64,000 nucleotides of DNA from the NCBI RefSeq assembly GCF_004297185.1, contig NZ_PGCL01000002.1:248001-312000 (forward strand), in the 5' to 3' direction. Below, piece after piece: positions 1 to 64,000 of the stretch. Below the pieces are notes generated by a model, which was not told where the DNA came from, made no database searches, and worked only from the letters and a program-made list of their open reading frames with translations. The position numbers and the translations under genes were made by a program. Position 1 is the first letter of the stretch; each line of letters begins with the position of its first letter. The DNA is from Methanofollis fontis (GTDB taxonomy: Archaea > Halobacteriota > Methanomicrobia > Methanomicrobiales > Methanofollaceae).

Positions 1-8
1 AAAAGGAG

Positions 9-1154
9 TTAGAGGAAATCGATCAGGTGACCGCTCGGTCGGTCGCCGCTGAAGGACCGCTGCGGTGCGCTCCGGGGTGTGGGCATCGGGGCGCGCTGGG
101 GAGACGACTGGAATGAGGTGTTGCTACGGCTCAGAATCTGTGCGCTCTGGACGCCGGTCATGATGGCCATGACTCTGACCTTGCCCTCATAATCATTGTT
201 GATGCGTGCGCCCCAGATCACATCCGCATGGGGGTCGAGTTCATAGGTGAGTGAAGTGGCGATCTCCTCGGCGTCCTTGATGGTGAGGTCGCCGCCTCCG
301 GTGATGTGGATGAGACTGCCCGTGGCGCCGCGATAATCGATGTCCAGGAGCGGGTGTGAGAGGCACTCGTGGACGACGCTTTCCGCCTTGTTCTGCTGTT
401 TGCTCTCGCCGACAAGCATGCAGGCGACGCCTCCCTTGCTCATGATGGCCCTGACATCGGCATAGTCGATGTTGATGAGGGAGGGCTGGGTGATCGTCTC
501 AGAGATGCCCTTCACGGTCTCGGCGATGAGCTGGTCCATCACCGAGAAGGCCTGCCCGAGGGGAAGGTTCGGGACGTAATTGATGAGACGGTTGTTATCG
601 AGCACGATGACCGAGTCGGCGTTGTTTGAAAACTGCTGAAGTCCCTCTTCAGCGCGGAGAAGTCTGGCCTTTTCGACCTGGAAGGGGTAGCTGACCATTC
701 CCACGACGATTGCGCCCTGCTCCTTTGCAATCTGAGCGACCACCGGGGCAACGCCGGTGCCGGTTCCGCCGCCCATGCCTGCAGTGATAAAGCAGAGGTC
801 TGCAGTCTCAAGCAGTTTTTCGAGGGTTGGTCTCGCCATTTCAGCGGCGCGTTTGCCGACATCGGGGAAACCACCTGCACCAAGACCCTTTGTGAGGGAT
901 TTACCGATAAGAACGCGCTTGTCGGCCTGGATCATGTCCAGGTGCTGTTTGTCGGTGTTCACCGCAATGGTCTCTGCACCCGAGACCTGCATGTGGTGAA
1001 GTCTGTTGATGGTGTTGTTGCCGGCACCGCCACAACCGACAATAACAATCCGGGGCTGGCCGAGGAAATCATCCTCATCTCCAATGATCCCGTCCGTGTT
1101 CCGTACTTTTTCAATTTCGGCATTCCTAATTGCATCGTTGATAAAGGACTGCAT
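9..1154 (-). CDS. ftsZ: Cell division protein FtsZ
   Basis: Tubulin-like GTPase that polymerises into the division ring. The protein of about 381 residues has the nucleotide-binding loop GCGGAGNNT near residue 38 and the tubulin signature GMGGGTGTG near residue 128. After these come the T7-loop region and a Ser/Pro-rich tail ending GHLIDFL, which probably docks partner proteins. The start was placed at the ATG at 1154 because GGAGG sits six bases upstream; longer reading frames begin inside the neighbouring gene. The gene lies 10 bp after a ribbon-helix-helix gene and is probably cotranscribed with it. Family assignment is secure; which archaeal FtsZ paralogue it is was not determined. Confidence 0.97.
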
Positions 1155-1164
1155 CCATATCCTC

Positions 1165-1341
1165 CTAAACCTTGAAAGACACCTGGTCGCTCTCCCGCAG
1201 AGCTCGATCACCGCGCTTTTCGATAAGCTCCCGTACTGCGTGCCGTACCGCCTCTGACACGGTGGGGAATTCGCCGCCATCGACTAGTCGCTGGAGCATA
1301 TCGACCTGCTGCCTGGGAAGTCTGATCGTGATCCGTTCCAT
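1165..1341 (-). CDS. Ribbon-helix-helix (CopG-like) regulator upstream of ftsZ
   Basis: A 58-residue DNA-binding protein. The N-terminus [12 protein letters not shown] forms the expected beta strand. The segment [13 protein letters not shown] matches the second helix of the ribbon-helix-helix fold, which binds DNA as a dimer. The start is the ATG at 1341, preceded by GAGGCAGAAG; a longer frame lacks family similarity. It is 10 bp upstream of ftsZ on the same strand, so it probably controls its own operon. Small repeats of TGTCnGA lie directly upstream and may be its operator. The role in division control is inferred from position. Confidence 0.85.
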
Positions 1342-1357
1342 CTTCTGCCTCGGGTGT

Positions 1358-1421
1358 ATCTGACATCTGGCAGACAATTGTATGCCTTTTGTCAGACAGA
1401 AAGATGCTTTATGTCTGATCT
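1358..1421. promoter_or_regulatory. Repeated TGTCnGA / TCAGACA boxes upstream of the RHH-ftsZ operon
   Basis: The divergent intergenic region carries TCTGACATCTGGCAGACA at about 1360, a perfect TGTCAGACA at 1390-1398 and TGTCTGATC at 1412-1420. Short repeated half-sites of this size are typical of ribbon-helix-helix regulators. They lie just in front of such a gene, so autoregulation is a reasonable inference. Confidence 0.45.
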
Positions 1422-1537
1422 CTGAACCAGATGAATGAATTAACTCGTCCATGGGATTTAAATGTATCTATTTGTAATTTGGGGGAGGCGTATTCTTATA
1501 TGACATGGAATTGAAATTGTGCGTTATATCGGTGGAT

Positions 1538-2533
1538 ATGTCTCATATTACTCCAGAAAAGGTTATTCACGGCGGGGCCCTCCTCCGGCATCGAAAACGG
1601 ACAGGACGAGATTTCATTGATTTCAGTGCAAGCCTCAATCCTTTTCCTCCCGATGTCCGGATCGAATTTGACCTCGAAGAGGCAGGTGCCTATCCCGACG
1701 ATTGTTACGAGGACCTCAAGGAGGGAATTTCTCGGATTTTTCAGAGGGATACGGCCGAGATCACCGTGGGAAATGGTTCAGTGGAGGTGATACGGTCATA
1801 CTGCGCCTCGGTGCTCTCCCCCGGCGACGGCGTATATATTCCGCAACCGACATTCGGGGAGTATGCGATGTCCGTGCGCCTTGCCGGCGGTGTGCTGCTC
1901 TCCGAAGCCTCCGGCGCCAGGGTGCGGTTTCTCTGCAACCCCAACAACCCGGACGGGGAGCTGACGTCAAAAGATGATATTCTGGCGATTCTTGACGGTC
2001 TCCGGGATGACCAGTGCCTCTTTGTCGATGAGGCCTTTATCGAACTCTCTGATCCCGGGATGAGTGTATCCGAGATCCGCCACCCCGCACTGTTTGTCTC
2101 ACGCTCGATCACCAAGTCGTTTGCCGTGCCCGGACTGCGCTTTGGTTTCGGGTTCGGGGATCCCGATCTGGTCGCCGTGATGGAGAGGAGACGCCTCCCA
2201 TGGACGGTGAACGCATTCTCTGAGGTATACGCCCGTGCGGCGCTGGACCATTACGAAGATCTGGCGGAATCAAGGCGGCGCATCTGTATCGAACGGGAAC
2301 GCCTGAGCGATCGTCTCCGGGCGCTGGGTCTCCCCCCCCGTCCGTCTTCGACGAACTATCTGCTCGTCGACCTCCCGTTCAGGGCGGCGGACCTTGCGGC
2401 ATCCCTACTCGATTGGGGAATCCTGGTCCGGGACTGCGCATCCTTCGGTCTCCCTTCGGCTATCAGGGTGGCCGTGCGTACCGAAGAAGAGAACAGGCAG
2501 TTGATTGAGGCGCTCTCGGCATGCTTGCCCTGA
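1538..2533 (+). CDS. cobD: Threonine-phosphate decarboxylase-like PLP enzyme (CobD)
   Basis: Fold type I PLP enzyme related to histidinol-phosphate aminotransferase. In archaea the neighbour of cobY is usually CobD, which decarboxylates L-threonine phosphate to give the aminopropanol linker of cobalamin. Visible features are the start HGG, the substrate loop FSASLNPFPP, the motif CNPNNPDGE, the aspartate in FVDEAFIEL and the PLP lysine in SRSITKSFAVPGLR. The start at 1538 follows GGTGGAT; an upstream ATG at 1505 in the same frame would add eleven residues. The 3' end overlaps cobY by 13 bp. A histidinol-phosphate aminotransferase role is the alternative, but context favours CobD. Confidence 0.85.
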   Translation: MSHITPEKVIHGGALLRHRKRTGRDFIDFSASLNPFPPDVRIEFDLEEAGAYPDDCYEDLKEGISRIFQRDTAEITVGNGSVEVIRSYCASVLSPGDGVYIPQPTFGEYAMSVRLAGGVLLSEASGARVRFLCNPNNPDGELTSKDDILAILDGLRDDQCLFVDEAFIELSDPGMSVSEIRHPALFVSRSITKSFAVPGLRFGFGFGDPDLVAVMERRRLPWTVNAFSEVYARAALDHYEDLAESRRRICIERERLSDRLRALGLPPRPSSTNYLLVDLPFRAADLAASLLDWGILVRDCASFGLPSAIRVAVRTEEENRQLIEALSACLP

Positions 2534-3132
2534 TCCTTGCCGGCGGCGAGGGCTCCCGCCTGCAGATGGGGGAAAAACCCCTGGTGCTTGTCTGCGGGCG
2601 ACCGATGATCGAGCGAGTCGTCGGTGCCTTCGCCGCTACGGGGTGCGATGTGGTCGTCGTCACCTCGCCGCGTACCCCGTATACCCGGAACTGGTGCCGG
2701 GTCAACGGGATCGATCAGTATCCTGCGGCCGGGAGGGGGTATGTTGAAGATATCGTCGAGGCGGCGGGGTCGCTCGATGCGGACGGACCCATCCTCACCT
2801 CGGTCTCAGACATCCCCTGCATCACCCCGGGGATCGTCGGGAGGATCCTGGACGCCCATGCCGGAACAGGGATGCCGGCGCTCTCCACCTGGGTGCCCGC
2901 ATCCCTCTGCAATGGATCAGCGCTCCGCTGCTCCTACCAGGAGATGGTCCATGGCGTGCCTGCCTGCCCGGCGGGCGTGAACATCCTGGACGGTGGGCGG
3001 ATCGACCAGGAACAGCCCGAATTCCGCCTCCTCATCGAAGAACCGGGCCTTGGATTCAATGTGAACACCCCCCAGGACCTCGCCCGCGCCGAGCGCGCCC
3101 TCTGTCCGGACACAAACGGGCTGAACGGTTGA
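2521..3132 (+). CDS. cobY: Adenosylcobinamide-phosphate guanylyltransferase (CobY)
   Basis: Transfers GMP from GTP to adenosylcobinamide phosphate during assembly of the cobalamin nucleotide loop; it is the archaeal replacement for CobU. The 203-residue protein begins MLALILAGGEGSRLQ, the GTP-binding signature of the nucleotidyltransferase fold. The metal-binding stretch VSDIPCITP follows near residue 98. Start ATG lies inside the end of cobD, so the two are translationally coupled. It ends with a short NTPQDL segment typical of this family. Confidence 0.9.
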   Translation: MLALILAGGEGSRLQMGEKPLVLVCGRPMIERVVGAFAATGCDVVVVTSPRTPYTRNWCRVNGIDQYPAAGRGYVEDIVEAAGSLDADGPILTSVSDIPCITPGIVGRILDAHAGTGMPALSTWVPASLCNGSALRCSYQEMVHGVPACPAGVNILDGGRIDQEQPEFRLLIEEPGLGFNVNTPQDLARAERALCPDTNGLNG

Positions 3133-3201
3133 TTCAGCCATTAAAAATCCCATTTTTATCCTGAGCAAACCATATTAAGTTCCCCCCGCCGATATCTAGA
3201 C

Positions 3202-4440
3202 ATGCAGATGTCCCGGGAGATTGAACTGGAAGGGCATATCATCGATTCCGGCATCATGACGAAGGTGATGGACCAGGTCATGGACATGGGGGGCAACTTT
3301 GAGATCCTGGTCTTTGATGTGGGGAAACAGAAGACCGATCCGAGCTATGCCCGCCTCCGGATCGCCGCTCCAACGGAGGAGCAGCTCGACCTGATCCTCT
3401 CCGAGGTCTTCAGGCTGGGGGCACATTATCCGATCGTGGCGGATGCCGCCCTGGTGCCCGCTGAAGGCGACCGCATCGTCCCGAAGGGCTTTTACTCAAC
3501 GACCAATCACCCCACGCAGGTGAAGGTGGGCGGCGAGTGGATACCGGTTGAATTCCTTGAGATGGACTGTATCCTGGTCGTCGATAAAGAACAAAAACGG
3601 GCCTGCTGCACTCCCCTCTCCAAACTGAAGAAAGGCGATTTGGTTGTTGTTGGTGAAGACGGTGTGAAGGTGGACTACCCGGAGCGGCCCAGGGAGGGGG
3701 GGCGGTTTGAGTTCATGCACGGCACGGTCTCGCCCGAACGTCCGTCCGAGACCCTCATCGAGCAGATCGCCCGGGAGATCATCGACATCAAACGCGGTGG
3801 AAAGGAGGTCGTGCTCGTCGGCGGTCCGGCGATCATCCACACCGGCGGCGGTCCGGCGCTTGCCGAGATCATCAGGAAGGGGTATATCGATGTTGTTCTG
3901 GCCGGCAACGCCCTGGCCACCCATGACATCGAGTCCAACCTCTTCGGCACCTCACTCGGTATGGACATCAGGACGGCGAAGAATGTCACCGGTGGGCACA
4001 AGCACCATATCTATGCGATCTCTGAGGTGATGCGGGCGGGCTCGATCCGGAGTGCCGTTGAGAAGGGTGTGATCACCGGCGGGGTGATGTACGAGTGTGT
4101 CTGCAATAAAGTGCCCTATGTGCTGGCGGGTTCGATCCGGGACGACGGCCCCCTCCCGGATGTGATCACCGATGTGATGGTGGCCCAGGACACCATGCGC
4201 CGGCACCTGCGGGATGCGGGCATGGTGCTGATGGTGGCCACCCTCCTCCACTCAGTGGCGGTTGGCAACTGCCTGCCCTCGCAGGTGCGGACGATCTGTG
4301 TGGACATCAACCCGGCCTCGGTGACCAAACTGATGGACCGCGGCACCACACAGGCGATCGGTGTGGTCTCTGATGCCGGCACCTTCTTCCCGATGCTGGC
4401 GAAGAAACTGGACGAGTACGCAAAAACGTTCAGCGTGTGA
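3202..4440 (+). CDS. LOR/SDH-family protein, probable ornithine cyclodeaminase
   Basis: A 412-residue protein of the archaeal family with an N-terminal LOR/SDH domain (about residues 1-100, starting SREIELEGHIIDSG) and a C-terminal Rossmann-like NAD-binding domain (rich in GGP and GNALATHDIESNLFGT). A methanococcal member is reported to convert ornithine to proline with NAD+ and release of ammonia, so that role is inferred here. There is no clear ribosome site before the ATG at 3202, and an AT-rich box (CATATTAAG) lies about 30 bp upstream, so the transcript may be leaderless. It converges on the next gene with an 11-bp overlap. Confidence 0.8.
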   Translation: MQMSREIELEGHIIDSGIMTKVMDQVMDMGGNFEILVFDVGKQKTDPSYARLRIAAPTEEQLDLILSEVFRLGAHYPIVADAALVPAEGDRIVPKGFYSTTNHPTQVKVGGEWIPVEFLEMDCILVVDKEQKRACCTPLSKLKKGDLVVVGEDGVKVDYPERPREGGRFEFMHGTVSPERPSETLIEQIAREIIDIKRGGKEVVLVGGPAIIHTGGGPALAEIIRKGYIDVVLAGNALATHDIESNLFGTSLGMDIRTAKNVTGGHKHHIYAISEVMRAGSIRSAVEKGVITGGVMYECVCNKVPYVLAGSIRDDGPLPDVITDVMVAQDTMRRHLRDAGMVLMVATLLHSVAVGNCLPSQVRTICVDINPASVTKLMDRGTTQAIGVVSDAGTFFPMLAKKLDEYAKTFSV

Positions 4441-5407
4441 GGGGCATGCACCAGGGGCGTTCATGCTCCCGCACATACTCCCACTCTCTTTTGCAGCCGC
4501 ACTCCATCTCGAGGAGGGCGCGGACCAGTTCGACGTCGCCGGTGAGGGCGAACTCGTTGATCCCGGCGACGATCTCACGATCGCATTTTCCGCAGTTGTG
4601 CGGGCCCCTGATATAGCCGCCGCCGACGGGATCACAGAAGATCGGGACGTCAGTCCTGGCCTTTTCGAGCACCTCCAGGATGCTCCAGAGGTAGGGGGGG
4701 CGGTAGGCGTGCCGGCGCCAGTGGCGTTCCAGTTCGGTGCCCTTCTGGACGGTGCAGGCGTTCATTGAGATCATGCCGCAGTGGGGGGTGACCCCGGCAA
4801 TCGAGCGAATCATGTCGTCGATCGCTTCCTGTTCGGTGAGGAAAAGGGGTTTTAAGAGGAGGTAGGCCTTGACGCCGACTCCGGCCTCACGGGCTCGCTC
4901 TGAGGCGGCAATGAAGTCGGCGAAGGTGAAACCCTTCCTGATCGACTTCTCCCTGATGGCGTCGTCGGTGGTCTCGAGCCCCATGGCCACGTGGAGGGGG
5001 GTCCCGATCTCCCGGCGCATAGACTCCAGCGCCTCTGCGTCCACATATTCTGGTCTGGTCTCGATGACCACGACCTTTCCGGCGAAGGCGCGGGCGACCT
5101 CTTCCCTGAAGGCGGGGGGCACCTCGGCAGGGTCCATGAAACTCCCTGAGGTGAAGATCTTGATCATGCCGATGGCCGGGAGGTCGTAGCGCTCTCTGAT
5201 CCAGGCCAGCTGCCCCCGCAACGAGCGGAGGACCTCCTCAGGGGAAGCCCCGAAATGCCCTTCGAAGCGGTAGCCGCACATCAGGCACTGCCGGTAGGAG
5301 CATCCCCCGCTCTTGAAGATGATCGTGAGAGAATTCAGTATCTCGCCGTCGTATCGGTCTTTTCCCGTCCAGGCTGCGAGTGGTTTTTCAGGCTCAACAG
5401 ATACCAT
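4430..5407 (-). CDS. Archaeosine biosynthesis radical SAM protein (RaSEA-like)
   Basis: Radical SAM enzyme of the archaeal family that, with the lyase-type transglycosylase partner, finishes archaeosine (G+) in the tRNA D-loop. The cluster motif CSYRQCLMC near residue 37 has the family's unusual CX4CX2C spacing. IETRPEY and GLETTDD follow, as does a C-terminal set of cysteines (HNCGKCDRE and ECGC). The start is ATG 5407 after GAGGTG; a GTG two codons upstream is possible. The partner gene is not in this window. Confidence 0.85.
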   Translation of the reverse strand: MVSVEPEKPLAAWTGKDRYDGEILNSLTIIFKSGGCSYRQCLMCGYRFEGHFGASPEEVLRSLRGQLAWIRERYDLPAIGMIKIFTSGSFMDPAEVPPAFREEVARAFAGKVVVIETRPEYVDAEALESMRREIGTPLHVAMGLETTDDAIREKSIRKGFTFADFIAASERAREAGVGVKAYLLLKPLFLTEQEAIDDMIRSIAGVTPHCGMISMNACTVQKGTELERHWRRHAYRPPYLWSILEVLEKARTDVPIFCDPVGGGYIRGPHNCGKCDREIVAGINEFALTGDVELVRALLEMECGCKREWEYVREHERPWCMPLTR

Positions 5408-5435
5408 TAACACCTCATTCGTTGATCATCTCAGT

Positions 5436-6521
5436 ATGAAAAGGATCGTATTGCCCCTGCTCTGCCTCCTCTCTCTCCTGCTCGTCGGGCAGGCATCGGC
5501 GGCGCAGGTCTATATGGACATCCCGAAGTCGGTGAACGAGGGGCAACCCCTTGAGGTGGTCGGCACCACCACCGGGGCAAGTCCCGGCTACGCCTTCGAA
5601 GTGGTCTTTTATGACACCACCTATGCAAAATCTGAGATTGCCAGACAGCAGGTGGTCCTCCAGGCCGATGGATCCTTCTCGGTCACCTTCCAGACCGATG
5701 GTCTGAAGGGCGGCACGTATTCGATAGAGATTGCCGAGAGCGGCGATGGGATCTTCGGGGGGACGAAAAAACCGGTGATCCTGACGATCGTGAACCGGAC
5801 CGCCGATCTGACGATCACCTCCCCCCTCTCGCAGGCCTATGACGGCACCCTGCTCGTGGCAGGGTCGGTGAAAGGGCTTGGTGACGCCGGGATCCAGCTC
5901 AGTGTGACCGGTCCGGGCGGCGCCAATGTCTATGGTCCGCGCTGGATCGCCACAACCGGCGGCGCCTTCTCGCAGGAGGTGCCGATCACCCAGGGCGGGC
6001 GGTATGTGGCCGGGCTGATGGACAATACGAGCTATGTCTGGAGCGTGGATTTCACGGTCACCGGCGGGATCGTGACCGTCGCCCCGACGACGGCGGCGAC
6101 CCCTGCGGAGGGGCCGACCTACTCGGCGGCGGCGCAGGCATCCAGGAGTACACCGGCCTATTTTGTGGTCGAGACGCTTGGAGGGCCGGTGACGATCACC
6201 ACTTCCTCAGGGATCGACTGGGTGGTGGAGTATATCGATGAGAGCGGCGGTCGGACGATGGTGAACAACCAGGGCACCTCCGCCCCCGAGCAGATCACCC
6301 TGCAGGCGCGGGGAGGCACGGTCTATGTGAAGGTCTATCCGCAGCTCTATACCGAGAGCGGGCGGGCGGTGATCACCGGGAAGAACGTGAAATCAGTCGC
6401 AGTGGATGCCTCAGTTGCGGAACGGTTCGGCGATCCGGTACCGACCACGACCGAGAGCCCCCTCCCCCTCTGGAGCGTGCCTGCGGCCCTGGGTGCCCTC
6501 CTGCTGTTCAGGCGCCGGTAA
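5436..6521 (+). CDS. Secreted surface protein with C-terminal membrane anchor
   Basis: A 361-residue exported protein. It has a signal peptide (LLCLLSLLLVGQASA), then beta-rich repeats of the type seen in methanogen surface proteins (VNEGQPLEVVGTT, then TSPLSQAYDGTLLVAGSV). After a Thr/Ala/Pro linker near residues 215-230 and a second beta domain, it ends in a hydrophobic stretch followed by FRRR, the layout of surface-anchored archaeal proteins. The start is the ATG at 5436, where the signal peptide begins. A T-run (6539-6544) after the stop is a likely terminator. Function is unknown beyond a cell-surface location. Confidence 0.7.
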   Translation: MKRIVLPLLCLLSLLLVGQASAAQVYMDIPKSVNEGQPLEVVGTTTGASPGYAFEVVFYDTTYAKSEIARQQVVLQADGSFSVTFQTDGLKGGTYSIEIAESGDGIFGGTKKPVILTIVNRTADLTITSPLSQAYDGTLLVAGSVKGLGDAGIQLSVTGPGGANVYGPRWIATTGGAFSQEVPITQGGRYVAGLMDNTSYVWSVDFTVTGGIVTVAPTTAATPAEGPTYSAAAQASRSTPAYFVVETLGGPVTITTSSGIDWVVEYIDESGGRTMVNNQGTSAPEQITLQARGGTVYVKVYPQLYTESGRAVITGKNVKSVAVDASVAERFGDPVPTTTESPLPLWSVPAALGALLLFRRR

Positions 6522-6571
6522 GAACGCCGACCCACATCTTTTTTACAGCCCGATGCAACTATATATGACGG

Positions 6572-6655
6572 GCCGGGATAGTCTAGACCGGTAAGGCGGC
6601 GGCCTTGAAAGCCGCTGGTGTCCGCACCTCGGGAGTTCAAATCTCCCTCCCGGCG
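6572..6655 (+). tRNA. tRNA-Ser (anticodon UGA)
   Basis: The acceptor strands GCCGGGA (6572-6578) and TCCCGGC (6648-6654) pair fully. The anticodon loop CTTGAAA gives UGA, and the T arm GGGAG-TTCAAAT-CTCCC is perfect. The long variable arm between the anticodon and T stems is the class II feature of tRNA-Ser. CCA is not encoded. No intron is seen. Confidence 0.96.
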
Positions 6656-7000
6656 TCTTTGTTTTTGTTCCGTTCTCCAGTGAAATCGGTAAATTTCGCT
6701 ATTCTGGGTCTCTGTGTTGTGCCTCGATGATGGTCGATCGGTGCCTCCGATTGTCCGCCCGGTGAAAACGATCTCCTGGGCATGCTTGATCTGGACGCCT
6801 GTCCCTATGGTCAGGATGTGCCTGTATCAGCGTTTGATCCCCCATTGAAAACTCTCGAATTGGGGTGAGGTGGTGAAAAGGCGACACCACTACATCAAAC
6901 AATACAAAAACCATCCGATCTTCTCTGCCCCCTTTTTTCAAGGATCTTTTGAAAACATTGATGAATCTCGAATATCCATCTGGATCCGGAGAGAAAAGAC
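6656..7000. other. Intergenic region without a convincing gene
   Basis: About 345 bp of lower-GC sequence between the tRNA and the ABC transporter. A run of T after the tRNA (6658-6665) may terminate it. Short frames here have arginine/histidine-rich translations and no ribosome site, so none is called. The region next to 7001 presumably carries the transporter promoter, but no clear TATA box was singled out. Confidence 0.5.
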
Positions 7001-7726
7001 GTGACCGCCATACTTGATGCCAGGAACCTCACGAAGGTCTACGGGGACACCACCGCACTGGGCGGCGTAACCCTCTCGGTCGAGCAGGGGGCGCTCTTCG
7101 GGCTTCTCGGCCCCAACGGATCAGGGAAGACCACGATGATCAAACTCCTGACCGGCCAGATCCGGCCCTCGAGCGGCACGGCGACGGTGCTTGGCCGCGA
7201 CGTCGCCTCCGACCCCGTGGGGGTGCGTTCACTGGTCGGGATCATCCCTGAGCAGGAGACCCCCCCCAGTTTCCTCACCCCCGAGGAGTACCTCCGCCTT
7301 GTCGGGTCGATCAGGCGGATCCCTGACGTCGAGGAGGGGATGGCGTGGTGGTTCGACTACCTGGAGTTCGGGGACAAGCGCCACGTACTCTGCAAGGACC
7401 TCTCGCGGGGCACCCGGCAGAAACTGATGTTTGCGCAGGCCTTCCTCCACCGCCCGGTGCTCGCCCTCATCGACGAACCGCTCATCAACTTCGACCCCAT
7501 CATGCAGGAGCGGGTGAAAGAGTTCCTGGCCGGCTACGTGAAGGAGGGCAACACCATCTTCCTCTCCACGCATATCCTGGAGATCGCCGAGGAGATCTGT
7601 TCGGACTTCGCCGTCCTCCACAGGGGTGAACTCCTCTCCACCGGGAAGGTGGCCGGTGTCATCGGCGAGGGGCGGCACCTCGGGGACTACTTCCTCTCAC
7701 TGGTCAGGACGGGCGGACATGCTTGA
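7001..7726 (+). CDS. ABC-2 type transporter, ATP-binding subunit
   Basis: Energy-coupling ATPase of an exporter, 241 residues. Walker A is GPNGSGKTT near residue 37. The signature is the variant LSRGTRQK, Walker B is LALIDEPLINFDP, and the switch histidine is in LSTHILEIAEE. The start is GTG at 7001, after GGAGA. It overlaps the permease gene by 8 bp, so both are made together. The substrate is not evident; drug, lipid or Na+ export are all known in this family. Confidence 0.92.
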   Translation: MTAILDARNLTKVYGDTTALGGVTLSVEQGALFGLLGPNGSGKTTMIKLLTGQIRPSSGTATVLGRDVASDPVGVRSLVGIIPEQETPPSFLTPEEYLRLVGSIRRIPDVEEGMAWWFDYLEFGDKRHVLCKDLSRGTRQKLMFAQAFLHRPVLALIDEPLINFDPIMQERVKEFLAGYVKEGNTIFLSTHILEIAEEICSDFAVLHRGELLSTGKVAGVIGEGRHLGDYFLSLVRTGGHA

Positions 7727-9113
7727 ACTCTTCGTCGCCATGATGAAGGAGGAGTGGCGGGTCCACTCCACGATCTTCGGGAGCCTCAGCTTCGCCCTCT
7801 ACCCGGTGCTGATCTGCGCCACCGCCTTCATGGGTTCGTTCCTCCTCCCCCTGATCCGGCCGCTCCTCCCGTTTGGCGACCTCGCCCTGATCACCCATGC
7901 CCTCTTCCTCCTGCTCGGCCTCATGATCGGGGCGTTCGGCCTGCTCATGAACGAGGTGATGGAGCGTCGGTTCGGGGAGGCGAGCAGCCTCGCCTATTCT
8001 GCCCGCGCGCTCCCCCTCTCCGAGCGCTGCATCTTCGCACACTTCGTGGCAAAGGACACGCTCTACTACTTCGTGCTCTGGGTGCTCCCCTTTGTTATGG
8101 GGTTCGCCCTCGCCGCGCCCTTTGTCGGCATCCCCCCGGCGGTGCCGGCGCTCCTCCTGCTCACGCTCTCCCTCTCCTTCCTCACCGGCCTGGCGGCGGC
8201 ATTCTTCCTCTCGATGGTCTACACCCGCTCGAAGCGGGTGTTCGCCGCCGTCTTCATACTCCTCGCTGTTGCTGCGTATGCGGCGCACCTCGCCGGCCTC
8301 ACGCTCTTCCTCCCGCCGGCCCTCTTCCGCTCCTTCTCGTGGATGACGCTGCTTGCGGCGTGCACCCTCGTTGTCGTCCCGACCGTCCTCGCCGTCCTCC
8401 TGACGCGGCCCGAATCGGCGGCGAGGGTGAAGCACTATACAGACCTGCTCACGCCAATCGCTCAACGGCTCTCCGTCTTCCCGTACCCGGTCCTCGCCGC
8501 CAAGGACTGCATCGACCTTCTCCGGAGTGGCAGCGCCGTCGGCCAGACCCTCTTCTCCTTCCTCCTCCCCCTCGGGGTCATCTGGTTCTTCCTCTCGCTG
8601 CTCGGCCCCTTCCTCCCGGCGTCCGGGATCCTCCTCCTGTTTGCAGCCCTCACCGGCGTGATCGCATCGACAATGTATGTCTGGCTCACGATGTTCGAGA
8701 CCTTCGGGCAGTACGCCTGCCTTCCCCTCGCCGTCGCCGACGTCCTGAAGAGCAAGATCTGCGGCTTCGCTCTGCTCCAGGTCGTTCCGGCCGTCTTCAT
8801 CGCCGCTGTTGCCGTCCTCGCCGGGGAGGCGGCATACCTTCTTCCGGCCCTGACGCTCTGCCTTGCGGTCTCCTTCTACGGCCTTGGGGTGACGGTCCAT
8901 CTCACCGGCCTCTCCCCGTCCGTCCTCCTCTACGACCCCCGCGTGCTCGTGCTCTACCTCCTCGCCGTCGGCGTCCCGCTCGTCGTATTCATCACCCTCT
9001 CTTTCATCAATCCCTGGTATGCGATGGCCTCTCTGGTGCTGCCCGCGGCCGGGTGGGGGATCGTGCAAAGGGGAATCGTGAAGTGGAACGGCAGGGAGGT
9101 CACGGGGTTCTGA
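7719..9113 (+). CDS. ABC-2 type transporter, membrane subunit
   Basis: A 464-residue membrane protein with about 11-12 hydrophobic segments, starting MLELFVAMMKEEWRVHST, which is the usual cytoplasmic lead-in of ABC-2 permeases. The start at 7719 lies inside the end of the ATPase gene; an earlier in-frame ATG at 7626 would read out of frame through the ATPase and is rejected. Together with the ATPase it forms a full half-transporter pair. The substrate is unknown. Confidence 0.85.
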   Translation: MLELFVAMMKEEWRVHSTIFGSLSFALYPVLICATAFMGSFLLPLIRPLLPFGDLALITHALFLLLGLMIGAFGLLMNEVMERRFGEASSLAYSARALPLSERCIFAHFVAKDTLYYFVLWVLPFVMGFALAAPFVGIPPAVPALLLLTLSLSFLTGLAAAFFLSMVYTRSKRVFAAVFILLAVAAYAAHLAGLTLFLPPALFRSFSWMTLLAACTLVVVPTVLAVLLTRPESAARVKHYTDLLTPIAQRLSVFPYPVLAAKDCIDLLRSGSAVGQTLFSFLLPLGVIWFFLSLLGPFLPASGILLLFAALTGVIASTMYVWLTMFETFGQYACLPLAVADVLKSKICGFALLQVVPAVFIAAVAVLAGEAAYLLPALTLCLAVSFYGLGVTVHLTGLSPSVLLYDPRVLVLYLLAVGVPLVVFITLSFINPWYAMASLVLPAAGWGIVQRGIVKWNGREVTGF

Positions 9114-9564
9114 GGGGATCTCTCCCTTTTTTCTCATGACTATCGACACCGTGGAGTGCTCCACTGCATTCCTTCCGCCAGTGATCACGGCGAGCATGCT
9201 GCCCACCCCGTGTTATTTTTTTGATCGCGGAGGCTGGCCGGGAACAGTTTCTGCACACCCGCCGCCGGCTTAACCGGGATCATGCCGAACGGCCAGATCA
9301 TCGCCGCCAGGAAGCGGGTGCCGGTGAAAATAGCGTTTCATGGCAACGGCCAGATGTGAAGTCAGATAAACCTCATTAACCTGATGAATCGAATGAAAAT
9401 CTATAAATCTCGACTTAATAAGGTCCTTATGTTGGTGGTGGCCGGCGGAGCGAAAAATTCCCCGTGCATGCTGCCGGCCCTGTCCCCCTGAACGAATTCT
9501 TTCGAAATACGGGATGTCTGAACGGCGTTCCTGCCGGATAACCGGGGAACAGAGAGGTGAGGGA
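9114..9564. other. Intergenic region and probable long leader of the decarboxylase operon
   Basis: About 450 bp with no gene-like frame. A TATA-like CTATAAATC lies at about 9399-9407. If it is the promoter, the transcript carries a leader of roughly 200 nt before the decarboxylase. The far left part contains a CCGTGGAGTGCTCCACTG inverted repeat near 9150, which could end the upstream operon. Confidence 0.4.
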
Positions 9565-9648
9565 ATGTACGACACATCATCTGGAAACACAGAGCGGGTC
9601 TTACCCCCGGTCACAACCGGAAACCATGGACCCCGGAGAAGACGATGA
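9565..9648 (+). CDS. Possible 27-residue leader peptide coupled to the decarboxylase
   Basis: A short frame starts at ATG 9565 behind a good ribosome site (GAGGTGAGGGA). Its TGA overlaps the ATG of the decarboxylase as ATGA. It ends in four consecutive arginine codons (CGG AGA AGA CGA, 9634-9645). These codons also contain the ribosome site of the next gene, so the arginine run could be a by-product of that site. No homologue is known to me. It is called because of its start signal and the coupling; it may not be a real protein. Confidence 0.35.
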   Translation: MYDTSSGNTERVLPPVTTGNHGPRRRR

Positions 9649-11954
9649 ACACTGAAGAAATCCTGCAGATCGCGATCATCGACGGCACCGTCCATACCGA
9701 TACGCCGGAAGGGCGGGCGATCCAGAGGATCATCGTCGATCTCGCCAGCTACGGTATCGAAGTCACGACGCTTGCGTCCCCGGAAGACGCCCGTGCGGCC
9801 CTTTCTAACCTTCCCGGCGTCGACTGCATCCTGATCAACTGGAACGTCGGCGGGGGGAACCATGAAAAGAGCGAGACGGCGTCCAGGATCATCGGGGAGA
9901 TCAGAAAACGCAACGAAGCTGTACCGATCTTCCTGATGGGAGAACCGACCAGCGAACCGCCGACCTCCCTCACCATCGGTATGATCCGTGAGATCAACGA
10001 GTTCATCTGGGTGATGGAGGACACCGCCGAGTTCATCGCCGGGCGGATCACCGCCGCCGCAAAGCGCTACAGAGAACAGCTTCTCCCCCCCTTCTTCAGG
10101 GAACTGGTAAATTTCTCCCGGGACTTCGAGTACTCCTGGCATACGCCCGGCCATGCAGGCGGCACGGCGTTTCGGAAATCCCCGGCAGGGCGAGCGTTCC
10201 ACAGGTTCTTCGGCGAGCAGCTCTTCAGGTCCGACCTCTCCATATCGGTGGGCGAGCTGGGATCGCTCCTCGACCATTCCGGCCCGGTCGGCGAGGCTGA
10301 AAAATACGCGGCAAAGGTCTTCGGTGCGGATCGGACCTATTTCGTCACCAACGGCACCTCGACGTCGAACAAGATCGTCTTTTTCGGGCGGGTGACCGGT
10401 GGCGACATTGTCCTTGTTGATCGGAACTGCCACAAATCGGCCGAACACTCGCTCACGATGACGCATGCCGTGCCGGTGTACCTGGTTCCGACCAGAAACC
10501 GCTACGGGATCATCGGACCGATCCGGCCCGAAGAGATGACGCCCGATACGATACAGGCGAAGATCGCCGCTTCGTCCCTGGGGAAGACGGCCGGGAGCCA
10601 GATCCCGGTGCACGCCGTTATCACCAACTCCACCTATGACGGCCTCTGCTACGACGCCGCATGGGTGGAGGGAGAACTTGGAAAAAGCGTGGACAGTATC
10701 CACTTCGACGAGGCGTGGTATGGCTACGCCCGGTTCAACCCCCTGTACCGCGAACGTTTCGCCATGCGCGACGGTGCCGAACATCCTGACGGCCCGACGG
10801 TTTTTGCCACGCAATCGACGCACAAACTCCTTGCGGCGCTCTCGCAGGCCTCCATGATCCACGTCAGGAACGGGCGGGCGCCGATAGAGCACGCCAGATT
10901 CAACGAGGCCTTTATGATGCACACCTCGACCTCGCCGCTCTATACGATCATCGCCTCCTGCGATGTCTCGGCGAAGATGATGGACGGGGCGTCCGGCCGC
11001 ACCCTCACCGGGGAGTCCATCGAAGAGGCGATCAGGTTCAGGCGGACGATGGCGCGGATCAAACGGGAGATCGGGCATGGCGAGACCGAAAAAGACTGGT
11101 GGTTCGGGATGTGGCAGCCTGACGCCGTCACCGACCCGGGCACCGGCGCACAGGTCGCATTCGCCGACGCCCCTGTCGATCTCCTTGTGGGGACACCGTC
11201 GTGCTGGGTTCTGCACCCGGAAGAGGCATGGCACGGGTTTTCCGGGCTGCCGGACGGCTACTGCATGCTTGACCCCATCAAGGTCACGGTGCTCATGCCG
11301 GGCGTGAACGACGATGGCTCTCCTGCCGAATGGGGCGTCCCGGCGGCTCTGGTGGTGAAGTTCCTGGACACGAGAGGCATCGTCAACGAGAAGTCGGGAG
11401 ACTACAACATCCTCTTCCTCTTCTCCATGGGCGTGACGAAGGGCAAGTGGGGGACGCTCCTGACCGAACTCTTCGAGTTCAAACGGCGTTTCGACGAGAA
11501 CGCACCCCTCGAAGAGGTCTTCCCGGACCTGACAGAGGCGTATCCGGATCGCTATGGCGGCATGACACTCTCCGGGCTCTCTGCCGAGATGCATGCCTAC
11601 ATGAAGGACAACCGACAGGGCGAACTCCTGCAGGAGGCGTATGCGGCCCTTCCCCAACCGGTTGTCACCTACGCGGAGGCCTACCGGAAACTCGTGCGGG
11701 GTGAGGTGGAGCACGTCCCGGTTTCCGGAATGGCGAACCGGATCGTGGCGACCGGTGTCTTCCCCTATCCGCCCGGCATCCCTGTGCTCGCCCCCGGTGA
11801 ACCGGCCGGCGATCAGGACGGCCCGATCATCAGATACCTGCTGGCGCTCCAGGAGTTTGACGCCAGGTTCCCGGGATTCGAGCATGACATCCACGGTGTC
11901 GAGAACGTCAACGGCGAGTACCGGATCTACTGCATAAAGGAAGGGACAAAATGA
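9645..11954 (+). CDS. Orn/Lys/Arg decarboxylase (PLP fold type I, large inducible type)
   Basis: Decarboxylates a basic amino acid, consuming a proton. The 769-residue protein has a receiver-like wing domain (about 1-130), the PLP core beginning near FSWHTPGHAGGT-like sequence at residue 166 (here YSWHTPGHAGG), the PLP lysine Lys394 in QSTHKLLAAL and the aspartate in HFDEAWYGYARF. The length and wing domain match bacterial acid-inducible arginine and lysine decarboxylases. The start has GGAG six bases upstream. The next gene is an amino acid/amine exchanger overlapping by 4 bp. The preferred substrate cannot be told from sequence. Confidence 0.93.
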   Translation: MNTEEILQIAIIDGTVHTDTPEGRAIQRIIVDLASYGIEVTTLASPEDARAALSNLPGVDCILINWNVGGGNHEKSETASRIIGEIRKRNEAVPIFLMGEPTSEPPTSLTIGMIREINEFIWVMEDTAEFIAGRITAAAKRYREQLLPPFFRELVNFSRDFEYSWHTPGHAGGTAFRKSPAGRAFHRFFGEQLFRSDLSISVGELGSLLDHSGPVGEAEKYAAKVFGADRTYFVTNGTSTSNKIVFFGRVTGGDIVLVDRNCHKSAEHSLTMTHAVPVYLVPTRNRYGIIGPIRPEEMTPDTIQAKIAASSLGKTAGSQIPVHAVITNSTYDGLCYDAAWVEGELGKSVDSIHFDEAWYGYARFNPLYRERFAMRDGAEHPDGPTVFATQSTHKLLAALSQASMIHVRNGRAPIEHARFNEAFMMHTSTSPLYTIIASCDVSAKMMDGASGRTLTGESIEEAIRFRRTMARIKREIGHGETEKDWWFGMWQPDAVTDPGTGAQVAFADAPVDLLVGTPSCWVLHPEEAWHGFSGLPDGYCMLDPIKVTVLMPGVNDDGSPAEWGVPAALVVKFLDTRGIVNEKSGDYNILFLFSMGVTKGKWGTLLTELFEFKRRFDENAPLEEVFPDLTEAYPDRYGGMTLSGLSAEMHAYMKDNRQGELLQEAYAALPQPVVTYAEAYRKLVRGEVEHVPVSGMANRIVATGVFPYPPGIPVLAPGEPAGDQDGPIIRYLLALQEFDARFPGFEHDIHGVENVNGEYRIYCIKEGTK

Positions 11955-13387
11955 GCGATGACGGCGGATCGGGCCCGTCTCAGTCCAGGAAAGTGCTCGG
12001 GATTTTCACGCTCGCCATGATCAACGTCGCCGCGGTGCTCAGCATCAGGAATTTCCCCTCGATGGCCGTCTACGGCTGGTCGTGCATCGGCTGGTACGTC
12101 ATCGGGACGGTGATGTTTCTCATTCCGATCTCGCTGGCCGGGGCCGAACTGGCGACGGGCTGGCCGGACGGCGGCGGCGTGTACTCCTGGGTGAAGCAGG
12201 CGTTCGGCGAGAAGGGTGGTTTCGTCGCCCTTTTCTGCGAGTGGTCCAACAACCTCGTCTGGTTCCCGACGGTGCTCTCGTTCATCGCGGCGACGCTGGC
12301 GTTCGCACTCACGCCTGATCTGGCGAACAGCCACCTCTACATGTTCGGTGTGATGATGATCGCCTTCTGGGGGACGACGGCCATTGCCTATTTCGGCGAA
12401 GAGGCCTCCACGAAATTCGGCAACGTGGGCGTGATCCTGGGGAGCATCATCCCCGCGATCCTGATCACGCTCTTCGGGGTCTGGTGGATCGCATCAGGGC
12501 AGACGCTGGTCCTTCCCCCCTTCTCCCTCGACCAGGTGGTGCCCGAGATCAGCCTGCCGACGCTGCCGTTCTTTGCGACGATCATCCTCCTCTTTGCCGG
12601 CATGGAGATGGCAGGGTTCCACGCCCTCGAAGTAAGGAACCCGCAGCGCGATTTCCCCCTGGCGATGGCGGTCTCGGCGTTCGTCATCTTCTTCTGCACG
12701 GTTGCGGCGACCCTGGCCATCGCCTTCGTGATCCCGGCCGACAAACTCAGCCTGGCGTCCGGGGTCATGCAGGCGATCCAGTACTTCTTCGACGCCGCCG
12801 GTCTGCCCGAACTCGTCGGGCCGATGGCGGTCCTCATCACCATCGGGGGCGTTGTCTCCCTCGCCGCCTGGCTCATCGGGCCGGCGAAGGGCCTCGGGGT
12901 CGTGGCCGAGGAAGGGAACATGCCGCCGATGTTCGACCGGACCAACAAATACGGGGCGCCGGTGGCGGTGCTCTTCACCCAGGCGCTCATCGGTTCCCTG
13001 ATCTCCCTCCTGTACGTCTTTTTGCCCTCGGTGAACCAGGCGTACTGGATCCTCTCGGCGATGACGGTGGAGCTCCTCTGCATCGTGTACGTGCTGGTCT
13101 TTGCTGCCCTGATCAAACTGCGCTACACCCAGCCCGATACGCCCAGGCCCTTTAAGATCCCGGGCGGCATGACGGGCGTGTGGCTGGTCGGAGGCATCGG
13201 TGCGGCGGGCGTGATCTTCTCGTTCCTGGTCGGACTGATGCCGCCGAGCTACTATGACAACGGCCTTGGTTACGTGGCAGCGGTGCTCTTCGGGACGTTC
13301 GTCCTTGCCGCTCCGCCGCTGGTGTTTCTCAGGATGAAAAAACCTGAATGGAAGAAAAACCGTGCCGGGGTGAGACCCGATGAATGA
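11951..13387 (+). CDS. APC-superfamily amino acid/amine antiporter
   Basis: A 478-residue permease with about 12 membrane segments. The first helix carries INVAAVLSIRNFP, in the position of the substrate-binding unwound helix of the APC fold. The region GPAKGLGVVAEEGNMPPMF resembles the glutamate/GABA and arginine/agmatine exchangers. It starts by ATGA overlap with the decarboxylase. Together they would import a basic amino acid, decarboxylate it and export the amine, removing one proton per cycle. This is the established logic of bacterial acid-resistance systems; its use here is inferred. Confidence 0.88.
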   Translation: MSDDGGSGPSQSRKVLGIFTLAMINVAAVLSIRNFPSMAVYGWSCIGWYVIGTVMFLIPISLAGAELATGWPDGGGVYSWVKQAFGEKGGFVALFCEWSNNLVWFPTVLSFIAATLAFALTPDLANSHLYMFGVMMIAFWGTTAIAYFGEEASTKFGNVGVILGSIIPAILITLFGVWWIASGQTLVLPPFSLDQVVPEISLPTLPFFATIILLFAGMEMAGFHALEVRNPQRDFPLAMAVSAFVIFFCTVAATLAIAFVIPADKLSLASGVMQAIQYFFDAAGLPELVGPMAVLITIGGVVSLAAWLIGPAKGLGVVAEEGNMPPMFDRTNKYGAPVAVLFTQALIGSLISLLYVFLPSVNQAYWILSAMTVELLCIVYVLVFAALIKLRYTQPDTPRPFKIPGGMTGVWLVGGIGAAGVIFSFLVGLMPPSYYDNGLGYVAAVLFGTFVLAAPPLVFLRMKKPEWKKNRAGVRPDE

Positions 13388-13829
13388 GAAATCTCTCGTT
13401 GCGGTGGTGAGCGTGATCCTGGTCGCCGCCATCGTGATGATCCCGGTCGGCATTGCCGCACTCCTGCACCAGGCCGAACCCTACCGGATCGTCGAGGGCG
13501 AACCCCTGCGGGAAGCGGCCGAAGCGGCCGGACTTCGCGTCTGCAACGTCACCGATACGCTCTGGAACGTGCCGGGAGCGACGGGCGGGACGGCCTATGT
13601 GATCTCTGACAGCTGCACCGACCCGGACGCCGAGACGATCAGGGTGGAAGTCCAGGCCTTCGACAGTGAGGAGTCAAGGGATGCGGCGCTCCGCACCTAT
13701 CTCTCCCAGAGCGTCGGCAGGGCGCGGCCGGTCGGGAGCCTGATCGTCGTCGGCCAGTACCTGGTCTATGTCGAGCCGTACGACAGCGACCTCTTCAAAC
13801 GCCTCGCCCCGGAGTTAAAGAAGAAATAA
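13380..13829 (+). CDS. Membrane-anchored protein of unknown function in the decarboxylase operon
   Basis: A 149-residue protein with one N-terminal membrane helix (about residues 5-30) and an extracytoplasmic domain with two cysteines (at about 55 and 79) that could form a disulphide. It ends in a lysine-rich tail. The start overlaps the antiporter by 8 bp, so it is the third gene of that operon. I do not recognise the fold. It could be an accessory or sensor of the exchanger. Confidence 0.65.
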   Translation: MNEKSLVAVVSVILVAAIVMIPVGIAALLHQAEPYRIVEGEPLREAAEAAGLRVCNVTDTLWNVPGATGGTAYVISDSCTDPDAETIRVEVQAFDSEESRDAALRTYLSQSVGRARPVGSLIVVGQYLVYVEPYDSDLFKRLAPELKKK

Positions 13830-14196
13830 AGGTCGAGGGATGCCGAGTTCGCGCGAAGGCAGGGCCTTTCAGGTCGTCCTGCCGGGCGCGTTCTCCCGCG
13901 CCGTTTGCACCGAGTTTCACCACCCAGAGGTCGCATAAGCCCTGGTTCATTGATACGTCGCCTTCAGTTGAGGAGGTCTCACCGACGGCGATATATCCGC
14001 CGTCCACTGCCGGTCTGACTGTGTGTGGTTCTGTGGGCAGGTTCCTGGGGGGTATCTGAAACAATGTGGTGGGTGGTCAGGTCTCCACATAGCCCTTTCG
14101 ATTTTACCGTTTGATTCAGTTTTTTTCATACAGGGGCCTCCATGTGAGGAAGCCATGCGGTCGGTAGCCGCGGCGCCATCCCTCTCACCCTGAATA
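13830..14196. other. Intergenic region with no convincing gene
   Basis: About 370 bp between the decarboxylase operon and the iron operon. Frames on the minus strand are short and without ribosome sites. A minus-strand stretch around 13900-14060 reads like part of a surface-protein repeat (GGYIAVGETSSTEGDVSM) and may be a worn fragment of a beta-propeller gene. Confidence 0.35.
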
Positions 14197-14280
14197 TTCG
14201 GAAAATCAGAAAATATCCGAAACAATTACGGACATTTTCTTCAATCCGAAACATTTTCGGCCCTCCCTTATATCGGTCGA
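14197..14280 (+). promoter_or_regulatory. feo promoter with paired palindromic operators
   Basis: Two 15-bp palindromes, CCGAAACAATTACGG (14217-14231) and CCGAAACATTTTCGG (14246-14260), lie 29 bp apart, the second being perfect in its six-base arms. A further half-site ATTCGG lies at 14196-14201. A TATA-like CTTATATC follows at 14268-14275. A repressor bound there would cover the TFB/TBP site. The operon encodes a DtxR-family regulator, making this its probable iron-dependent operator. Confidence 0.6.
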
Positions 14281-14311
14281 AATACCCACCATCCTGTGAG
14301 GAACAGCGCGC

Positions 14312-14719
14312 ATGCTGCTGACAGAACTCAGATCAGGCGATTGTGCACGCATCGTCGGTTTCACCGGCCGGGACGGTCTCCACCGCCACCTCGCCCTCCG
14401 CGGGCTGATGGTCGGCCGCAACGTCACCATGCTCTCCTCCGCCTTCGGTCCGGTGGTCGTCCGGGCTGGAGGCGGGGAGATTGTCCTGGGCCGGAGGATG
14501 GCCGGACACATCGTCGTCGAGCGATACAATGACACAGAAACAACTGACACAGATGGGATATGGCGAGAACGGAGTTGTCGTCGATCTCCGTGGTTTTCGC
14601 CACGGGTTGAACTGCCTCGGGATCAGGACCGGAAAGCGGCTGGAGATGATCACCCGCCAGCCGATACAGGGACCGGTGGTTGTGCTCGCCGATGGGGTCG
14701 AGGTCGCCATGGGGCGTGA
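14312..14719 (+). CDS. feoA: FeoA domain protein 1, reading through into feoA2
   Basis: SH3-like accessory protein of ferrous iron transport. The FeoA domain covers residues 1-72 (MLLTELRSGDCARIVGF to GHIVVERY), with the typical GRRMAGHI end. The frame then has no stop and continues about 63 residues out of frame through the second feoA gene. Those extra residues look like non-coding translation (Arg/Pro/Asp-rich). Neighbours in this operon join by 4-bp overlaps, so an indel near 14525 in the gene or the assembly could have removed the original stop. Confidence 0.75.
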   Translation: MLLTELRSGDCARIVGFTGRDGLHRHLALRGLMVGRNVTMLSSAFGPVVVRAGGGEIVLGRRMAGHIVVERYNDTETTDTDGIWRERSCRRSPWFSPRVELPRDQDRKAAGDDHPPADTGTGGCARRWGRGRHGA

Positions 14720-14756
14720 GGTTGCCGATATGGTGATGGTCGAGGTCGATGGGTGA
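14529..14756 (+). CDS. feoA: FeoA domain protein 2
   Basis: Second FeoA-type SH3-like protein, 75 residues, covering GENGVVVDLRGFRHGLNCLG to AMGREVADMVMVEVDG. The start ATG at 14529 coincides exactly with the end of the FeoA domain of the preceding gene. It is followed directly by the G-domain gene. Two adjacent FeoA proteins could act as a pair on the divided FeoB. Confidence 0.8.
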   Translation: MTQKQLTQMGYGENGVVVDLRGFRHGLNCLGIRTGKRLEMITRQPIQGPVVVLADGVEVAMGREVADMVMVEVDG

Positions 14757-14760
14757 AAAC

Positions 14761-15360
14761 ATGGACAGTGGTGCGCATGATACCCGGACCGTGCTGATGG
14801 TTGGCAACCCGAATGTCGGCAAGAGCGCCCTTTTCAACCGTCTGACCGGAGCCGAAGCGGTCGTTTCCAACTATCCGGGCACGACTGTCGATGTCACCCG
14901 GGGACATTTTGTCGACGGCGGCACCAGATATGAGGTCATCGATGTCCCCGGCGCCTACTCACTCGACACCCGGGACGCCGCCGAGGAGGTGGCCGTCCGC
15001 CTCCTGGACGCCCATCCCGGTGCCGTCGTCCTCCTGGTGCTGGACGCCACGCGCCTTGAGCGCGGGCTCTATCTCGGTTTTGAGGTGATGGAGCGCGGGG
15101 CGCCGGTGCTCGTCGTATTGAACATGATGGACGCAGCCCGGGAAAAGGCGATCACCGTTGATGACCGCCGCCTGCAGGTGATACTGGGTGTACCGGTTGT
15201 CTGCACCTCTGCCGTGCTCGGCGAGGGGATCCGCCACCTGGCCGATATGCTCAGGAAGGCGCGGCCTGCCGATATCGGTCTGGTGAGTGCACGGGCGAAT
15301 GGCACGGCAACCGAACCCCCTCGTCCGGTGGGGTGCATTGGCTGCGGGGGGTGCCGGTGA
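14761..15360 (+). CDS. feoB: FeoB G-protein domain, separate gene
   Basis: The GTPase half of the ferrous iron transporter, about 199 residues. G1 is GNPNVGKSALF, G2 lies in SNYPGTTVDVTRG, G3 is DVPGAYSLD, G4 is NMMD and G5 is in CTSAVLGEG. The protein ends with a cysteine knuckle, GCIGCGGCR, and then stops, whereas FeoB normally continues into a helical and membrane part. The TGA overlaps the GTG of the next gene (GTGA at 15357-15360). The start at 14761 follows GGTGA; ATG 14749 is an alternative. Confidence 0.85.
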   Translation: MDSGAHDTRTVLMVGNPNVGKSALFNRLTGAEAVVSNYPGTTVDVTRGHFVDGGTRYEVIDVPGAYSLDTRDAAEEVAVRLLDAHPGAVVLLVLDATRLERGLYLGFEVMERGAPVLVVLNMMDAAREKAITVDDRRLQVILGVPVVCTSAVLGEGIRHLADMLRKARPADIGLVSARANGTATEPPRPVGCIGCGGCR

Positions 15361-16574
15361 CGGCGCTGACCGCTGACGAGCGCTGGGACCTCGTCGACCT
15401 GGTGGTCGGGGAGGTCGTCTCCACCGGAACCGTCCGCCGCACCCTTGCCGACGCCCTCGGTGACCTGACCGTCAAACCGCTCACCGGTTTCCCGGTTGCC
15501 CTTGCCGTGCTCTATGCCTTCTGGAGCGTGTTCTCGTCCTTTGCCGGCGACCTGGTCACCGACGGTTTCATGATCGGGTTCTTCGACGGTTTCTGGCTTC
15601 CCTGGCTCCAGAATGTCTGGCCGGACCCGCAGAGTCTTCTTTACTTTGTCTTTGTCGGTGACCCCTCCGCAGAGACCTGTTTCGATGCCTTCGGGGTGCT
15701 GACCTCCGGGCTCTTCGTCTCTATCGGGGTGGTGCTGCCGGCGGTGTTCATCTTCTACCTCACGATGACCCTGCTTGAGGACTCAGGGTATCTGCCGCGG
15801 CTGGCGGTGCTGGCCGATACCTTCCTCCACAAGATCGGGCTCCACGGCTATGCGATCGTCCCGACGATCCTTGGATTGGGCTGCAATGTTCCGGCCGTCA
15901 CCGCTACCCGCGTACTGGAGACCGGGAAACAGCGCTTCATGATGATGACGCTGCTTGCGATCTTCATCCCCTGCGGGGCGCAGCTCGGGATCATGCTCTC
16001 GGTCATCCCCGACCTGGTGGGATGGGTGATGCTCTACCTCATCGTCGGGTTTGCCGTCTTCGGCTTTGTGCTCAACCGGGTGGTGCCGGGGGAGAACCCC
16101 GAGATCCTCATTGATATCCCGCCGTACCGCTGGCCCGTGCGGGAGAATGTGCTGAAGAAACTCTATAACCGGACGAGGGGGTATCTGAAGGAGGCGGTCC
16201 CCTTTGTGCTCTTCGGCATACTGCTGGTCAATGTCCTCTACCTCGCCGGGGTGATCGGGGCGGTCGCCGGGGCACTGGCCCCCCTCTTCGTCACCTGGTT
16301 CGGGGTGCCCGCCGAGACCGTCGGCCCCCTGATCGCCGCCTTCCTCAGGAAGGACCTTGCGGTGGCGCAGCTCTCCACCATCGCCATGACGCCCTACCAG
16401 ATGATCACCTCGGTCGTGCTCATCTCCATCTACTTCCCGTGTGTGGCCACGTTTGTGGTGATGATCAGGGAGGGCTGGAAACAACTGCTGGCCGCCGTGG
16501 CGGTGCTCATGGTGGTGGTTGTTCTCTATGGGGGGGCGATCCACGGGATCGGCATCCTGCTGGGGGTGGCCTAG
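15357..16574 (+). CDS. feoB: FeoB membrane domain, separate gene
   Basis: The permease half of FeoB, about 405 residues. It begins with the helical linker (TADERWDLVDLVVGEV) that follows the G domain in single-chain FeoB. Two Gate-type repeats and the family motifs GLGCNVPAV (first core cysteine) and IPCGAQLGI (second core cysteine) follow. About eight to ten membrane segments are visible. The GTG start is fused to the stop of the G-domain gene, which should keep production of both halves equal. Confidence 0.87.
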   Translation: MTALTADERWDLVDLVVGEVVSTGTVRRTLADALGDLTVKPLTGFPVALAVLYAFWSVFSSFAGDLVTDGFMIGFFDGFWLPWLQNVWPDPQSLLYFVFVGDPSAETCFDAFGVLTSGLFVSIGVVLPAVFIFYLTMTLLEDSGYLPRLAVLADTFLHKIGLHGYAIVPTILGLGCNVPAVTATRVLETGKQRFMMMTLLAIFIPCGAQLGIMLSVIPDLVGWVMLYLIVGFAVFGFVLNRVVPGENPEILIDIPPYRWPVRENVLKKLYNRTRGYLKEAVPFVLFGILLVNVLYLAGVIGAVAGALAPLFVTWFGVPAETVGPLIAAFLRKDLAVAQLSTIAMTPYQMITSVVLISIYFPCVATFVVMIREGWKQLLAAVAVLMVVVVLYGGAIHGIGILLGVA

Positions 16575-17006
16575 ATGAGGGCCGCATCCATTGCTGCCGG
16601 CCTCGTCGGGACTGCGGCATCGCTCCTGGGCCTTGCCGGGATGCTGGTCTGGGCGGGTGGTGCGGGGCCGCTCGATCTCGGACTGATCGAGATCGGCGGT
16701 GACGATGCCTTCCGCTGGGCCTGGGGCGGACTGGTCGTCCTTCTGGGAGGAGTGTTCATGCTCGGCGGTGCCCGTTCTCCCGCAGACCTGGATCGAACGG
16801 CCACCGCTCTCCTGGGCGCGGCGATGATCGGACTGGTCGGGGGCTGCGATCTCTTCGGCATGATCTGCACCGGCATTCCGGCTGTGTTCAGTCCTGATAC
16901 GGACGTTACAGCGATCTTTATGCCGCCCTACACTCCCGCCGTCCTTCTCCTCCCCTTCGTGATCGCCTCCGCATATCTCCTGCTGGAGGAGAGGCGGGAG
17001 GACTGA
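16575..17006 (+). CDS. Membrane protein of the feo operon
   Basis: A 143-residue protein with four predicted membrane helices. A loop of about 15 residues contains a Gly-Cys-Asp-Leu-Phe-Gly-Met-Ile-Cys segment, two cysteines that could touch metal. The ATG follows the stop of the FeoB membrane gene with no gap. I do not recognise a named family. Position between feoB and the regulator suggests a role in iron uptake or its sensing. Confidence 0.7.
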   Translation: MRAASIAAGLVGTAASLLGLAGMLVWAGGAGPLDLGLIEIGGDDAFRWAWGGLVVLLGGVFMLGGARSPADLDRTATALLGAAMIGLVGGCDLFGMICTGIPAVFSPDTDVTAIFMPPYTPAVLLLPFVIASAYLLLEERRED

Positions 17007-17025
17007 CCAACCTTTTTGAGTGCCT

Positions 17026-17493
17026 ATGGTGAAATATCAGGGTGTGACTGCCCTCAGCAGAAAGGCAGAGGACTATCTTGAGGCGATCCTGAACGTCTCT
17101 CAGGAAAAGGGGTATGCCCGCACCAAGGACGTCGCCGGGGAACTCGATGTCAGCCCCTCCAGCGTGGTGGAGATGTTCCAGAAACTCGACCGTCTGGGCA
17201 TGGTTGATTACCGCCCGTACGAGGGGGTGACCCTGCGACCGGAGGGGGAGAAGATTGCACGGGTGATCAAGTCCAGGCACGACACCCTCAAGTGCTTCCT
17301 GATGCTCATCGACGTGCCGGAGGAGATCGCCGAATCGGATGCGTGTTTTATGGAGCACGAGCTCCATCCGGAGACGATCGAGCAGATCGGGATGTTCGTG
17401 GATTTTCTCCGGCATGGCGGCGAATCATCGGATATTCTGATGCGGTTCTCGGCGTTCTGCAAACAATGCCGGTTTGAACGGGACCGTCGGTGA
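17026..17493 (+). CDS. DtxR/MntR-family metal-dependent regulator
   Basis: A 155-residue winged-helix repressor. The start region (LSRKAEDYLEAILNVSQEKGYART) and the helix-turn-helix (VAGELDVSPSSVVEMFQKL) are typical of the family. A metal-binding dimerisation part follows, with the His/Cys/Glu cluster around residues 88-118 (SRHDTLKCFL, DACFMEHELHP). There is no C-terminal SH3 domain; the nearby FeoA proteins have that fold. It is the last gene of the feo operon and probably binds the palindromes at 14217-14260. Confidence 0.87.
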   Translation: MVKYQGVTALSRKAEDYLEAILNVSQEKGYARTKDVAGELDVSPSSVVEMFQKLDRLGMVDYRPYEGVTLRPEGEKIARVIKSRHDTLKCFLMLIDVPEEIAESDACFMEHELHPETIEQIGMFVDFLRHGGESSDILMRFSAFCKQCRFERDRR

Positions 17494-17543
17494 CAATTTC
17501 CCTGTCGAACATCTTCTCCTCGACCGGAGAAGGCCCCTCCTGA

Positions 17544-17565
17544 CCCCCTCTTCAATGAGAGGGGG
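17544..17565. terminator. Hairpin between the feo operon and the C69 peptidase gene
   Basis: An 8-bp perfect stem, CCCCCTCT and AGAGGGGG, around the loop TCAATG. It lies between two convergent genes and could stabilise or end either transcript. No strong T-run follows on the plus strand. Confidence 0.45.
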
Positions 17566-17722
17566 AAACTGATGAAATGGTCGGGTGGAGTGGATGCGAG
17601 CGTAATTTTGCTGAATATCCCCCTTTCACCCCTCAGATTGCAGTACGGCCAGGCCTGTTCACACCTCTCGCGGTGAGGTGAACCCTTCGGCTCTGTACAG
17701 TCGGCACGACAAAAAAAGGGGG

Positions 17723-19516
17723 TCAGATCAGGTCCAGGATCTCCTCGAAGGTAGCATTCTTCGGGACCCAGACCATCTCGCCGGTATAGTTCAGTCCGGC
17801 TGTGGCGCGGAGGTCCTGGAGGTCGTAGAGCCTCGGACCGTACTGGTACTCCGCCATCTGGTACCACCATGCCGGATACCCGGGTTCGTCCACGGCCTCC
17901 GTCTCCGGATCGGTGATCAGCCTGTTGGAATATTTCACGACGAGCATTGCCGAGAGGTCCTGCCATTCCTCGATGACCCCATCGGCCCGTGCGACCGTGA
18001 AGTTGGTGAGGAGGCGGCGGGCGGCGTCCTCGTCTCCGCCGGCGATCAGGTCGGTGGCGCGGGCATCGATCTCCTCCACCTGCCCGATCGACTCCGCTTC
18101 GATGGCGGACTGACGTGCCTGGATATCTGTGATCATGGCGTCGTATCGGAGCATCGCCCAGTTCGAGACGAAGTCGAAGGTCCAGTAGGCAGCATCGGGG
18201 TCATACTCTGTCCGGTTCCCGATCCTGTATGAGTGCGAGATGCTCTCTGCACCCGCATACATTGGCGTGTAGACCGTCTCATAGGCCACGGCAGGGCCGA
18301 ACCAGAGCACGCCGCCGACCGGGTCGGGGAGGTCGGAGCGTGCCTCGACGATATAACTGTAGCTGCAGAATATCGCCGAGACCGGCCGCGGGTTTGCGCC
18401 CGCACGCACCTGGATGAAGGATTCGTTCTGGAAATCGGTATGGGCGTCGGCCGGACCGAGGCAGCGGTATGGGTTCCCGAACGGGCCGGCAGCGACGCCT
18501 TCGGTCAGATCGAATTCCGTCCCCTCATAATGGTCCCTGAAGAGCGAGAGCGCCGTTGTGCGGTTCACCTTCTCGTCGGGAACGATCGTGAACGGGAGGG
18601 CGTTCGTATAAGAACCCGTCACATATGGGCTCAGGTTCAGCGAGGGTGCAAGCCTGTTCTGGATGCTCCAGACCCGCATGATCGAGTAGTAGGGGTGAGA
18701 ATACTCGCCATAACTGGTGGCTTCGAGCCAGTCAAACGCACCCTCGGAAGGGGACCAGAGCCCGTAGTCTTCGGCGATCCCGAAGAGGTCCCTGGTGTAG
18801 AGGGTGTCTGGATCTCCCTCCTCGACCGTGCGGATCCTGAACTCGTTTCCAGCGACGAACACCTCGCCGTCCGGGATCTTCTGGGCGACCCAGAGGCCGC
18901 CGGTGCCCGTCGGGCTGGAGCACATCTCGATGACCCATGCCTCCTCCGGATCGGCAAAGATCAGGGTCTCGCCGGTGCCGTAATACCCGTAGGTGTCGAT
19001 GAGGTCGCCGACCAGCTCAATCGCCTCCCGTGCGGTCCTGCAGCGCCCGAGCGCAACATTCGAGAGTTCGGAGGAGTAGAAGATCCTCTTCCCCTCCTCT
19101 GCGTCGAGTTCGACTTTGGCGTAGTCGGTGCACTCGGCGCTCAGGAGCTGGTGCTCGTTCATCATGCCATAGGAGGATGTGTAGTAGGCATAGGTATGCG
19201 GCACCTGATCGATGTAGCCGAGCACCCATTCCGAGGCCTTCCCGTCCTTGCCTCCGGCGGCATCGGAACCACTGTTGGGGTCGAAGAAGACCGGCCTCTT
19301 CGCCCCCGCCTCATGGTCCGCCGCCGGGATATAGGTCAGACGAATATCGTCGATATGCCGCCAGTCCATGCCGACACCATCGTTGGTGTGACCGAGATAC
19401 ATCGTGCCCTCCTCCGAGGCACCGGGGGTGACGGCAAAGATCGTGCACGCCGATACGGGCGCCCATGCCAGAAAAGCAATCAGCAACAGGAGTGCTGCTG
19501 TACGGGGTAGATTCAT
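17723..19516 (-). CDS. Secreted C69-family peptidase (dipeptidase type)
   Basis: N-terminal nucleophile hydrolase of 597 residues. A signal peptide ends VSA, and cleavage before Cys24 in ACTIFAVTPGASEEGTM would expose the catalytic cysteine. Other family marks are GHTNDGVGMDWR, SSYGMMNEHQ and DPEEAWVIEM. A long C-terminal region with helical content follows. It stands alone, with a promoter region upstream of 19516. It probably degrades small peptides outside the cell, although substrate and processing were not observed. Confidence 0.88.
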   Translation of the reverse strand: MNLPRTAALLLLIAFLAWAPVSACTIFAVTPGASEEGTMYLGHTNDGVGMDWRHIDDIRLTYIPAADHEAGAKRPVFFDPNSGSDAAGGKDGKASEWVLGYIDQVPHTYAYYTSSYGMMNEHQLLSAECTDYAKVELDAEEGKRIFYSSELSNVALGRCRTAREAIELVGDLIDTYGYYGTGETLIFADPEEAWVIEMCSSPTGTGGLWVAQKIPDGEVFVAGNEFRIRTVEEGDPDTLYTRDLFGIAEDYGLWSPSEGAFDWLEATSYGEYSHPYYSIMRVWSIQNRLAPSLNLSPYVTGSYTNALPFTIVPDEKVNRTTALSLFRDHYEGTEFDLTEGVAAGPFGNPYRCLGPADAHTDFQNESFIQVRAGANPRPVSAIFCSYSYIVEARSDLPDPVGGVLWFGPAVAYETVYTPMYAGAESISHSYRIGNRTEYDPDAAYWTFDFVSNWAMLRYDAMITDIQARQSAIEAESIGQVEEIDARATDLIAGGDEDAARRLLTNFTVARADGVIEEWQDLSAMLVVKYSNRLITDPETEAVDEPGYPAWWYQMAEYQYGPRLYDLQDLRATAGLNYTGEMVWVPKNATFEEILDLI

Positions 19517-20187
19517 AACAGATTCTGGGAATACGGTGAATAAAAGGGTGTGGATTCTGTTTTATTATCATTCCTGCATCTGTGTGGTGTCAGGAGGGCG
19601 GATGGAAAGATCCGGTGTGTATGGCCACTAAGGGATCCCTCTCCGTGCGGATCGTAAGCCGACAATATGGGTGTTTTTTCCGATTCCGGAGTTTTGTATC
19701 TTCTTGATCTGGCCGTGTTTGGGAATCAAATCATTCTGCCGGTATTTCTGTGAATCAATCGATTATAATGGGGTATATCGGCCCGAGAATGGCTGCCGAG
19801 AACTCTTTGAGACGCATGACCCGACCGGAGAGACTGCGTATGGTTTGTGGACCGTGGCAGAGGTCGGATACTGGTTGGAATCGGATTGTCTTCCTGAATT
19901 ATTTCCAGATTATGGCTGCTTCTGTCTCTATTCGCCCGGGCGGTGGATGGGCCCTGTCATCCGCTCGCCTTCCCCGACGGGGCGGACATGGCGTTTCATT
20001 AACTCTTAAGAATGGGTAAATGTCTTTTTTATGGGAAACTGCCGATAATTCTGCGTCTTTTGTGTGTATAAAAAGCAATTCCTAAATACGATCAAAAAAG
20101 AGGGTACATTGATCATCTCATCTCCTCCCGATCGAATCATACCACGAACTGCCGTCTTTCCGACCAACGACAGGGATCCACCATCAA
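19517..20187. other. Intergenic region between divergent genes
   Basis: About 670 bp of AT-richer sequence. It must hold the promoters of the peptidase gene and the sensor gene. TGTATAAAAAGC at about 20064-20075 is a good TATA box for the sensor, giving a leader near 90 nt. Frames of about 90-110 codons inside have no ribosome sites or family resemblance. Confidence 0.5.
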
Positions 20188-21903
20188 ATGAAACTGCTCA
20201 CCAGAGTTGCTCTCATCACCATCGTCGTGACCGTGGCACTGATCGCAGGAGTCTATGCCGTATCCCAGTTCTTCCTGATCCACAACCTGGAAGAGGCCGA
20301 ATATTCGTCAATGGAGACCGCCGGCACGCTGGTCCGCCACACCGTCGAGGAGGAGGTGGAGACGCTCGCCGTATTCTGCCGGGACTGGTCGTACTGGGAC
20401 GATACCTATCAGTTTATCGGGAACGGCAATCAGTTGTATATCGACTCCAACCTGGGCGTTGAGACCTTCACCAACTCCAATCTCGACTGCATCCTCTACT
20501 ATGACTCTGCCGGTTCTCTGGTCTACGGTGTCTTCTATGACGACGCAACCGGTGCACTGATATCGCCGTCGCCTGCAGACCTCTCGGTGATGGACTCCCT
20601 ATCGATCAACCGCCCATTGGAGGGCAATGTCGAAGGGATTGTCACATTTCCCGATGGCCCGATGGTGCTGGCCGCAGAACCTATCCTGACCTCGCAGATG
20701 GAGGGTCCGGTCGCCGGCACCCTTGTGATGGGCAAGAACCTCGACGACGACCTCATCGCAGAGATCTCTGGGGTCACGCTTCTCCCCCTGAGCATCTATG
20801 CACCCGGCGACGATACTCTCTTCTCCGGCCTCTCCTCAGGTCATCTCCCGAAAAACGGCGATGACGTCTCCGTTATCCTGAGCCAGGACGGAGAGAGCAT
20901 CTCCACCCTCTCTGTCATCACTGATATTAACGGTGCGACGGCCGCGGTCATCAGGGTCGACATGCCGCGCACGCTCTACCAGGATGGCATCGCCTCGGTC
21001 ATTCCGCTCCTCCTTGTCGTCATCCTCATCTGCTCGGGGGCCGGATTGATCCTGATCTGGGCGCTCAATCGGACGCTGATCTCTCCCCTCACCCTGATGA
21101 ATGCAAATGTGCAGAGAGTCCGGAGTGACTGTGACTACTCCCTCCGCCTCCCCCAGGAGGGGATCGAAGAATTGAACACCCTCTCACAATCGATGAACGC
21201 CATGCTCTCGTCCATCGAACGCTCCAGTGCCCGGCAGGCGGAATACGAGGAATCACTCAGGGAATCGGAAGAGAAATACCGGCGCCTCTTCACCTCGGCC
21301 AATGACGGCATATTCATCCTGAGGGAGGGGAGGTTTGAGGAGTGCAACGCCGCCCTGCTTGCCCTGACCGGACAGGGACAGGACAAGATGCTGGGTAGTT
21401 ATCCGTCCGATTTCTCACCAAAAGTCCAGCCCGACGGACGGAACACCGCCCGGGCCTGTGCCGACTATTATGCCCGTGCATATGGGGGCGAATCCCTGAA
21501 CTATGAGTGGCAGGTACAGAGGGCGGACGGCACGCTGGTCGATGCCTGGGTCACCCTGAACCGGTTTGATCTCAGGGACGGACCCCGCCTGCTCGGAGTC
21601 GTCCGGGACATCACCGCCGAAAAATCCCTGGACCATCTAAAGGCAGAGGCATTTTCGCAGATCGAAGAGAACCTGGAGCAGTTTGCCATTCTCAACGACG
21701 AGATCCGAAACCCCCTTCAGGTGATCCAGGCAACGGTCGAACTCAATGGCTATGCTACATCCGACCTGATCAAGACGCAGGTCAGGATCATCAACGACCT
21801 GGTGGACCGCCTCGACCGCGGCTATGTCGAGTCGGAAAAGGTGCGCGATTTCCTTAAAAAACACTATGGCATTGGTGAACAGAAAAAAATTAGAGATTCC
21901 TGA
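20188..21903 (+). CDS. CHASE4-HAMP-PAS membrane sensor lacking a kinase catalytic domain
   Basis: A 571-residue sensor. It has a membrane helix (about 7-29), an extracellular CHASE4-like domain with CRDWSYWDDTYQF, a second helix near 270-292, a HAMP linker, a coiled region and a PAS domain (EEKYRRLFTSANDGIFIL to GVVRDITAEKS). The end has a short dimerisation-like helix with LNDEIRNPLQVI, the place where histidine kinases carry the phospho-accepting His. Here that position is Glu, and no ATPase domain follows before the stop. It therefore cannot autophosphorylate in the usual way and may signal through partner kinases. Confidence 0.82.
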   Translation: MKLLTRVALITIVVTVALIAGVYAVSQFFLIHNLEEAEYSSMETAGTLVRHTVEEEVETLAVFCRDWSYWDDTYQFIGNGNQLYIDSNLGVETFTNSNLDCILYYDSAGSLVYGVFYDDATGALISPSPADLSVMDSLSINRPLEGNVEGIVTFPDGPMVLAAEPILTSQMEGPVAGTLVMGKNLDDDLIAEISGVTLLPLSIYAPGDDTLFSGLSSGHLPKNGDDVSVILSQDGESISTLSVITDINGATAAVIRVDMPRTLYQDGIASVIPLLLVVILICSGAGLILIWALNRTLISPLTLMNANVQRVRSDCDYSLRLPQEGIEELNTLSQSMNAMLSSIERSSARQAEYEESLRESEEKYRRLFTSANDGIFILREGRFEECNAALLALTGQGQDKMLGSYPSDFSPKVQPDGRNTARACADYYARAYGGESLNYEWQVQRADGTLVDAWVTLNRFDLRDGPRLLGVVRDITAEKSLDHLKAEAFSQIEENLEQFAILNDEIRNPLQVIQATVELNGYATSDLIKTQVRIINDLVDRLDRGYVESEKVRDFLKKHYGIGEQKKIRDS

Positions 21904-23506
21904 GCATATTTCCGAAATGGGGCAGAAAATCCTTTTTTCGTGACATGACGCCCGGAAGTCTCAAGGGCTGCGTGTTCATCTCACATTTTGCAAGGTTGAC
22001 CTCATCAGCCGCTGCGAAGAGGTCACTCCCATTCTCAAACACATTGGTGAAGAGGGCGACGAAAAAATCTGCCCCGGTCTCCTGCCTCAAATCGGTCACC
22101 AGCTCCCTGATCTCGTCGGCTCGCTCCTCGCTGAACGCAAATGAGGGAACCGTCACCTGGGCGATCACCACCTTCCTGCCAAAGAGTTCATAGTGCTTGG
22201 TATCCCGCATGAGCAATTCGCGGAGGGGCACGCTCTCGAGATCGATCCCGTGCCGGACGAGTTCGATCCCGAACTCTGCGGCGTCAACACCGGCGATCCC
22301 GGCAAGATACTCGACGGCACGCTCGTCCTCTGGTGTCGTCGTCGACATCTTCAGGGCAAGGGTGTCGGAGAGGATGCCGGCGAGCAGCAGACCTGCCGTC
22401 GCCGGTGCGGGTTCGATTCCGCTCTCGATGAACTTCCGGGTGACGATCGTTGAGGTGGAGCCGACGGGGTCGTTCAGGAACCGGATCGGTCGCAGGGTGG
22501 TGATCGCACCCAGGCGGTGGTGGTCGATGATCTCCCGCACGTCCGCCGTCTCGATCCCGTCCACGGCCTGTGAGAACTCGTTGTGGTCGACCAGGATCAC
22601 CGATTTCTGGACATCGTCGACGAAGGTGTTGCGTGAGACCATGCCGAGCAGGCGGTTGTCTCCGTCCACCACGCAGGCCGTCCGGTATTTGGAATTTGTC
22701 ACCACGTCCTTGACATATTCCAGGGGGTCCGACATCCCGATCCGCGGGACGTCGGTCGCCATCACCATCGAGGACGGAAGGGAGAGGTTGATCATCTTGC
22801 CCACGCCGAAGGCGTCGAGGGCGGTGGCGAGGACGGCAACATTCTGTGCCCTGGCGGCATTGATCACCCGTTCACCAACCGGCGAGGCGTCGGCGATGAT
22901 CAGGGCTGCAATCCCTGCCGAGATCAGCGCCAGCTGGGCGGGTTCGTTGTCCCCGACGATCGCCACATCGCTGGAGGTGAGGCGCGTGAGAGAGACGTGC
23001 AGGGCGTCGATTGCAATATAGACCCGGCCTTCCAGGAGGTCCATGCCGGGCACCAGGATCTCCGCGTCCAGGATCTTTGCAAGCGTCTCCAGTTTGATGG
23101 GGGTGATGGAGAGCTGCTGGATCCTGGTCCTGGTCACATAGGCGCGCGCCAGACCGTGCTCTGAGACAAGGCCGAGGAGTCGGCCTTCGTCGTCGACGAT
23201 CGGCATGTTGCGGACGCCGTGTTCATCCATCAGGGCGACGACCTCTATCGTCGGGCGGTCCACACCGGCGCTGATCGGGTAGGTGAAGGGGAGGTCGGAG
23301 ACATTCGGTTCGACACTCTCGATGAAGAGCGGTGCCTCGACTCTGAAACGCTCGAGGGCAAACCTGGTCTCCGGGTTGATCTCCCCGCAGCGTGCGGCCA
23401 CATAGCGGTCGTCTTCGCCATGGTTGAGGAGTTCGGCATAGCCGATAGCGCTGCAGATGCTGTCGGTGTCCGGGTGTTTATGTCCGATCACATACACTTT
23501 GTTCAT
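21890..23506 (-). CDS. Manganese-dependent inorganic pyrophosphatase with CBS/DRTGG insert
   Basis: Family II (DHH) pyrophosphatase of about 538 residues that hydrolyses PPi. The start GHKHPDTDSICSA and the later DHH motif (EIIDHHRLGAI) form the dinuclear metal site, and SRKKDFLP is the substrate-binding end. Between them are two CBS segments separated by a DRTGG domain, the nucleotide-sensing insert. ATG 23506 is preferred because GGGG lies eight bases upstream; ATG 23512 is in frame. It overlaps the sensor gene tail to tail by 14 bp. Confidence 0.92.
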   Translation of the reverse strand: MNKVYVIGHKHPDTDSICSAIGYAELLNHGEDDRYVAARCGEINPETRFALERFRVEAPLFIESVEPNVSDLPFTYPISAGVDRPTIEVVALMDEHGVRNMPIVDDEGRLLGLVSEHGLARAYVTRTRIQQLSITPIKLETLAKILDAEILVPGMDLLEGRVYIAIDALHVSLTRLTSSDVAIVGDNEPAQLALISAGIAALIIADASPVGERVINAARAQNVAVLATALDAFGVGKMINLSLPSSMVMATDVPRIGMSDPLEYVKDVVTNSKYRTACVVDGDNRLLGMVSRNTFVDDVQKSVILVDHNEFSQAVDGIETADVREIIDHHRLGAITTLRPIRFLNDPVGSTSTIVTRKFIESGIEPAPATAGLLLAGILSDTLALKMSTTTPEDERAVEYLAGIAGVDAAEFGIELVRHGIDLESVPLRELLMRDTKHYELFGRKVVIAQVTVPSFAFSEERADEIRELVTDLRQETGADFFVALFTNVFENGSDLFAAADEVNLAKCEMNTQPLRLPGVMSRKKDFLPHFGNMLRNL

Positions 23507-23575
23507 CGTCATCCCCCGCCGGCGGGCGGTCGTTCCTGTGTACTCTTGCCCCCGCGGCCTCTTATCACCTTTCTC

Positions 23576-24109
23576 TCAGGCAACTGCCTCTGGGTGGGTG
23601 ACGGCGGCAGGGAGCAGACCACCAGGGGAGGTGTTGATCAGGGGAAACCAGCAGACCCGGTCGATATCAGGGGACGACAGTAGCAGGAGGGAGATCGTGA
23701 CGGCCGGGGGGAGGAGCACCGGCAGGGAGAGGGGATGAAGGCCCGGGCAGGTGATCACGATCCCGGCAAAGAGGCTCCAGAATATGGTGCAGAGGAAGAG
23801 CGAGGGGCGTTCCCCGATGGCGGTGGTGGTGATATGGGCGCGCCGGTCCGGCCCGATATCGGGGCATGGTAGAGAAGAGGTGCATCGCCGGGGTGTGCAA
23901 GCGCCTCGCCGGGTATGATAGAGAGCACATTCGACTAAAGTCGAGCACTGGAGGAGGTAGAGGGTGTAGGCGGGATTGACAAATTGCCGGGGAGAAGCCA
24001 TGCCCGGGGCAAACCCGACCACATAGGTGCCGCCCGTATAAAACCAGAAGCGCCTGCGTGACACCAAGAGGGCGAGGGGTGCATGGGGCCTCATCCCCCC
24101 GGGCAGCAT
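23576..24109 (-). pseudogene. Decayed UbiA-type prenyltransferase (lycopene elongase-like)
   Basis: The translation from about 24094 starts like archaeal lycopene elongases (SRRRFWFYTGGTYVVGFAPG, then NPAYTLYLL). It then jumps to a late part of the family (AMHLFSTMP in one frame, PDIGPDRRAHITTTA in another) and ends with DIDRVCWFPLIN, matching the family's C-terminus. About 100 or more central residues, with the first Asp-rich motif, are missing. A C4 run at 23861-23864 is where the frame changes. The junction near 23931 holds the palindrome TCGACTAAAGTCGA. It lies just downstream of an intact phytoene desaturase gene. Confidence 0.7.
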
Positions 24110-24317
24110 GGTATTGGCAAGATCGCGCCCGAGAATGCGGGGTGCGGAGGGCTTCACCTTCCTGCGGTGCACGATGAGCGGATCGGCGGCGATCGTCCGT
24201 GCCATCCAGCGGTACGTGTCTGCCGCCGTCCGAACAAAACTGCAGAGTCAAAAGACGTCTTCCCTGATATCGCCCGGGAAGAAGAGGGAACTGAAGAAAT
24301 AGGTCCTGCTCCCTCGT

Positions 24318-25832
24318 TTAAAGATGCGGTACAGCCGTCTGTCGATCACGCAACTCCTCTTCTCTCCCCATATCCGTCCTGATCTCCCGGTCCACAATCT
24401 GTGATGAGATGAGGGTCATCGGCACCCCGATACCCGGGTGGGTATACTGTCCGGTGAAATAGAGGTTCTTCACATGCCTGCTCCGGTAGGCCGGCCTGAA
24501 GAGGGCGGTCTGCCAGAGGGTCTGGGTGAGGCCGAGTGCAGTGCCGCGGTAGGCGTTGTATCGTCTGGTAAAGTCTGAAAGGGCGAAGATGCGTTTCACC
24601 TCCACCTGCTCCCGGATCGGCCGCCCGATCTTCGCCTCCAGGTCGTCCAAGATACGCTCTAAGAACGCCTCGCGCCTCTCCGGCGAGTCCTCGAGCCCGG
24701 GTGCCAGCGGCACCATGACAAACAGGGTTTCGCATCCCTCTGGCGCTGCCGTGGTGTCGGTCTTTGAGGGGACGTTCACATAATAGGAGGGATGCTCCGG
24801 CCATGCCGGCCGGCCGGTGTCAAAGATGTGGTCAAGGCCTTCGGCCCGGTCGCGCTCCAGGAAGAGGTTGTGATGGGCGAGTTCGGGGATCTCTCCGGAG
24901 ACGCCGAGATATGCCACAAAGGCCGAGGGCGCCATCACCCGTTTCTCCCAGTAATGACGGGGATAGGTGCGGCCCTCATGCGGCAGGAGGTCGAGTTCTG
25001 CATGGGCATAATCGGCATTGACGATGACGAGATCGGCGCCGAAGGTGGCCTTTGTGGTGCGGACACCGATGGCGGTGTCCCCCTCCACCAGGATCTCCTC
25101 GACCGGTTCGTCATAGCGGAATATCACCCCGGATTTCCATGCGATATCATGGATTGCATCAACGACCTGTCTGATCCCCCCCTGTGGGTACCACACCCCG
25201 AGCGTGAGGTCGATATGGGACATGATATGGTAGAAGGCCGGCGTGTTTTTCGGCGACCCGCCCAGAAATCCGATGGAGTACTCGACGACCTTTTTTGCCT
25301 CGTCGCTGTAGAAATACCGACCCACAAAGGAGTCCAGACTTTCGAGGGCATGCATCTTCGTGCCTTCAAGAACGAGTTTTCTGTCGAAAACATCGAAGAT
25401 CGTGCGGTAGTCCCGGTAGATCAGATCCTTTGAGACCTCATACATCTCTGCCGCCGACTGGAGGTAGTCCCGAAGCCGACTTCCCCCGCCCTCCTCGAAG
25501 GTGTCGAAGAGGGCGATGGTCTTCTCCGGGTCAGAGGAAATATCGACGATACGTCTGTCCTCGAAGAATATCCGGTATGCCGGGTCGAGGAGGACGAGGT
25601 TGAAGTGCTCCTCAGGTGCGGTGCCGAGTGCGGCGAAAAATGTCTCGTAGACGTCTGGCATCAGGTACCAGGAGGGCCCCATGTCGAAGGTATACCCCTT
25701 CTCGGTATAGATCCCTGCACGCCCCCCGGGTCCTTCGTTTTTCTCAAAAACCGTAACATTATGGCCATTTTTGCCCAGCATGGCTGCGGCAGCCAGCCCG
25801 CCGAATCCGGCGCCGACGATGCAGATTTTCAC
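24318..25832 (-). CDS. crtI: Phytoene desaturase family FAD enzyme (CrtI type)
   Basis: Flavoenzyme of 504 residues that introduces double bonds in carotenoid precursors. The FAD motif GAGFGGLAAAAMLGKNGH is at the N-terminus, followed by GPGGRAGIY and DMGPSWYLMPD. The C-terminus has YFTGQYTHPGIGVPM, the CrtI signature. The frame is complete. The gene downstream that would elongate lycopene is broken, and no phytoene synthase is in the window, so the present product is uncertain. CrtD-type 3,4-desaturation is an alternative. Confidence 0.88.
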   Translation of the reverse strand: MKICIVGAGFGGLAAAAMLGKNGHNVTVFEKNEGPGGRAGIYTEKGYTFDMGPSWYLMPDVYETFFAALGTAPEEHFNLVLLDPAYRIFFEDRRIVDISSDPEKTIALFDTFEEGGGSRLRDYLQSAAEMYEVSKDLIYRDYRTIFDVFDRKLVLEGTKMHALESLDSFVGRYFYSDEAKKVVEYSIGFLGGSPKNTPAFYHIMSHIDLTLGVWYPQGGIRQVVDAIHDIAWKSGVIFRYDEPVEEILVEGDTAIGVRTTKATFGADLVIVNADYAHAELDLLPHEGRTYPRHYWEKRVMAPSAFVAYLGVSGEIPELAHHNLFLERDRAEGLDHIFDTGRPAWPEHPSYYVNVPSKTDTTAAPEGCETLFVMVPLAPGLEDSPERREAFLERILDDLEAKIGRPIREQVEVKRIFALSDFTRRYNAYRGTALGLTQTLWQTALFRPAYRSRHVKNLYFTGQYTHPGIGVPMTLISSQIVDREIRTDMGREEELRDRQTAVPHL

Positions 25833-25948
25833 AGTGTCCCCCCATCTGCCAAGGCAGATACTGCAAGGGAACGTTTCTCACATATATACGTTGTGCATGG
25901 ATCCCGCATGTGGAAAGTCTGGATACCGGAAGTGGAGAGAAAAGAGAA

Positions 25949-26521
25949 TTATTTTTTCAGAGTCAGTCCTGCAGAGAACGCCCGGGCGATCTCCGGGCCC
26001 GTCGCATGGTAGGTGCGGGCCGCCGAATCGTAGAGGAACGGTTTAATCAGTCCGATATCGGGATGCCCGCTCTCTCCGATGACGGCATCGTCGACCTTCA
26101 CGTCCAGGATCTCCCCGATGAACTGGGTGTGAACCCCGATCTCGACGCTCTGGCTCATTCTGCACTCAAGGACCACCGGGAACTCCCTGATATAGGGGGC
26201 ATTCACCAGGTCGCTTCCCACCGCCGTCAGACCGGCAGCGGCGATCTTGTCCGTGTTCCGCCCTGACTCGATCCCGAAGTAGTCGGCCTCGGCGACATAG
26301 CGCTCCGGCGGTATGCAGACGGTGAAGGCGCCGGTTGCCATGATGTTCTCATAGGTCTTTCTGGACTTCTGCACCGAAACGGCCACTGATGGGGGGTTTG
26401 ATGAGCAGATACCGCCCCATGCGGCGGTCATGGCGTCCGGGTTGCCGTCGGCGTCATAGGAGCAGACGATCAGCACCGGGTGCGGGTAGAGCAGGGTCTT
26501 TGCACCGAGTGAATGTTTCAT
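25949..26521 (-). CDS. Flavin reductase-like FMN-binding protein
   Basis: A 190-residue flavoprotein of the flavin reductase-like split-barrel family. It begins MKHSLGAKTLLYPHPVLIV, has the FMN phosphate region MTAAWGGICSSNPPSVAVSV and the segment TGAFTVCIPP. In methanogens such proteins often act as small electron carriers or reduce flavins. It stands alone; neighbours do not name its partner. Confidence 0.85.
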   Translation of the reverse strand: MKHSLGAKTLLYPHPVLIVCSYDADGNPDAMTAAWGGICSSNPPSVAVSVQKSRKTYENIMATGAFTVCIPPERYVAEADYFGIESGRNTDKIAAAGLTAVGSDLVNAPYIREFPVVLECRMSQSVEIGVHTQFIGEILDVKVDDAVIGESGHPDIGLIKPFLYDSAARTYHATGPEIARAFSAGLTLKK

Positions 26522-26593
26522 GCCCTACAGGTGGACGGCAGAGATAAAAGTCAATTGTGCCCGGGAAAAAAGGATCAGGATCCCCGGGAATGG

Positions 26594-26935
26594 TTATTCG
26601 TTGACCTCGCTGATGGCGAGTTCATACATCCAGTCCAGGATCAGGGGGCACTGCTCGACCACGCAGTCCAGTTCGCAGGCGACACAGGGGATCAGCTCCT
26701 CGCCTGCCATCAGCAGGGAGGGGTCGGCCTCCTGCTGTTTCACCTTCAGCTGATAGGTCTTGATCCCCTCGTCCCGGTATTCGATGCGCTCGATCAGACC
26801 GGCATCGTCGAGTTTCTTCACGAGCCGGGAACATTTCCTGCTATCGATGTTCAGAAGTTTCCAGAGTTCGCTCTGGAGCACCCCTTCAGGCCGGGACTGG
26901 ATGATCCTGAGTGCCTCATCTTCAATGGACGGCAT
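26594..26935 (-). CDS. Winged-helix regulator with C-terminal cysteine cluster
   Basis: A 113-residue protein. Residues 1-70 form a MarR/Lrp-like winged helix (EGVLQSELWKLLNIDSRKCSR then LVKKLDDAGLIERIEY). The end has CVACELDCVVEQC, a CX2CX3CX4C arrangement that could hold an Fe-S cluster or zinc and act as redox sensor. It lies 5 bp after the LSm gene on the same strand, so they are cotranscribed. Targets are unknown. Confidence 0.78.
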   Translation of the reverse strand: MPSIEDEALRIIQSRPEGVLQSELWKLLNIDSRKCSRLVKKLDDAGLIERIEYRDEGIKTYQLKVKQQEADPSLLMAGEELIPCVACELDCVVEQCPLILDWMYELAISEVNE

Positions 26936-26940
26936 ATACT

Positions 26941-27177
26941 TCAGATAAGCGGAGAGATTGTCAGAATATTGTTACCCCTGATGACCACGGTGCCGAGGCT
27001 GCGCCCCCTCTGGTCGCCGGTGTACTCGATCGTCTCCTCCATGTGGAGATTCAGGTGCTCATCGACTGCGATGAGTCTCCCCTGTAAACTTCTCCCTTCG
27101 TCCTTGATCTCAACCACAATTTTGGAATCAACGAGAGAATATACCTTTTTCACCGGCAGAACAATACTGTTGACCAT
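26941..27177 (-). CDS. Sm-like archaeal RNA-binding protein (LSm)
   Basis: A 78-residue protein forming the ring fold that binds U-rich RNA. The Sm1 part covers SKIVVEIKDEGRSLQGRLIAV with DEHLNLHMEE, and Sm2 is VIRGNNILTIS, both near consensus. It heads a two-gene operon with a winged-helix regulator 5 bp downstream. An AT-rich box upstream near 27205 is a likely promoter. Confidence 0.9.
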   Translation of the reverse strand: MVNSIVLPVKKVYSLVDSKIVVEIKDEGRSLQGRLIAVDEHLNLHMEETIEYTGDQRGRSLGTVVIRGNNILTISPLI

Positions 27178-27293
27178 CTGTGGTTATGTGGTGGTGGAAA
27201 GTATTTAATTTTTCCATCGGGCTGGAATGCCCGATTTGCGTGTAAATGGCCTCGTTCGGGAGATGTTCCCTGATCACTGCCGCCGCTCTCCCT

Positions 27294-28076
27294 TCACCGC
27301 TGGCACATGAATGCCGGGTCGTCATAGAGGTCTGCAGGCCCTATGAGCATCCCTTTTGCCATGCTAAAGCCCAGACAGGCGATTTTTTTGCAGACCGGCG
27401 TCATGTCGCAGAGACTGACCGGCAGCAGCCCTTCGCCTGCCGCCACCCCGAGCGTCTCGACGGTCGGGGGGAATCCCTTGCCTGTCCTGAGGATCATCAC
27501 GGGATCCGGGCCAGAACCAGCCGATGCTGCCGGTGTGCCGTCGGAGCGGACGACGGCGGTGATCAACGCCCCCTCGTCCACCGCCTGGAGCAGGGCACAG
27601 GATTCGGCGGGGAGGGCAAAGGTTTCGCCAGTCTCCGTTCGGAGATGGAACCCTGCTGCTGTGACCGGATCGCGCCGGAGACCGGGCATGATGAAGTGAT
27701 CGGCACAGGTGCGGCAGAGGACCGGTGTCAGTGCATGGGGCGGGGCGCCTGCCGTCAGGAAGACGAGCACCTCTTCGTCGTCCCGCTCCTCGATGAGGAG
27801 GTCCACCTGTTCATACCCCGCGCCGGCGTTCAGTCCGATCTCATCTGCCGTTTTCCGGCAGGCGGCGGTGATCTCGTCACCGAGCGATCCGGTCTTATCG
27901 TCCGACGTCACGATGCATATGATCCGCCCGCCGGCGCGTGTCGTGAACGAATCGATGATCCGTTTCCCGTGCTCTGCCCTGAGCATCTTTGCCGCCGTCT
28001 CCGCAAGCAGTGGGTGTGCCCGCAAACCGTCCGGGTAGCCCCCCGCACGGATCGATATGACCGAGAGACGGATCAT
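27294..28076 (-). CDS. Degenerate FBP aldolase/phosphatase-like protein
   Basis: A 260-residue protein coupled to fbp by ATGA overlap (28073-28076). The first strand (MIRLSVISIRAGG) and the later DPVMILRTGKGFPPT and the Asp-Pro-Ala-Phe end follow the bifunctional archaeal FBP aldolase/phosphatase (class V), which is around 360 residues. The aspartate of IKAD is replaced by Gly, and the GDD pair is replaced by GGR. Metal binding, and so catalysis, is doubtful. About 100 residues are missing in the middle. It may be a regulatory subunit for the two neighbouring enzymes. The family link is from memory of the fold motifs. Confidence 0.6.
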   Translation of the reverse strand: MIRLSVISIRAGGYPDGLRAHPLLAETAAKMLRAEHGKRIIDSFTTRAGGRIICIVTSDDKTGSLGDEITAACRKTADEIGLNAGAGYEQVDLLIEERDDEEVLVFLTAGAPPHALTPVLCRTCADHFIMPGLRRDPVTAAGFHLRTETGETFALPAESCALLQAVDEGALITAVVRSDGTPAASAGSGPDPVMILRTGKGFPPTVETLGVAAGEGLLPVSLCDMTPVCKKIACLGFSMAKGMLIGPADLYDDPAFMCQR

Positions 28077-28978
28077 GCCTCTCTGCGTGCGAAGCACTCC
28101 CTGACCCGTCCGATCATGTTCATGGAACCGACATAGATCGGGGTGCGCTGGTGGGCGGTCCCGGGTTCCACGTCGAGCAGGTTCTGCCGACCGTTGGTGA
28201 TGGCGCCGCCCGCCTGTTCGGCGATGAAGCCGATCGGATTTGCCTCGTACATCAGGCGGAGTTTGCCGTCCGGTTTGCCCTTCAGGGCCGGATAACAGTA
28301 GATGCCGCCATATTTGAGGATCTGGTGGAAGTCGGCGACATACGACCCTGTGTACCGGAGTTTTGCCCCCTCTTTCTCGATTTCGGTGATGAACTCCGCG
28401 TGCTCGTCGGTCCAGTCCGGTCTGGCGCCGCCGGTGCCGTAGAGGTTCCCCTCCGGCATCCGCACCTCCGCCTCGAGGAGGCGGTAGACGCCGGTATGGT
28501 CCAGCGCGAAGATGTAGACGCCCTTCCCGACGGTGATGGTGAGGGTGGTCATGGGGCCGTAGAGCATATAGAGTGCCGCCACCTGGTGCCGACCGGGCTG
28601 GAGCACCTTTCCGCCGTCATAGATCCCCACGATCGTCCCGACCGCAAGGTTCGTCTGGATCAGGGACGATCCGTCCATCGGGTCCATCACGACGGCGTAG
28701 TCATATTTTGCATCTGAAAACGTCCGGATCTCGTCCTGCTCCTCGGACGAGAGTTCGCGCACCAGTCCGGACTCCTCCAGTACCATCGTGATCCGTTCAT
28801 CGGCCCAGGTGTCCATTGCCGCCTGCTGCTCGCCGTAGACGTTCTCGGTGCTGGCATAGGACTGGTGGGTGATGAACGCCTCCCTGATCGGGACTGCCTG
28901 CAGGGCGATCAGTTCGATGAGGGTGGTGAGTCCCTCGTCGCATCCGGCAGACTCCAGATAGTCATGCAGCGTTGTCAT
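28073..28978 (-). CDS. fbp: Fructose-1,6-bisphosphatase, class I
   Basis: Hydrolyses fructose 1,6-bisphosphate in gluconeogenesis. The 301-residue protein has the metal site VVMDPMDGSSLIQTNLAVGT and the substrate-binding KLRLMYEANPIGFIAEQAGG, both close to classic FBPase. The start ATG 28978 has GGAGAAG upstream. It lies between aldolase and the degenerate aldolase/phosphatase-like gene, forming a gluconeogenic operon. Confidence 0.95.
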   Translation of the reverse strand: MTTLHDYLESAGCDEGLTTLIELIALQAVPIREAFITHQSYASTENVYGEQQAAMDTWADERITMVLEESGLVRELSSEEQDEIRTFSDAKYDYAVVMDPMDGSSLIQTNLAVGTIVGIYDGGKVLQPGRHQVAALYMLYGPMTTLTITVGKGVYIFALDHTGVYRLLEAEVRMPEGNLYGTGGARPDWTDEHAEFITEIEKEGAKLRYTGSYVADFHQILKYGGIYCYPALKGKPDGKLRLMYEANPIGFIAEQAGGAITNGRQNLLDVEPGTAHQRTPIYVGSMNMIGRVRECFARREA

Positions 28979-29046
28979 GGTCTTCTCCACGCTTTCTGTA
29001 TCGGGCCTCTTCTCTTAAATGATCCGGTTCCGGACAGAAAAAAGAA

Positions 29047-29967
29047 TTAATTTTTCCCCTTCAGGATGGCAAGCGCCTCTTCAAGGGGTGCGTTGTCGAT
29101 GGTGACGGCCGATATGGCGTTGCACATCCTGACCGCCTCCTCCAGGGACTTCTGGTGGATGTTCCGGCCGGTGGCATTGCCTGCACATCCGCCCGTGTGG
29201 ATCTGTTCATGGAGTTCTTTCAGGAACTTTGCCTCGTCGATGCTCGACCCGCCGGCGCAGACCACATGGGTCCGCCCTGCGGCCATTGTCGCCTCCTTGA
29301 GCAGTTCCGCGGAGGTGGCACCCTCTCTCTTGGGAGCGTTCACCTTCACGAAGTCCGATCCCAGGCAGGCGGCGACGCCCGTCGCCCCGGCGATGAGGTG
29401 CGGGTCCTTCTCGTCCTTGACGGCCGAACCCCGCGGATAGATCCAGAGCACGGTGAGCAGGCCGTTCTGGTGCGCCTCGAAGACGACCTCTGCCGCCTCC
29501 CTGAGCATTGCATCCTCGAACTCGGATCCGAGATAGATCGTGTAGCCCACGGCGGCGATCTTCAGGCCGCTCTGGTTGCGGAGGCGGACCACCTGCTCGA
29601 CGTTTGTGATCCTCGGGCTGAGCGGGTCTTTCTGGGCGGTCTTGACCAGGTTGGTCTTGGAGTTGAGTTTGACCAGGTACGGGATATCAGGATAGTCCTG
29701 GCCATAGCGGGCGACCAGCCCGATCTGGGTCGCAAAAACACCGATGCGCCCCTCGTTTGCGATCCTGAACAGGTGTTCGGGGTCGGCGTCGTCCTCGTGG
29801 ATCCCCTCGCCGTAAAAGTCGTCGTTCAGGTGTTCGACCTTCTGATCCCCTGCAAAGAGCATCAGCCGTCCGCTTCCCTGGGTGATCAGGGTAAAATTCT
29901 CAATATAGGTATCCCTTGCCTCGCCGGGGACGTCAGCGGGGACGGATACGGTAAACTCCGCAGTCAT
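29047..29967 (-). CDS. Archaeal class I fructose-bisphosphate aldolase
   Basis: Schiff-base aldolase of the DhnA/FbaB family, 306 residues. It condenses dihydroxyacetone phosphate and glyceraldehyde 3-phosphate. Visible marks are LFAGDQKVEHLND, LWIYPRGSAVKDEKD, the lysine segment SDFVKVNAPK and the phosphate loop VVCAGGSS with GNATGRNIHQK. It is the first gene of a cluster with fbp, so carbon flow runs towards fructose 6-phosphate. Confidence 0.9.
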   Translation of the reverse strand: MTAEFTVSVPADVPGEARDTYIENFTLITQGSGRLMLFAGDQKVEHLNDDFYGEGIHEDDADPEHLFRIANEGRIGVFATQIGLVARYGQDYPDIPYLVKLNSKTNLVKTAQKDPLSPRITNVEQVVRLRNQSGLKIAAVGYTIYLGSEFEDAMLREAAEVVFEAHQNGLLTVLWIYPRGSAVKDEKDPHLIAGATGVAACLGSDFVKVNAPKREGATSAELLKEATMAAGRTHVVCAGGSSIDEAKFLKELHEQIHTGGCAGNATGRNIHQKSLEEAVRMCNAISAVTIDNAPLEEALAILKGKN

Positions 29968-30055
29968 ACAGACTCAATCATTGCACCCACTACTTATGTC
30001 TTACTGGGCGGGATCCCTGACTGGTGCCGGAAAAAGAAAGCAGATATTGAAATTA

Positions 30056-30832
30056 TTACAGGTTTTCAAGGATTTCCTGGCAGGTATTGATGGTCATCTG
30101 TGATCGCGCCAGCATCCGGGAGGCGAGCATGGGCGCAACCTTGGGGTCCAGGCTGATGGCGCGGTTGTAGCATTCCATCGCCTCCATATAGGGGTCGATG
30201 TCCAGGATGCCGACTGTGACTCCTTCTTTGCCGAGGTCTGAATACATCGTCTTCATCTCCTGCTCCATCAGGATGGAGATCGAGAGGAGGGCATCTCCCT
30301 TCTGGATCCAGGCGTCGGTGTCGCCCGGTGAGATGGTCACGATCTGATCATAATACTCAACGGCCTCCTCATATCGTCCAAGCCCGATGCTGGCGGCACC
30401 AGCCCGCTCGAGGGCGCCCAGGTCGGAGGGATCGATGGCGATCGCATCGAGGGCGCAGGCATAGGAGGTGTTCATGTCGCCCAGGCGGTAGGCGGCAATC
30501 GCTTTTCCGGCCAGGGCGGTGGCATCGGACGTGTTCTCGATGATGAGCAGGTCGTAGCAGGCCGATGCCTCCTCATAATTGCCAAGGGCCGTGAGCGCCG
30601 ATCCCTTCTGCCTGAGCAGTTCGGTGTCCGCCGGAGCGAGGGGAGTGACCGTATCCACCCATATCACAGCGGCGTCATGGAGACCGACGGCGTTCAGTGT
30701 CCCGGCGACGGCGGTGCCACTGTCCGAAACCGTCGAATTGATGAATTCCGGGTCTTCCGAGGATCTTTCCTGAACATAGAACGCCCCGGCGGCGACCACG
30801 ATCATGAGCAGGAGGACCCACTTCAGTTTCAT
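30056..30832 (-). CDS. Membrane-anchored TPR protein
   Basis: About 258 residues. One membrane helix (KWVLLLMIVVAAGAFYV) is followed by four or five tetratricopeptide repeats, for instance LTALGNYEEASACYD and IGLGRYEEAVEYYDQ. TPR proteins serve as scaffolds for protein complexes; the partner is unknown. ATG 30832 is taken as start because the signal helix follows; the frame extends seven residues upstream. Confidence 0.75.
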   Translation of the reverse strand: MKLKWVLLLMIVVAAGAFYVQERSSEDPEFINSTVSDSGTAVAGTLNAVGLHDAAVIWVDTVTPLAPADTELLRQKGSALTALGNYEEASACYDLLIIENTSDATALAGKAIAAYRLGDMNTSYACALDAIAIDPSDLGALERAGAASIGLGRYEEAVEYYDQIVTISPGDTDAWIQKGDALLSISILMEQEMKTMYSDLGKEGVTVGILDIDPYMEAMECYNRAISLDPKVAPMLASRMLARSQMTINTCQEILENL

Positions 30833-30960
30833 GAATTGCTGTAGGACTCTCAATAATAAAGGTATTGTTATTCTACAATCTACTGATTATCACTTTGAAT
30901 AAAAATGGGCTTTAAATTCAGATTTCATCAGGATTCCTGCTCAAAAAGAAAGAGTGGGGT

Positions 30961-33399
30961 TCAGCTCCCCTGAAGGGACGTGGCGATGTCGGCATACATG
31001 GGCTTTTTCTTCGCCTCAAACGCCTCTTCAAGAGCCACTGAGAGTTTCCGGATCGCTTCGATGTCCTTGGTGCGGGCATAGGTCGCCTCCCTGAGGTCTC
31101 CGGCGAGTTCGGCAACTTTTTCATCCTTTTTCCCGGCGAGTTCGGCCCGTTTGATCAGTGCGGCGGCCTGTTCAAGCGTCCTCCGGTCGTCATGGGAGAA
31201 GAGGATCTCCCATGAGAGACGCTCGAACTCCTCCAGACCCTCGTCAGAGAGGGAGGCCTTCACCCGCGAGAAGGCGGTGTCGAAGTGGGCGGGTGTCACC
31301 CGCACATTGCCGATGGCGTCTGTCCGCTCCTCGGCCGATTTCGTCCTCATCGTGGCGATGAACTCGCGCATGGCGGCAAGTTTCGCCTCCCTGACCAGGG
31401 CCTCGATGTCCGCCCCGACAAAGCCGTCGGTCCGGTCCACCAGGTCATCGATCTTCACGTCGGCGGCCAGCAGGTCCCCGGTGCCCTCCAGGTAGACCTC
31501 AAAGATCTTCCTGCGGCTCTCACGGTCGGGGGGCGGGACATAGATGATCCGGTCCAGCCGACCGGGCCTGAGCAGGGCGTCGTCGAGCATGTCCGGACGG
31601 TTCGTCGCACCGAGCACCATCACGTTCTTCAACTCCTCCAGGCCGTCGAGCTCGGTGAGGAGCTGCGAGACCACCGATTCGGTGACATGCGTGGTGTCGG
31701 AGAAGGAGCCGCGTTTTGGCACCAGGGCATCGATCTCATCGAAGAAGATGATCGAGGGGGAGGCCTGGCGGGCCTTGCGGAAGATCTCCCGCACGCCCTT
31801 CTCCGATTCGCCGACCCACTTCGAGAGGAGTTCAGGGCCCTTCACCGAGATGAAGTTGCACTCGCTCTCATTTGCCGTCGCCTTGGCGAGCAGGGTCTTG
31901 CCGGTGCCCGGCGGACCGAAGAGGAGGATGCCCTTCGGGGGTTTGGTCTGCATGCGGGTAAAGACCTCTGGGTACTTCAGAGGCCATTCCACCGCCTCGG
32001 TCAGTTCATTCTTCACCTCCTCGAGTCCGCCGACATCACTCCAGTGGACGTTGGGCACCTCGACGAGCACCTCGCGCATCGCCGAGGGTTCGACGTGCTT
32101 GAGGGCCTCGTCGAAGTCATCGCCGGTGACCCGGAGCTGCTCGATCAGTTCGGCCGGGATCTCCTCCTCGATCTTGATCTTCGGGATCACCTGACGCAGG
32201 GCATGCATCGCTGCCTCCTTGACCAGGAGGGCGATGTCTGCACCTACAAAGCCGTGGGTGATGTCGGCCAGGCGCTGGAGGTCGACGTTCTCGGCCAGCG
32301 GGACGCCGCGGCTGTGCACCTGGAAGATCTCGTGGCGGCCCTTCCGGTCAGGGATGCCGATCTCGATCTCGCGGTCGAAGCGCCCGCCCCGGCGCAGGGC
32401 CGGGTCGATGGCATCGGGGATGTTCGTCGCCGCAATCACCACCACCTGGCCGCGGGACTTCAGCCCGTCCATCAGGGCCAGGAGCTGGGCGACGACCCGA
32501 CGCTCCACCTCACCCTTCGTCTCCTCGCGTTTGGGTGCGATCGAATCGATTTCGTCGATGAAGATGATCGTCGGGGCGTTCTCCTGCGCCTCCTCAAAGA
32601 CCTCACGCAGCCGCCCCTCCGACTCGCCGTAGTACTTGCTCATGATCTCGGGGCCCGAGAGCGTGATGAAGTGGGCGTCCACCTCGTTTGCCACCGCCTT
32701 GGCGATGAGGGTCTTGCCGGTGCCCGGCGGACCGTAGAGGAGCACGCCCTTCGGAGGTTCGATGCCGAGGCGCTCGAAGATCTCAGGGTGGCGGAGCGGG
32801 AGTTCGATCATCTCCCTGACCGTGTCGAGTTCGCGGCCCAGGCCGCCGATGTCCTCGTAGTGGACGCCGGAGATCTCCTTGCGCTCTCCCTTCTCAGGTT
32901 TGTAGGGCGTTTCCTTCAGCTCCACCTGCGTCTGGTCGCCGATGATGGCGATCCCCCGCGGGGTGACCTTCGCGACGACAAAGGTGAGCGGGTTGCCCAG
33001 GACGTTGATCCTGAACGCCTGCCCCTCGACGACAGGGCGACCGTTCATCAGCCGCTTCAGGTATTGCTCGCCGCCCACCAGCCGTATAGGCTGTGTCGGC
33101 TGGAAGACGACCTTCTGGCCGTATCCGGCCTCGACCTTCCGGATCCTGACGGTGTCGTCGATCCCGACATGGGCGTTGCCGCGGATGTTGCCGTCGATCC
33201 TGATGACGCCCCGCCCGATGTCCTCGGGGAATCCGGGCCAGACGATCGCCGCCGCCTTCTGCTTGCCCTGGATCTCGATCACGTCGCCGGAGACAAGACC
33301 GAGGGCCTTCATCACGTCGATGCCGATACGGGCGATGCCCCGTCCGGCGTCCTCGTGATAGGCCTCTTTTACTGTGAGTTCAATCTGATCATTCTGCAT
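30961..33399 (-). CDS. CDC48/VCP-type AAA+ ATPase
   Basis: A hexameric unfoldase of 812 residues. It has the double-psi barrel N-domain (1-180, IRVTRRAMAL-like core seen as [17 protein letters not shown]), then two AAA modules with Walker [10 protein letters not shown], Walker B FIDEIDS in the first and FFDEIDA in the second, and arginine fingers. The end [15 protein letters not shown] lacks the HbYX proteasome tail. A likely TATA box (TTTATATAATCG on the minus strand) lies at about 33444. It unfolds ubiquitin-like-tagged or damaged proteins for degradation. Confidence 0.97.
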
Positions 33400-33461
33400 T
33401 GGGATACCCTCCCGGGTGTGATTTACCCAAAGTTAGTGGCGATTATATAAAAAAGTTTCTG

Positions 33462-34064
33462 CTATCCCTCTGCCCGGGTGCAGGTGATGATCTCTCTCTC
33501 GGTCACAATATGGTCCATTTTTCGGTCAAAGGGTTCGCAGGGGACGGAAACCATCTCCTGACAGGAAAAGGCGAGACCGATCACCGGTACGCCTCCTGCC
33601 CCGGCGAGGAACCGGTCGTAGTATCCGGCGCCATATCCGAGGCGGTTGCCCGAATGGTCGAAGCCGACCAGGGGGACGATGATGCAGTCGATTGCCTCTC
33701 TGCGGGCGGGGATCTCGCTGCCGATCGGTTCGGGCACATGGAAGGTGCTTTCGACGAGGGCCGAGCGGTCCCTGAGATAGGAGAGACGGAGACTCCTGGT
33801 CTCCTGCTCGATGATCGGTACGACGACATCGGTGCCGTCGGCAAGAAGGGCGTCGATGAGGGCGTCCGTCTCGACCTCCGGGGGCTTTGATACATAGAGC
33901 ATGACGGTGCGGGCATCCCTGAGGAGAGGGAGGAGGAGGCGGTGAATTGCTCTGCTCATTTCCCTGATCTCTTCTGTGGAGAGGGTGAAACGGCGTCGTT
34001 TCGCCTCTTCCCGGAGTTCCTGTTTTCTGGTTGCCCCTGAGGGGGGCGGCGTATTCATCACCAT
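33462..34064 (-). CDS. 5-formyltetrahydrofolate cyclo-ligase-like protein
   Basis: About 200 residues of the ATP-dependent ligase family that closes 5-formyl-tetrahydrofolate to methenyl-THF. ATRKQELREEAKRRR at the start carries the ATP-binding lysine. The GLGYGAGYYDRFLA-type signature appears as LGYGAGYYDRFLA near residue 140. In methanogens using tetrahydromethanopterin, the substrate may be a related pterin. The start is ATG 34064 after GAAGGGA; ATG 34058 is in frame. Confidence 0.85.
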   Translation of the reverse strand: MVMNTPPPSGATRKQELREEAKRRRFTLSTEEIREMSRAIHRLLLPLLRDARTVMLYVSKPPEVETDALIDALLADGTDVVVPIIEQETRSLRLSYLRDRSALVESTFHVPEPIGSEIPARREAIDCIIVPLVGFDHSGNRLGYGAGYYDRFLAGAGGVPVIGLAFSCQEMVSVPCEPFDRKMDHIVTEREIITCTRAEG

Positions 34065-34099
34065 CAGTTCCCTTCTCTCTGGTATATGGTATCTGCCAT

Positions 34100-34492
34100 T
34101 CAGAAGGAGTCCTGGAACGCCCTGAGGGCCGGTGCCAGGATGCGGGTCTTGCCCATGACCCCGGCGATCAGGATGGTGTCCAGGATCTCGTCTCTGGTCG
34201 CCCCCTCTTTCAGGGCGGCGCCTACATGGACCTTCACGCATTTGTCGGCGCCGGCGCCCGCTGCAGCGGCGATCGCCACCAGTTCGGCGGTCTTTGCATC
34301 GAGGTGCGGTGGCCGGGCAGTGTGATAATCCCCGAGGACCGAGAAAGCGAAGGATTCCGGGCGCTCACGCATCAGTTTGAAGATGAACGGGACGGTGCCG
34401 AGCCATTCTTCGGTCTCTGCAAGGATGTCGTCGCTCATCCCGTCTGCACGGGCGCGGAACTCATCGATGATCTTCCGGTCTTCCGGTTTCAT
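34100..34492 (-). CDS. Carboxymuconolactone decarboxylase/AhpD-like protein
   Basis: A 130-residue all-helical protein of the CMD family. The motif KTAELVAIAAAAGAGADKCVKVHVGAAL aligns with the AhpD active site, but only the second cysteine (DKCVKVH) of the usual CXXC remains. It may thus not work as a peroxidase adaptor. Starts at 34492 and 34516 are both possible. Confidence 0.75.
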   Translation of the reverse strand: MKPEDRKIIDEFRARADGMSDDILAETEEWLGTVPFIFKLMRERPESFAFSVLGDYHTARPPHLDAKTAELVAIAAAAGAGADKCVKVHVGAALKEGATRDEILDTILIAGVMGKTRILAPALRAFQDSF

Positions 34493-34584
34493 GCAGGAAG
34501 ATCCGGGCTGGATCATTATTATTCTGCCTCTATAGTCCGACGAGCGGGCGGGGCAGATAGATTGGAGGGTGTCGGCATCTTCCT

Positions 34585-34607
34585 CCGGGAGGGGAGACCC
34601 CTCCCGG
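34585..34607. repeat. Palindrome, first copy near thiC
   Basis: Perfect 10-base arms CCGGGAGGGG and CCCCTCCCGG around AGA. The same palindrome occurs in inverted orientation at 36330-36350. It follows the CMD gene start region and precedes the end of thiC. It may serve as a terminator hairpin for thiC or be part of a dispersed repeat. Confidence 0.7.
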
Positions 34608-34854
34608 ACCCCCTTCACAGCGATAGGGGCGGGATTGATGGGATCGGTCTGAGGGGTCGGGAGGTATTGATGACCAATCTCAGGTTTATGCCGGGGATCG
34701 TGGTCATGGAGCCCTCCCGTCCGGTGCGGGCTGAGAATGTTCGATTCCCTGAGAGTGAGAGAAATCTGATTCGTCGGCGGTCTGGACTGGAATGATATGG
34801 TTTCGCTTTCCTATGCCGGTGCCTCCAGCACAGGTGTGATGCAAAAAAGGGGAG

Positions 34855-36135
34855 TCAGAAGTGGAAGTTTTTGTTGACGATCTTGAGTGCGCAGTAGTCG
34901 CCGCACATCGTGCAGCCGTCGGTGTCTGCCGGCATCCGCTCGTCTCTGATCTTCTTTGCACGCTCCGGGTTCATTGCCACCGCAAACTGGCGGCCCCAGT
35001 CGAGGTCGCGGCGGGCATGGCCCATCTCGAGGTCGGCATCGCGCTTCTTGAGTTTGATCATGTCGCCGGCATGGGCGGCGATGCGCGAGCTCATCACGCC
35101 CTCATAGACCTCCTCAGGGGTGGGCAGGGCGAGGTGCTCGGCCGGGGTGACATAGCAGATGAAGTCGGCGCCGTAGGCCGAGGAGAGCGATGCACCGATG
35201 GCGGCCACGCGGTCATCGTATCCAGGGGCGATATCGGTCACCAGGGGTCCGAGCATGTAGAAGGGCTTGCGGTTCGTCACGCGCTTCTGGACGATCACGT
35301 TCGCCTCGATCTCGTCGATCGGGATGTGTCCCGGCCCCTCGATGATCGTCTGCACGCCAAAGTCATTGGCCCTGTCGGCGAGTTCGGCGTTGATGATCAG
35401 TTCCTGGAGCTGCGCCCGGTCGGTGGCGTCATGCACGGCACCGGCCCGCATGCCGTTTCCGAAAGAGAGCGTCACCTCATGCTCCTTGAGGATCTCCAGG
35501 AGATAATCGAACTCGGCGTAGAGCGGGTTCTCCTGCTCGTTGTGGATCATCCATGCGGTCATGAACGCCCCGCCGCGGGAGACCAGTCCGCCGTGGCGCC
35601 CCTGGTTTTTCAGGCGCTTCATCGTCTCCACGTTGATGCCCGTATGGATGGCCATGAAGTTCGTGCCTGCCTTCGCCTGTTCGGCCGTGATCCTGAAGAG
35701 GTCGTCGGGGTCCATGAAGACGACGCCGCCCTTGTCCCGCGCCGCCTCGATGAAGGCCTGATACAGGGGCACCGATCCCACCGAGAGGCTGGTGTTGGCG
35801 ACGACCCGCCGCCTGATCTCCATGAAGTCCCCGCCGGTGGAGAGCTCCATCAGGGTGTCGGCGCCGGCCAGTTCGGCCTGTTTTGCCTTCTCGATCTCCA
35901 TGTCGATATCGACGATGTCGGTTGAGGTGCCGATGGAGGCGTTCACCTTCGTCCGCAGCCCTTCGCCGATGCCGCAGATCTTCACATCACGGTAGGGAGA
36001 GACCGGGATGGTGATATGGCCGCCGGCAACGCCGCGCCTGATGAACTCCTCGGTCACGCCTTCCTGCTCTGCGACGATACGCATCTCCTCGGTGATGACG
36101 CCCCGTCTGGCATCCTCGATGATACTCATGCCCAT
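34855..36135 (-). CDS. thiC: Phosphomethylpyrimidine synthase ThiC
   Basis: Radical SAM enzyme that rearranges aminoimidazole ribotide into HMP phosphate for thiamine. The 426-residue protein has the family core ([43 protein letters not shown]). The C-terminal cluster CTMCGDYC has the CX2CX4C spacing special to ThiC. Starts at 36135 and 36129 are both plausible. No riboswitch fold was found upstream. Confidence 0.96.
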
Positions 36136-36329
36136 GATGTGGGGAAAAAGAGCAGATAAAGGCTTGTATTTCCGTATCCGGGCACAAATTTTGTTGATCG
36201 CTCCTCAAGTAATTTTGTTTACCTTTGGGAAAGGAAATTTTGGTACTCCCGTTCTCTGTATGGGCGCTCACGGGATGAAGCGCCGGATCCGGGCATGCGG
36301 CATGATGTCGGGGTTTTTTCTGGCGGGGA

Positions 36330-36350
36330 CGGGAGGGGTCTCCCCTCCCG
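36330..36350. repeat. Palindrome, inverted second copy upstream of thiC
   Basis: Nine-base arms CGGGAGGGG and CCCCTCCCG around TCT. It is the reverse complement of the core at 34585-34607, about 1.7 kb away on the other side of thiC. It lies in the intergenic region of 36136-36395, which otherwise has no gene. Confidence 0.7.
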
Positions 36351-36395
36351 GATCGGTTCCATGCAATGTCGCACAGGCCCGAAATGATTCCAGGT

Positions 36396-36854
36396 TCACC
36401 CGCCCGCGGCAACGGCGACTGACTCGCTCCGGTTTCCCGGATCGCCGTGTCGGGGAACGAAGACTGCCAGTGCCGGATCGATCCGGCAGGCCCGCGCAAA
36501 ACAGTCATCGGCCTCATCAAACCGTTCCAGGTTCCAGAGGCTGATCCCCTTTGCGAACAGCACATCCGCGTCCCCTGGATCGAGGGCGAGGGCGGCATCA
36601 TAACACTCGAGTGCCCCCTCATACTGGTTGAACCAGTTGTTCAGCCACATCCCCTTGAAAAACCATGCCGAGGCGTTCTCAGGGTTCCGCTCGATTTCCG
36701 CATCCAGGCACTCGATCGCCTCGCAATACTGTGCATACCCCTGCTGGAGGGAGGTGTTCTGGTCATATCCAGGAGACCCGCCGGCGGATCCGAGGCATCC
36801 GGGGGCAGTGGCGATGATGATGAGCAGAAGAGCGGCGATGAGGCGTCGGTCCAT
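36396..36854 (-). CDS. TPR-containing lipoprotein
   Basis: A 152-residue secreted protein. The signal LLLIIIATAPGC ends in a lipobox-like cysteine at residue 20. Two to three tetratricopeptide repeats follow (WFNQYEGALECYDAALALDP, then LWNLERFDEADDCFARA). Such proteins bind partners at the outer membrane face. Function is unknown. Confidence 0.75.
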   Translation of the reverse strand: MDRRLIAALLLIIIATAPGCLGSAGGSPGYDQNTSLQQGYAQYCEAIECLDAEIERNPENASAWFFKGMWLNNWFNQYEGALECYDAALALDPGDADVLFAKGISLWNLERFDEADDCFARACRIDPALAVFVPRHGDPGNRSESVAVAAGG

Positions 36855-37025
36855 GGACTGATAGTCGTGGTGGCCAATAATAAATCGAACTGATGGTCCG
36901 GTGGGGGAGATCGCAGGGCGCCTTCATGCCGTTTGCCCGGTTCATCCTCCCCAACTGCCGCCTGTTTACACCATTCGATACCTTCTATAGACGTGCTCAC
37001 CCATACATCTGAGACGGTGGTTTTT

Positions 37026-37781
37026 TTGAAGGTGAATTTTGGTGGGTTCGTTCCGCTCAGCACGGTGGACTGGCGGGGAAGGGCTGTCTGCACGGTATTC
37101 CTGCGCGGCTGCCCGGTTCGCTGCCATTACTGCCAGAATATGGCCATTCTGAGCGGCACGGACGAGCGGGAGGTCGGGGAGGTGCTCGATATGATCCGCG
37201 ACTCCACACTTCTCGCCACCGGTGTCGTCTTCTCAGGGGGAGAGGCCACGATGCAGAAGGATGCCCTCATCGCCCTTGCACGCGGCGTGCGGGAGATGGG
37301 GCTCGGCGTCTGCATCCAGACCAATGGGGTGTTTCCGGCGACTATCCGCGCTCTCCTGGCCGAACGGCTCCTTGATAAGGTCGCACTTGATATCAAGACC
37401 CGCTGGAACCACTATAAAAATCTCTTCGGGAAGGATGTCGGCGATCAGGTGCGCGAGTCCCTGCAGGTCTGCACGCAGGCCTATCAGGACGGCGTCCTCC
37501 CCGAGTTCGAGGTTGTCGTCACCACCTTCCGGGGGTGCGAGGACGACATCCCCTATATTGCCCGGGAGGCGGCGGGGGTCGACCTCGTGCTCCAGCAGGG
37601 GATCATCCCTGGCGTGGCGCCGCTCAGCACCCGGGAACTTGCGGGGATCGCCGACCGTCTGGGGCGGACCGTGAAGATCCGCAGCCGGGAAGACGGCGAG
37701 ATCATCTACGAGGGGCGCCGCATCCTCCGCGGTGCGAGCATCGATGTAAGCAGCATTGAACAGACATGGGAGTCCAGATGA
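37026..37781 (+). CDS. Anaerobic ribonucleotide reductase activase-like radical SAM protein
   Basis: About 251 residues. The cluster motif CPVRCHYCQN has CX3CX2C spacing. FSGGEATMQ and QTNGVFP follow as in NrdG-type activases (TIGR02495 group). It installs a glycyl radical on a partner enzyme, perhaps class III ribonucleotide reductase, which is not in the window. The start is TTG 37026 because GGTGG sits five bases upstream and homologues begin at the KVNFGGFVPLSTVDW segment; the upstream frame has no such features. It overlaps the next gene by ATGA. Confidence 0.82.
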   Translation: MKVNFGGFVPLSTVDWRGRAVCTVFLRGCPVRCHYCQNMAILSGTDEREVGEVLDMIRDSTLLATGVVFSGGEATMQKDALIALARGVREMGLGVCIQTNGVFPATIRALLAERLLDKVALDIKTRWNHYKNLFGKDVGDQVRESLQVCTQAYQDGVLPEFEVVVTTFRGCEDDIPYIAREAAGVDLVLQQGIIPGVAPLSTRELAGIADRLGRTVKIRSREDGEIIYEGRRILRGASIDVSSIEQTWESR

Positions 37782-38326
37782 AGGTCATCGGTGTTGTCGG
37801 GATGCCGGCGAGTGGCAAGGGTGAGTTCTCCCGGATTGCCGCCGACCGGGGCATTCCGGTGGTGGTAATGGGAGATATGATCCGGCGTGCGGTCAGGGAG
37901 GCAGGCCTCCCGATGACCGACGAGAACCTGGGGGCGGTATCGGCGCAGATGCGGGCGCGATACGGCATGGCGGCCGTCGCCCATCTGACCGTCCCGGCCG
38001 TGGAGGAGAGCGGCGCCCCCGTCGCCCTGATCGACGGCATCAGGGGCGGCGCCGAGGTGGCGATCTTCCGCGAACACTTCCCCTGCTTCCTGCTCGTCGG
38101 AATCCGGTCAGACTTTGATATGCGCCTTGAACGTCTCGGCAACCGGGGGCGGTCCGACGATTCCCGGTCGGCCGACGACCTCAGGAGGAGGGACGAGAGG
38201 GAACGCGGCTGGGGGCTCGCTGAGGCCATCGAGATGGCGGACGTGTTCATCGAGAACGAGGGGACGATGGCAGAGTATGCCGCACGCGTGGCCCGTCTCC
38301 TCGATGCTGTGGGGGGATGCCCGTGA
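37778..38326 (+). CDS. UPF0200 family nucleotide kinase-like protein
   Basis: P-loop protein of about 182 residues. MKVIGVVGMPASGKGEFS is the Walker A and GDMIRRAV follows, as in dephospho-CoA kinase and adenylate kinase relatives. The archaeal family has no fixed substrate known to me. ATG 37778 has GGGAG five bases upstream and overlaps the stop of the activase gene as ATGA. Confidence 0.82.
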   Translation: MKVIGVVGMPASGKGEFSRIAADRGIPVVVMGDMIRRAVREAGLPMTDENLGAVSAQMRARYGMAAVAHLTVPAVEESGAPVALIDGIRGGAEVAIFREHFPCFLLVGIRSDFDMRLERLGNRGRSDDSRSADDLRRRDERERGWGLAEAIEMADVFIENEGTMAEYAARVARLLDAVGGCP

Positions 38327-39099
38327 CGGTCCGGCCCTATTTCGCCTCCTCGTCCAAGGTCTGGGAGGACGTGGCCTGGATCTTCGGTATCGAGGAGGCC
38401 GGTTTTGCGGGCTGGGAGATCTCGGCCGATGGCAACTACCGCCTGGACGAACCGGCGAAGAAGAAGCGGGTGGTGGAAACGCTGGCGAGCACCACTCTCG
38501 ACGCCACCGTCCACGCCCCCTATACCGACCTGAACCCGGCCTCCATCAACGACCCCATCTGGCAGGAATCGGTGCGGCAGATATGCGCCTGCGTGGAGAA
38601 TGCCGCAGATTTCACCGACCGGGTGACGATGCACCCCGGCTACCTCTCCCCGGCCGGAAAACTCCTCCCCGGCCGCGTCTGGGATCAGCAGAAAGAGGCC
38701 CTCCGGATCATCGGGCGGTGCGGCGAGGAGAACGGCGTGCTCGTCTGCCTGGAGAACATGATCAATATCCCCGAATTCCTCTGCCACGACCCCTATGAGC
38801 TCCTGGGGATCACCGGCGGGATCGAGGGCATCGGCGTCACCTTCGACATCGGTCATGCCAACACCGTCGGGAATGTCGGCGATTTCCTGAAGGAGATCGG
38901 CAATGCCAGCCACCTGCACATCCACGACAACCACGGCAGCAGCGACGAGCACCTCCCCCTCGGCGACGGCACCATCGACTGGGAAGCCGCGGGGCATGCG
39001 ATCGCCGGCGGCTACCATGGCGGCATCGCCGTCGTCGAGGGGCGCAACCTCGACGAGGCGGAGCGGAGTCTCCAGATTTTCAGGAGGTGTTTTGTATAG
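38317..39099 (+). CDS. Sugar-phosphate isomerase/AP-endonuclease-type TIM barrel protein
   Basis: A 260-residue TIM barrel. Metal-binding residues can be followed along the strands: HAPYTDLN, MHPGYLSP, CLENMI, TFDIGHAN and HIHDNHG, then VEGRN. These are the positions of the tri-zinc or single metal site of the xylose-isomerase-like superfamily. The substrate could be a sugar or damaged DNA. It overlaps the kinase-like gene by 10 bp and RNase Z by about 13. Confidence 0.8.
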   Translation: MPVTVRPYFASSSKVWEDVAWIFGIEEAGFAGWEISADGNYRLDEPAKKKRVVETLASTTLDATVHAPYTDLNPASINDPIWQESVRQICACVENAADFTDRVTMHPGYLSPAGKLLPGRVWDQQKEALRIIGRCGEENGVLVCLENMINIPEFLCHDPYELLGITGGIEGIGVTFDIGHANTVGNVGDFLKEIGNASHLHIHDNHGSSDEHLPLGDGTIDWEAAGHAIAGGYHGGIAVVEGRNLDEAERSLQIFRRCFV

Positions 39100-40034
39100 C
39101 CGGCGAGACATTGCAGGTCTATTTCCTGGGAACGGCCGGCGCCCTCCCCACCCCCAACCGCAACCCCTCGTGCGTGATGATCCGGCGGGGCTCGGACACC
39201 CTCCTCTTCGACTGCGGTGAGGGTGCGCAGCAGCAGATGATGCGCGCCCGGACCGGTTTTCTCGTGGACGCCATCTTTATCACCCACTGGCACGCCGACC
39301 ACTTCCTGGGCGTGCTCGGGCTGGTGCAGACCCTTTCGTTCAACGGCCGCACCGACCCGCTCACGGTCTACGGGCCCGAGGGGATCGTCGAGTTCGTCGA
39401 GCACACCCTCGCCATCGGCAAGACTAAACTGGGATTTGATCTCAGGCCCGTCCTCCTCTCCCCCGGATCGATCGTCCGCTTCGACGGCTATCAGGTGGAG
39501 GCGTTCGCGACCTGCCACGGCATGGTAAGTCTGGGCTATGTGCTCAGGGAAGACGGAAGACCGGGCAGGTTCGACCGGGAGACGGCGATCACCCTGGGCG
39601 TCCCGCCCGGTCCCCTCTTTGGCAGGCTCCAGCGGGGAGGGGACGTTGTGGTCGTACGGGATGGTGCGGAGGTGACGATCACCCCTGATCAGGTGCTTGG
39701 CCCCCCGCGGCCCGGCCGGATGGTCGTCTATTCCGGGGATACGCGTCCCCTCCACCACGGCCCGGAGGAGGGGCTGACCGGGGCCGACCTGCTGATCCAC
39801 GACGCCACCTTCGACGACACCGAGCGGGGCCGCGCCGCCGAGGTCTTCCATTCAACGGCAGGAGAGGCCGGAGAGGCGGCAGCGGCGCTGAAAGCCAGAC
39901 AGCTTGCCCTTGTTCACATGAGTTCCCGCTATACCTCGACGGTAAACCATATACAGGATGCAGGGAAGAGTTTTGATGGTGAGGTCATCGCACCGTCTGA
40001 TCTCATGATGATCGAGATACCATTCAGGGAGTGA
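39087..40034 (+). CDS. rnz: Ribonuclease Z
   Basis: Zinc-dependent endonuclease that trims the 3' trailer of pre-tRNA. The protein of about 313-316 residues has the core FLGTAGALPTPNRNPS, the HXHXDH motif THWHADHFLG, SGDTRP and HMSSRY. The annotated GTG at 39087 overlaps the SD GGAGG (39083-39087), which is too close. The best-placed codon is ATA 39096, which overlaps the TAG stop of the previous gene. Its true start codon may thus be AUA. It is coupled to the MgtE-like gene by GTGA. Confidence 0.92.
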   Translation: MFCIAGETLQVYFLGTAGALPTPNRNPSCVMIRRGSDTLLFDCGEGAQQQMMRARTGFLVDAIFITHWHADHFLGVLGLVQTLSFNGRTDPLTVYGPEGIVEFVEHTLAIGKTKLGFDLRPVLLSPGSIVRFDGYQVEAFATCHGMVSLGYVLREDGRPGRFDRETAITLGVPPGPLFGRLQRGGDVVVVRDGAEVTITPDQVLGPPRPGRMVVYSGDTRPLHHGPEEGLTGADLLIHDATFDDTERGRAAEVFHSTAGEAGEAAAALKARQLALVHMSSRYTSTVNHIQDAGKSFDGEVIAPSDLMMIEIPFRE

Positions 40035-41263
40035 AGAGTAAATGGCCGGGGAGAGCGAGGAGGATGGCAGTCGGTGCGGGGCGCGAGCGGCGCCTCTTTC
40101 TGACCGGGCTTGCCGCACTCGTCTTCAGCACGATCGCCGCGGTGCTGGCCGGTTCCTACCTCTCCTCCGTCAGTGACCTGCTCATCCTCATCCCCGGGCT
40201 GATGGTGCTCGTCCCGCCGACGATCAACATGCGCGGAAGCATCTCCGGGGTGCTTGCCTCTCGCATCTCCTCCTCCATGCACCTCGGTGAGTTCACCGGC
40301 GGCTTCGAGGGAGATGGCGTGCTGCTCCAGAACCTCCATGCCTCTTTGCTGCTCACGATCGCCACATCGGTGGCGCTCGGGCTGATCGCTCCCGCTGTCA
40401 GCGCCCTCATCGGCATCCCGGTGATCGCCGCCGCCGATCTCGTCCTCATATCGGTGCTCGCCGGTCTGGTCTCCGGGCTCATCGTCATGGGGTTCACGGT
40501 GCTCATCGCCGTCCTCTCCTATCGACGGAGCGTGGATATGGACATGATCGCCGCCCCGGCGGTCACAACGCTCGGCGACCTCGTCACCATCCCGGCCCTT
40601 GCGCTGGCGGCCCCACTGGTCCTCTCGGTCCCGGAGGGCGGGAGGGGTCTGCTGCTCATTGCCGTGCTGCTCGGTGTCGCCCTGCTCAGCCTCCACTCCT
40701 GGAGGAGGGGGGAGCGGGTGCACGAGGTCGTGGGGGAGGTGCTCCCGCTGCTCATTCCCCTCCTGATCCTGGGCACGTTTGCAGGCGTCACCTACTCCGC
40801 CGGCCTCGAGCGCCTGGTCACCACCGGCGCCCTTCTCATCCTGATCCCTCCCTTTGCCGGCATCTGCGGATCGATCGGGGGGATCCTCTGCTCCCGGATC
40901 GGTACCGGCATGCACCTGGGTGTCATTGATCCTGAACCTGTCCCCTCGCGGGCCGTCGGCATCCAGTTTGCCTGGACCTACCTCTACACCCTGATCCTGC
41001 TCCCCCTGATGGCGACGTGCGCCCATATCGCCGCCCTGCTGATGGGTGTATCCTCGCCCGGTCTCCTCACCATGGTGACGATCGCCACTTTGGCCGGTGC
41101 GATCGTCATGACCCTGGTCAACGGCATCGCCTACCTGACGGCGATGATCTCGTTCCGCTATGGCTACGACCCCGACAACTTCGGGATCCCGGTGATCACC
41201 TCCTCAATCGACCTGCTCGGGGCGGTGGCATTGATGTCTGTGATCTCCCTCTTCCTCATCTGA
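40031..41263 (+). CDS. MgtE-like divalent cation transporter, membrane domains only
   Basis: A 410-residue membrane protein formed by two copies of the MgtE integral domain. The repeat signature LILIPGLMVLVPPTINMRGSI in the first half matches LLILIPPFAGICGSIGGILCS in the second. Cytosolic MgtE N and CBS domains are missing. A PhoU/TrkA-C protein encoded 230 bp downstream probably replaces them as gate. The start is GTG 40031, in GTGA overlap with rnz. Confidence 0.85.
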   Translation: MKSKWPGRARRMAVGAGRERRLFLTGLAALVFSTIAAVLAGSYLSSVSDLLILIPGLMVLVPPTINMRGSISGVLASRISSSMHLGEFTGGFEGDGVLLQNLHASLLLTIATSVALGLIAPAVSALIGIPVIAAADLVLISVLAGLVSGLIVMGFTVLIAVLSYRRSVDMDMIAAPAVTTLGDLVTIPALALAAPLVLSVPEGGRGLLLIAVLLGVALLSLHSWRRGERVHEVVGEVLPLLIPLLILGTFAGVTYSAGLERLVTTGALLILIPPFAGICGSIGGILCSRIGTGMHLGVIDPEPVPSRAVGIQFAWTYLYTLILLPLMATCAHIAALLMGVSSPGLLTMVTIATLAGAIVMTLVNGIAYLTAMISFRYGYDPDNFGIPVITSSIDLLGAVALMSVISLFLI

Positions 41264-41325
41264 AGGGGGATCAAACGAGTCAGATGGATCGTGAACGGCC
41301 TGGATCCCGCCCAGATCGGCCTGTT

Positions 41326-41340
41326 CCTCCTCGCAGGAGG
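41326..41340. terminator. Hairpin after the MgtE-like gene
   Basis: Arms CCTCCT and AGGAGG around CGC. It lies 60 bp after the stop and before an AT-rich promoter (TTAATATAC near 41451) for the next gene. The 230 bp between the genes hold no other visible gene. Confidence 0.35.
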
Positions 41341-41496
41341 GTTCAGGATGCGATCCGCCCCCTGTTCGTGCGGACGCCGTAGAAACGAAAAAGCAATGTG
41401 CCGGTATGACCATCGTACTTCGGCCATGCTGCCTGCAGGGAACTACCTGTTAATATACCCCCGTATCGATACTTTAATACAAGACGGAATGCGCTC

Positions 41497-42690
41497 ATGA
41501 TGGAAGTCGAGTATCAGCCGACAAGTCTCAAGGATGTTCTGGTTGAGATGAAGGATATCTCAGAGCTGATGGTTGACCTTGCCTATTCTGCAATCCTCTT
41601 TGAGAGTCGGGAGATCGCCGGTGAGGTGGAGAACCTCGAGGAGATCATGAACCGGCACGTCTATCAGGCCCGTATCTCCGCCATGCTGGGTGCGCGGCGG
41701 GTGGAGGAGGCCGAGGCGATGAGCGGTCTGTTGCAGATCGCCGAATCGGCGGAACGGATCGCCAACTCTGCGGCGGACGTCGCCCGACTGGTGCTCAAAG
41801 GGGCGAAATTCCCGCAGAAACTCCGGGAAGCCCTGCCTGAGGCGGAGGAAGTGACGATACGCCTGGAGGTCGCGGCCGGATCGGCGCTCGACGGGCGGCG
41901 CCTTGGCGAGGTGAAACTGCAGAGCCGGTCGGGCATGCGGGTGATCGCCATCAGGCGGGGAAACGGCTGGATCTATGACCCCGACAAGCACTCGGTGATC
42001 CGGTCTGGCGATATCCTGCTTGCAAAGGGGATCGGTGCAGGCATGGCGCCCATTCACGAGATGGCCGGCACCTCCCCAGAACCGCACCGGGAATGGTCAC
42101 ATGCAGGCGTCGTCGACGACCTGGACCGCGCCGTTGCCCTGATCATCGAGATGAAGAACCTCTCCGAACTGGCGGTCGGTCTTGCCTATACCGCCCTCCT
42201 CTTCACCAATGAGGACCTTGCCGAGGAGGTCGTCAATCTTGACGGTCAGATGGAGGACATGCGCTACCAGTTCGACCTCTGGGTGCTCGGGGCGGCGAAA
42301 CGGATCGAGAACGTGGAATACCTGAGAGGGCTGCTCTATCTCCCCCCCTTCGCCGAGACCATCGGCGGTGCCGCCCTGGGTATCGCCGACGTGCTGCTGC
42401 GGGAGATCGAGATACCCCCGGTCTTCAGGATGATTGTCCGGGAGTCCGACGAGATCATCACCCGTTTTGCGGTGGCGGCAGGGTCGGGCCTCGCCGGCAG
42501 GAGCCTCAGGGAGGCATCGCTCGGCACCGTCACCGGCATGGTGGTGCTCGCCATCCGGCGCGGGGCGGACCGCTGGATATACCGTCCCGGCCGGGACGAG
42601 CGCCTCAACCCGGGCGATCTCATCATCGCAAAGGGCCGAAGAGACGGTGAGGAGAGGCTTGCCCTCCTCTGCTCACCGGAGAACAGATAA
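41497..42690 (+). CDS. Duplicated PhoU-TrkA_C regulatory protein
   Basis: A 397-residue soluble protein with two copies of a PhoU helical domain followed by a TrkA-C domain. The copies start LVEMKDISELMVDLAYSAIL and IEMKNLSELAVGLAYTALL, and each TrkA-C part contains a GDILLAKG/GDLIIAKG turn. TrkA-C domains bind nucleotides such as c-di-AMP in other proteins. It probably controls the MgtE-like transporter upstream, mirroring its double build. Confidence 0.85.
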   Translation: MMEVEYQPTSLKDVLVEMKDISELMVDLAYSAILFESREIAGEVENLEEIMNRHVYQARISAMLGARRVEEAEAMSGLLQIAESAERIANSAADVARLVLKGAKFPQKLREALPEAEEVTIRLEVAAGSALDGRRLGEVKLQSRSGMRVIAIRRGNGWIYDPDKHSVIRSGDILLAKGIGAGMAPIHEMAGTSPEPHREWSHAGVVDDLDRAVALIIEMKNLSELAVGLAYTALLFTNEDLAEEVVNLDGQMEDMRYQFDLWVLGAAKRIENVEYLRGLLYLPPFAETIGGAALGIADVLLREIEIPPVFRMIVRESDEIITRFAVAAGSGLAGRSLREASLGTVTGMVVLAIRRGADRWIYRPGRDERLNPGDLIIAKGRRDGEERLALLCSPENR

Positions 42691-42716
42691 CGATCACTAC
42701 CCAAGAGAGAACAACA

Positions 42717-44567
42717 ATGGCAGATTCATACGAAACCGTCGTATACAGCCTCAGCCCGAACTGCGGGCTCGGGGAGGTTGAAGAAGGTCTGATTTATGCG
42801 GGAACGGTCCAGGGGTTTGCAAACTTCGGAACGTTTGTACAGCTGAATGCACGCCTCAAGGGACTTGTCCATAAAAGCAATATCCTGCAGGAGCACGAGG
42901 AGCGGGACCAGATCTTTGTCAGGGTCATCAATATCCGGAACAACGGCAATATCGACCTTGCAGAAGTCATACCGAAGGTGTTCAGGCTTGAGACCGTCAC
43001 CAAGGCCTTTAAGGTGACGAAACTCGCCGAGATCGGGAAACAGGTCGGCCGGAGCGTCACGCTCGAGACGAAGGTCGCTCAGATCAAGCAGACGAGCGGC
43101 CCGACGATCTTCACCCTGGTCGATGAGTCAGGGAGCGGCAATGCGGCGGCGTTCATCGAGGCAGGCGTGCGGGCCTATCCTGAGGTGGAACTCGGCAATG
43201 CCGTGCTCGTCACCGGCGAGGTGATGCGGCGGCAGAACCAGCTCCAGATCGAGGTGAGCTCCATGCAGGTGCTGAGCGGCGATGAGGGGCAGGCCGTCCA
43301 TACCCGGATCGAGGAGGCCCTCGACGCCCGCGCCGAACCCGAGGATATCCCGCTCCTGGTCGAGAGCGAGGTGATGACGGCGCTGCGGCCAGAGCTCCGG
43401 AAGGTGGCGAAACTGATCCGGCGGGCGGTACTTGAGGCGCAGCCGATCATCCTCCGCCACCATGCCGATGCCGACGGCATCTGTGCGGCGGTGGCCGTGG
43501 AGCAGGCGGTAATCTCCCTGATGCGCGAGGAGGGGGACGACCTGGACACCGCCTACTATCTCTTCAAGCGCTCCCCCTCAAAGGCGCCCTTCTATGAGAT
43601 CGAGGACATCACCCGCGACCTGGACTTCGCCCTGAAGGACCACGAGCGGTTCGGGCAGAAACTCCCCCTGATCGTGCTGATGGACAACGGTTCCACCGAG
43701 GAGGACATCCCCTCGATGAAGATGGCGAGGGTCTACGGTCTCCCGATGATCGTCGTGGACCACCACCACCCGGACGCCATCGTGGACGAGTATCTGATCG
43801 CCCATGCCAACCCCTACCATGTGGGCGGGGACTTCGGGATTACGGCCGGCATGCTCGGCGCCGAAGTGGCTCGTCTGATCTACCCGGGGATCTCGGACCG
43901 GATCCGGCACCTGCCCGCCGTGGCGGGCGTCGGCGACCGGAGCGAGGCGCCCGAACGGCAGCGGTTCCTGGACCTGGTCAGTGAGGACTATTCCGAGGAT
44001 GAGTGCAAGGACATCGCCCTGGCCCTGGACTACGAACAGTTCTGGCTCCGGTTCAATGACGGCCGCGAACTCGTCAAGGACATCCTTAACCTCAAGGACG
44101 ATCCCGCTCTCCAGAAGCGCCTGGTCTCCCTGCTCGTCGAGGAGGCGAATGCAGCGATCGAGGAGCAGATGGCGGCGTCCATGCCCCATGTGACCGAGGA
44201 GATCCTCCCCAACGGCGCCAATCTCTTCAGGATCGACGTGGAGATCTTCGCCCACCGCTTCACCTTCCCGCCGCCGGGCAAGACCTCCGGGGAGATCCAC
44301 GACCGTCTCTGCCGGCAGCACCCGGGCGAACCGGTGGTCACCCTCGGTTTTGGGCCGGACTTTGCCGTGCTCCGCTCCCGCGGCGTGATGATGAATATCC
44401 CGCGCATGGTCCGGGAGCTCCGTGACGAGATTACCGGCGGTGGAATCAATGGCGGCGGTCACCTGGTCGTCGGATCGATCAAGTTCGTCGAGGGGATGCG
44501 CAAGGCCGCCCTCGACGGTCTGGTCGAGAAGATCGGGCAGGCCCCGACTGAAACCCCCCGGACCTGA
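42717..44567 (+). CDS. DHH phosphoesterase with S1 and OB domains (archaeal RecJ-like)
   Basis: A 616-residue protein. An S1 RNA-binding domain (about 22-75, GTVQGFANFGTFVQL) is followed by an OB fold (about 115-190), then the DHH domain (HHADADGIC, LMDNGS, VVDHHHPD) and a DHHA1-like end with GGGINGGGHLVVGS. It is probably an exonuclease for RNA or single-stranded DNA. It lies 26 bp after the PhoU-TrkA_C gene. Confidence 0.88.
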   Translation: MADSYETVVYSLSPNCGLGEVEEGLIYAGTVQGFANFGTFVQLNARLKGLVHKSNILQEHEERDQIFVRVINIRNNGNIDLAEVIPKVFRLETVTKAFKVTKLAEIGKQVGRSVTLETKVAQIKQTSGPTIFTLVDESGSGNAAAFIEAGVRAYPEVELGNAVLVTGEVMRRQNQLQIEVSSMQVLSGDEGQAVHTRIEEALDARAEPEDIPLLVESEVMTALRPELRKVAKLIRRAVLEAQPIILRHHADADGICAAVAVEQAVISLMREEGDDLDTAYYLFKRSPSKAPFYEIEDITRDLDFALKDHERFGQKLPLIVLMDNGSTEEDIPSMKMARVYGLPMIVVDHHHPDAIVDEYLIAHANPYHVGGDFGITAGMLGAEVARLIYPGISDRIRHLPAVAGVGDRSEAPERQRFLDLVSEDYSEDECKDIALALDYEQFWLRFNDGRELVKDILNLKDDPALQKRLVSLLVEEANAAIEEQMAASMPHVTEEILPNGANLFRIDVEIFAHRFTFPPPGKTSGEIHDRLCRQHPGEPVVTLGFGPDFAVLRSRGVMMNIPRMVRELRDEITGGGINGGGHLVVGSIKFVEGMRKAALDGLVEKIGQAPTETPRT

Positions 44568-44644
44568 ATCCACACACGCTTCTTTTTTCCGGGCCGGCGA
44601 AAGGAATAAGACGAGGCCGGATGATTCTTCGGCGAGGTAATCCC

Positions 44645-45649
44645 ATGTCCAGTACCAATCGTCATGTCGGCGGCGTCTTTCTGATCTGTCTCGTCGCTGT
44701 GCTGTTCGTCGCCTCGATCTCGGCACCGGCAGGGGCGCGGGGCGCCGCCATATCCGATGTCCAGCCTGGAGATACGATCTTTGTCTACGAGGAGGGGCTG
44801 GACCTCTCCGCACTCCGGAACGCCGCCACCGGAAACCCGGTAACGGCGCTGCAGCGTTTCACCGACGACAATACGGCAAAAGGTCTTATCGCCGAGATAC
44901 CTGTCCCCGACGACACCGATTTCGACCTGATCGATGCCTCAGTCGGCGGGAACACCGGGCTGTATTATGCCTACTCGCAGGCGGACGGACTGACCGGCAA
45001 CCGCGTCTATGTCCGCTACCCGGAGGTGAGCATCGAGGCAGTGCTCGCCAGTCCGAACCATGCGGACCGCATCACCGGCATCACCATCCCTGTGGGCACA
45101 CCCATTGCCCTGCGGGTGGTCTCGCCCTTTGTCGGCACCGACTATATCGCCGGCACCACCCATGCCTCGGTGGATATCGTGGTCACCACGCCGGGCGGAG
45201 CGGAGTTGACCTCGTTCGGGGGGACGAACCTTGCCAATCTGCCGGTCACTTCGCCGCAGTTCTATACCGATGATCCGGGGGTCGGCGGTCCAATCGTGCT
45301 CGATCGCCTGGAGGAGGGAGCCTATCAGATGCAGGCACGCTGGCGGACCCCACAGGGCTTTGCCGATTCTGCAGCTGATTCCAATATCATCACCTTCTCG
45401 GTCGGCGACCGGATCGGGGTGGACGTGACCGTCGTGCCGACCACGCCCCCGACAACGGCAGTGCCGACGACGGTTCCGGTGACAACCGCACCGACGATCA
45501 CAACACCGCCCCAGACCACGACCGAAACCCCGGTGACGACCGAACCGACGACGGTTCCGGTGACGACCGAACCGACGCCTGTGCCCCTCTCTCTCTTCCC
45601 GGTTGTCGGCGCCCTCTGTCTGGCGGTGCTGGCGGTGGGGAGACGCTAA
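44645..45649 (+). CDS. Surface protein with Thr/Pro-rich stalk and C-terminal anchor
   Basis: A 334-residue exported protein. The signal peptide ends near GARGA, then a beta-rich domain begins ISDVQPGDTIFVYEEGLDLS, as in DUF3821-type methanogen proteins. A Thr/Pro/Val stalk (about residues 270-315) with repeats of PTTVPVTT, and a final membrane helix plus GRR follow. The start at 44645 has GAGGT seven bases upstream. A T-run after the stop (45653-45661) is a probable terminator. Confidence 0.75.
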   Translation: MSSTNRHVGGVFLICLVAVLFVASISAPAGARGAAISDVQPGDTIFVYEEGLDLSALRNAATGNPVTALQRFTDDNTAKGLIAEIPVPDDTDFDLIDASVGGNTGLYYAYSQADGLTGNRVYVRYPEVSIEAVLASPNHADRITGITIPVGTPIALRVVSPFVGTDYIAGTTHASVDIVVTTPGGAELTSFGGTNLANLPVTSPQFYTDDPGVGGPIVLDRLEEGAYQMQARWRTPQGFADSAADSNIITFSVGDRIGVDVTVVPTTPPTTAVPTTVPVTTAPTITTPPQTTTETPVTTEPTTVPVTTEPTPVPLSLFPVVGALCLAVLAVGRR

Positions 45650-45780
45650 CCTCTTTTTTTATGCTGTGATGAACCGTGGGTATTGCCGGCGAAGGAATGG
45701 TTATCCGAAGATATATGCCGGAAAAACAAAAAGATATTTATAATGCCCTGTTGATATGAATATCACGCCGAGGTACCGGG

Positions 45781-46032
45781 ATGGCTGATAAAAAAAGTAT
45801 CCGGGAGCAGTATAACGACACGCAGAATCGGATCGTACTATATCTCAAAAGCGGCATTCGGAAAGGGAAACACTACTTCAAGTCCAAATATATTGCCAAG
45901 GAACTCGGGCTTTCCGCCAAGGAAGTCGGAACAAATCTTGCCATCCTTGCGGAAATCTGTGATGAACTGGAGATCACCAGGTGGAGTTATTCGAACTCGA
46001 CCACCTGGATGGTGAGTCCGCGGGCGGCATAA
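45781..46032 (+). CDS. Small winged-helix protein (DUF7123-like), copy 1
   Basis: An 83-residue protein. The sequence YIAKELGLSAKEVGTNLAILAE is a helix-turn-helix, and the wing is RWSYSNSTTWMVS. A paralogue sits at 58011. A good TATA box (GATATTTATAATG, about 45733) lies upstream. It may be a transcription factor; targets are unknown. Confidence 0.8.
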   Translation: MADKKSIREQYNDTQNRIVLYLKSGIRKGKHYFKSKYIAKELGLSAKEVGTNLAILAEICDELEITRWSYSNSTTWMVSPRAA

Positions 46033-46061
46033 TTATATTCCTGCCCCCCGATAATCTGGGT

Positions 46062-46259
46062 ATGGAAAAGATCATCTCTTTTGAATCCGAGATCGAGTTT
46101 GTTGCCAGGATCAACGAGCATAAGGACTGCATCATGCAGCAGGGCCCTGGTGGTTCTGCTGAGGCCGATCCCGAGCAACTCTGGTTTAATATCGATGTGC
46201 CCAAGGGCCACGGTCTGAAGGCCGGGGACCGGGTGAGGATCTCGGTGGAAAAGATCTGA
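46062..46259 (+). CDS. Small conserved-looking protein of unknown function
   Basis: A 65-residue acidic protein beginning MEKIISFESEIEFVARI, with a C-terminal KGHGLKAGDRVRISVEKI turn like a small beta barrel. It starts 29 bp after the winged-helix gene and is probably in its operon. I do not recognise the family. It ends before a strong T-rich stretch. Confidence 0.55.
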   Translation: MEKIISFESEIEFVARINEHKDCIMQQGPGGSAEADPEQLWFNIDVPKGHGLKAGDRVRISVEKI

Positions 46260-46268
46260 GAGTAATAA

Positions 46269-46290
46269 ATTTTTTTGTGTTTCTTTTTTT
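46269..46290 (+). terminator. T-rich terminator
   Basis: Two T-runs of seven bases just after the stop at 46259, without a preceding hairpin. This is the known form of archaeal transcription termination. Confidence 0.6.
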
Positions 46291-46409
46291 GGCATCGGTG
46301 GCGTACCGGTTTTTGTGGATTCTGGAGAGGAATTAGTGGTATAGGGCATTTATGGGGCAGGATTACAATATCGAAATGCATATTAGGGATAAATCAGATC
46401 AACTCCCAG

Positions 46410-46892
46410 ATGGATCGGCCAAAACTCAAACTCTGTGTTTTCGGTGCGTTCAATGCCGGTAAATCCACTTTTATCCAGTCGCTCGATCCCGCTACACGCC
46501 ATATCGAGGCGAACTGCACCGGCGGGACGACGACGGTGGCACTGGATTTCGGGCGGGTGGAGATCAGTGACAGGATGGTGTATCTCTTCGGGACACCGGG
46601 ACAGGAGCGGTTTGAGTTCGTTCGCCAGATCCTTTCCCGCGGCATGGACGGCGCCATCATCATCGTGGACTCCACCGCCGGACCGGACGAGATCACGGCC
46701 GACCTCTCGGTGTGGCTGAACCGCCTGGGGGTCCCGGTCGTCTTCATGCTGAACAAGTGCGATATGCCGGATTCGACCCCCTCCCGCTTTGCCCCCCTTG
46801 TTGGGGACGCCTCGGTTCACCTGATCTCGGCGAAAAATGGCGAAAATGTCCGTGAAGCATTATCAGCGTTTGTGGACACCATTGCCGGGTGA
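46410..46892 (+). CDS. Small Ras-like/MglA-type GTPase
   Basis: A 160-residue GTPase. The P-loop is GAFNAGKST, switch II region GTPGQERFEFV and the base motif NKCD; SAKNG ends the nucleotide pocket. The G1 form with Asn-Ala-Gly and the PGQERF segment place it among prokaryotic small GTPases related to MglA and Rab. These work with Roadblock proteins, but none is adjacent. Start ATG 46410 was chosen because the P-loop follows directly; upstream codons are low-complexity. Confidence 0.87.
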   Translation: MDRPKLKLCVFGAFNAGKSTFIQSLDPATRHIEANCTGGTTTVALDFGRVEISDRMVYLFGTPGQERFEFVRQILSRGMDGAIIIVDSTAGPDEITADLSVWLNRLGVPVVFMLNKCDMPDSTPSRFAPLVGDASVHLISAKNGENVREALSAFVDTIAG

Positions 46893-46935
46893 AACCTGCG
46901 CAAAAACAAATACTATATCTTTTCTGAAACGCCAC

Positions 46936-47301
46936 ATGGGGATGATGGCATGGAAAGGGATTGCTCTGCTCCCCGGACTCATCTGTCTCGGCATCCTGGC
47001 CCTGACCGCCGGGTGTGCGGGGATCGGATTCGGGGACGTGATCTATTCAGACGGGAGCCTGCAGGTCGTCGTCAATAATCCGGGCGAGGCGGTCGATGCC
47101 ACCGTCCAGGTGACGGTCTTCTCGACCAACGGCGTCTCTCAGACCGAGGTGGCGAACTTTGTCAGACCGACAACCCTTGAACCCGGGACGAACGCCTTCG
47201 AGTTCGAGGTGGACCTCGAACCCGGCACCTATAAACTCTATCTCTATATCAGCAAGGGCACCGAACGGAGCGTATCGGTGATCCGGGACATTACGGTGTA
47301 A
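46936..47301 (+). CDS. Lipoprotein with Ig-like beta domain
   Basis: About 121 residues. The signal helix LICLGILALTAGC ends in a lipobox-like cysteine. A single beta-sandwich domain (DGSLQVVVNNPGEAVDATVQ and onward) follows. It begins after the GTPase, with ATG codons at 46936, 46942 and 46945 all in frame. The function may be at the cell surface near the GTPase-controlled process; that is speculation. Confidence 0.65.
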   Translation: MGMMAWKGIALLPGLICLGILALTAGCAGIGFGDVIYSDGSLQVVVNNPGEAVDATVQVTVFSTNGVSQTEVANFVRPTTLEPGTNAFEFEVDLEPGTYKLYLYISKGTERSVSVIRDITV

Positions 47302-47304
47302 ACG

Positions 47305-48966
47305 ATGGACCCTACAATCGAAGCGGCGCGGGGTCTGGCGCCCGCCGATATCCTGGTCAGGGATGCAACCCTCTTCAACCCCTTCACCTGCGGATGGTCA
47401 GAGACCTCCTTTGCAGTGAAAGACGGCACCGTGATCGGCACCGGCGAGTATGAAGCGGCAGAGGTGCTGGACCTCGGGGGGCGGCGGGTCGTCCCCGGCC
47501 TCATCGACTCCCATGTGCATATCGAGAGTTCGCTCCTCACCCCTGGCGAGTACGCCCGTTGCGTCATACCCTGCGGTACGACGACGGTCGTTGCCGACCC
47601 GCACGAGATCGCCAATGTCTCGGGGGCGGAGGGGATCGAGTTCATGCTCTCCGAGGCCACGAAGACGCCGCTCTCCCTGCTGGTCGCCCTCCCATCCTGC
47701 GTGCCGGCCACCCCGGCAGACGTCGGGGGTGCGGTGCTCTCCGCCGAGGACCTGCAGCGCTTCTCAAGACGGAAAGGGGTGATCGGGCTCGGGGAGATGA
47801 TGAACGTACCCGGCGTGCTGAACGGTGACCCCGAGGTCTGGAAAAAAATGAAGGTCTCAGGGGTCAGGGACGGTCATGCCCCTCTGCTCTCTGGAAAAGA
47901 CCTGAATGCCTATATTTGCGCCGGCCTCCAGAGCGATCATGAGTGCACCTCTTATGAGGAGGCGCTGGAGAAACTCCAGAAGGGCATGTATGTCATGATG
48001 CGTGAGGGTTCCACCGAGCGGAACCTGGAGGCGCTCGCCCCCCTGCTCACGCCCTGCACCGCATCACGCTGCTGCCTGGCCACTGACGACCGCCATGCCG
48101 ACATGCTGGTGGACAGGGGGCATATCGACGGCTGCATCAGGACGCTGCTCGGCTGCGGCGTCCCGCTCGAACTCTGCCTGCGGGCGGCAACGCTCTCGGC
48201 CGCCGAGCGCTTTGGACTCTCCGACCGCGGGGCGATCGCTCCGGGCAGGCGCGCTGATTTCTGCGTTCTGGAGAATGGTGAGGAGTTCAGGGTGGCGGAA
48301 ACCTATATCCTGGGCCGGAAATACGGCGACCCCGGCCACCGGAAGACCTCCTGCCCGGCACCGCAGATCACCTGCCGCATGCCCACACCGGCCGACCTCA
48401 AGATCGATGGATCGGGTCCGGCGCGGGTGATCGGGCTTGTGCCCGGCCAGATTGTGACGGAAGCGCTCCAGGCCGATATTGAGTGCGATGCCGTCCCTGA
48501 CACCGACGCCGATCTCCTCAAGTGCATCGTCTGCGACCGGTACCGGGGCGAAGGTGCCGGCCTTGGTCTTGTCCGCGGTTTCGGGCTCCGGAGAGGGGCC
48601 ATCGCCGCAAGCGTCTCCCACGACGCCCACAACATCGTCGCCGTCGGTGTTACGGATGACGAGATCATCCGGGCCGTCGGCGAGGTGATCCGGGCGCGGG
48701 GCGGTATGGTAGCCGTTGACGGCGAGACGGTCGAGGTGCTCCCCCTCCCCTGCGGCGGGCTGATGGCCCCGGCGCCCTACCCTGAGGTGGTGGCGGCTCT
48801 CCGCCGTCTCGGTGAGGTCACGGCGGGCATGGGGGCGATCGACGATCCCTTCATGTACCTCTCGTTCCTTGCCCTCACCGTGATACCCTCCCTGCGGGTG
48901 ACGCCCCGAGGTCTCTTCGACGGCAACCTCTTTGCCGATGTTCCCCTCTTTATTGAAGTGTCATGA
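47305..48966 (+). CDS. ade: Adenine deaminase
   Basis: Amidohydrolase of 553 residues that turns adenine to hypoxanthine in purine salvage. Metal motif is PGLIDSHVHIESS, then TTTVVADPHEIANVSG and TDDRHAD. The C-terminal part begins HDAHNIVAVG, as in the bacterial and archaeal Ade family, which is distinct from AMP-type deaminases. It is 3 bp after the lipoprotein gene and overlaps the following gene by ATGA. Confidence 0.94.
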   Translation: MDPTIEAARGLAPADILVRDATLFNPFTCGWSETSFAVKDGTVIGTGEYEAAEVLDLGGRRVVPGLIDSHVHIESSLLTPGEYARCVIPCGTTTVVADPHEIANVSGAEGIEFMLSEATKTPLSLLVALPSCVPATPADVGGAVLSAEDLQRFSRRKGVIGLGEMMNVPGVLNGDPEVWKKMKVSGVRDGHAPLLSGKDLNAYICAGLQSDHECTSYEEALEKLQKGMYVMMREGSTERNLEALAPLLTPCTASRCCLATDDRHADMLVDRGHIDGCIRTLLGCGVPLELCLRAATLSAAERFGLSDRGAIAPGRRADFCVLENGEEFRVAETYILGRKYGDPGHRKTSCPAPQITCRMPTPADLKIDGSGPARVIGLVPGQIVTEALQADIECDAVPDTDADLLKCIVCDRYRGEGAGLGLVRGFGLRRGAIAASVSHDAHNIVAVGVTDDEIIRAVGEVIRARGGMVAVDGETVEVLPLPCGGLMAPAPYPEVVAALRRLGEVTAGMGAIDDPFMYLSFLALTVIPSLRVTPRGLFDGNLFADVPLFIEVS

Positions 48967-49814
48967 GTGACGAACACATCATCGAGGCGATCGGCAGAGC
49001 AAGGGTCGTCGTGCGGGACGGGCAGGTCGTCGAGGTCGGCGAGCCCCTGATCCGCTCCTGCCCCCTGGCCGAGCGGTTCGGCAGACCGGTGCGGGAGATG
49101 ACGAAAGAGGCGATCCGGGAGAACATCGAGGAACGGATCCGCTCCTTCGGGATGTGCACGCCGGACCGGAAGGTGCTTGCAGACCCGGACTTCGTGCTCT
49201 TCGGTGCGTCGGAACTGATATCCTGCGCCATCCGCAACGGACTCCTCGACAGTGCCGTCATCGCCTGCGATGGTGCCGGCACTCTGGTGGCGCAGAACCC
49301 GCGTCTGGTGCAGGGCGTCGGCGGCAGAATGTCAGGGCTGGTGAAGACCTCCCCCATTCCCCCTGTGATCGAACGGATCGAGGCGAACGGCGGACGTGTC
49401 CTCGACCCCGCTACGGCGCCGATTGACCAGGTGAAGGGCGTGGGCCTTGCCCGCGACATGGGGTGCCGGCGGGTGGCGGTCACCGTCGCCGGCGCCGCCG
49501 AGGCGGAGGAGATCCGCCGCCTCTACCCGGAGAGCATCATCGTCGCTGTCCACACCACCGGGTTATCGGCCAAAGAATCTGAGCGTCTGGTTGCCGTCGC
49601 CGACATCGTCACCGTCTGCGCATCCCTGCACCTCCGCGAGGCGGCCGGAAGGGTGGCGCTCCTTCAGGGCGGGGCCGCCATCCCGGTCTTTGCACTGACG
49701 CAACAGGGCAAGGATGTCATTCTCGAGAAGATCCGGGAGACCGACACCCCGGTCTATATTAAGGGCGAACGCCTGCCGGTGAGCGGTGGGCGCCAGCCCG
49801 AACCCCTCCTCTGA
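48963..49814 (+). CDS. Methanogenesis marker protein 8
   Basis: A 283-residue protein of the family found in nearly all methanogens (TIGR03275, DUF2099). Family stretches are GEPLIRSCPLAERFG, the Cys segment SFGMCTPDRK, CDGAGTLV and SGLVKTSPIPPVIERI. Its biochemical role is not settled. Its presence marks the organism as a methanogen. ATGA overlap with adenine deaminase gives coupled translation. Confidence 0.92.
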   Translation: MSDEHIIEAIGRARVVVRDGQVVEVGEPLIRSCPLAERFGRPVREMTKEAIRENIEERIRSFGMCTPDRKVLADPDFVLFGASELISCAIRNGLLDSAVIACDGAGTLVAQNPRLVQGVGGRMSGLVKTSPIPPVIERIEANGGRVLDPATAPIDQVKGVGLARDMGCRRVAVTVAGAAEAEEIRRLYPESIIVAVHTTGLSAKESERLVAVADIVTVCASLHLREAAGRVALLQGGAAIPVFALTQQGKDVILEKIRETDTPVYIKGERLPVSGGRQPEPLL

Positions 49815-49818
49815 TTCG

Positions 49819-49857
49819 TTGAACCGGGCGGTTCAGGGAATACCTCACCCGGTTCAA
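49819..49857. promoter_or_regulatory. Palindromic operator A upstream of the surface-protein/MacB operon
   Basis: TTGAACC-GGGC-GGTTCA at 49819-49835, with a second half-site GGTTCAA at 49851-49857, 21 bp from the first GGTTCA and thus on the same face of the helix. The TATA box AATATATCC begins near 49882. The same palindrome occurs at 57445 and 58366. Confidence 0.65.
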
Positions 49858-49967
49858 CCGAAGAACTCCGGATATTTGGGCAATATATCCCATATCCACC
49901 TCAATTTTTCTTCTGGAAACAACATGGGGGGCCGTTCCTGTGCGGCCCCGTCATATGGAGGTATGAA

Positions 49968-51239
49968 ATGAGACTGAATCTCTGGATTGTTCTTCTGATC
50001 GCCCTTCTGCTGCCTGCATCGGCGTGTGCGGCAGACGTGGATACCTATGACGCCGCTGCACAGGTGACCGTCACCGACATTGCGATCGATCCCGCTGTTC
50101 TGATGGAGGACGACACCGCCACGGTGACCGTCACCGTCCAGAATACCGGAACAGGAAGCGTGGCCATCTCCCGTGCCGCCCTCTATGGCACCGATATCTC
50201 GGTGCTCAACACCGGCACCTATGACTCGGTCGGGGAGATCGGTGCGGGCACCTCAAAGCAGTTCACCTTCACCGTCCGGGCCGACTGCGCCGACGGCATC
50301 TACTACCCCTCGTTCTACCTGGACTTCAGGGACGCCGGGAGCCTCCGCTGCCCGGTACCGGTGACGGTCCAGAGCAACGAGGTGCAGATCTCGGTGATGG
50401 ACATACCGGACGTCTTCACCGCTGATAAAAAGGAGACGGTCAGCCTGCTCGTCGGCAACCCGCGCCAGAACACGGTGAACGGCGTCACCCTCACCCCTTC
50501 GGGCGAGGGGATCGAGTGCACCCAGTCCTCGGTGTTCATCGGCAATCTGGCCCCCGACGGGTCGGCAGAGGTGAGTCTGGATGTTTCGGCCTCCCAATCC
50601 ACCGACCTCGTGCTGACCGTGACCTACCGGAACGGGATCAACACCCATACCGAGGTGCTCACCCTGCCGATCGAGGTGGGGATCTCCAAGACCGACCCGA
50701 TCATGGTGGTCAACAACCTGGAGGTGACCTCCAGCGGCAGTGGTTATGAGGTGAGCGGCGACGTGAGCAACGCCGGTCTTGAGGACGCCATGTCGGTGAT
50801 CGTCACGGTCGGCAGTCCGGCGAAGGCAACCGACCCCTATCCGATGTACGTGATCGGTTCCCTGGAGTCCGACGATTTCTCGAGCTTTGAGGTGACCTTC
50901 AGCGGGCAGGGGCTCACATCGGTCCCGATCGTCATCGACTACAAGGACAGAGACGGCAACGACTACCAGACCACCTATACACTGGACATGAACGGCGGGT
51001 TCGCATCGGCAGGGGACAACGCTGACGCCTCTTCCGTCCAGGCTTCCGGTTTCTCCGGGCCGGGCGGCGGCCGCGGCGGCATGATGATGCCCGGCATGTC
51101 GGGTGCGGGTTTTGCCGGACTCCCGCTGCTGCAGATCGCCGGCGGCATCGTCGTCGTCATCGCCGCCATCGTCGCCTGGAAGAAGGGGCTCTTCAGCCGC
51201 GCCCGCACCGCCCTGCAGAACCGCAGGAAGAAGGAGTGA
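49968..51239 (+). CDS. CARDB-like surface protein of an ABC export operon
   Basis: A 423-residue exported protein. A signal peptide (LLIALLLPASACA) is followed by repeated CARDB/COG1361-type beta domains (VTVTVQNTGTGSVAISRA). A Gly/Met-rich linker (GGGRGGMMMPGMSG) and a membrane helix with positive end follow. It precedes ABC ATPase and permease genes, in the place of an adaptor such as MacA. It may capture or hand over the exported substrate. SD GGAGGT precedes the start. Confidence 0.8.
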   Translation: MRLNLWIVLLIALLLPASACAADVDTYDAAAQVTVTDIAIDPAVLMEDDTATVTVTVQNTGTGSVAISRAALYGTDISVLNTGTYDSVGEIGAGTSKQFTFTVRADCADGIYYPSFYLDFRDAGSLRCPVPVTVQSNEVQISVMDIPDVFTADKKETVSLLVGNPRQNTVNGVTLTPSGEGIECTQSSVFIGNLAPDGSAEVSLDVSASQSTDLVLTVTYRNGINTHTEVLTLPIEVGISKTDPIMVVNNLEVTSSGSGYEVSGDVSNAGLEDAMSVIVTVGSPAKATDPYPMYVIGSLESDDFSSFEVTFSGQGLTSVPIVIDYKDRDGNDYQTTYTLDMNGGFASAGDNADASSVQASGFSGPGGGRGGMMMPGMSGAGFAGLPLLQIAGGIVVVIAAIVAWKKGLFSRARTALQNRRKKE

Positions 51240-51251
51240 GGGGAGGAGAGG

Positions 51252-51929
51252 ATGAGCAGTGCTCCGGTCATCAGCCTGAGGGATGTGACCCGGGTCTACT
51301 CCATTCCCGCCGGGGATGTGGTGGCCCTCGACGGCGTCTCTCTCGATATCATGGAGGGGGAGTTCGTGGCGATCATGGGGCCGTCGGGCTCCGGCAAGTC
51401 CACCCTGCTCAACCAGATCGGCAGCCTGGACGTCCCGACGTCGGGCGACCTCTTCATCGACGGGCGGAACATCAGGGAGATGAACGACGACGAACTCACC
51501 GACCTGCGGCGCGACACCATCGGCTACATCTTCCAGCGCTTCAACCTCATCCCCCTGCTCACCCTGCTTGAGAACGTGGAGTACCCGCTGATCCTGAAAT
51601 ACGGGCGGCGGGACACGAGCGGGCGACCGGCCGAACTGTTGCGGATGGTCGGGCTGGAGGGGTCGATCCTGGAGCATACCCCGAACGAGATCTCGGGCGG
51701 GCAGCAGCAGCGGGTGGCGATCGCCCGCGCCCTGGTGAACGACCCGCAGATCCTGCTCTGCGACGAACCCACCGGCAACCTGGACACAAAGACGGGCGAA
51801 CAGATCATGGAAATTCTCACGGATCTCAACCGGCAGGGTCGGACGATCATCATGGTCACCCATGACCCGGCAACGGCGGAGTATGCCCACCGCACGATCG
51901 TGATCAGGGATGGGAGGATTGTCTCATGA
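51252..51929 (+). CDS. MacB/LolD-type ABC ATPase
   Basis: A 225-residue ATPase. Walker A is GPSGSGKSTLL, the signature ISGGQQQRVAIARAL, and Walker B ILLCDEPTGNLD with THD switch. This set is typical of MacB, LolD and FtsE types. It lies 12 bp after the surface protein gene and overlaps the permease by 4 bp. Confidence 0.94.
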   Translation: MSSAPVISLRDVTRVYSIPAGDVVALDGVSLDIMEGEFVAIMGPSGSGKSTLLNQIGSLDVPTSGDLFIDGRNIREMNDDELTDLRRDTIGYIFQRFNLIPLLTLLENVEYPLILKYGRRDTSGRPAELLRMVGLEGSILEHTPNEISGGQQQRVAIARALVNDPQILLCDEPTGNLDTKTGEQIMEILTDLNRQGRTIIMVTHDPATAEYAHRTIVIRDGRIVS

Positions 51930-53140
51930 GCAACATCGTCTTCGACCTGGCGCTCAGGAATGTGAGGAGACATTTTCTCAGATCGGTGCTGGCCGCCATC
52001 GGGATCGTGATCGGTGTCATTGCCATCACCTCCCTTGGAATGATGGGGGCGAATATGACCCTCTCGATCACCGAGACGCTCTCGGCGAACAGCGATATCA
52101 TCAAGGTCACGCCTGACAGCGGCGGTGGCGGCGGGATGATGATGGGCCCAGGAGGGGGCAGCGGATCGGGCAGCGATGAGGACGAGTATATCGACGACGA
52201 TCAACTCAAGGACATCATGCAGGCCGCAAGCCCGAACACCGTCATCCCGGTGTATTCGGAGAGAGAGGATATCTCGGTCGGCGATAGGGAGGGCAGCGCA
52301 ACCATCTACGGCCTGGCCGAAGAGGACGTGCCGGTGTTTCTCACGGCGGCGAACGGCACCCTGCTGAAGAGCACCTCGAGCGCTCTCGTGGGGCCGGGGC
52401 TGGTCGAACGCTACGACATCAAGATCGGGAGCAGGATCGAGATCGGCGACGAGGATAGCGACGAGGGGACGAGCACCGTCCGTGTCGTCGGCATCCTCGA
52501 GGAGCGCGGGATGACCTATGATATCAGCACCGACAACGCCATCGTGGTCTCCGACCGCTGGTTCACCAGCTTCTTCGGGGGCGAGGGCGAGTACGATGAG
52601 GTGATCATCAAGATGGACGACATCACCGAGATCGAGGAGGTCGAGGAGGCGATCGACGATTCCCTCAACCGCAGGGATGACGAGGTCACCATCTCCGATG
52701 CATCCGGGATGCTGGACTCGATCACCTCCTCGATCACCACCCTGACCTCGATGATGACCGGGATTGGCGCCGTCTCCCTGCTGGTGGCGGCGGTGAGCAT
52801 CTTCAACGTCATGATGATGTCGGTGACCGAACGGATCCGCGAGATCGGTATCCTGAGGAGCATCGGCACCCGGCGAAGCATGGTGCGGCGGATGTTCCTC
52901 TACGAGGCCTTCATCCTGGGGGTCGTGGGTGCGGGCATCGGCGCCGTGCTGAGCATCTTCATCGGCTACCTGGTGGTCGTGGGCATGGTGGGGACGACGG
53001 CATATTTCTTCACCGTCGATAGCCTCATCTATGTCCCCTATGGGATGGCGATCGGGATCGTGATCTGCGTGCTCTCCGGCGTCTATCCGGCATGGAAGGC
53101 GGCGGACCTCGATCCCATACAGGCGCTGGCGACCGAGTGA
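51926..53140 (+). CDS. MacB/FtsX-type ABC permease
   Basis: A 404-residue permease. The N-terminal helix (about 20-42) is followed by a long extracellular domain with a Gly/Met-rich loop (GGGGMMMGPGGG) and an acidic stretch, and three C-terminal helices with the FtsX motif (TERIREIGILRSIGTRR). It forms a MacB-like exporter with the preceding ATPase. Substrates of such exporters include lipids, peptides and antibiotics. The Met-rich loop is shared with the surface protein of the operon. Confidence 0.9.
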   Translation: MSNIVFDLALRNVRRHFLRSVLAAIGIVIGVIAITSLGMMGANMTLSITETLSANSDIIKVTPDSGGGGGMMMGPGGGSGSGSDEDEYIDDDQLKDIMQAASPNTVIPVYSEREDISVGDREGSATIYGLAEEDVPVFLTAANGTLLKSTSSALVGPGLVERYDIKIGSRIEIGDEDSDEGTSTVRVVGILEERGMTYDISTDNAIVVSDRWFTSFFGGEGEYDEVIIKMDDITEIEEVEEAIDDSLNRRDDEVTISDASGMLDSITSSITTLTSMMTGIGAVSLLVAAVSIFNVMMMSVTERIREIGILRSIGTRRSMVRRMFLYEAFILGVVGAGIGAVLSIFIGYLVVVGMVGTTAYFFTVDSLIYVPYGMAIGIVICVLSGVYPAWKAADLDPIQALATE

Positions 53141-53206
53141 GGGGGAGGGGGAGCCCCCCTTCCCGGCAGAAGGGTATTGAGATACACAGAACAATGGAAT
53201 GATGAC

Positions 53207-53995
53207 ATGAGGCAGGACGACGGGCGGCATACGCTGGTGGTGGAGAAGGACCAGGACTTCTTGGACGAACTCTCGGAATATCTCGATATTCTCGGGAACC
53301 CGACGAGGCTGCGGATCCTGAAATCCATCGAGCGCACGCCCAAGGACATCAGGACGATCTCACGGGAGATTGAGACCAGTTATGAGAACACCAAGAAGCA
53401 TGTCGATAAACTCCTCACCGTAGGGGTGATCCGGAAAGAGGCGGGCATGAGCGCCCCGACCGCCAAGGGCGTCCACCCGGTCTGGAAGTACTCGGTGATC
53501 CCGGGCGGTCTGGAGGCGATCATCCAGAACCTGGGGCTGTTCGGGAACCTGCAGGTCACCTTCGGCGATTCTGATCTGGGACCCCGGATCGAGGAGGTGC
53601 TGGGGCGCGTGGCTGGCGAGTTCGGGCCGAAGGGGGCGGTGGCGGTGGTGGTCGGCGGACCGCAGGATGGTCAGGTCTTCCCGATCCTGGGCGAGAGCGT
53701 TGCGGTCGGCCGCGCTGATCCGGCGGCTGAAGGGACGATCGATCCCGAGCGCGATATCGTGCTCTCCGACGATTACGCGGCGGTCACCCGGATCTCCCGC
53801 CCTCATTGCCGAATTTTCCGGGCAGGCGGCGGGTGGCAGGTCGAGGACCGCGGCAGCACCGGCGGGACGGCGGTGAACAGCACCCGCATCGGGACCGGGA
53901 TCCGGACAGGGCTCAGGGACGGCGATATCATCGATCTCGGGAAGGGCGTGAAGGGTGCCCGCCTGGTCTTTAAAGTGATGCGAGAGGAGGAATAA
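53207..53995 (+). CDS. Winged-helix regulator fused to an FHA domain
   Basis: About 262 residues. An ArsR-type winged helix occupies residues 20-95 (LGNPTRLRILKSIER and SREIETSYENTKKHVDKL). After a linker, an FHA domain (about 150-255) has VGRAD, ISRPHCRIF and DRGSTGGTAVNSTRI, the phosphothreonine-binding loop set. A DNA-binding protein with a phosphothreonine reader is a natural target of the Ser/Thr kinase encoded 120 bp downstream. ATG 53207 is preferred over an upstream TTG at 53177. Confidence 0.88.
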   Translation: MRQDDGRHTLVVEKDQDFLDELSEYLDILGNPTRLRILKSIERTPKDIRTISREIETSYENTKKHVDKLLTVGVIRKEAGMSAPTAKGVHPVWKYSVIPGGLEAIIQNLGLFGNLQVTFGDSDLGPRIEEVLGRVAGEFGPKGAVAVVVGGPQDGQVFPILGESVAVGRADPAAEGTIDPERDIVLSDDYAAVTRISRPHCRIFRAGGGWQVEDRGSTGGTAVNSTRIGTGIRTGLRDGDIIDLGKGVKGARLVFKVMREEE

Positions 53996-54118
53996 ACGGC
54001 TCTCTTCCCCTCCCTGCCGACGTGCATCTGCTTATAAACGATGAGTGGCAAGCTACTTCTGGATATATCCGAGTCTGCGGGCGCCCCCCCGCATCGCCGG
54101 AGAGAATAAGGTGATATT

Positions 54119-55768
54119 ATGCGTGGAGCGGTCTGGACGGTAGTGGTTCTGTTCTTCTCCATCCTTCTCTGCTCATCGCCGGTCATGGCCGCCGCAGAGG
54201 GGGGTGGAGGGGCCGGGGCGGCGTTCCGACAACACCAGGATGCCGACTCTCTGGCGATGTTCCAGTCACTCCTCGAGGGCAGGGAGAACCTGTCTGCCGC
54301 CCTGAACGAGACCCCCGGCAGGGCGGAATTCGATCCCGTGCGGACCCCTGGTGGCATGAACATCAGTGACCGGGATCCCGGGATCATGGGGCCGGCGATG
54401 GCCGTCGGCGGGGCGTATGTCATCTTTCTGGTCACCTTTGGCCTCTCGGCGCTCGCCCTGCTGCTGCTCTCCCGCTCAGGGGAGCGGTGGTCTGCAGGAT
54501 ACCGGTTCAGCGGCGGTCGTGCTGCTGCCCTTGCCCTCGGCTGCTGTTATGGGGCGCTTGCCCTGGCAATCGGGCTCCTCTCCATACCGGTCTTCTCGTT
54601 TTTCTCCACCTCGATGATGGTAGGGGATCTCGATCCGTGGAGTCTGATCGTGGCCTTCCTGATGGTCTATGGGCTGCTCTCCTCCCTCGTGCTGGCCTAT
54701 GGCAGCTTCGCCCGGCAGCCGCGGCTCCTGGTCCAGGCCTGCCATCCCCTCCCACCGCTCGCCTTCGCCGCTATCATGCTTGGCACGGGACTCCCGGCCT
54801 TCCGCGGGCTTGAGAACGATCCCCTGATTCTTGTGGTCGTGGTGCTCTCGGTGCTCCTGCCCTACGTCCACTTCCGACTCCTCTCACGGGTGCCGGCGGC
54901 GGAGGGCGACGAACCGCCCCGCCGGTCGGCGGTGACGACGGTGGTGGGTGACCTGCCGGCGACCGTCAGGAGCGCCGAGACCTTCCCCCCCGACCTCTCG
55001 GAGCGCTATATGGACCCGGAGATCGTCGGGCGGGGGGGAATGGCCCTGGTCTTCAGGGCACGGCGGCGGGAGGACGGCGAGACCGTGGCGGTGAAGGTGC
55101 CGATCCGCTACGACGAGGTGGCCGGGCACTGTTTTATGAAGGAGATGAACCTCTGGAAGGGGCTCAGCCATGAGAACATCGTGAAGGTGTACGCCTACAA
55201 CATTCTGCCGGTGCCCTTTGTCGAGATGGAGTATGTGGGGCCGTCGCTTGCAGAGGTCGAGACGCCCTGTCCCCCGGCGGAGGCGGTGCGGATCATCAGT
55301 GGGGTCGCCGCCGGCCTCGCCCATGCCCATGCGGGGGGGCTGGTCCACCGCGACATCAAGCCCGGCAACATCCTGATGGCCGCAGACGGCACCCCGAAGA
55401 TCACCGACTGGGGGCTTGGCAAGGACCTGACCGAGAGCGGGGAGACCCGCTTTGTCGCTTTTTCCCTGGATTATTCGGCACCGGAACAGATCTCGCCCGG
55501 TCGGTTCGGCCGCCCTGATGCCCGCACCGACATCTTCCAGACCGGCGTCGTGCTCTACGAACTCCTCACCGGGCGGTTGCCCTTTGCCGGCGAGGGTATT
55601 GGCGGGATCAGCGTCGCCATCCTCACTACCGAACCGACGCCTCCCTCTGCGGTCGATCCCGGCCTGGAGGCGTTCGACGCCGTCATCGCCCGCTGCCTGG
55701 CAAAAGAGCAGGACAGACGCTATCAGTCGATCGGGGAGTTTGTGTCTGATCTCGAGGGGCTCGGCTGA
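54119..55768 (+). CDS. Membrane Hanks-type Ser/Thr protein kinase
   Basis: A 549-residue kinase with a signal peptide, a short extracellular part, about five membrane helices (residues 90-270) and a cytoplasmic kinase domain (about 295-549). The glycine loop GRGGMALV begins at 304, and the ATP lysine is Lys326 in VAVKVP. HRDIKPGN contains catalytic Asp412. DWG replaces DFG at 430-432, and APEQ is present. Hanks kinases are uncommon in archaea. SD AAGGTGAT precedes the ATG. The likely targets are the FHA regulator upstream and other nearby proteins; PP2C at 59832 could reverse it. Confidence 0.92.
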   Translation: MRGAVWTVVVLFFSILLCSSPVMAAAEGGGGAGAAFRQHQDADSLAMFQSLLEGRENLSAALNETPGRAEFDPVRTPGGMNISDRDPGIMGPAMAVGGAYVIFLVTFGLSALALLLLSRSGERWSAGYRFSGGRAAALALGCCYGALALAIGLLSIPVFSFFSTSMMVGDLDPWSLIVAFLMVYGLLSSLVLAYGSFARQPRLLVQACHPLPPLAFAAIMLGTGLPAFRGLENDPLILVVVVLSVLLPYVHFRLLSRVPAAEGDEPPRRSAVTTVVGDLPATVRSAETFPPDLSERYMDPEIVGRGGMALVFRARRREDGETVAVKVPIRYDEVAGHCFMKEMNLWKGLSHENIVKVYAYNILPVPFVEMEYVGPSLAEVETPCPPAEAVRIISGVAAGLAHAHAGGLVHRDIKPGNILMAADGTPKITDWGLGKDLTESGETRFVAFSLDYSAPEQISPGRFGRPDARTDIFQTGVVLYELLTGRLPFAGEGIGGISVAILTTEPTPPSAVDPGLEAFDAVIARCLAKEQDRRYQSIGEFVSDLEGLG

Positions 55769-55910
55769 AAATTTATCTTGCGGGGGTGAAGGGGGGGGAG
55801 CGGGAAGGCCCCGGTCAACAGGTGCGGGGATGAAAGCGGAGCCGCCCTTCTGATATAGATCCAATGATTACAGAAAACCCTATCTTATTATAACACTTAA
55901 TATTATCTGT

Positions 55911-57065
55911 ATGCTTCAAGCCTACAAGTATTGGATGTATCCTTCTCAGGAGCAAGTCCCGCTCCTCATGAGTCACATCCATGCCTGTCGGTTTGTCTAC
56001 AACCATTCTCTGGAGCAGAAGATCCGGGCATACGAACAGGAAGGGCGAAAACTCTCCTGCTTTGACCTGAACACCCGTCTCCCTGCTCTAAAGGAAGAGC
56101 ACCCGTGGCTCAAGGAGGTCAACTCTCAATCACTCCAGAGTGCAAACAAGAACCTCGACAACGCTTTCACCCGGTTCTTCCGAGAGAAGAAAGGATTTCC
56201 GCGATTCAAGTCGAAGAAGAATCCGGTACAGTCCTTTCAGGTGCCTCAGCACTACCGCGTGGACTTTGAACGGAAGATAATCAGATTCCCGAAGATCGGT
56301 GAGGTTAAGACTGTCTTCCATCGGGTTTTCGCCGGGAAGATGAAGTATGCGACGGTTTCGGTGACTTCGACCGGGAAATGGTTTGTCAGTATTCTCGTTG
56401 ATGATGGAGCAGCAACGCCGGAACCCGCACCATTCACGCTGGATACCACCATCGGGATCGATGTCGGGTTGACGGATTTTGCAACCTTCTCTACTGGAGA
56501 GAAGATCGAGAACCCCCGATACCTGAAAAACTCCCTCCAGCGGTTGAAGGTGTTACAGCAGAGGGTGTCCCGAAAAATAAAAGGGTCGAAGAACCGGGAG
56601 AAGGCGATCCAGAGACTTGCCCGGTGCCATGAAAAGATTACCAACCAGAGAAACGATTTCCTGCACAAAATCTCTTTTCGAGTTGTGAGCGAGAACCAAG
56701 CCATTGCAGTCGAATCGTTGAATGTTGGCGGGATGATGAAGAACCATCATCTGGCACAGGGGATCGGAGATGTTTCGTGGTATACGTTCTTCACAATGCT
56801 GGAATACAAGTGTCGGAAGTACGGGAAAACTCTCCTGAAGATCGGGAGATTCGATCCTTCCTCAAAGATATGCAGTAACTGCGGGTATCTCAAGCAGGAT
56901 CTTGTCCTCTCTGACAGAGAATGGATCTGTCCTGACTGTGGTATTCATCACGACCGAGATGTCAACGCGGCGATCAATATCAAGAAGTTTGCCCTGCAAG
57001 AGCAGAACCTTGTTGGGGTATCAGGTGCGGAACGCGCCGTCGAGCTTGTGGACTCGCCTCAGTAG
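55911..57065 (+). CDS. tnpB: TnpB RNA-guided nuclease
   Basis: A 384-residue TnpB. The RuvC residues are all present: Asp184 in GIDVGLTDFA, Glu268 in AVESLNV and Asp350 in HDRDVNAAINI. The zinc knuckle CSNCGYL/CPDCG uses Cys321, 324, 340 and 343. Known relatives use an RNA made from the 3' end of the gene and the right end of the element, with the sequence just past the end as guide. Intact catalytic residues suggest it may be active. No transposase A gene is present. Confidence 0.93.
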   Translation: MLQAYKYWMYPSQEQVPLLMSHIHACRFVYNHSLEQKIRAYEQEGRKLSCFDLNTRLPALKEEHPWLKEVNSQSLQSANKNLDNAFTRFFREKKGFPRFKSKKNPVQSFQVPQHYRVDFERKIIRFPKIGEVKTVFHRVFAGKMKYATVSVTSTGKWFVSILVDDGAATPEPAPFTLDTTIGIDVGLTDFATFSTGEKIENPRYLKNSLQRLKVLQQRVSRKIKGSKNREKAIQRLARCHEKITNQRNDFLHKISFRVVSENQAIAVESLNVGGMMKNHHLAQGIGDVSWYTFFTMLEYKCRKYGKTLLKIGRFDPSSKICSNCGYLKQDLVLSDREWICPDCGIHHDRDVNAAINIKKFALQEQNLVGVSGAERAVELVDSPQ

Positions 57066-57322
57066 AGGGAGGATGAAGCAGGAAGCCACGCCCAACAGGC
57101 GCGTGGTAGTTCACAGAAATGCTTGCCCCTTGCGGTCAGAAAATAGATCCTGTCCCCTCTGATATCCATGAGGTCGATGATCCTGACATCAGGTTTGTTG
57201 TTCTCTGAAGTCGCAACACACAGATCCCGTATCTCCTGCAGGAGTTCAAACGCCCGTTTTTTTATATCGTCGTTCGCGGCATCCATGTGTAAACCCGCAA
57301 TGTTGGCCTCGTCTTCAGACAT
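57059..57322 (-). pseudogene. Truncated pyridoxamine 5'-phosphate oxidase-like gene
   Basis: From ATG 57322 (with GAGGAC upstream) the protein has the start of a PPOX-type flavin-binding barrel: LLQEIRDLCVATSEN, then VRIIDLMDIRGDRIYFLTARGKHF. The real similarity ends at about residue 67, exactly at the right end of the TnpB element. The remaining residues (PRACWAWLPASSSLY) are translated from the element. The rest of the gene (about 60-80 residues) is not found on the other side of the element. Confidence 0.7.
57083..57114 (+). repeat. Right end of the TnpB element
   Basis: GAAGCCACGC, then arms CCACGC (57086-57091) and GCGTGG (57101-57106), then TAGTTCAC ending at 57114. This hairpin-plus-GTTCAC ending is typical for IS605-group right ends and would form the scaffold end of the guide RNA. 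The guide would read from 57115. Confidence 0.75.
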
Positions 57323-57444
57323 CACACGTCCTCAGACGGGTGACACACCATATTTTGTATTAATGGTATAGCCTGATTTCTCAAACACGCGGCCTTCGCG
57401 CGTACAGGGCAGGGAACCTGTCGCCTCCGACAGGGTGCAATGTC

Positions 57445-57461
57445 TGAACCTTCCGGTTCAA
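57445..57461. promoter_or_regulatory. Palindromic operator B
   Basis: TGAACC-TTCC-GGTTCAA, a perfect six-base inverted repeat. A weaker half GTTTCAA follows at 57484-57490. The AT-rich CATTATTTT near 57516 is a probable TATA box, about 65 bp away, and the next gene starts at 57574. Confidence 0.6.
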
Positions 57462-57573
57462 TCCCTGTCTTCCGTGCTTTGACGTTTCAACCAGCTGGAT
57501 CCTGCCATTATTTTCCCGCCAGGCCCCATTTTCGAAGGGGCGCAGGAATGCATGCGCCGGATGAGGGATTCCC

Positions 57574-58014
57574 ATGCAGAAAAAAATTGCAATCCTGTTA
57601 TTCCTGAGTGTTATGGCCGTCTGGATCGTTCCTGCCTCTGCGGAGACCGAGGTGCAGACAATGCCGGTGCGCCCCGGATTCAATACCAGCATGATGGAGC
57701 CCGTCCTCTCCGACCTTGAGGGACAGGGCTATGACACCGCCGAAATGAGGGATCTCCTCCTGAAGGCAGAGGAGGCCCGTAGTAATGGCGATATGGAGAC
57801 CTCGCAGGCCATGATGGACCGGTTCCGCCGGGCGCTGCAGGACGCGGTCGCTGCGACCGGCATTGAAATAGATTATGCGCCCACCGGAAACCGACCCGAA
57901 GGCGCTGGAGATTTCGTGCCCGGAGCGGCTGCAACGCCTGCTGAGTCGCCCATATCCATTCTGCCGTGTGTGGGTGGTGCTGCCCTTGCATATGTCGCAT
58001 GGAGGAGGGTATGA
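57574..58014 (+). CDS. Secreted helical-module protein, single copy
   Basis: A 146-residue protein. A signal peptide (LLFLSVMAVWIVPASA) is followed by one helical module (EPVLSDLEGQGYDTAEMRDL, then the MDRFRRALQDAV part), and a C-terminal membrane anchor (about 125-144) ending WRRV. The module is the same as the repeats of the protein at 58504. It is preceded by operator B. ATGA overlap joins it to the next gene. The family is unknown to me; a helical hairpin is the likely fold. Confidence 0.7.
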   Translation: MQKKIAILLFLSVMAVWIVPASAETEVQTMPVRPGFNTSMMEPVLSDLEGQGYDTAEMRDLLLKAEEARSNGDMETSQAMMDRFRRALQDAVAATGIEIDYAPTGNRPEGAGDFVPGAAATPAESPISILPCVGGAALAYVAWRRV

Positions 58015-58334
58015 AGAAACAGTTCCGGGATATCCCGACCGGATGCCCCTCAGAATCAGGGGGGCCGGAGGTTGTCGAGGTGACGGCGCTTCCTGTTGCC
58101 GGGAAGGATCACTACACGCGTGTTCAGCGGAAGATCCTCTGCTATCTTACAGACTTGGCGGCAAACGGCAGATGTTATATCAAGGCGCGGCACGTTGCCT
58201 CTGATCTTGGACTGACGGCAAAGGAAGTCGGGATGAACCTTTCCATTCTTTCAGAGTCCTGCACTTCTCTTGAGATCCTGAAATGGAGTAATGGAAACGG
58301 CACCACATGGGCAATCAGCCGACGGCAGATCTGA
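58011..58334 (+). CDS. Small winged-helix protein (DUF7123-like), copy 2
   Basis: A 107-residue protein with HVASDLGLTAKEVGMNLSILSE and KWSNGNGTTWAISRR, clearly a paralogue of the protein at 45781. It has an added N-terminal tail of about 30 residues. SD GGAGG five bases before ATG 58011. Being in an operon with the secreted module protein, it may regulate this locus. Confidence 0.8.
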   Translation: MKKQFRDIPTGCPSESGGPEVVEVTALPVAGKDHYTRVQRKILCYLTDLAANGRCYIKARHVASDLGLTAKEVGMNLSILSESCTSLEILKWSNGNGTTWAISRRQI

Positions 58335-58365
58335 ACCATTGATCGATCCATTCTACGTCCTCCCC

Positions 58366-58383
58366 TTGAACCGGCTGGTTCAA
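58366..58383. promoter_or_regulatory. Palindromic operator C
   Basis: TTGAACCGGCTGGTTCAA, a perfect palindrome with seven-base arms. The TATA box GAATATATATCC begins near 58428, about 60 bp downstream of its centre. It controls the repeat protein gene at 58504. Confidence 0.65.
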
Positions 58384-58503
58384 CCCTCCTCCATTCCGGT
58401 CTTACGGCTGAATCAGTGCTATTCTGGGAATATATATCCACACGCTCCGATTTCTGATCAGGGTGCCCGGAGGGGCATCCACTACCACCACGGAGGAATT
58501 GAC

Positions 58504-59352
58504 ATTCAGACAAAAACACGGATAATCGGCATCACCGCCGTCCTCTGCATCTGTGCGCTGCTCGCCTCGCCGGTGAGCGCCGCCATGGAGGGTGCGATGG
58601 GTCAGCGTAATGCACCCGCCCCTATGGGTGACGGCGTCCTTGACGCCCTTGATGAGGCCGGCTACGATACCACCGAACTCCACGCCCTTGCCGAGACCGC
58701 CCGGACCGCTCACGAGAACGGCGACACCGACGCCGCCCGGGCCGCCATGGAGCAGTTCCGCGAGGCCGTCCAGACCGCCGCCGAAGAGGCCGGACTCGAA
58801 TGCCCTGCCATGAACGGTAACGGTGCGGGGCCGCGCACCGGCGTCCTTGACGCCCTCGACGAGGCCGGTTACGACACCACCGAACTCCGCGCCCTTGCAG
58901 AGACCGCCCGGAGCGCTCACGAGAACGGCGACACCGACGCCGCCCGGGCCGCCATGGAGCAGTTCCGCGAGGCCGTCCAGACCGCCGCCGAAGAGGCCGG
59001 ACTCGAGTGTCCTGCCATGAACGGTGACGGTGCGGGGCCGCGCACCGGCGTCCTTGACGCCCTCGACGAGGCCGGTTACGACACCACCGAACTCCGCGCC
59101 CTTGCAGAGACCGCCCGGAGCGCTCACGAGAACGGCGACACCGACGCCGCCCGGGCCGCCATGGAGCAGTTCCGCGAGGCCGTCCAGACCGCCGCCGAAG
59201 AGGCCGGACTCGAATGCCCTGCCATGAATGGCGACGGTGAGGGGCCGCACCAGAGAATGTTCCGGACCGCCGCTGAAGAGTCTGGACTCGAGCGCCCTGC
59301 CATGAACGGTGACGGTGCGGGTCAGCACCAGGGAATGGGCCGGAACGCATAG
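58504..59352 (+). CDS. Secreted protein with three tandem helical modules, probable AUU start
   Basis: About 282 residues. A signal peptide (IIGITAVLCICALLASPVSA) precedes three 69-residue repeats, each with LDEAGYDTTEL, AHENGDTDAARAAMEQF and AEEAGLECPAMNG, plus a partial fourth. No ATG or GTG fits the signal peptide. ATT 58504 is seven bases after GGAGG and aligns with the ATG of the paralogue at 57574 (ATG CAG versus ATT CAG), so it is taken as start. No membrane anchor is seen at the end, so it may be released. One cysteine per repeat could form disulphides. Confidence 0.7.
   Translation: MQTKTRIIGITAVLCICALLASPVSAAMEGAMGQRNAPAPMGDGVLDALDEAGYDTTELHALAETARTAHENGDTDAARAAMEQFREAVQTAAEEAGLECPAMNGNGAGPRTGVLDALDEAGYDTTELRALAETARSAHENGDTDAARAAMEQFREAVQTAAEEAGLECPAMNGDGAGPRTGVLDALDEAGYDTTELRALAETARSAHENGDTDAARAAMEQFREAVQTAAEEAGLECPAMNGDGEGPHQRMFRTAAEESGLERPAMNGDGAGQHQGMGRNA
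58634..59254 (+). repeat. Three tandem 207-bp coding repeats
   Basis: Copies begin at 58634, 58841 and 59048, each with GCGTCCTTGA. The second and third are identical for roughly the first 165 bases, and the first differs at only a few sites. A partial copy follows to about 59335. Such identity implies recent duplication or gene conversion. Confidence 0.9.
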
Positions 59353-59477
59353 ACCCAGACTGAATAAACCAGAGATCAGACACCGCCTTTGGGGATCATC
59401 ATGGAGATGGGGAGAGGGAAGGGCCCTGACCGGGCCCACTCTTTCCAGCACACCTGTCAGGAGAGGAGGAGAACACG

Positions 59478-59606
59478 ATGAAGAATGATACGGGGGGCCC
59501 GAGAGACGGAGAACAAGATGGAGGAACCGGTCCCGTGCCTGCCCTGTCTGCCTACCTGATCGGTGCACTCGAAGATGTCAAACAACGAAAACAGGCAAAG
59601 GAGTGA
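59478..59606 (+). CDS. 42-residue protein upstream of the phosphatase
   Basis: ATG 59478 has an excellent ribosome site (AGGAGGAGAAC) seven bases upstream. The peptide is Gly/Asp-rich at first and ends with a helix (ALSAYLIGALEDVKQRKQ). Its TGA overlaps the next ATG (TGATG). Unknown family. It is probably the first gene of the PP2C operon. Confidence 0.5.
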   Translation: MKNDTGGPRDGEQDGGTGPVPALSAYLIGALEDVKQRKQAKE

Positions 59607-59827
59607 TGGGGTGCATGCAGGTCACTCAACGGTCATTACAACAATCCAGAGATGCGTTTTTCGGGAGCGTTCAGGCGCTCTATGCCGCATACCGGGCAGC
59701 AGTGCCTGAACAGGCAATTGAACGTGACGATGAGGGGATCCTTGCCGCCCTCGCAATAGAACTGGGATATGGCGGGTTCAGCCGGAAACATGTCGAACAT
59801 CCTGACCTTCAGATATCAGAGGGATAA
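59606..59827 (+). CDS. 73-residue protein in the phosphatase operon
   Basis: Helical protein with FFGSVQALYAAYRAAVPEQA. It lies 4 bp before the phosphatase start and is coupled to the preceding small gene. I do not recognise it. AAGGAG precedes ATG 59606. A later ATG at 59615 is also possible. Confidence 0.5.
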   Translation: MGCMQVTQRSLQQSRDAFFGSVQALYAAYRAAVPEQAIERDDEGILAALAIELGYGGFSRKHVEHPDLQISEG

Positions 59828-59831
59828 AAAA

Positions 59832-60557
59832 ATGGGCCGCTATGATATCTGCGGGATGACGCATGCCGGACTGAAGGGCTACAACGAGGATGCCTATACC
59901 ATTGTCGAGATCGGGAACGTCTGTCTGCTCGCGGTCGCTGATGGGGTGGGGGGGTGTGCCGGAGGTGAACGCGCCGCCCGCATCGCCATCGAGACTGTTT
60001 CGTCATCTTTTACGAGGCGATGCCATGAGGGGATGGATGCGGAGGATGTGGCGGACCTCCTCTATAATGCCTTCCACGAGGCCGACCGGAGGATCAGGGC
60101 GGAACAGCACCGTTATGGAAAGATGGGCACGACTCTTGTGGCCGCCGTGATCAGCGGGCGGCGGGTGGTGATCGCCAACTGCGGTGACAGTCGGGCGTTC
60201 ATTGCAGGAAAAACGATCGTGTTCCGGACACAGGAGCACTCGTTTGTCAATACCCTTCTCCAGAGCGGGTCCATCCGACCGGAGGAGGCGGAAGACCATC
60301 CCCTGCGATCGGTGATTACCCATGCGCTGGGCGTGAATGTGCGTGTGGACCTCTATGAAGAGGAACTGGGACGGGAGAGGGTGCTGGTGCTCGCAAGTGA
60401 CGGTCTCTCCGGCAGAACGGCCGCGGAGATCTGTGCAGGCGACCTTTCCCTCACGAGCGAGGAGTTGACGCGCCGCCTCATGGAGGGGGCGCTCCTGACG
60501 GGCGATGACGATGTGACTGTCGTTTCGTTCAGGGATCGGGCACTCTTTTTCACCTGA
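59832..60557 (+). CDS. PP2C-type Ser/Thr protein phosphatase
   Basis: A 241-residue metal-dependent phosphatase. The metal-binding motifs are GYNEDAY, VADGVGG, GTTLVAAV, NCGDSRAF, ASDGLSG and DDDVTVVSF, in normal order. No membrane part. It is the natural antagonist of the Hanks kinase encoded 4 kb upstream, and both frame the secreted-module genes. It overlaps the next gene tail to tail by 8 bp. Confidence 0.93.
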   Translation: MGRYDICGMTHAGLKGYNEDAYTIVEIGNVCLLAVADGVGGCAGGERAARIAIETVSSSFTRRCHEGMDAEDVADLLYNAFHEADRRIRAEQHRYGKMGTTLVAAVISGRRVVIANCGDSRAFIAGKTIVFRTQEHSFVNTLLQSGSIRPEEAEDHPLRSVITHALGVNVRVDLYEEELGRERVLVLASDGLSGRTAAEICAGDLSLTSEELTRRLMEGALLTGDDDVTVVSFRDRALFFT

Positions 60558-61362
60558 CGATCGCCGCAACGGCCAGCAGCAGTGCGACGATAAGCGGTTG
60601 ATGCACCAGATAGATGGCGAGCGAATGCCGTCCCATTATGCAGAGGGCGTTTGTAGGAGCATTTTCGGGAAGGGAGAGGCTGAACTGCCGGTGTCCGTCC
60701 CGGTAGAGCAGGGAACCGATGCCCACCCCGATCAGGGCGGCGCCCATCCACGGGATGATGGGGACATAGTCGACACTGTAAAATGAGGCGGGATGAATGC
60801 CGAACGGTATCAGCCACCATGGACCGTAGACGCCCTGAAGGGGGATGGCGGCAAGCACGAATCCGATGCCGAGGGGGATATTCAGGCGTCCGAGGGGGAG
60901 GTAGAAGGGGGCCAGAATGATCGCCGTCCCGATGAGGTGGAGGATGCCGAAGACGATGAACCCCTCACCGAGAAAGATCCATGTCGCAACACTGGCGCAG
61001 ACACCAAACCCTATTATTTTTCCTCCCCTTTTCGCATAATCGACGACAAGGTCGAAACCGACTTCTCTCTCCCGCCGGCGGGCGTAGCTGATGGGCAGGG
61101 AGATACCGGCCAGCATGATAAAGAGTGTGGCGGTGACGAGAGCGAACACCCGCCAGAATCCGGTCAGGACGGGGATCCCCGCCAGGCCGAGAAAGGCGAG
61201 ATCGAAGAGGAGATGATAGATCACCATCATGACGATGGCCACGCCGCGCACCAGATCGATCTCGGCGAAACGACGCCGGGACGTGCTGGTCGAGACCCAT
61301 CTCCAGATCGGCAGCATCTGTGTGAGGTGGGGGATGATCCGGGAAAAAACCGGATCCCCCAT
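60550..61362 (-). CDS. DUF1624 / heparan-alpha-glucosaminide acetyltransferase-like membrane protein
   Basis: A 270-residue protein with about seven helices. The start RRFAEIDLVRGVAIVMMVIYHLLFDL is the acyltransferase-3-like signature with the active His. The end GRHSLAIYLVHQPLI is also typical. It may acylate sugars or lipids of the envelope. It overlaps the preceding dolichol-kinase-like gene by one base (TGATG). Confidence 0.85.
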   Translation of the reverse strand: MGDPVFSRIIPHLTQMLPIWRWVSTSTSRRRFAEIDLVRGVAIVMMVIYHLLFDLAFLGLAGIPVLTGFWRVFALVTATLFIMLAGISLPISYARRREREVGFDLVVDYAKRGGKIIGFGVCASVATWIFLGEGFIVFGILHLIGTAIILAPFYLPLGRLNIPLGIGFVLAAIPLQGVYGPWWLIPFGIHPASFYSVDYVPIIPWMGAALIGVGIGSLLYRDGHRQFSLSLPENAPTNALCIMGRHSLAIYLVHQPLIVALLLAVAAIVR

Positions 61363-61916
61363 CAGACCGCCGGGAGGAGGGTCAGCACCAGACCCACGAT
61401 CGGAGGGATGACCAGGTTGTCGTCGATCGGTGTCAGGAGTTCGACGACCGCCGCCACCCCTGAGGCGGTCAGGGCAACCGCAGGTCCGCCGATGGGGAGG
61501 AGAATGATCGAGAGGGCGACAAACCCGGAGACCGATCCCTCAAGGGTCCGTCCGTTTATGATCGTGTGCCTGCCGAACCTGAGCCCTGCCATTGTGGCGA
61601 CGGCGTCCAGGATGGCCAGGGAGAGCACGGCGACGAAGGCGGTCTCTGCGGTGAATGCGATAGAGCAGAAGAGGGCGCTGGCAACAAAATACATTGATCC
61701 CTTGCCCGGGAAAGCACCGTCGCGCTCGAGATCGGCAACAAGTTCCGAGATCCCCGGTATGTGATATCCCCGGATCAGGGTTTCAATGAGGACGAGGCCG
61801 CCGAGGAGTCCGGAGGCATAGATGAGTGTGGCGGCCCCGGGAAACGGGAGGAGGAGGATCGCCGCCACACCTGTTCCGATGACGAGGTGAGCGGCCTGCC
61901 GCCGATATTCGTTCAT
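61362..61916 (-). CDS. Dolichol kinase / cytidylyltransferase-like membrane protein
   Basis: About 184 residues with six or more helices. The region LAILDAVATMAGLRFG, then the TLEGSVSGF segment, matches CTP-dependent polyprenol kinases and CDP-lipid synthases. It begins NEYRRQAAHLVIG, as in dolichol kinases. In archaea it may phosphorylate dolichol or a similar lipid for N-glycosylation. ATG 61916 was selected since the RQAAH start follows; the frame extends further upstream. Confidence 0.75.
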   Translation of the reverse strand: MNEYRRQAAHLVIGTGVAAILLLPFPGAATLIYASGLLGGLVLIETLIRGYHIPGISELVADLERDGAFPGKGSMYFVASALFCSIAFTAETAFVAVLSLAILDAVATMAGLRFGRHTIINGRTLEGSVSGFVALSIILLPIGGPAVALTASGVAAVVELLTPIDDNLVIPPIVGLVLTLLPAV

Positions 61917-62001
61917 GTATCGTTGTTGTCCATGATCTGATATATTCCTGTGTTTTTCCCTCTTCGAAGCCTTAATCCCCTCATCTGAGAAAGCATACTG
62001 C

Positions 62002-62190
62002 ATGGAGAAGCCCGAATACGAGGAAGTGGTCTGTCATCACTGTGATGGTGCGGGCTGCATGTATTGCGATCGGAAAGGAAAGGTGCTCGTCAGAAAACCG
62101 GCACAGATCTGCTGCACATGCGATGGGACCGGCTGCATCTACTGTGGCTACACAGGATGGGCCGGTCTGAAAGGCAAATACGAAGAATAG
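62002..62190 (+). CDS. Zinc-knuckle miniprotein
   Basis: A 62-residue protein with two DnaJ-like cysteine motifs, CHHCDGAGCMYC and CCTCDGTGCIYC, which can bind one or two zinc ions. Unknown function; might be a chaperone-like or RNA-binding adaptor. It diverges from the dolichol-kinase-like gene. Confidence 0.75.
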   Translation: MEKPEYEEVVCHHCDGAGCMYCDRKGKVLVRKPAQICCTCDGTGCIYCGYTGWAGLKGKYEE

Positions 62191-62292
62191 GGCCAGAAAA
62201 ATTTCCGAAGGCAGGTTATTCCCCCCTCCTGCAACCTGGCCGCGGTTAATCAGGAGGAGCACCTGCGGATCTGCCGGGGCAGACCCGGCGGA

Positions 62293-63051
62293 TCACTGTT
62301 TTTTTCGGGCGGGCAGGAGCAGGCCCAGCGCCGCCACCGCCGCCACCGCCGCGGGCAGCAGGGGGGAGGCCTGCTGTGGTGTGGTCGGTACAGCCGTGGT
62401 CGCCGTCGGTGTCTCAGGCGTGGTCAGCGGTGCGAGGACGGCGCTGACCTGTGCAGTCCCGCCGTTCTCGACAATCACGCTTCCTGTCCAGGGGGCATAT
62501 CCCGCGGCGGCGACCGTCACGGTATATTCGCCCGCCCTGACACCGTCGAGCGTGAGAGGCGTCGTTCCGACCTCTTCACCATTGATCGTGACCGTCGCCC
62601 CTTCTACCGATGCCGTTATCACAAGTTTTCCTCCGGTGTCCAGGGTCAGACCCGGGCTTCTCAGACTGATGCCGACGGTCCCGTAGACCGCCCCGCTCGA
62701 TCCCAGATCGCTGCGTGCCGCCGGTGTGTCCGATGCATACAGGGTATAGACGGCAGGGTCCAGTCCGAGACCGGCGGTGTGCCAGGTATAGTGCCACCTG
62801 TTCTCGCTGTCGGTGGAGACCACTGTGAACGACGACGTCGATCCGGTCGAGACAGGCGTCAGGCGGTCGAGGTTCACACCGTCCTGTGCAAGGTTTGGTC
62901 CGGTGAGAAACAGGTAGACATCCCCGCCACCGGTTGCTGTTCCGGAAAGAGGGACGTCTTCGCCGATAAATGCCTCTATTGTCGCTGCTGACACTGTGGA
63001 TACTGCAACAAGAAGGAGGAGGAGAGGGATATACCCATATGATCTGCGCAT
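62293..63051 (-). CDS. Surface protein with PEGA domain and C-terminal anchor
   Basis: A 252-residue exported protein. A signal peptide (LLLLLVAVSTVSA) is followed by a beta domain, then a PEGA domain (about 150-210, GATVTINGEEVGTTPLTL with GEYTVTVAAAGY) and a Thr/Pro linker with a membrane helix ending LLLPARKKQ. A long upstream frame across the rubredoxin region is only antisense. Start at 63051, where the signal peptide begins. Confidence 0.78.
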   Translation of the reverse strand: MRRSYGYIPLLLLLVAVSTVSAATIEAFIGEDVPLSGTATGGGDVYLFLTGPNLAQDGVNLDRLTPVSTGSTSSFTVVSTDSENRWHYTWHTAGLGLDPAVYTLYASDTPAARSDLGSSGAVYGTVGISLRSPGLTLDTGGKLVITASVEGATVTINGEEVGTTPLTLDGVRAGEYTVTVAAAGYAPWTGSVIVENGGTAQVSAVLAPLTTPETPTATTAVPTTPQQASPLLPAAVAAVAALGLLLPARKKQ

Positions 63052-63201
63052 ACGTTTCGATGGTTCCGGGCAGGGAAAATGATTGTGGATTGGGGGGTGG
63101 GGGTTCAATGGAGGGGGATCCGTGCCGATCCTTCGGGGGGATCTCTCTGATGAGACACAATTAAATATCGGCACTGCCGCACAGGGTGTCAGGTGGAGAC
63201 G

Positions 63202-63585
63202 ATGGCGAAAGTAAAACGCTTTATCTGTAAATATTGCGGGTATGTCTATTCGCCCCTCAGGGGTGAACCGCATCGGGGCATTCCCGCCGGCACCGAATTT
63301 GAGGATCTGCCCGGGGATTATGTCTGTCCGGTCTGCGGGGCGACCGGGAAGGGTCCGATCGGGACTTGGGGCTTTGAACCCTGGGAGCCCACGCGGTTCA
63401 TCTGCAAGATCTGCGGCTATATCTATGACGAAAAGCGTGGCGAACCGCACCGGGGTATTCCCGCCGGCACCCTGTTTGAAGACCTGCCAGAAGATTATGC
63501 CTGCCCGGTCTGCGGACTCGATCCCAAGATCAGCAGTCATTACGGGAAGGTGGGGAAATCGCAGTTTGAAGCGCTGGAAGACTGA
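63202..63585 (+). CDS. Double rubredoxin
   Basis: A 127-residue electron carrier with two rubredoxin domains. The first has CKYCGYVY and CPVCGA, the second CKICGYIY and CPVCGL; both have the loop [11 protein letters not shown] and FEDLP. Each holds one iron in four cysteines. It probably hands electrons to oxygen- or peroxide-reducing enzymes. GGTGGAG precedes the ATG. Confidence 0.93.
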
Positions 63586-63758
63586 TCGGTATCCCGGATG
63601 GCAGCGCCGAAGGATGTGGGGGGACTGATTGGTCCATTTTACAGTCCCCGTCTTTTCGCCCTTCAATGTGTCGGGTGAGGGAACCCACATCTTAATCCTG
63701 TTCGGTTCCTGCGGCATCGAGGGATCCTGGCGTCGATGCACGGCGGAGATGACCTCTG

Positions 63759-64000
63759 TTATTCCTGCCACCGATTCCTATCCCTGCATTCATTTGCCAT
63801 TCTGGCGATTCCTCTGTACCGTTTCTTTTCCAGCCGTTTCAATCCGATTTCTGCCTTTTCCTTTTCAAAATCTGCTTCTTTGTGCAATTTCCTGTAGCGC
63901 TCAAGTCGTTCCTGGGATATCAGTCCATCCTCCACTGCCTTGCGGACGGCACATCCCGGTTCCTGCAGGTGACGGCAGTCGGAAAATCTGCACTCCTGTG
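63759..64000 (-). CDS. rsgA: C-terminal part of ribosome GTPase RsgA (cut by window end)
   Basis: Eighty codons run leftwards from the window edge to TAA at 63759-63761. The translation has [20 protein letters not shown] and then [16 protein letters not shown], the zinc-binding end of bacterial RsgA (YjeQ) with its C-X-H-X-C pattern. A Lys/Arg-rich helix ends it. RsgA matures the small ribosomal subunit in bacteria and is uncommon in archaea. The GTPase part lies outside. Confidence 0.8.

Follow-up and report, generated by a model that had tools for sequence, protein, structure and literature searches.

A predicted kinase-to-promoter switch built on a winged-helix-FHA regulator in Methanomicrobiales

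By what route archaeal Ser/Thr kinases act on genes is largely open. Most of the archaeal genomes analysed in a 2019 paper contained no FHA proteins, and studies up to that time covered just two archaeal FHA proteins, which belong to a single Thermoprotei family (PMC6509490). The question is raised again by an open reading frame in 64,000 nucleotides of Methanofollis fontis DNA (hereafter the window; Table 1), for which an earlier note had claimed a DNA-binding domain fused to an FHA domain, a kinase as the next gene and, through both, a one-protein link from Ser/Thr kinase to transcription. Does the protein have this architecture, is it tied to the kinase, and to which genes could it carry a signal?

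Table 1. Positions of the genes, domains and candidate sites in the window, counted from its first letter
Feature	Position	Strand	Basis
Candidate operator TTGAACCGGGCGGTTCAG, ~46 bp before the TATA-like AATATATC (49882), upstream of the CARDB-ABC operon	49819..49836	+	
Exported protein with a CARDB domain, heading the predicted target operon	49968..51239	+	domain match; candidate operator upstream
ABC transporter ATPase, CARDB operon	51252..51929	+	domain match
FtsX/MacB-type permease, CARDB operon	51926..53140	+	domain match
wHTH-FHA regulator, 262 aa, single copy in this genome	53207..53995	+	profile matches and predicted fold
Codon of T9, invariant Thr of the disordered N-terminal tail, predicted phospho-acceptor	53231..53233	+	alignment and model
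Winged helix, ArsR fold	53252..53536	+	isolated-domain fold, fold matches and conservation
FHA beta-sandwich with GR (168-169), S197, H200 and S217-T218	53633..53980	+	profile, model, alignment and fold match
Membrane Ser/Thr kinase, 549 aa, ~6 predicted membrane segments, C-terminal kinase domain	54119..55768	+	PF00069 and conserved residues
Kinase juxtamembrane TTVV motif, resembling the regulator tail motif	54935..54946	+	sequence comparison
Candidate operator CTGAACCTTCCGGTTCAA, ~46 bp before a TATA-like element, upstream of 57574-58014	57444..57461	+	
Small exported protein carrying one GYDT-type unit, predicted target	57574..58014	+	
Candidate operator TTGAACCGGCTGGTTCAA (perfect), ~46 bp before the TATA-like ATATATAT (58430), upstream of the exported repeat protein	58366..58383	+	
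Exported protein with three GYDT-type repeats, predicted target; start uncertain (ATT at 58504 after GGAGG)	58504..59352	+	
PP2C phosphatase, sole PP2C_2 match in the genome, likely eraser	59769..60557	+	profile match

The fusion is confirmed by a domain profile, a predicted winged helix and fold matches. The Pfam FHA profile (PF00498) matches residues 167-245 of the product with an E-value of 3.2e-13 and 50.4 bits against a cut-off of 20.7, and the N-terminal helix-turn-helix matches (HVO_A0114, HTH_20, HTH_5) all fall under their own cut-offs. Structure prediction of both domains, which had been suggested as a check, gave a winged helix and an FHA beta-sandwich: in an AlphaFold2 model built on 35 homologues, a disordered tail (residues 1-14) is followed by the winged helix (16-97), two short helices (101-108 and 124-135) and the sandwich (143-258). 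The whole model has a mean pLDDT of 75.8 and a pTM of 0.58, values that do not fix how the domains stand relative to one another. The sandwich matched the FHA domains of GarA, OdhI, DgcB, EmbR and ArnA in Foldseek with E-values of 1e-7 to 1e-5 (3.5e-7 for GarA). When folded alone, the winged helix reached a pLDDT of 82.5 and matched ArsR-fold proteins, with the Pyrococcus heat-shock regulator 2p4w at the top (E 2.5e-5); its recognition helix spans residues 59-72, where Y59, N61, T62, K64 and H65 are invariant or nearly so in the homologue alignment. The label ArsR-like thus holds for the fold, but not in the sense of an ArsR metalloregulator: HTH_5, HTH_20 and HTH_metalloreg scored 18.3, 19.3 and 21.4 against cut-offs of 22, 27 and 55, the winged helix of the window protein contains no Cys, and an ArsR metal sensor was rejected on these grounds.

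A genome search found a single gene of the regulator type in M. fontis, whose FHA domain is also the sole one detected there. A match to the fusion is present in 47 of 61 genomes of relatives. At E up to 0.001, the class gives matches in 172 of its 232 genomes, a number of them weak and partial; in the phylum, the count is 64 of 393 at E up to 1e-12, all inside the order Methanomicrobiales. It is absent from most genomes of family f6. A short-peptide-pattern scan of 84,980 species genomes, which detects close relatives only, returned full-length relatives solely from Methanomicrobiales or euryarchaeal records. The search in other archaea that had been proposed thus finds the fusion to be widespread in Methanomicrobiales and not rare, and its recurrence across the samples of relatives, class and phylum and in the species scan led us to reject a one-off gene fusion or a chance reading frame. 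That the architecture is not commonly described in archaea, as had also been stated, holds within the open-licence literature that was searched (PMC6509490, PMC12852372), where we found no paper joining methanogen, FHA domain and ArsR, an absence that is weak evidence.

The next gene on the same strand is indeed a kinase gene, with a PF00069 match at E 7e-37. Its putative catalytic set consists of K326, E342, H410-R411-D412, N417 and a DWG at 430-432; over 82 paired kinases, K326, E342, H410, D412, N417 and D430-W431-G432 are 100% conserved and R411 89%, and this conservation of the Lys, HRD and DxG residues marks the product as a predicted Hanks-type Ser/Thr kinase. All 82 have DWG where DFG is usual. 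A kinase gene lies downstream of the regulator, on the same strand and at most 3 kb away, in 84 of the 85 loci that have more than 3 kb of sequence on that side, some of these loci being near-duplicates of one another; at L114, the kinase is 4.9 kb away and a second, divergent regulator match stands between the two (G050:C23:18032-18775). The kinase frame often begins within a few bases of the regulator stop, start and stop often overlap, and the N-terminal parts of the kinases are variable, running from ~95 to 600 aa and mostly containing several membrane segments. Regulator and kinase genes duplicate together: their distances are correlated (Mantel r 0.81, with 0 of 2000 permutations as high), and the partners of paralogues are concordant in 519 of 790 comparisons versus 356 by chance, although shared descent among the loci makes naive p-values too small. 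The M. fontis genome holds two Hanks-type kinases above the family cut-off, and f6 genomes hold one or none, G016 excepted. The PP2C phosphatase, which is likely to erase the kinase mark, is encoded directly upstream of the regulator in eight other loci and just downstream of it in L114.

Across 89 distinct regulator homologues, the Arg, Ser and His of the FHA site, whose loss the earlier note would have counted against its own reading, are retained: R169 and H200 are invariant (89/89), as are G168, S217 and N224, and residue 197 is Ser or Thr in 87. Residue 218 is Thr or Ser in 84, and in 84 residue 219, usually the Asn of the STNGT loop, is Gly, which could make phosphothreonine binding weaker or altered. 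In the N-terminal tail, T9 is Thr in all 89 homologues, the other tail positions averaging 2.6 bits of entropy; the residue after it is Leu, Ile or Val in 87, and residues 1-10 have a mean pLDDT of 33 in the AlphaFold2 model. A similar motif lies next to the membrane in the kinase, where T-[ILV]-[ILVF] occurs in 47 of the 82 paired kinases versus 5.9 expected by shuffling, and versions with Ser, Ala, Pro or Asp/Glu occur 4-6 times. This short motif as written is missing from 35 of the 82, and one of six readable regulator-unlinked kinases matches it, apparently inside the kinase domain, six being too few for a firm control. In GarA, OdhI and DgcB, a Thr of a short N-terminal tail is bound, once phosphorylated, by the FHA domain of the same protein (cf. 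the titles of 6hc1 and 2kb3), and the FHA domain of GarA reads phosphosites made by PknB. By analogy, T9 and the juxtamembrane motif suggest a phospho-tail bound by the FHA domain, as in GarA/OdhI, and we infer that the kinase may phosphorylate both T9 and the juxtamembrane site and that the FHA domain may read both, much as GarA does with PknB.

Which DNA might the regulator bind? A palindrome, TTGAACC-N4-GGTTCAA, emerged from aligned upstream regions, in which it precedes two kinds of gene: the CARDB-ABC operon in Methanocalculus and the Methanofollis group, and the regulator in Methanoregulaceae. The window has matches at 49819, 57444 and 58366, with 1, 1 and 0 mismatches; when up to one mismatch was allowed, the whole genome (2.36 Mb) yielded four sites, of which three fall in the 8.6 kb around the module, and the reversed control yielded 0. 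Over 61 genomes, 75 sites were counted, and 18 of them have a regulator gene within 6 kb, versus 0.46 expected; ~6 of these 18 belong to the motif discovery set and ~12 are independent. Near regulators, a spacer of 4 gave 41 hits and other spacers 0-8, and palindromes with other spacers and scrambled palindromes gave few hits, except for CTCAAG-N3-CTTGAG with 15. In the phylum sample, perfect sites occur in 22 of the 64 fusion-bearing genomes versus 4 of the 329 others, and 42 fusion-bearing genomes have no perfect site, although sites with one mismatch exist. The palindrome is therefore a strong candidate for an operator, and it is location and co-occurrence that tie it to the winged helix of the regulator. 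At one locus (L103:6910-7046), three operator-like palindromes follow one another in the interval that separates the regulator gene from the kinase gene. A block around CAACCTTCATCA, which differs from the palindrome, is conserved upstream of the regulator in nearly all of the nine Methanoculleus-group regions compared for it (L023, L024, L034, L107, L113, L122, L123, L082 and L121).

Exported-like reading frames, called by a simple hydrophobicity rule, start 15-220 bp downstream of 28 of 51 perfect-core sites, as opposed to 7-8% of random positions. Small exported proteins with a GYDT-type unit are encoded at 57574 and 58504 in the window and also elsewhere, for example at L067, L070, L072, L178 and L183, and a Pfam scan of eight predicted target proteins gave no names beyond one DsbD_2 and one serpin. 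From this list of targets, it is probable that the kinase-regulator pair controls envelope proteins. TATA-like elements cluster ~6, 25 and 47 bp after the palindrome, with a preferred period near 21 bp, over 14 promoter families that we chose and scanned by our own rule, and all three sites in the window have the long spacing. Since the candidate operators often stand at one of these distances before a TATA-like element, an activator is favoured.

We put at about 0.7 the probability that the regulator and the membrane kinase form a paired signal system, in which the kinase marks T9, the FHA domain binds the tail and the regulator dimer activates genes for exported proteins. The variable N-terminal part of the kinase would detect a cell-surface condition, the kinase would autophosphorylate near the membrane, and the regulator would dock on it through its FHA domain and be phosphorylated at T9. 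Binding of the phospho-tail by the FHA domain, within one chain or between two, may then change dimerisation or expose the winged helix, and the dimer would bind the palindrome upstream of TATA boxes, activating the genes for exported proteins and the MacB-type transporter, with the PP2C phosphatase resetting the switch. The pair is best read as a Ser/Thr counterpart, by analogy, of a two-component system, with one kinase and one regulator. In both, a sensor-kinase gene lies beside the gene of a DNA-binding regulator, the two are paired and co-duplicated, and the sensor part is variable, but two-component systems use a histidine kinase and a receiver where we find a Ser/Thr kinase and an FHA domain, and the likeness is one of analogy, not homology. 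The one-protein link from Ser/Thr kinase to transcription can now be regarded as a supported prediction, given the domain folds, the kinase beside nearly every regulator, the co-duplication and the candidate operators. We also lean slightly towards an order-wide archaeal system of dedicated kinase/FHA-winged-helix pairs with a phospho-tail switch, an operator of 18 bp and exported proteins as the regulon.

The role proposed for T9 has to be weighed against other uses of the FHA domain. If the domain merely recruited the regulator to the phosphorylated kinase, DNA binding would be controlled by sequestration and T9 would not be a phosphosite; such docking requires just the kinase's own phosphosites, which the juxtamembrane motif fits, but it leaves unexplained an invariant T9 in a disordered and otherwise variable tail, and we consider it unlikely. 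It is far less probable still that the FHA domain is degenerate, no longer reading phosphothreonine and serving for dimerisation. The replacement of the STNGT Asn by Gly would agree with such a loss, yet the Arg, Ser/Thr, His and loop Ser/Thr are kept in nearly all homologues, and ArnA, which at a neighbouring position carries Arg-147 where an Asn is usual, reportedly recognises phosphothreonine in ArnB all the same (PMC6509490, PMC12852372).

On the side of the DNA, the regulator could also be a repressor, its unphosphorylated dimer sitting on the operator until phosphorylated T9 closes the protein and releases it. ArsR-fold proteins usually repress, as do the relatives Phr (2p4w) and CzrA, and in one promoter class only ~6 bp separate the palindrome from the TATA-like element, a position in which it could obstruct TBP/TFB. 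Repression nevertheless seems somewhat unlikely, as most promoter families have the palindrome ~25 or 47 bp upstream of TATA, at spacings that differ by about two helical turns and suit contact with the basal machinery. Doubtful, too, is the idea that the palindrome belongs to another regulator and lies near the module through shared regulation, independently of the wHTH-FHA protein: the link to this protein is not direct, and perfect sites in the absence of a strong fusion match are seen in G089, which has three, and in three genomes from outside the order, but the sites cluster at regulator loci, perfect sites co-occur with the fusion, and the palindrome stands directly before the regulator gene at L040, L047, L090 and L098.

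If activation through a phosphorylated tail is the right reading, the closest known logic would be that of EmbR and PknH. In Mycobacterium tuberculosis, EmbR is phosphorylated on Thr by the membrane Ser/Thr kinase PknH and dephosphorylated by MstP, and its phosphorylation stimulates promoter binding (PMC4601284). Both transcription factors combine a winged helix with a C-terminal FHA domain and have a membrane Ser/Thr kinase as partner, but EmbR is of the SARP/OmpR type with a central BTA domain, whereas the regulator described here has an ArsR fold, no BTA domain and a predicted conserved phospho-tail. Membership of the EmbR type was rejected because the BTA domain is absent by Pfam and in the model, although the two proteins may act in broadly the same way; a PDB search gave no sequence match of the regulator to EmbR, and the EmbR structure 2ff4 compares with the whole regulator at an rmsd of 16 A (Foldseek). 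GarA, OdhI and the Bdellovibrio protein DgcB have the FHA folds closest to that of the regulator; unlike it, GarA and OdhI act on enzymes and lack a DNA-binding domain, and the tail sequences differ.

Among archaeal FHA proteins, an earlier report on S. tokodaii St0829, cited in PMC6509490, is said to describe an interaction with a promoter. The ArnA-ArnB pair of Sulfolobales, together with the ArnC kinase, resembles the present case in that an FHA protein of an archaeon belongs to a kinase/phosphatase pathway that alters gene expression (PMC6509490, PMC12852372, PMC10470591). SisArnA was described in 2023 as a global DNA damage response repressor (PMC10470591), and a 2026 paper saw nothing pointing to a direct contact of ArnA or ArnB with DNA (PMC12852372). 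ArnA differs in having a zinc finger in place of the winged helix and in reading ArnB; we rejected membership of its family for the regulator, which has a winged helix in that place and no Cys cluster. The locus looks like a complete archaeal signal-to-gene switch of a kind for which we found no archaeal description in the open-licence literature. A link from a kinase to an FHA regulator is itself already known, and what would be new is its construction from archaeal parts, with a predicted phospho-tail and a predicted operator. With a phosphosite, a kinase-regulator pair and an operator sequence named, the whole chain is testable with purified proteins. If true, Methanomicrobiales, a major order of methanogens, use Ser/Thr kinases as bacteria use histidine kinases, and the exported-protein genes linked to the operator would point to a methanogen response to cell-surface stress, an archaeal counterpart of the envelope-stress two-component systems that would be built from eukaryote-like parts.

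Some details of the target region in the window may be added. The homologue of the exported repeat protein in L065 begins with Met (MTTKTRIAGI); the ATT that the window has at this point may be a non-standard start, or else the start codon has been lost, and with the listed ATG at 58291 the operator and the TATA element would fall inside the reading frame. Between the two predicted GYDT-type targets, the stretch 58012-58334, in the frame of the 57966-58334 reading frame and with a probable start near 58012, has the look of a small winged-helix protein. A 384-aa reading frame (55911-57065) that separates the kinase gene from the operator-bearing genes resembles IS605-type OrfB/TnpB by eye.
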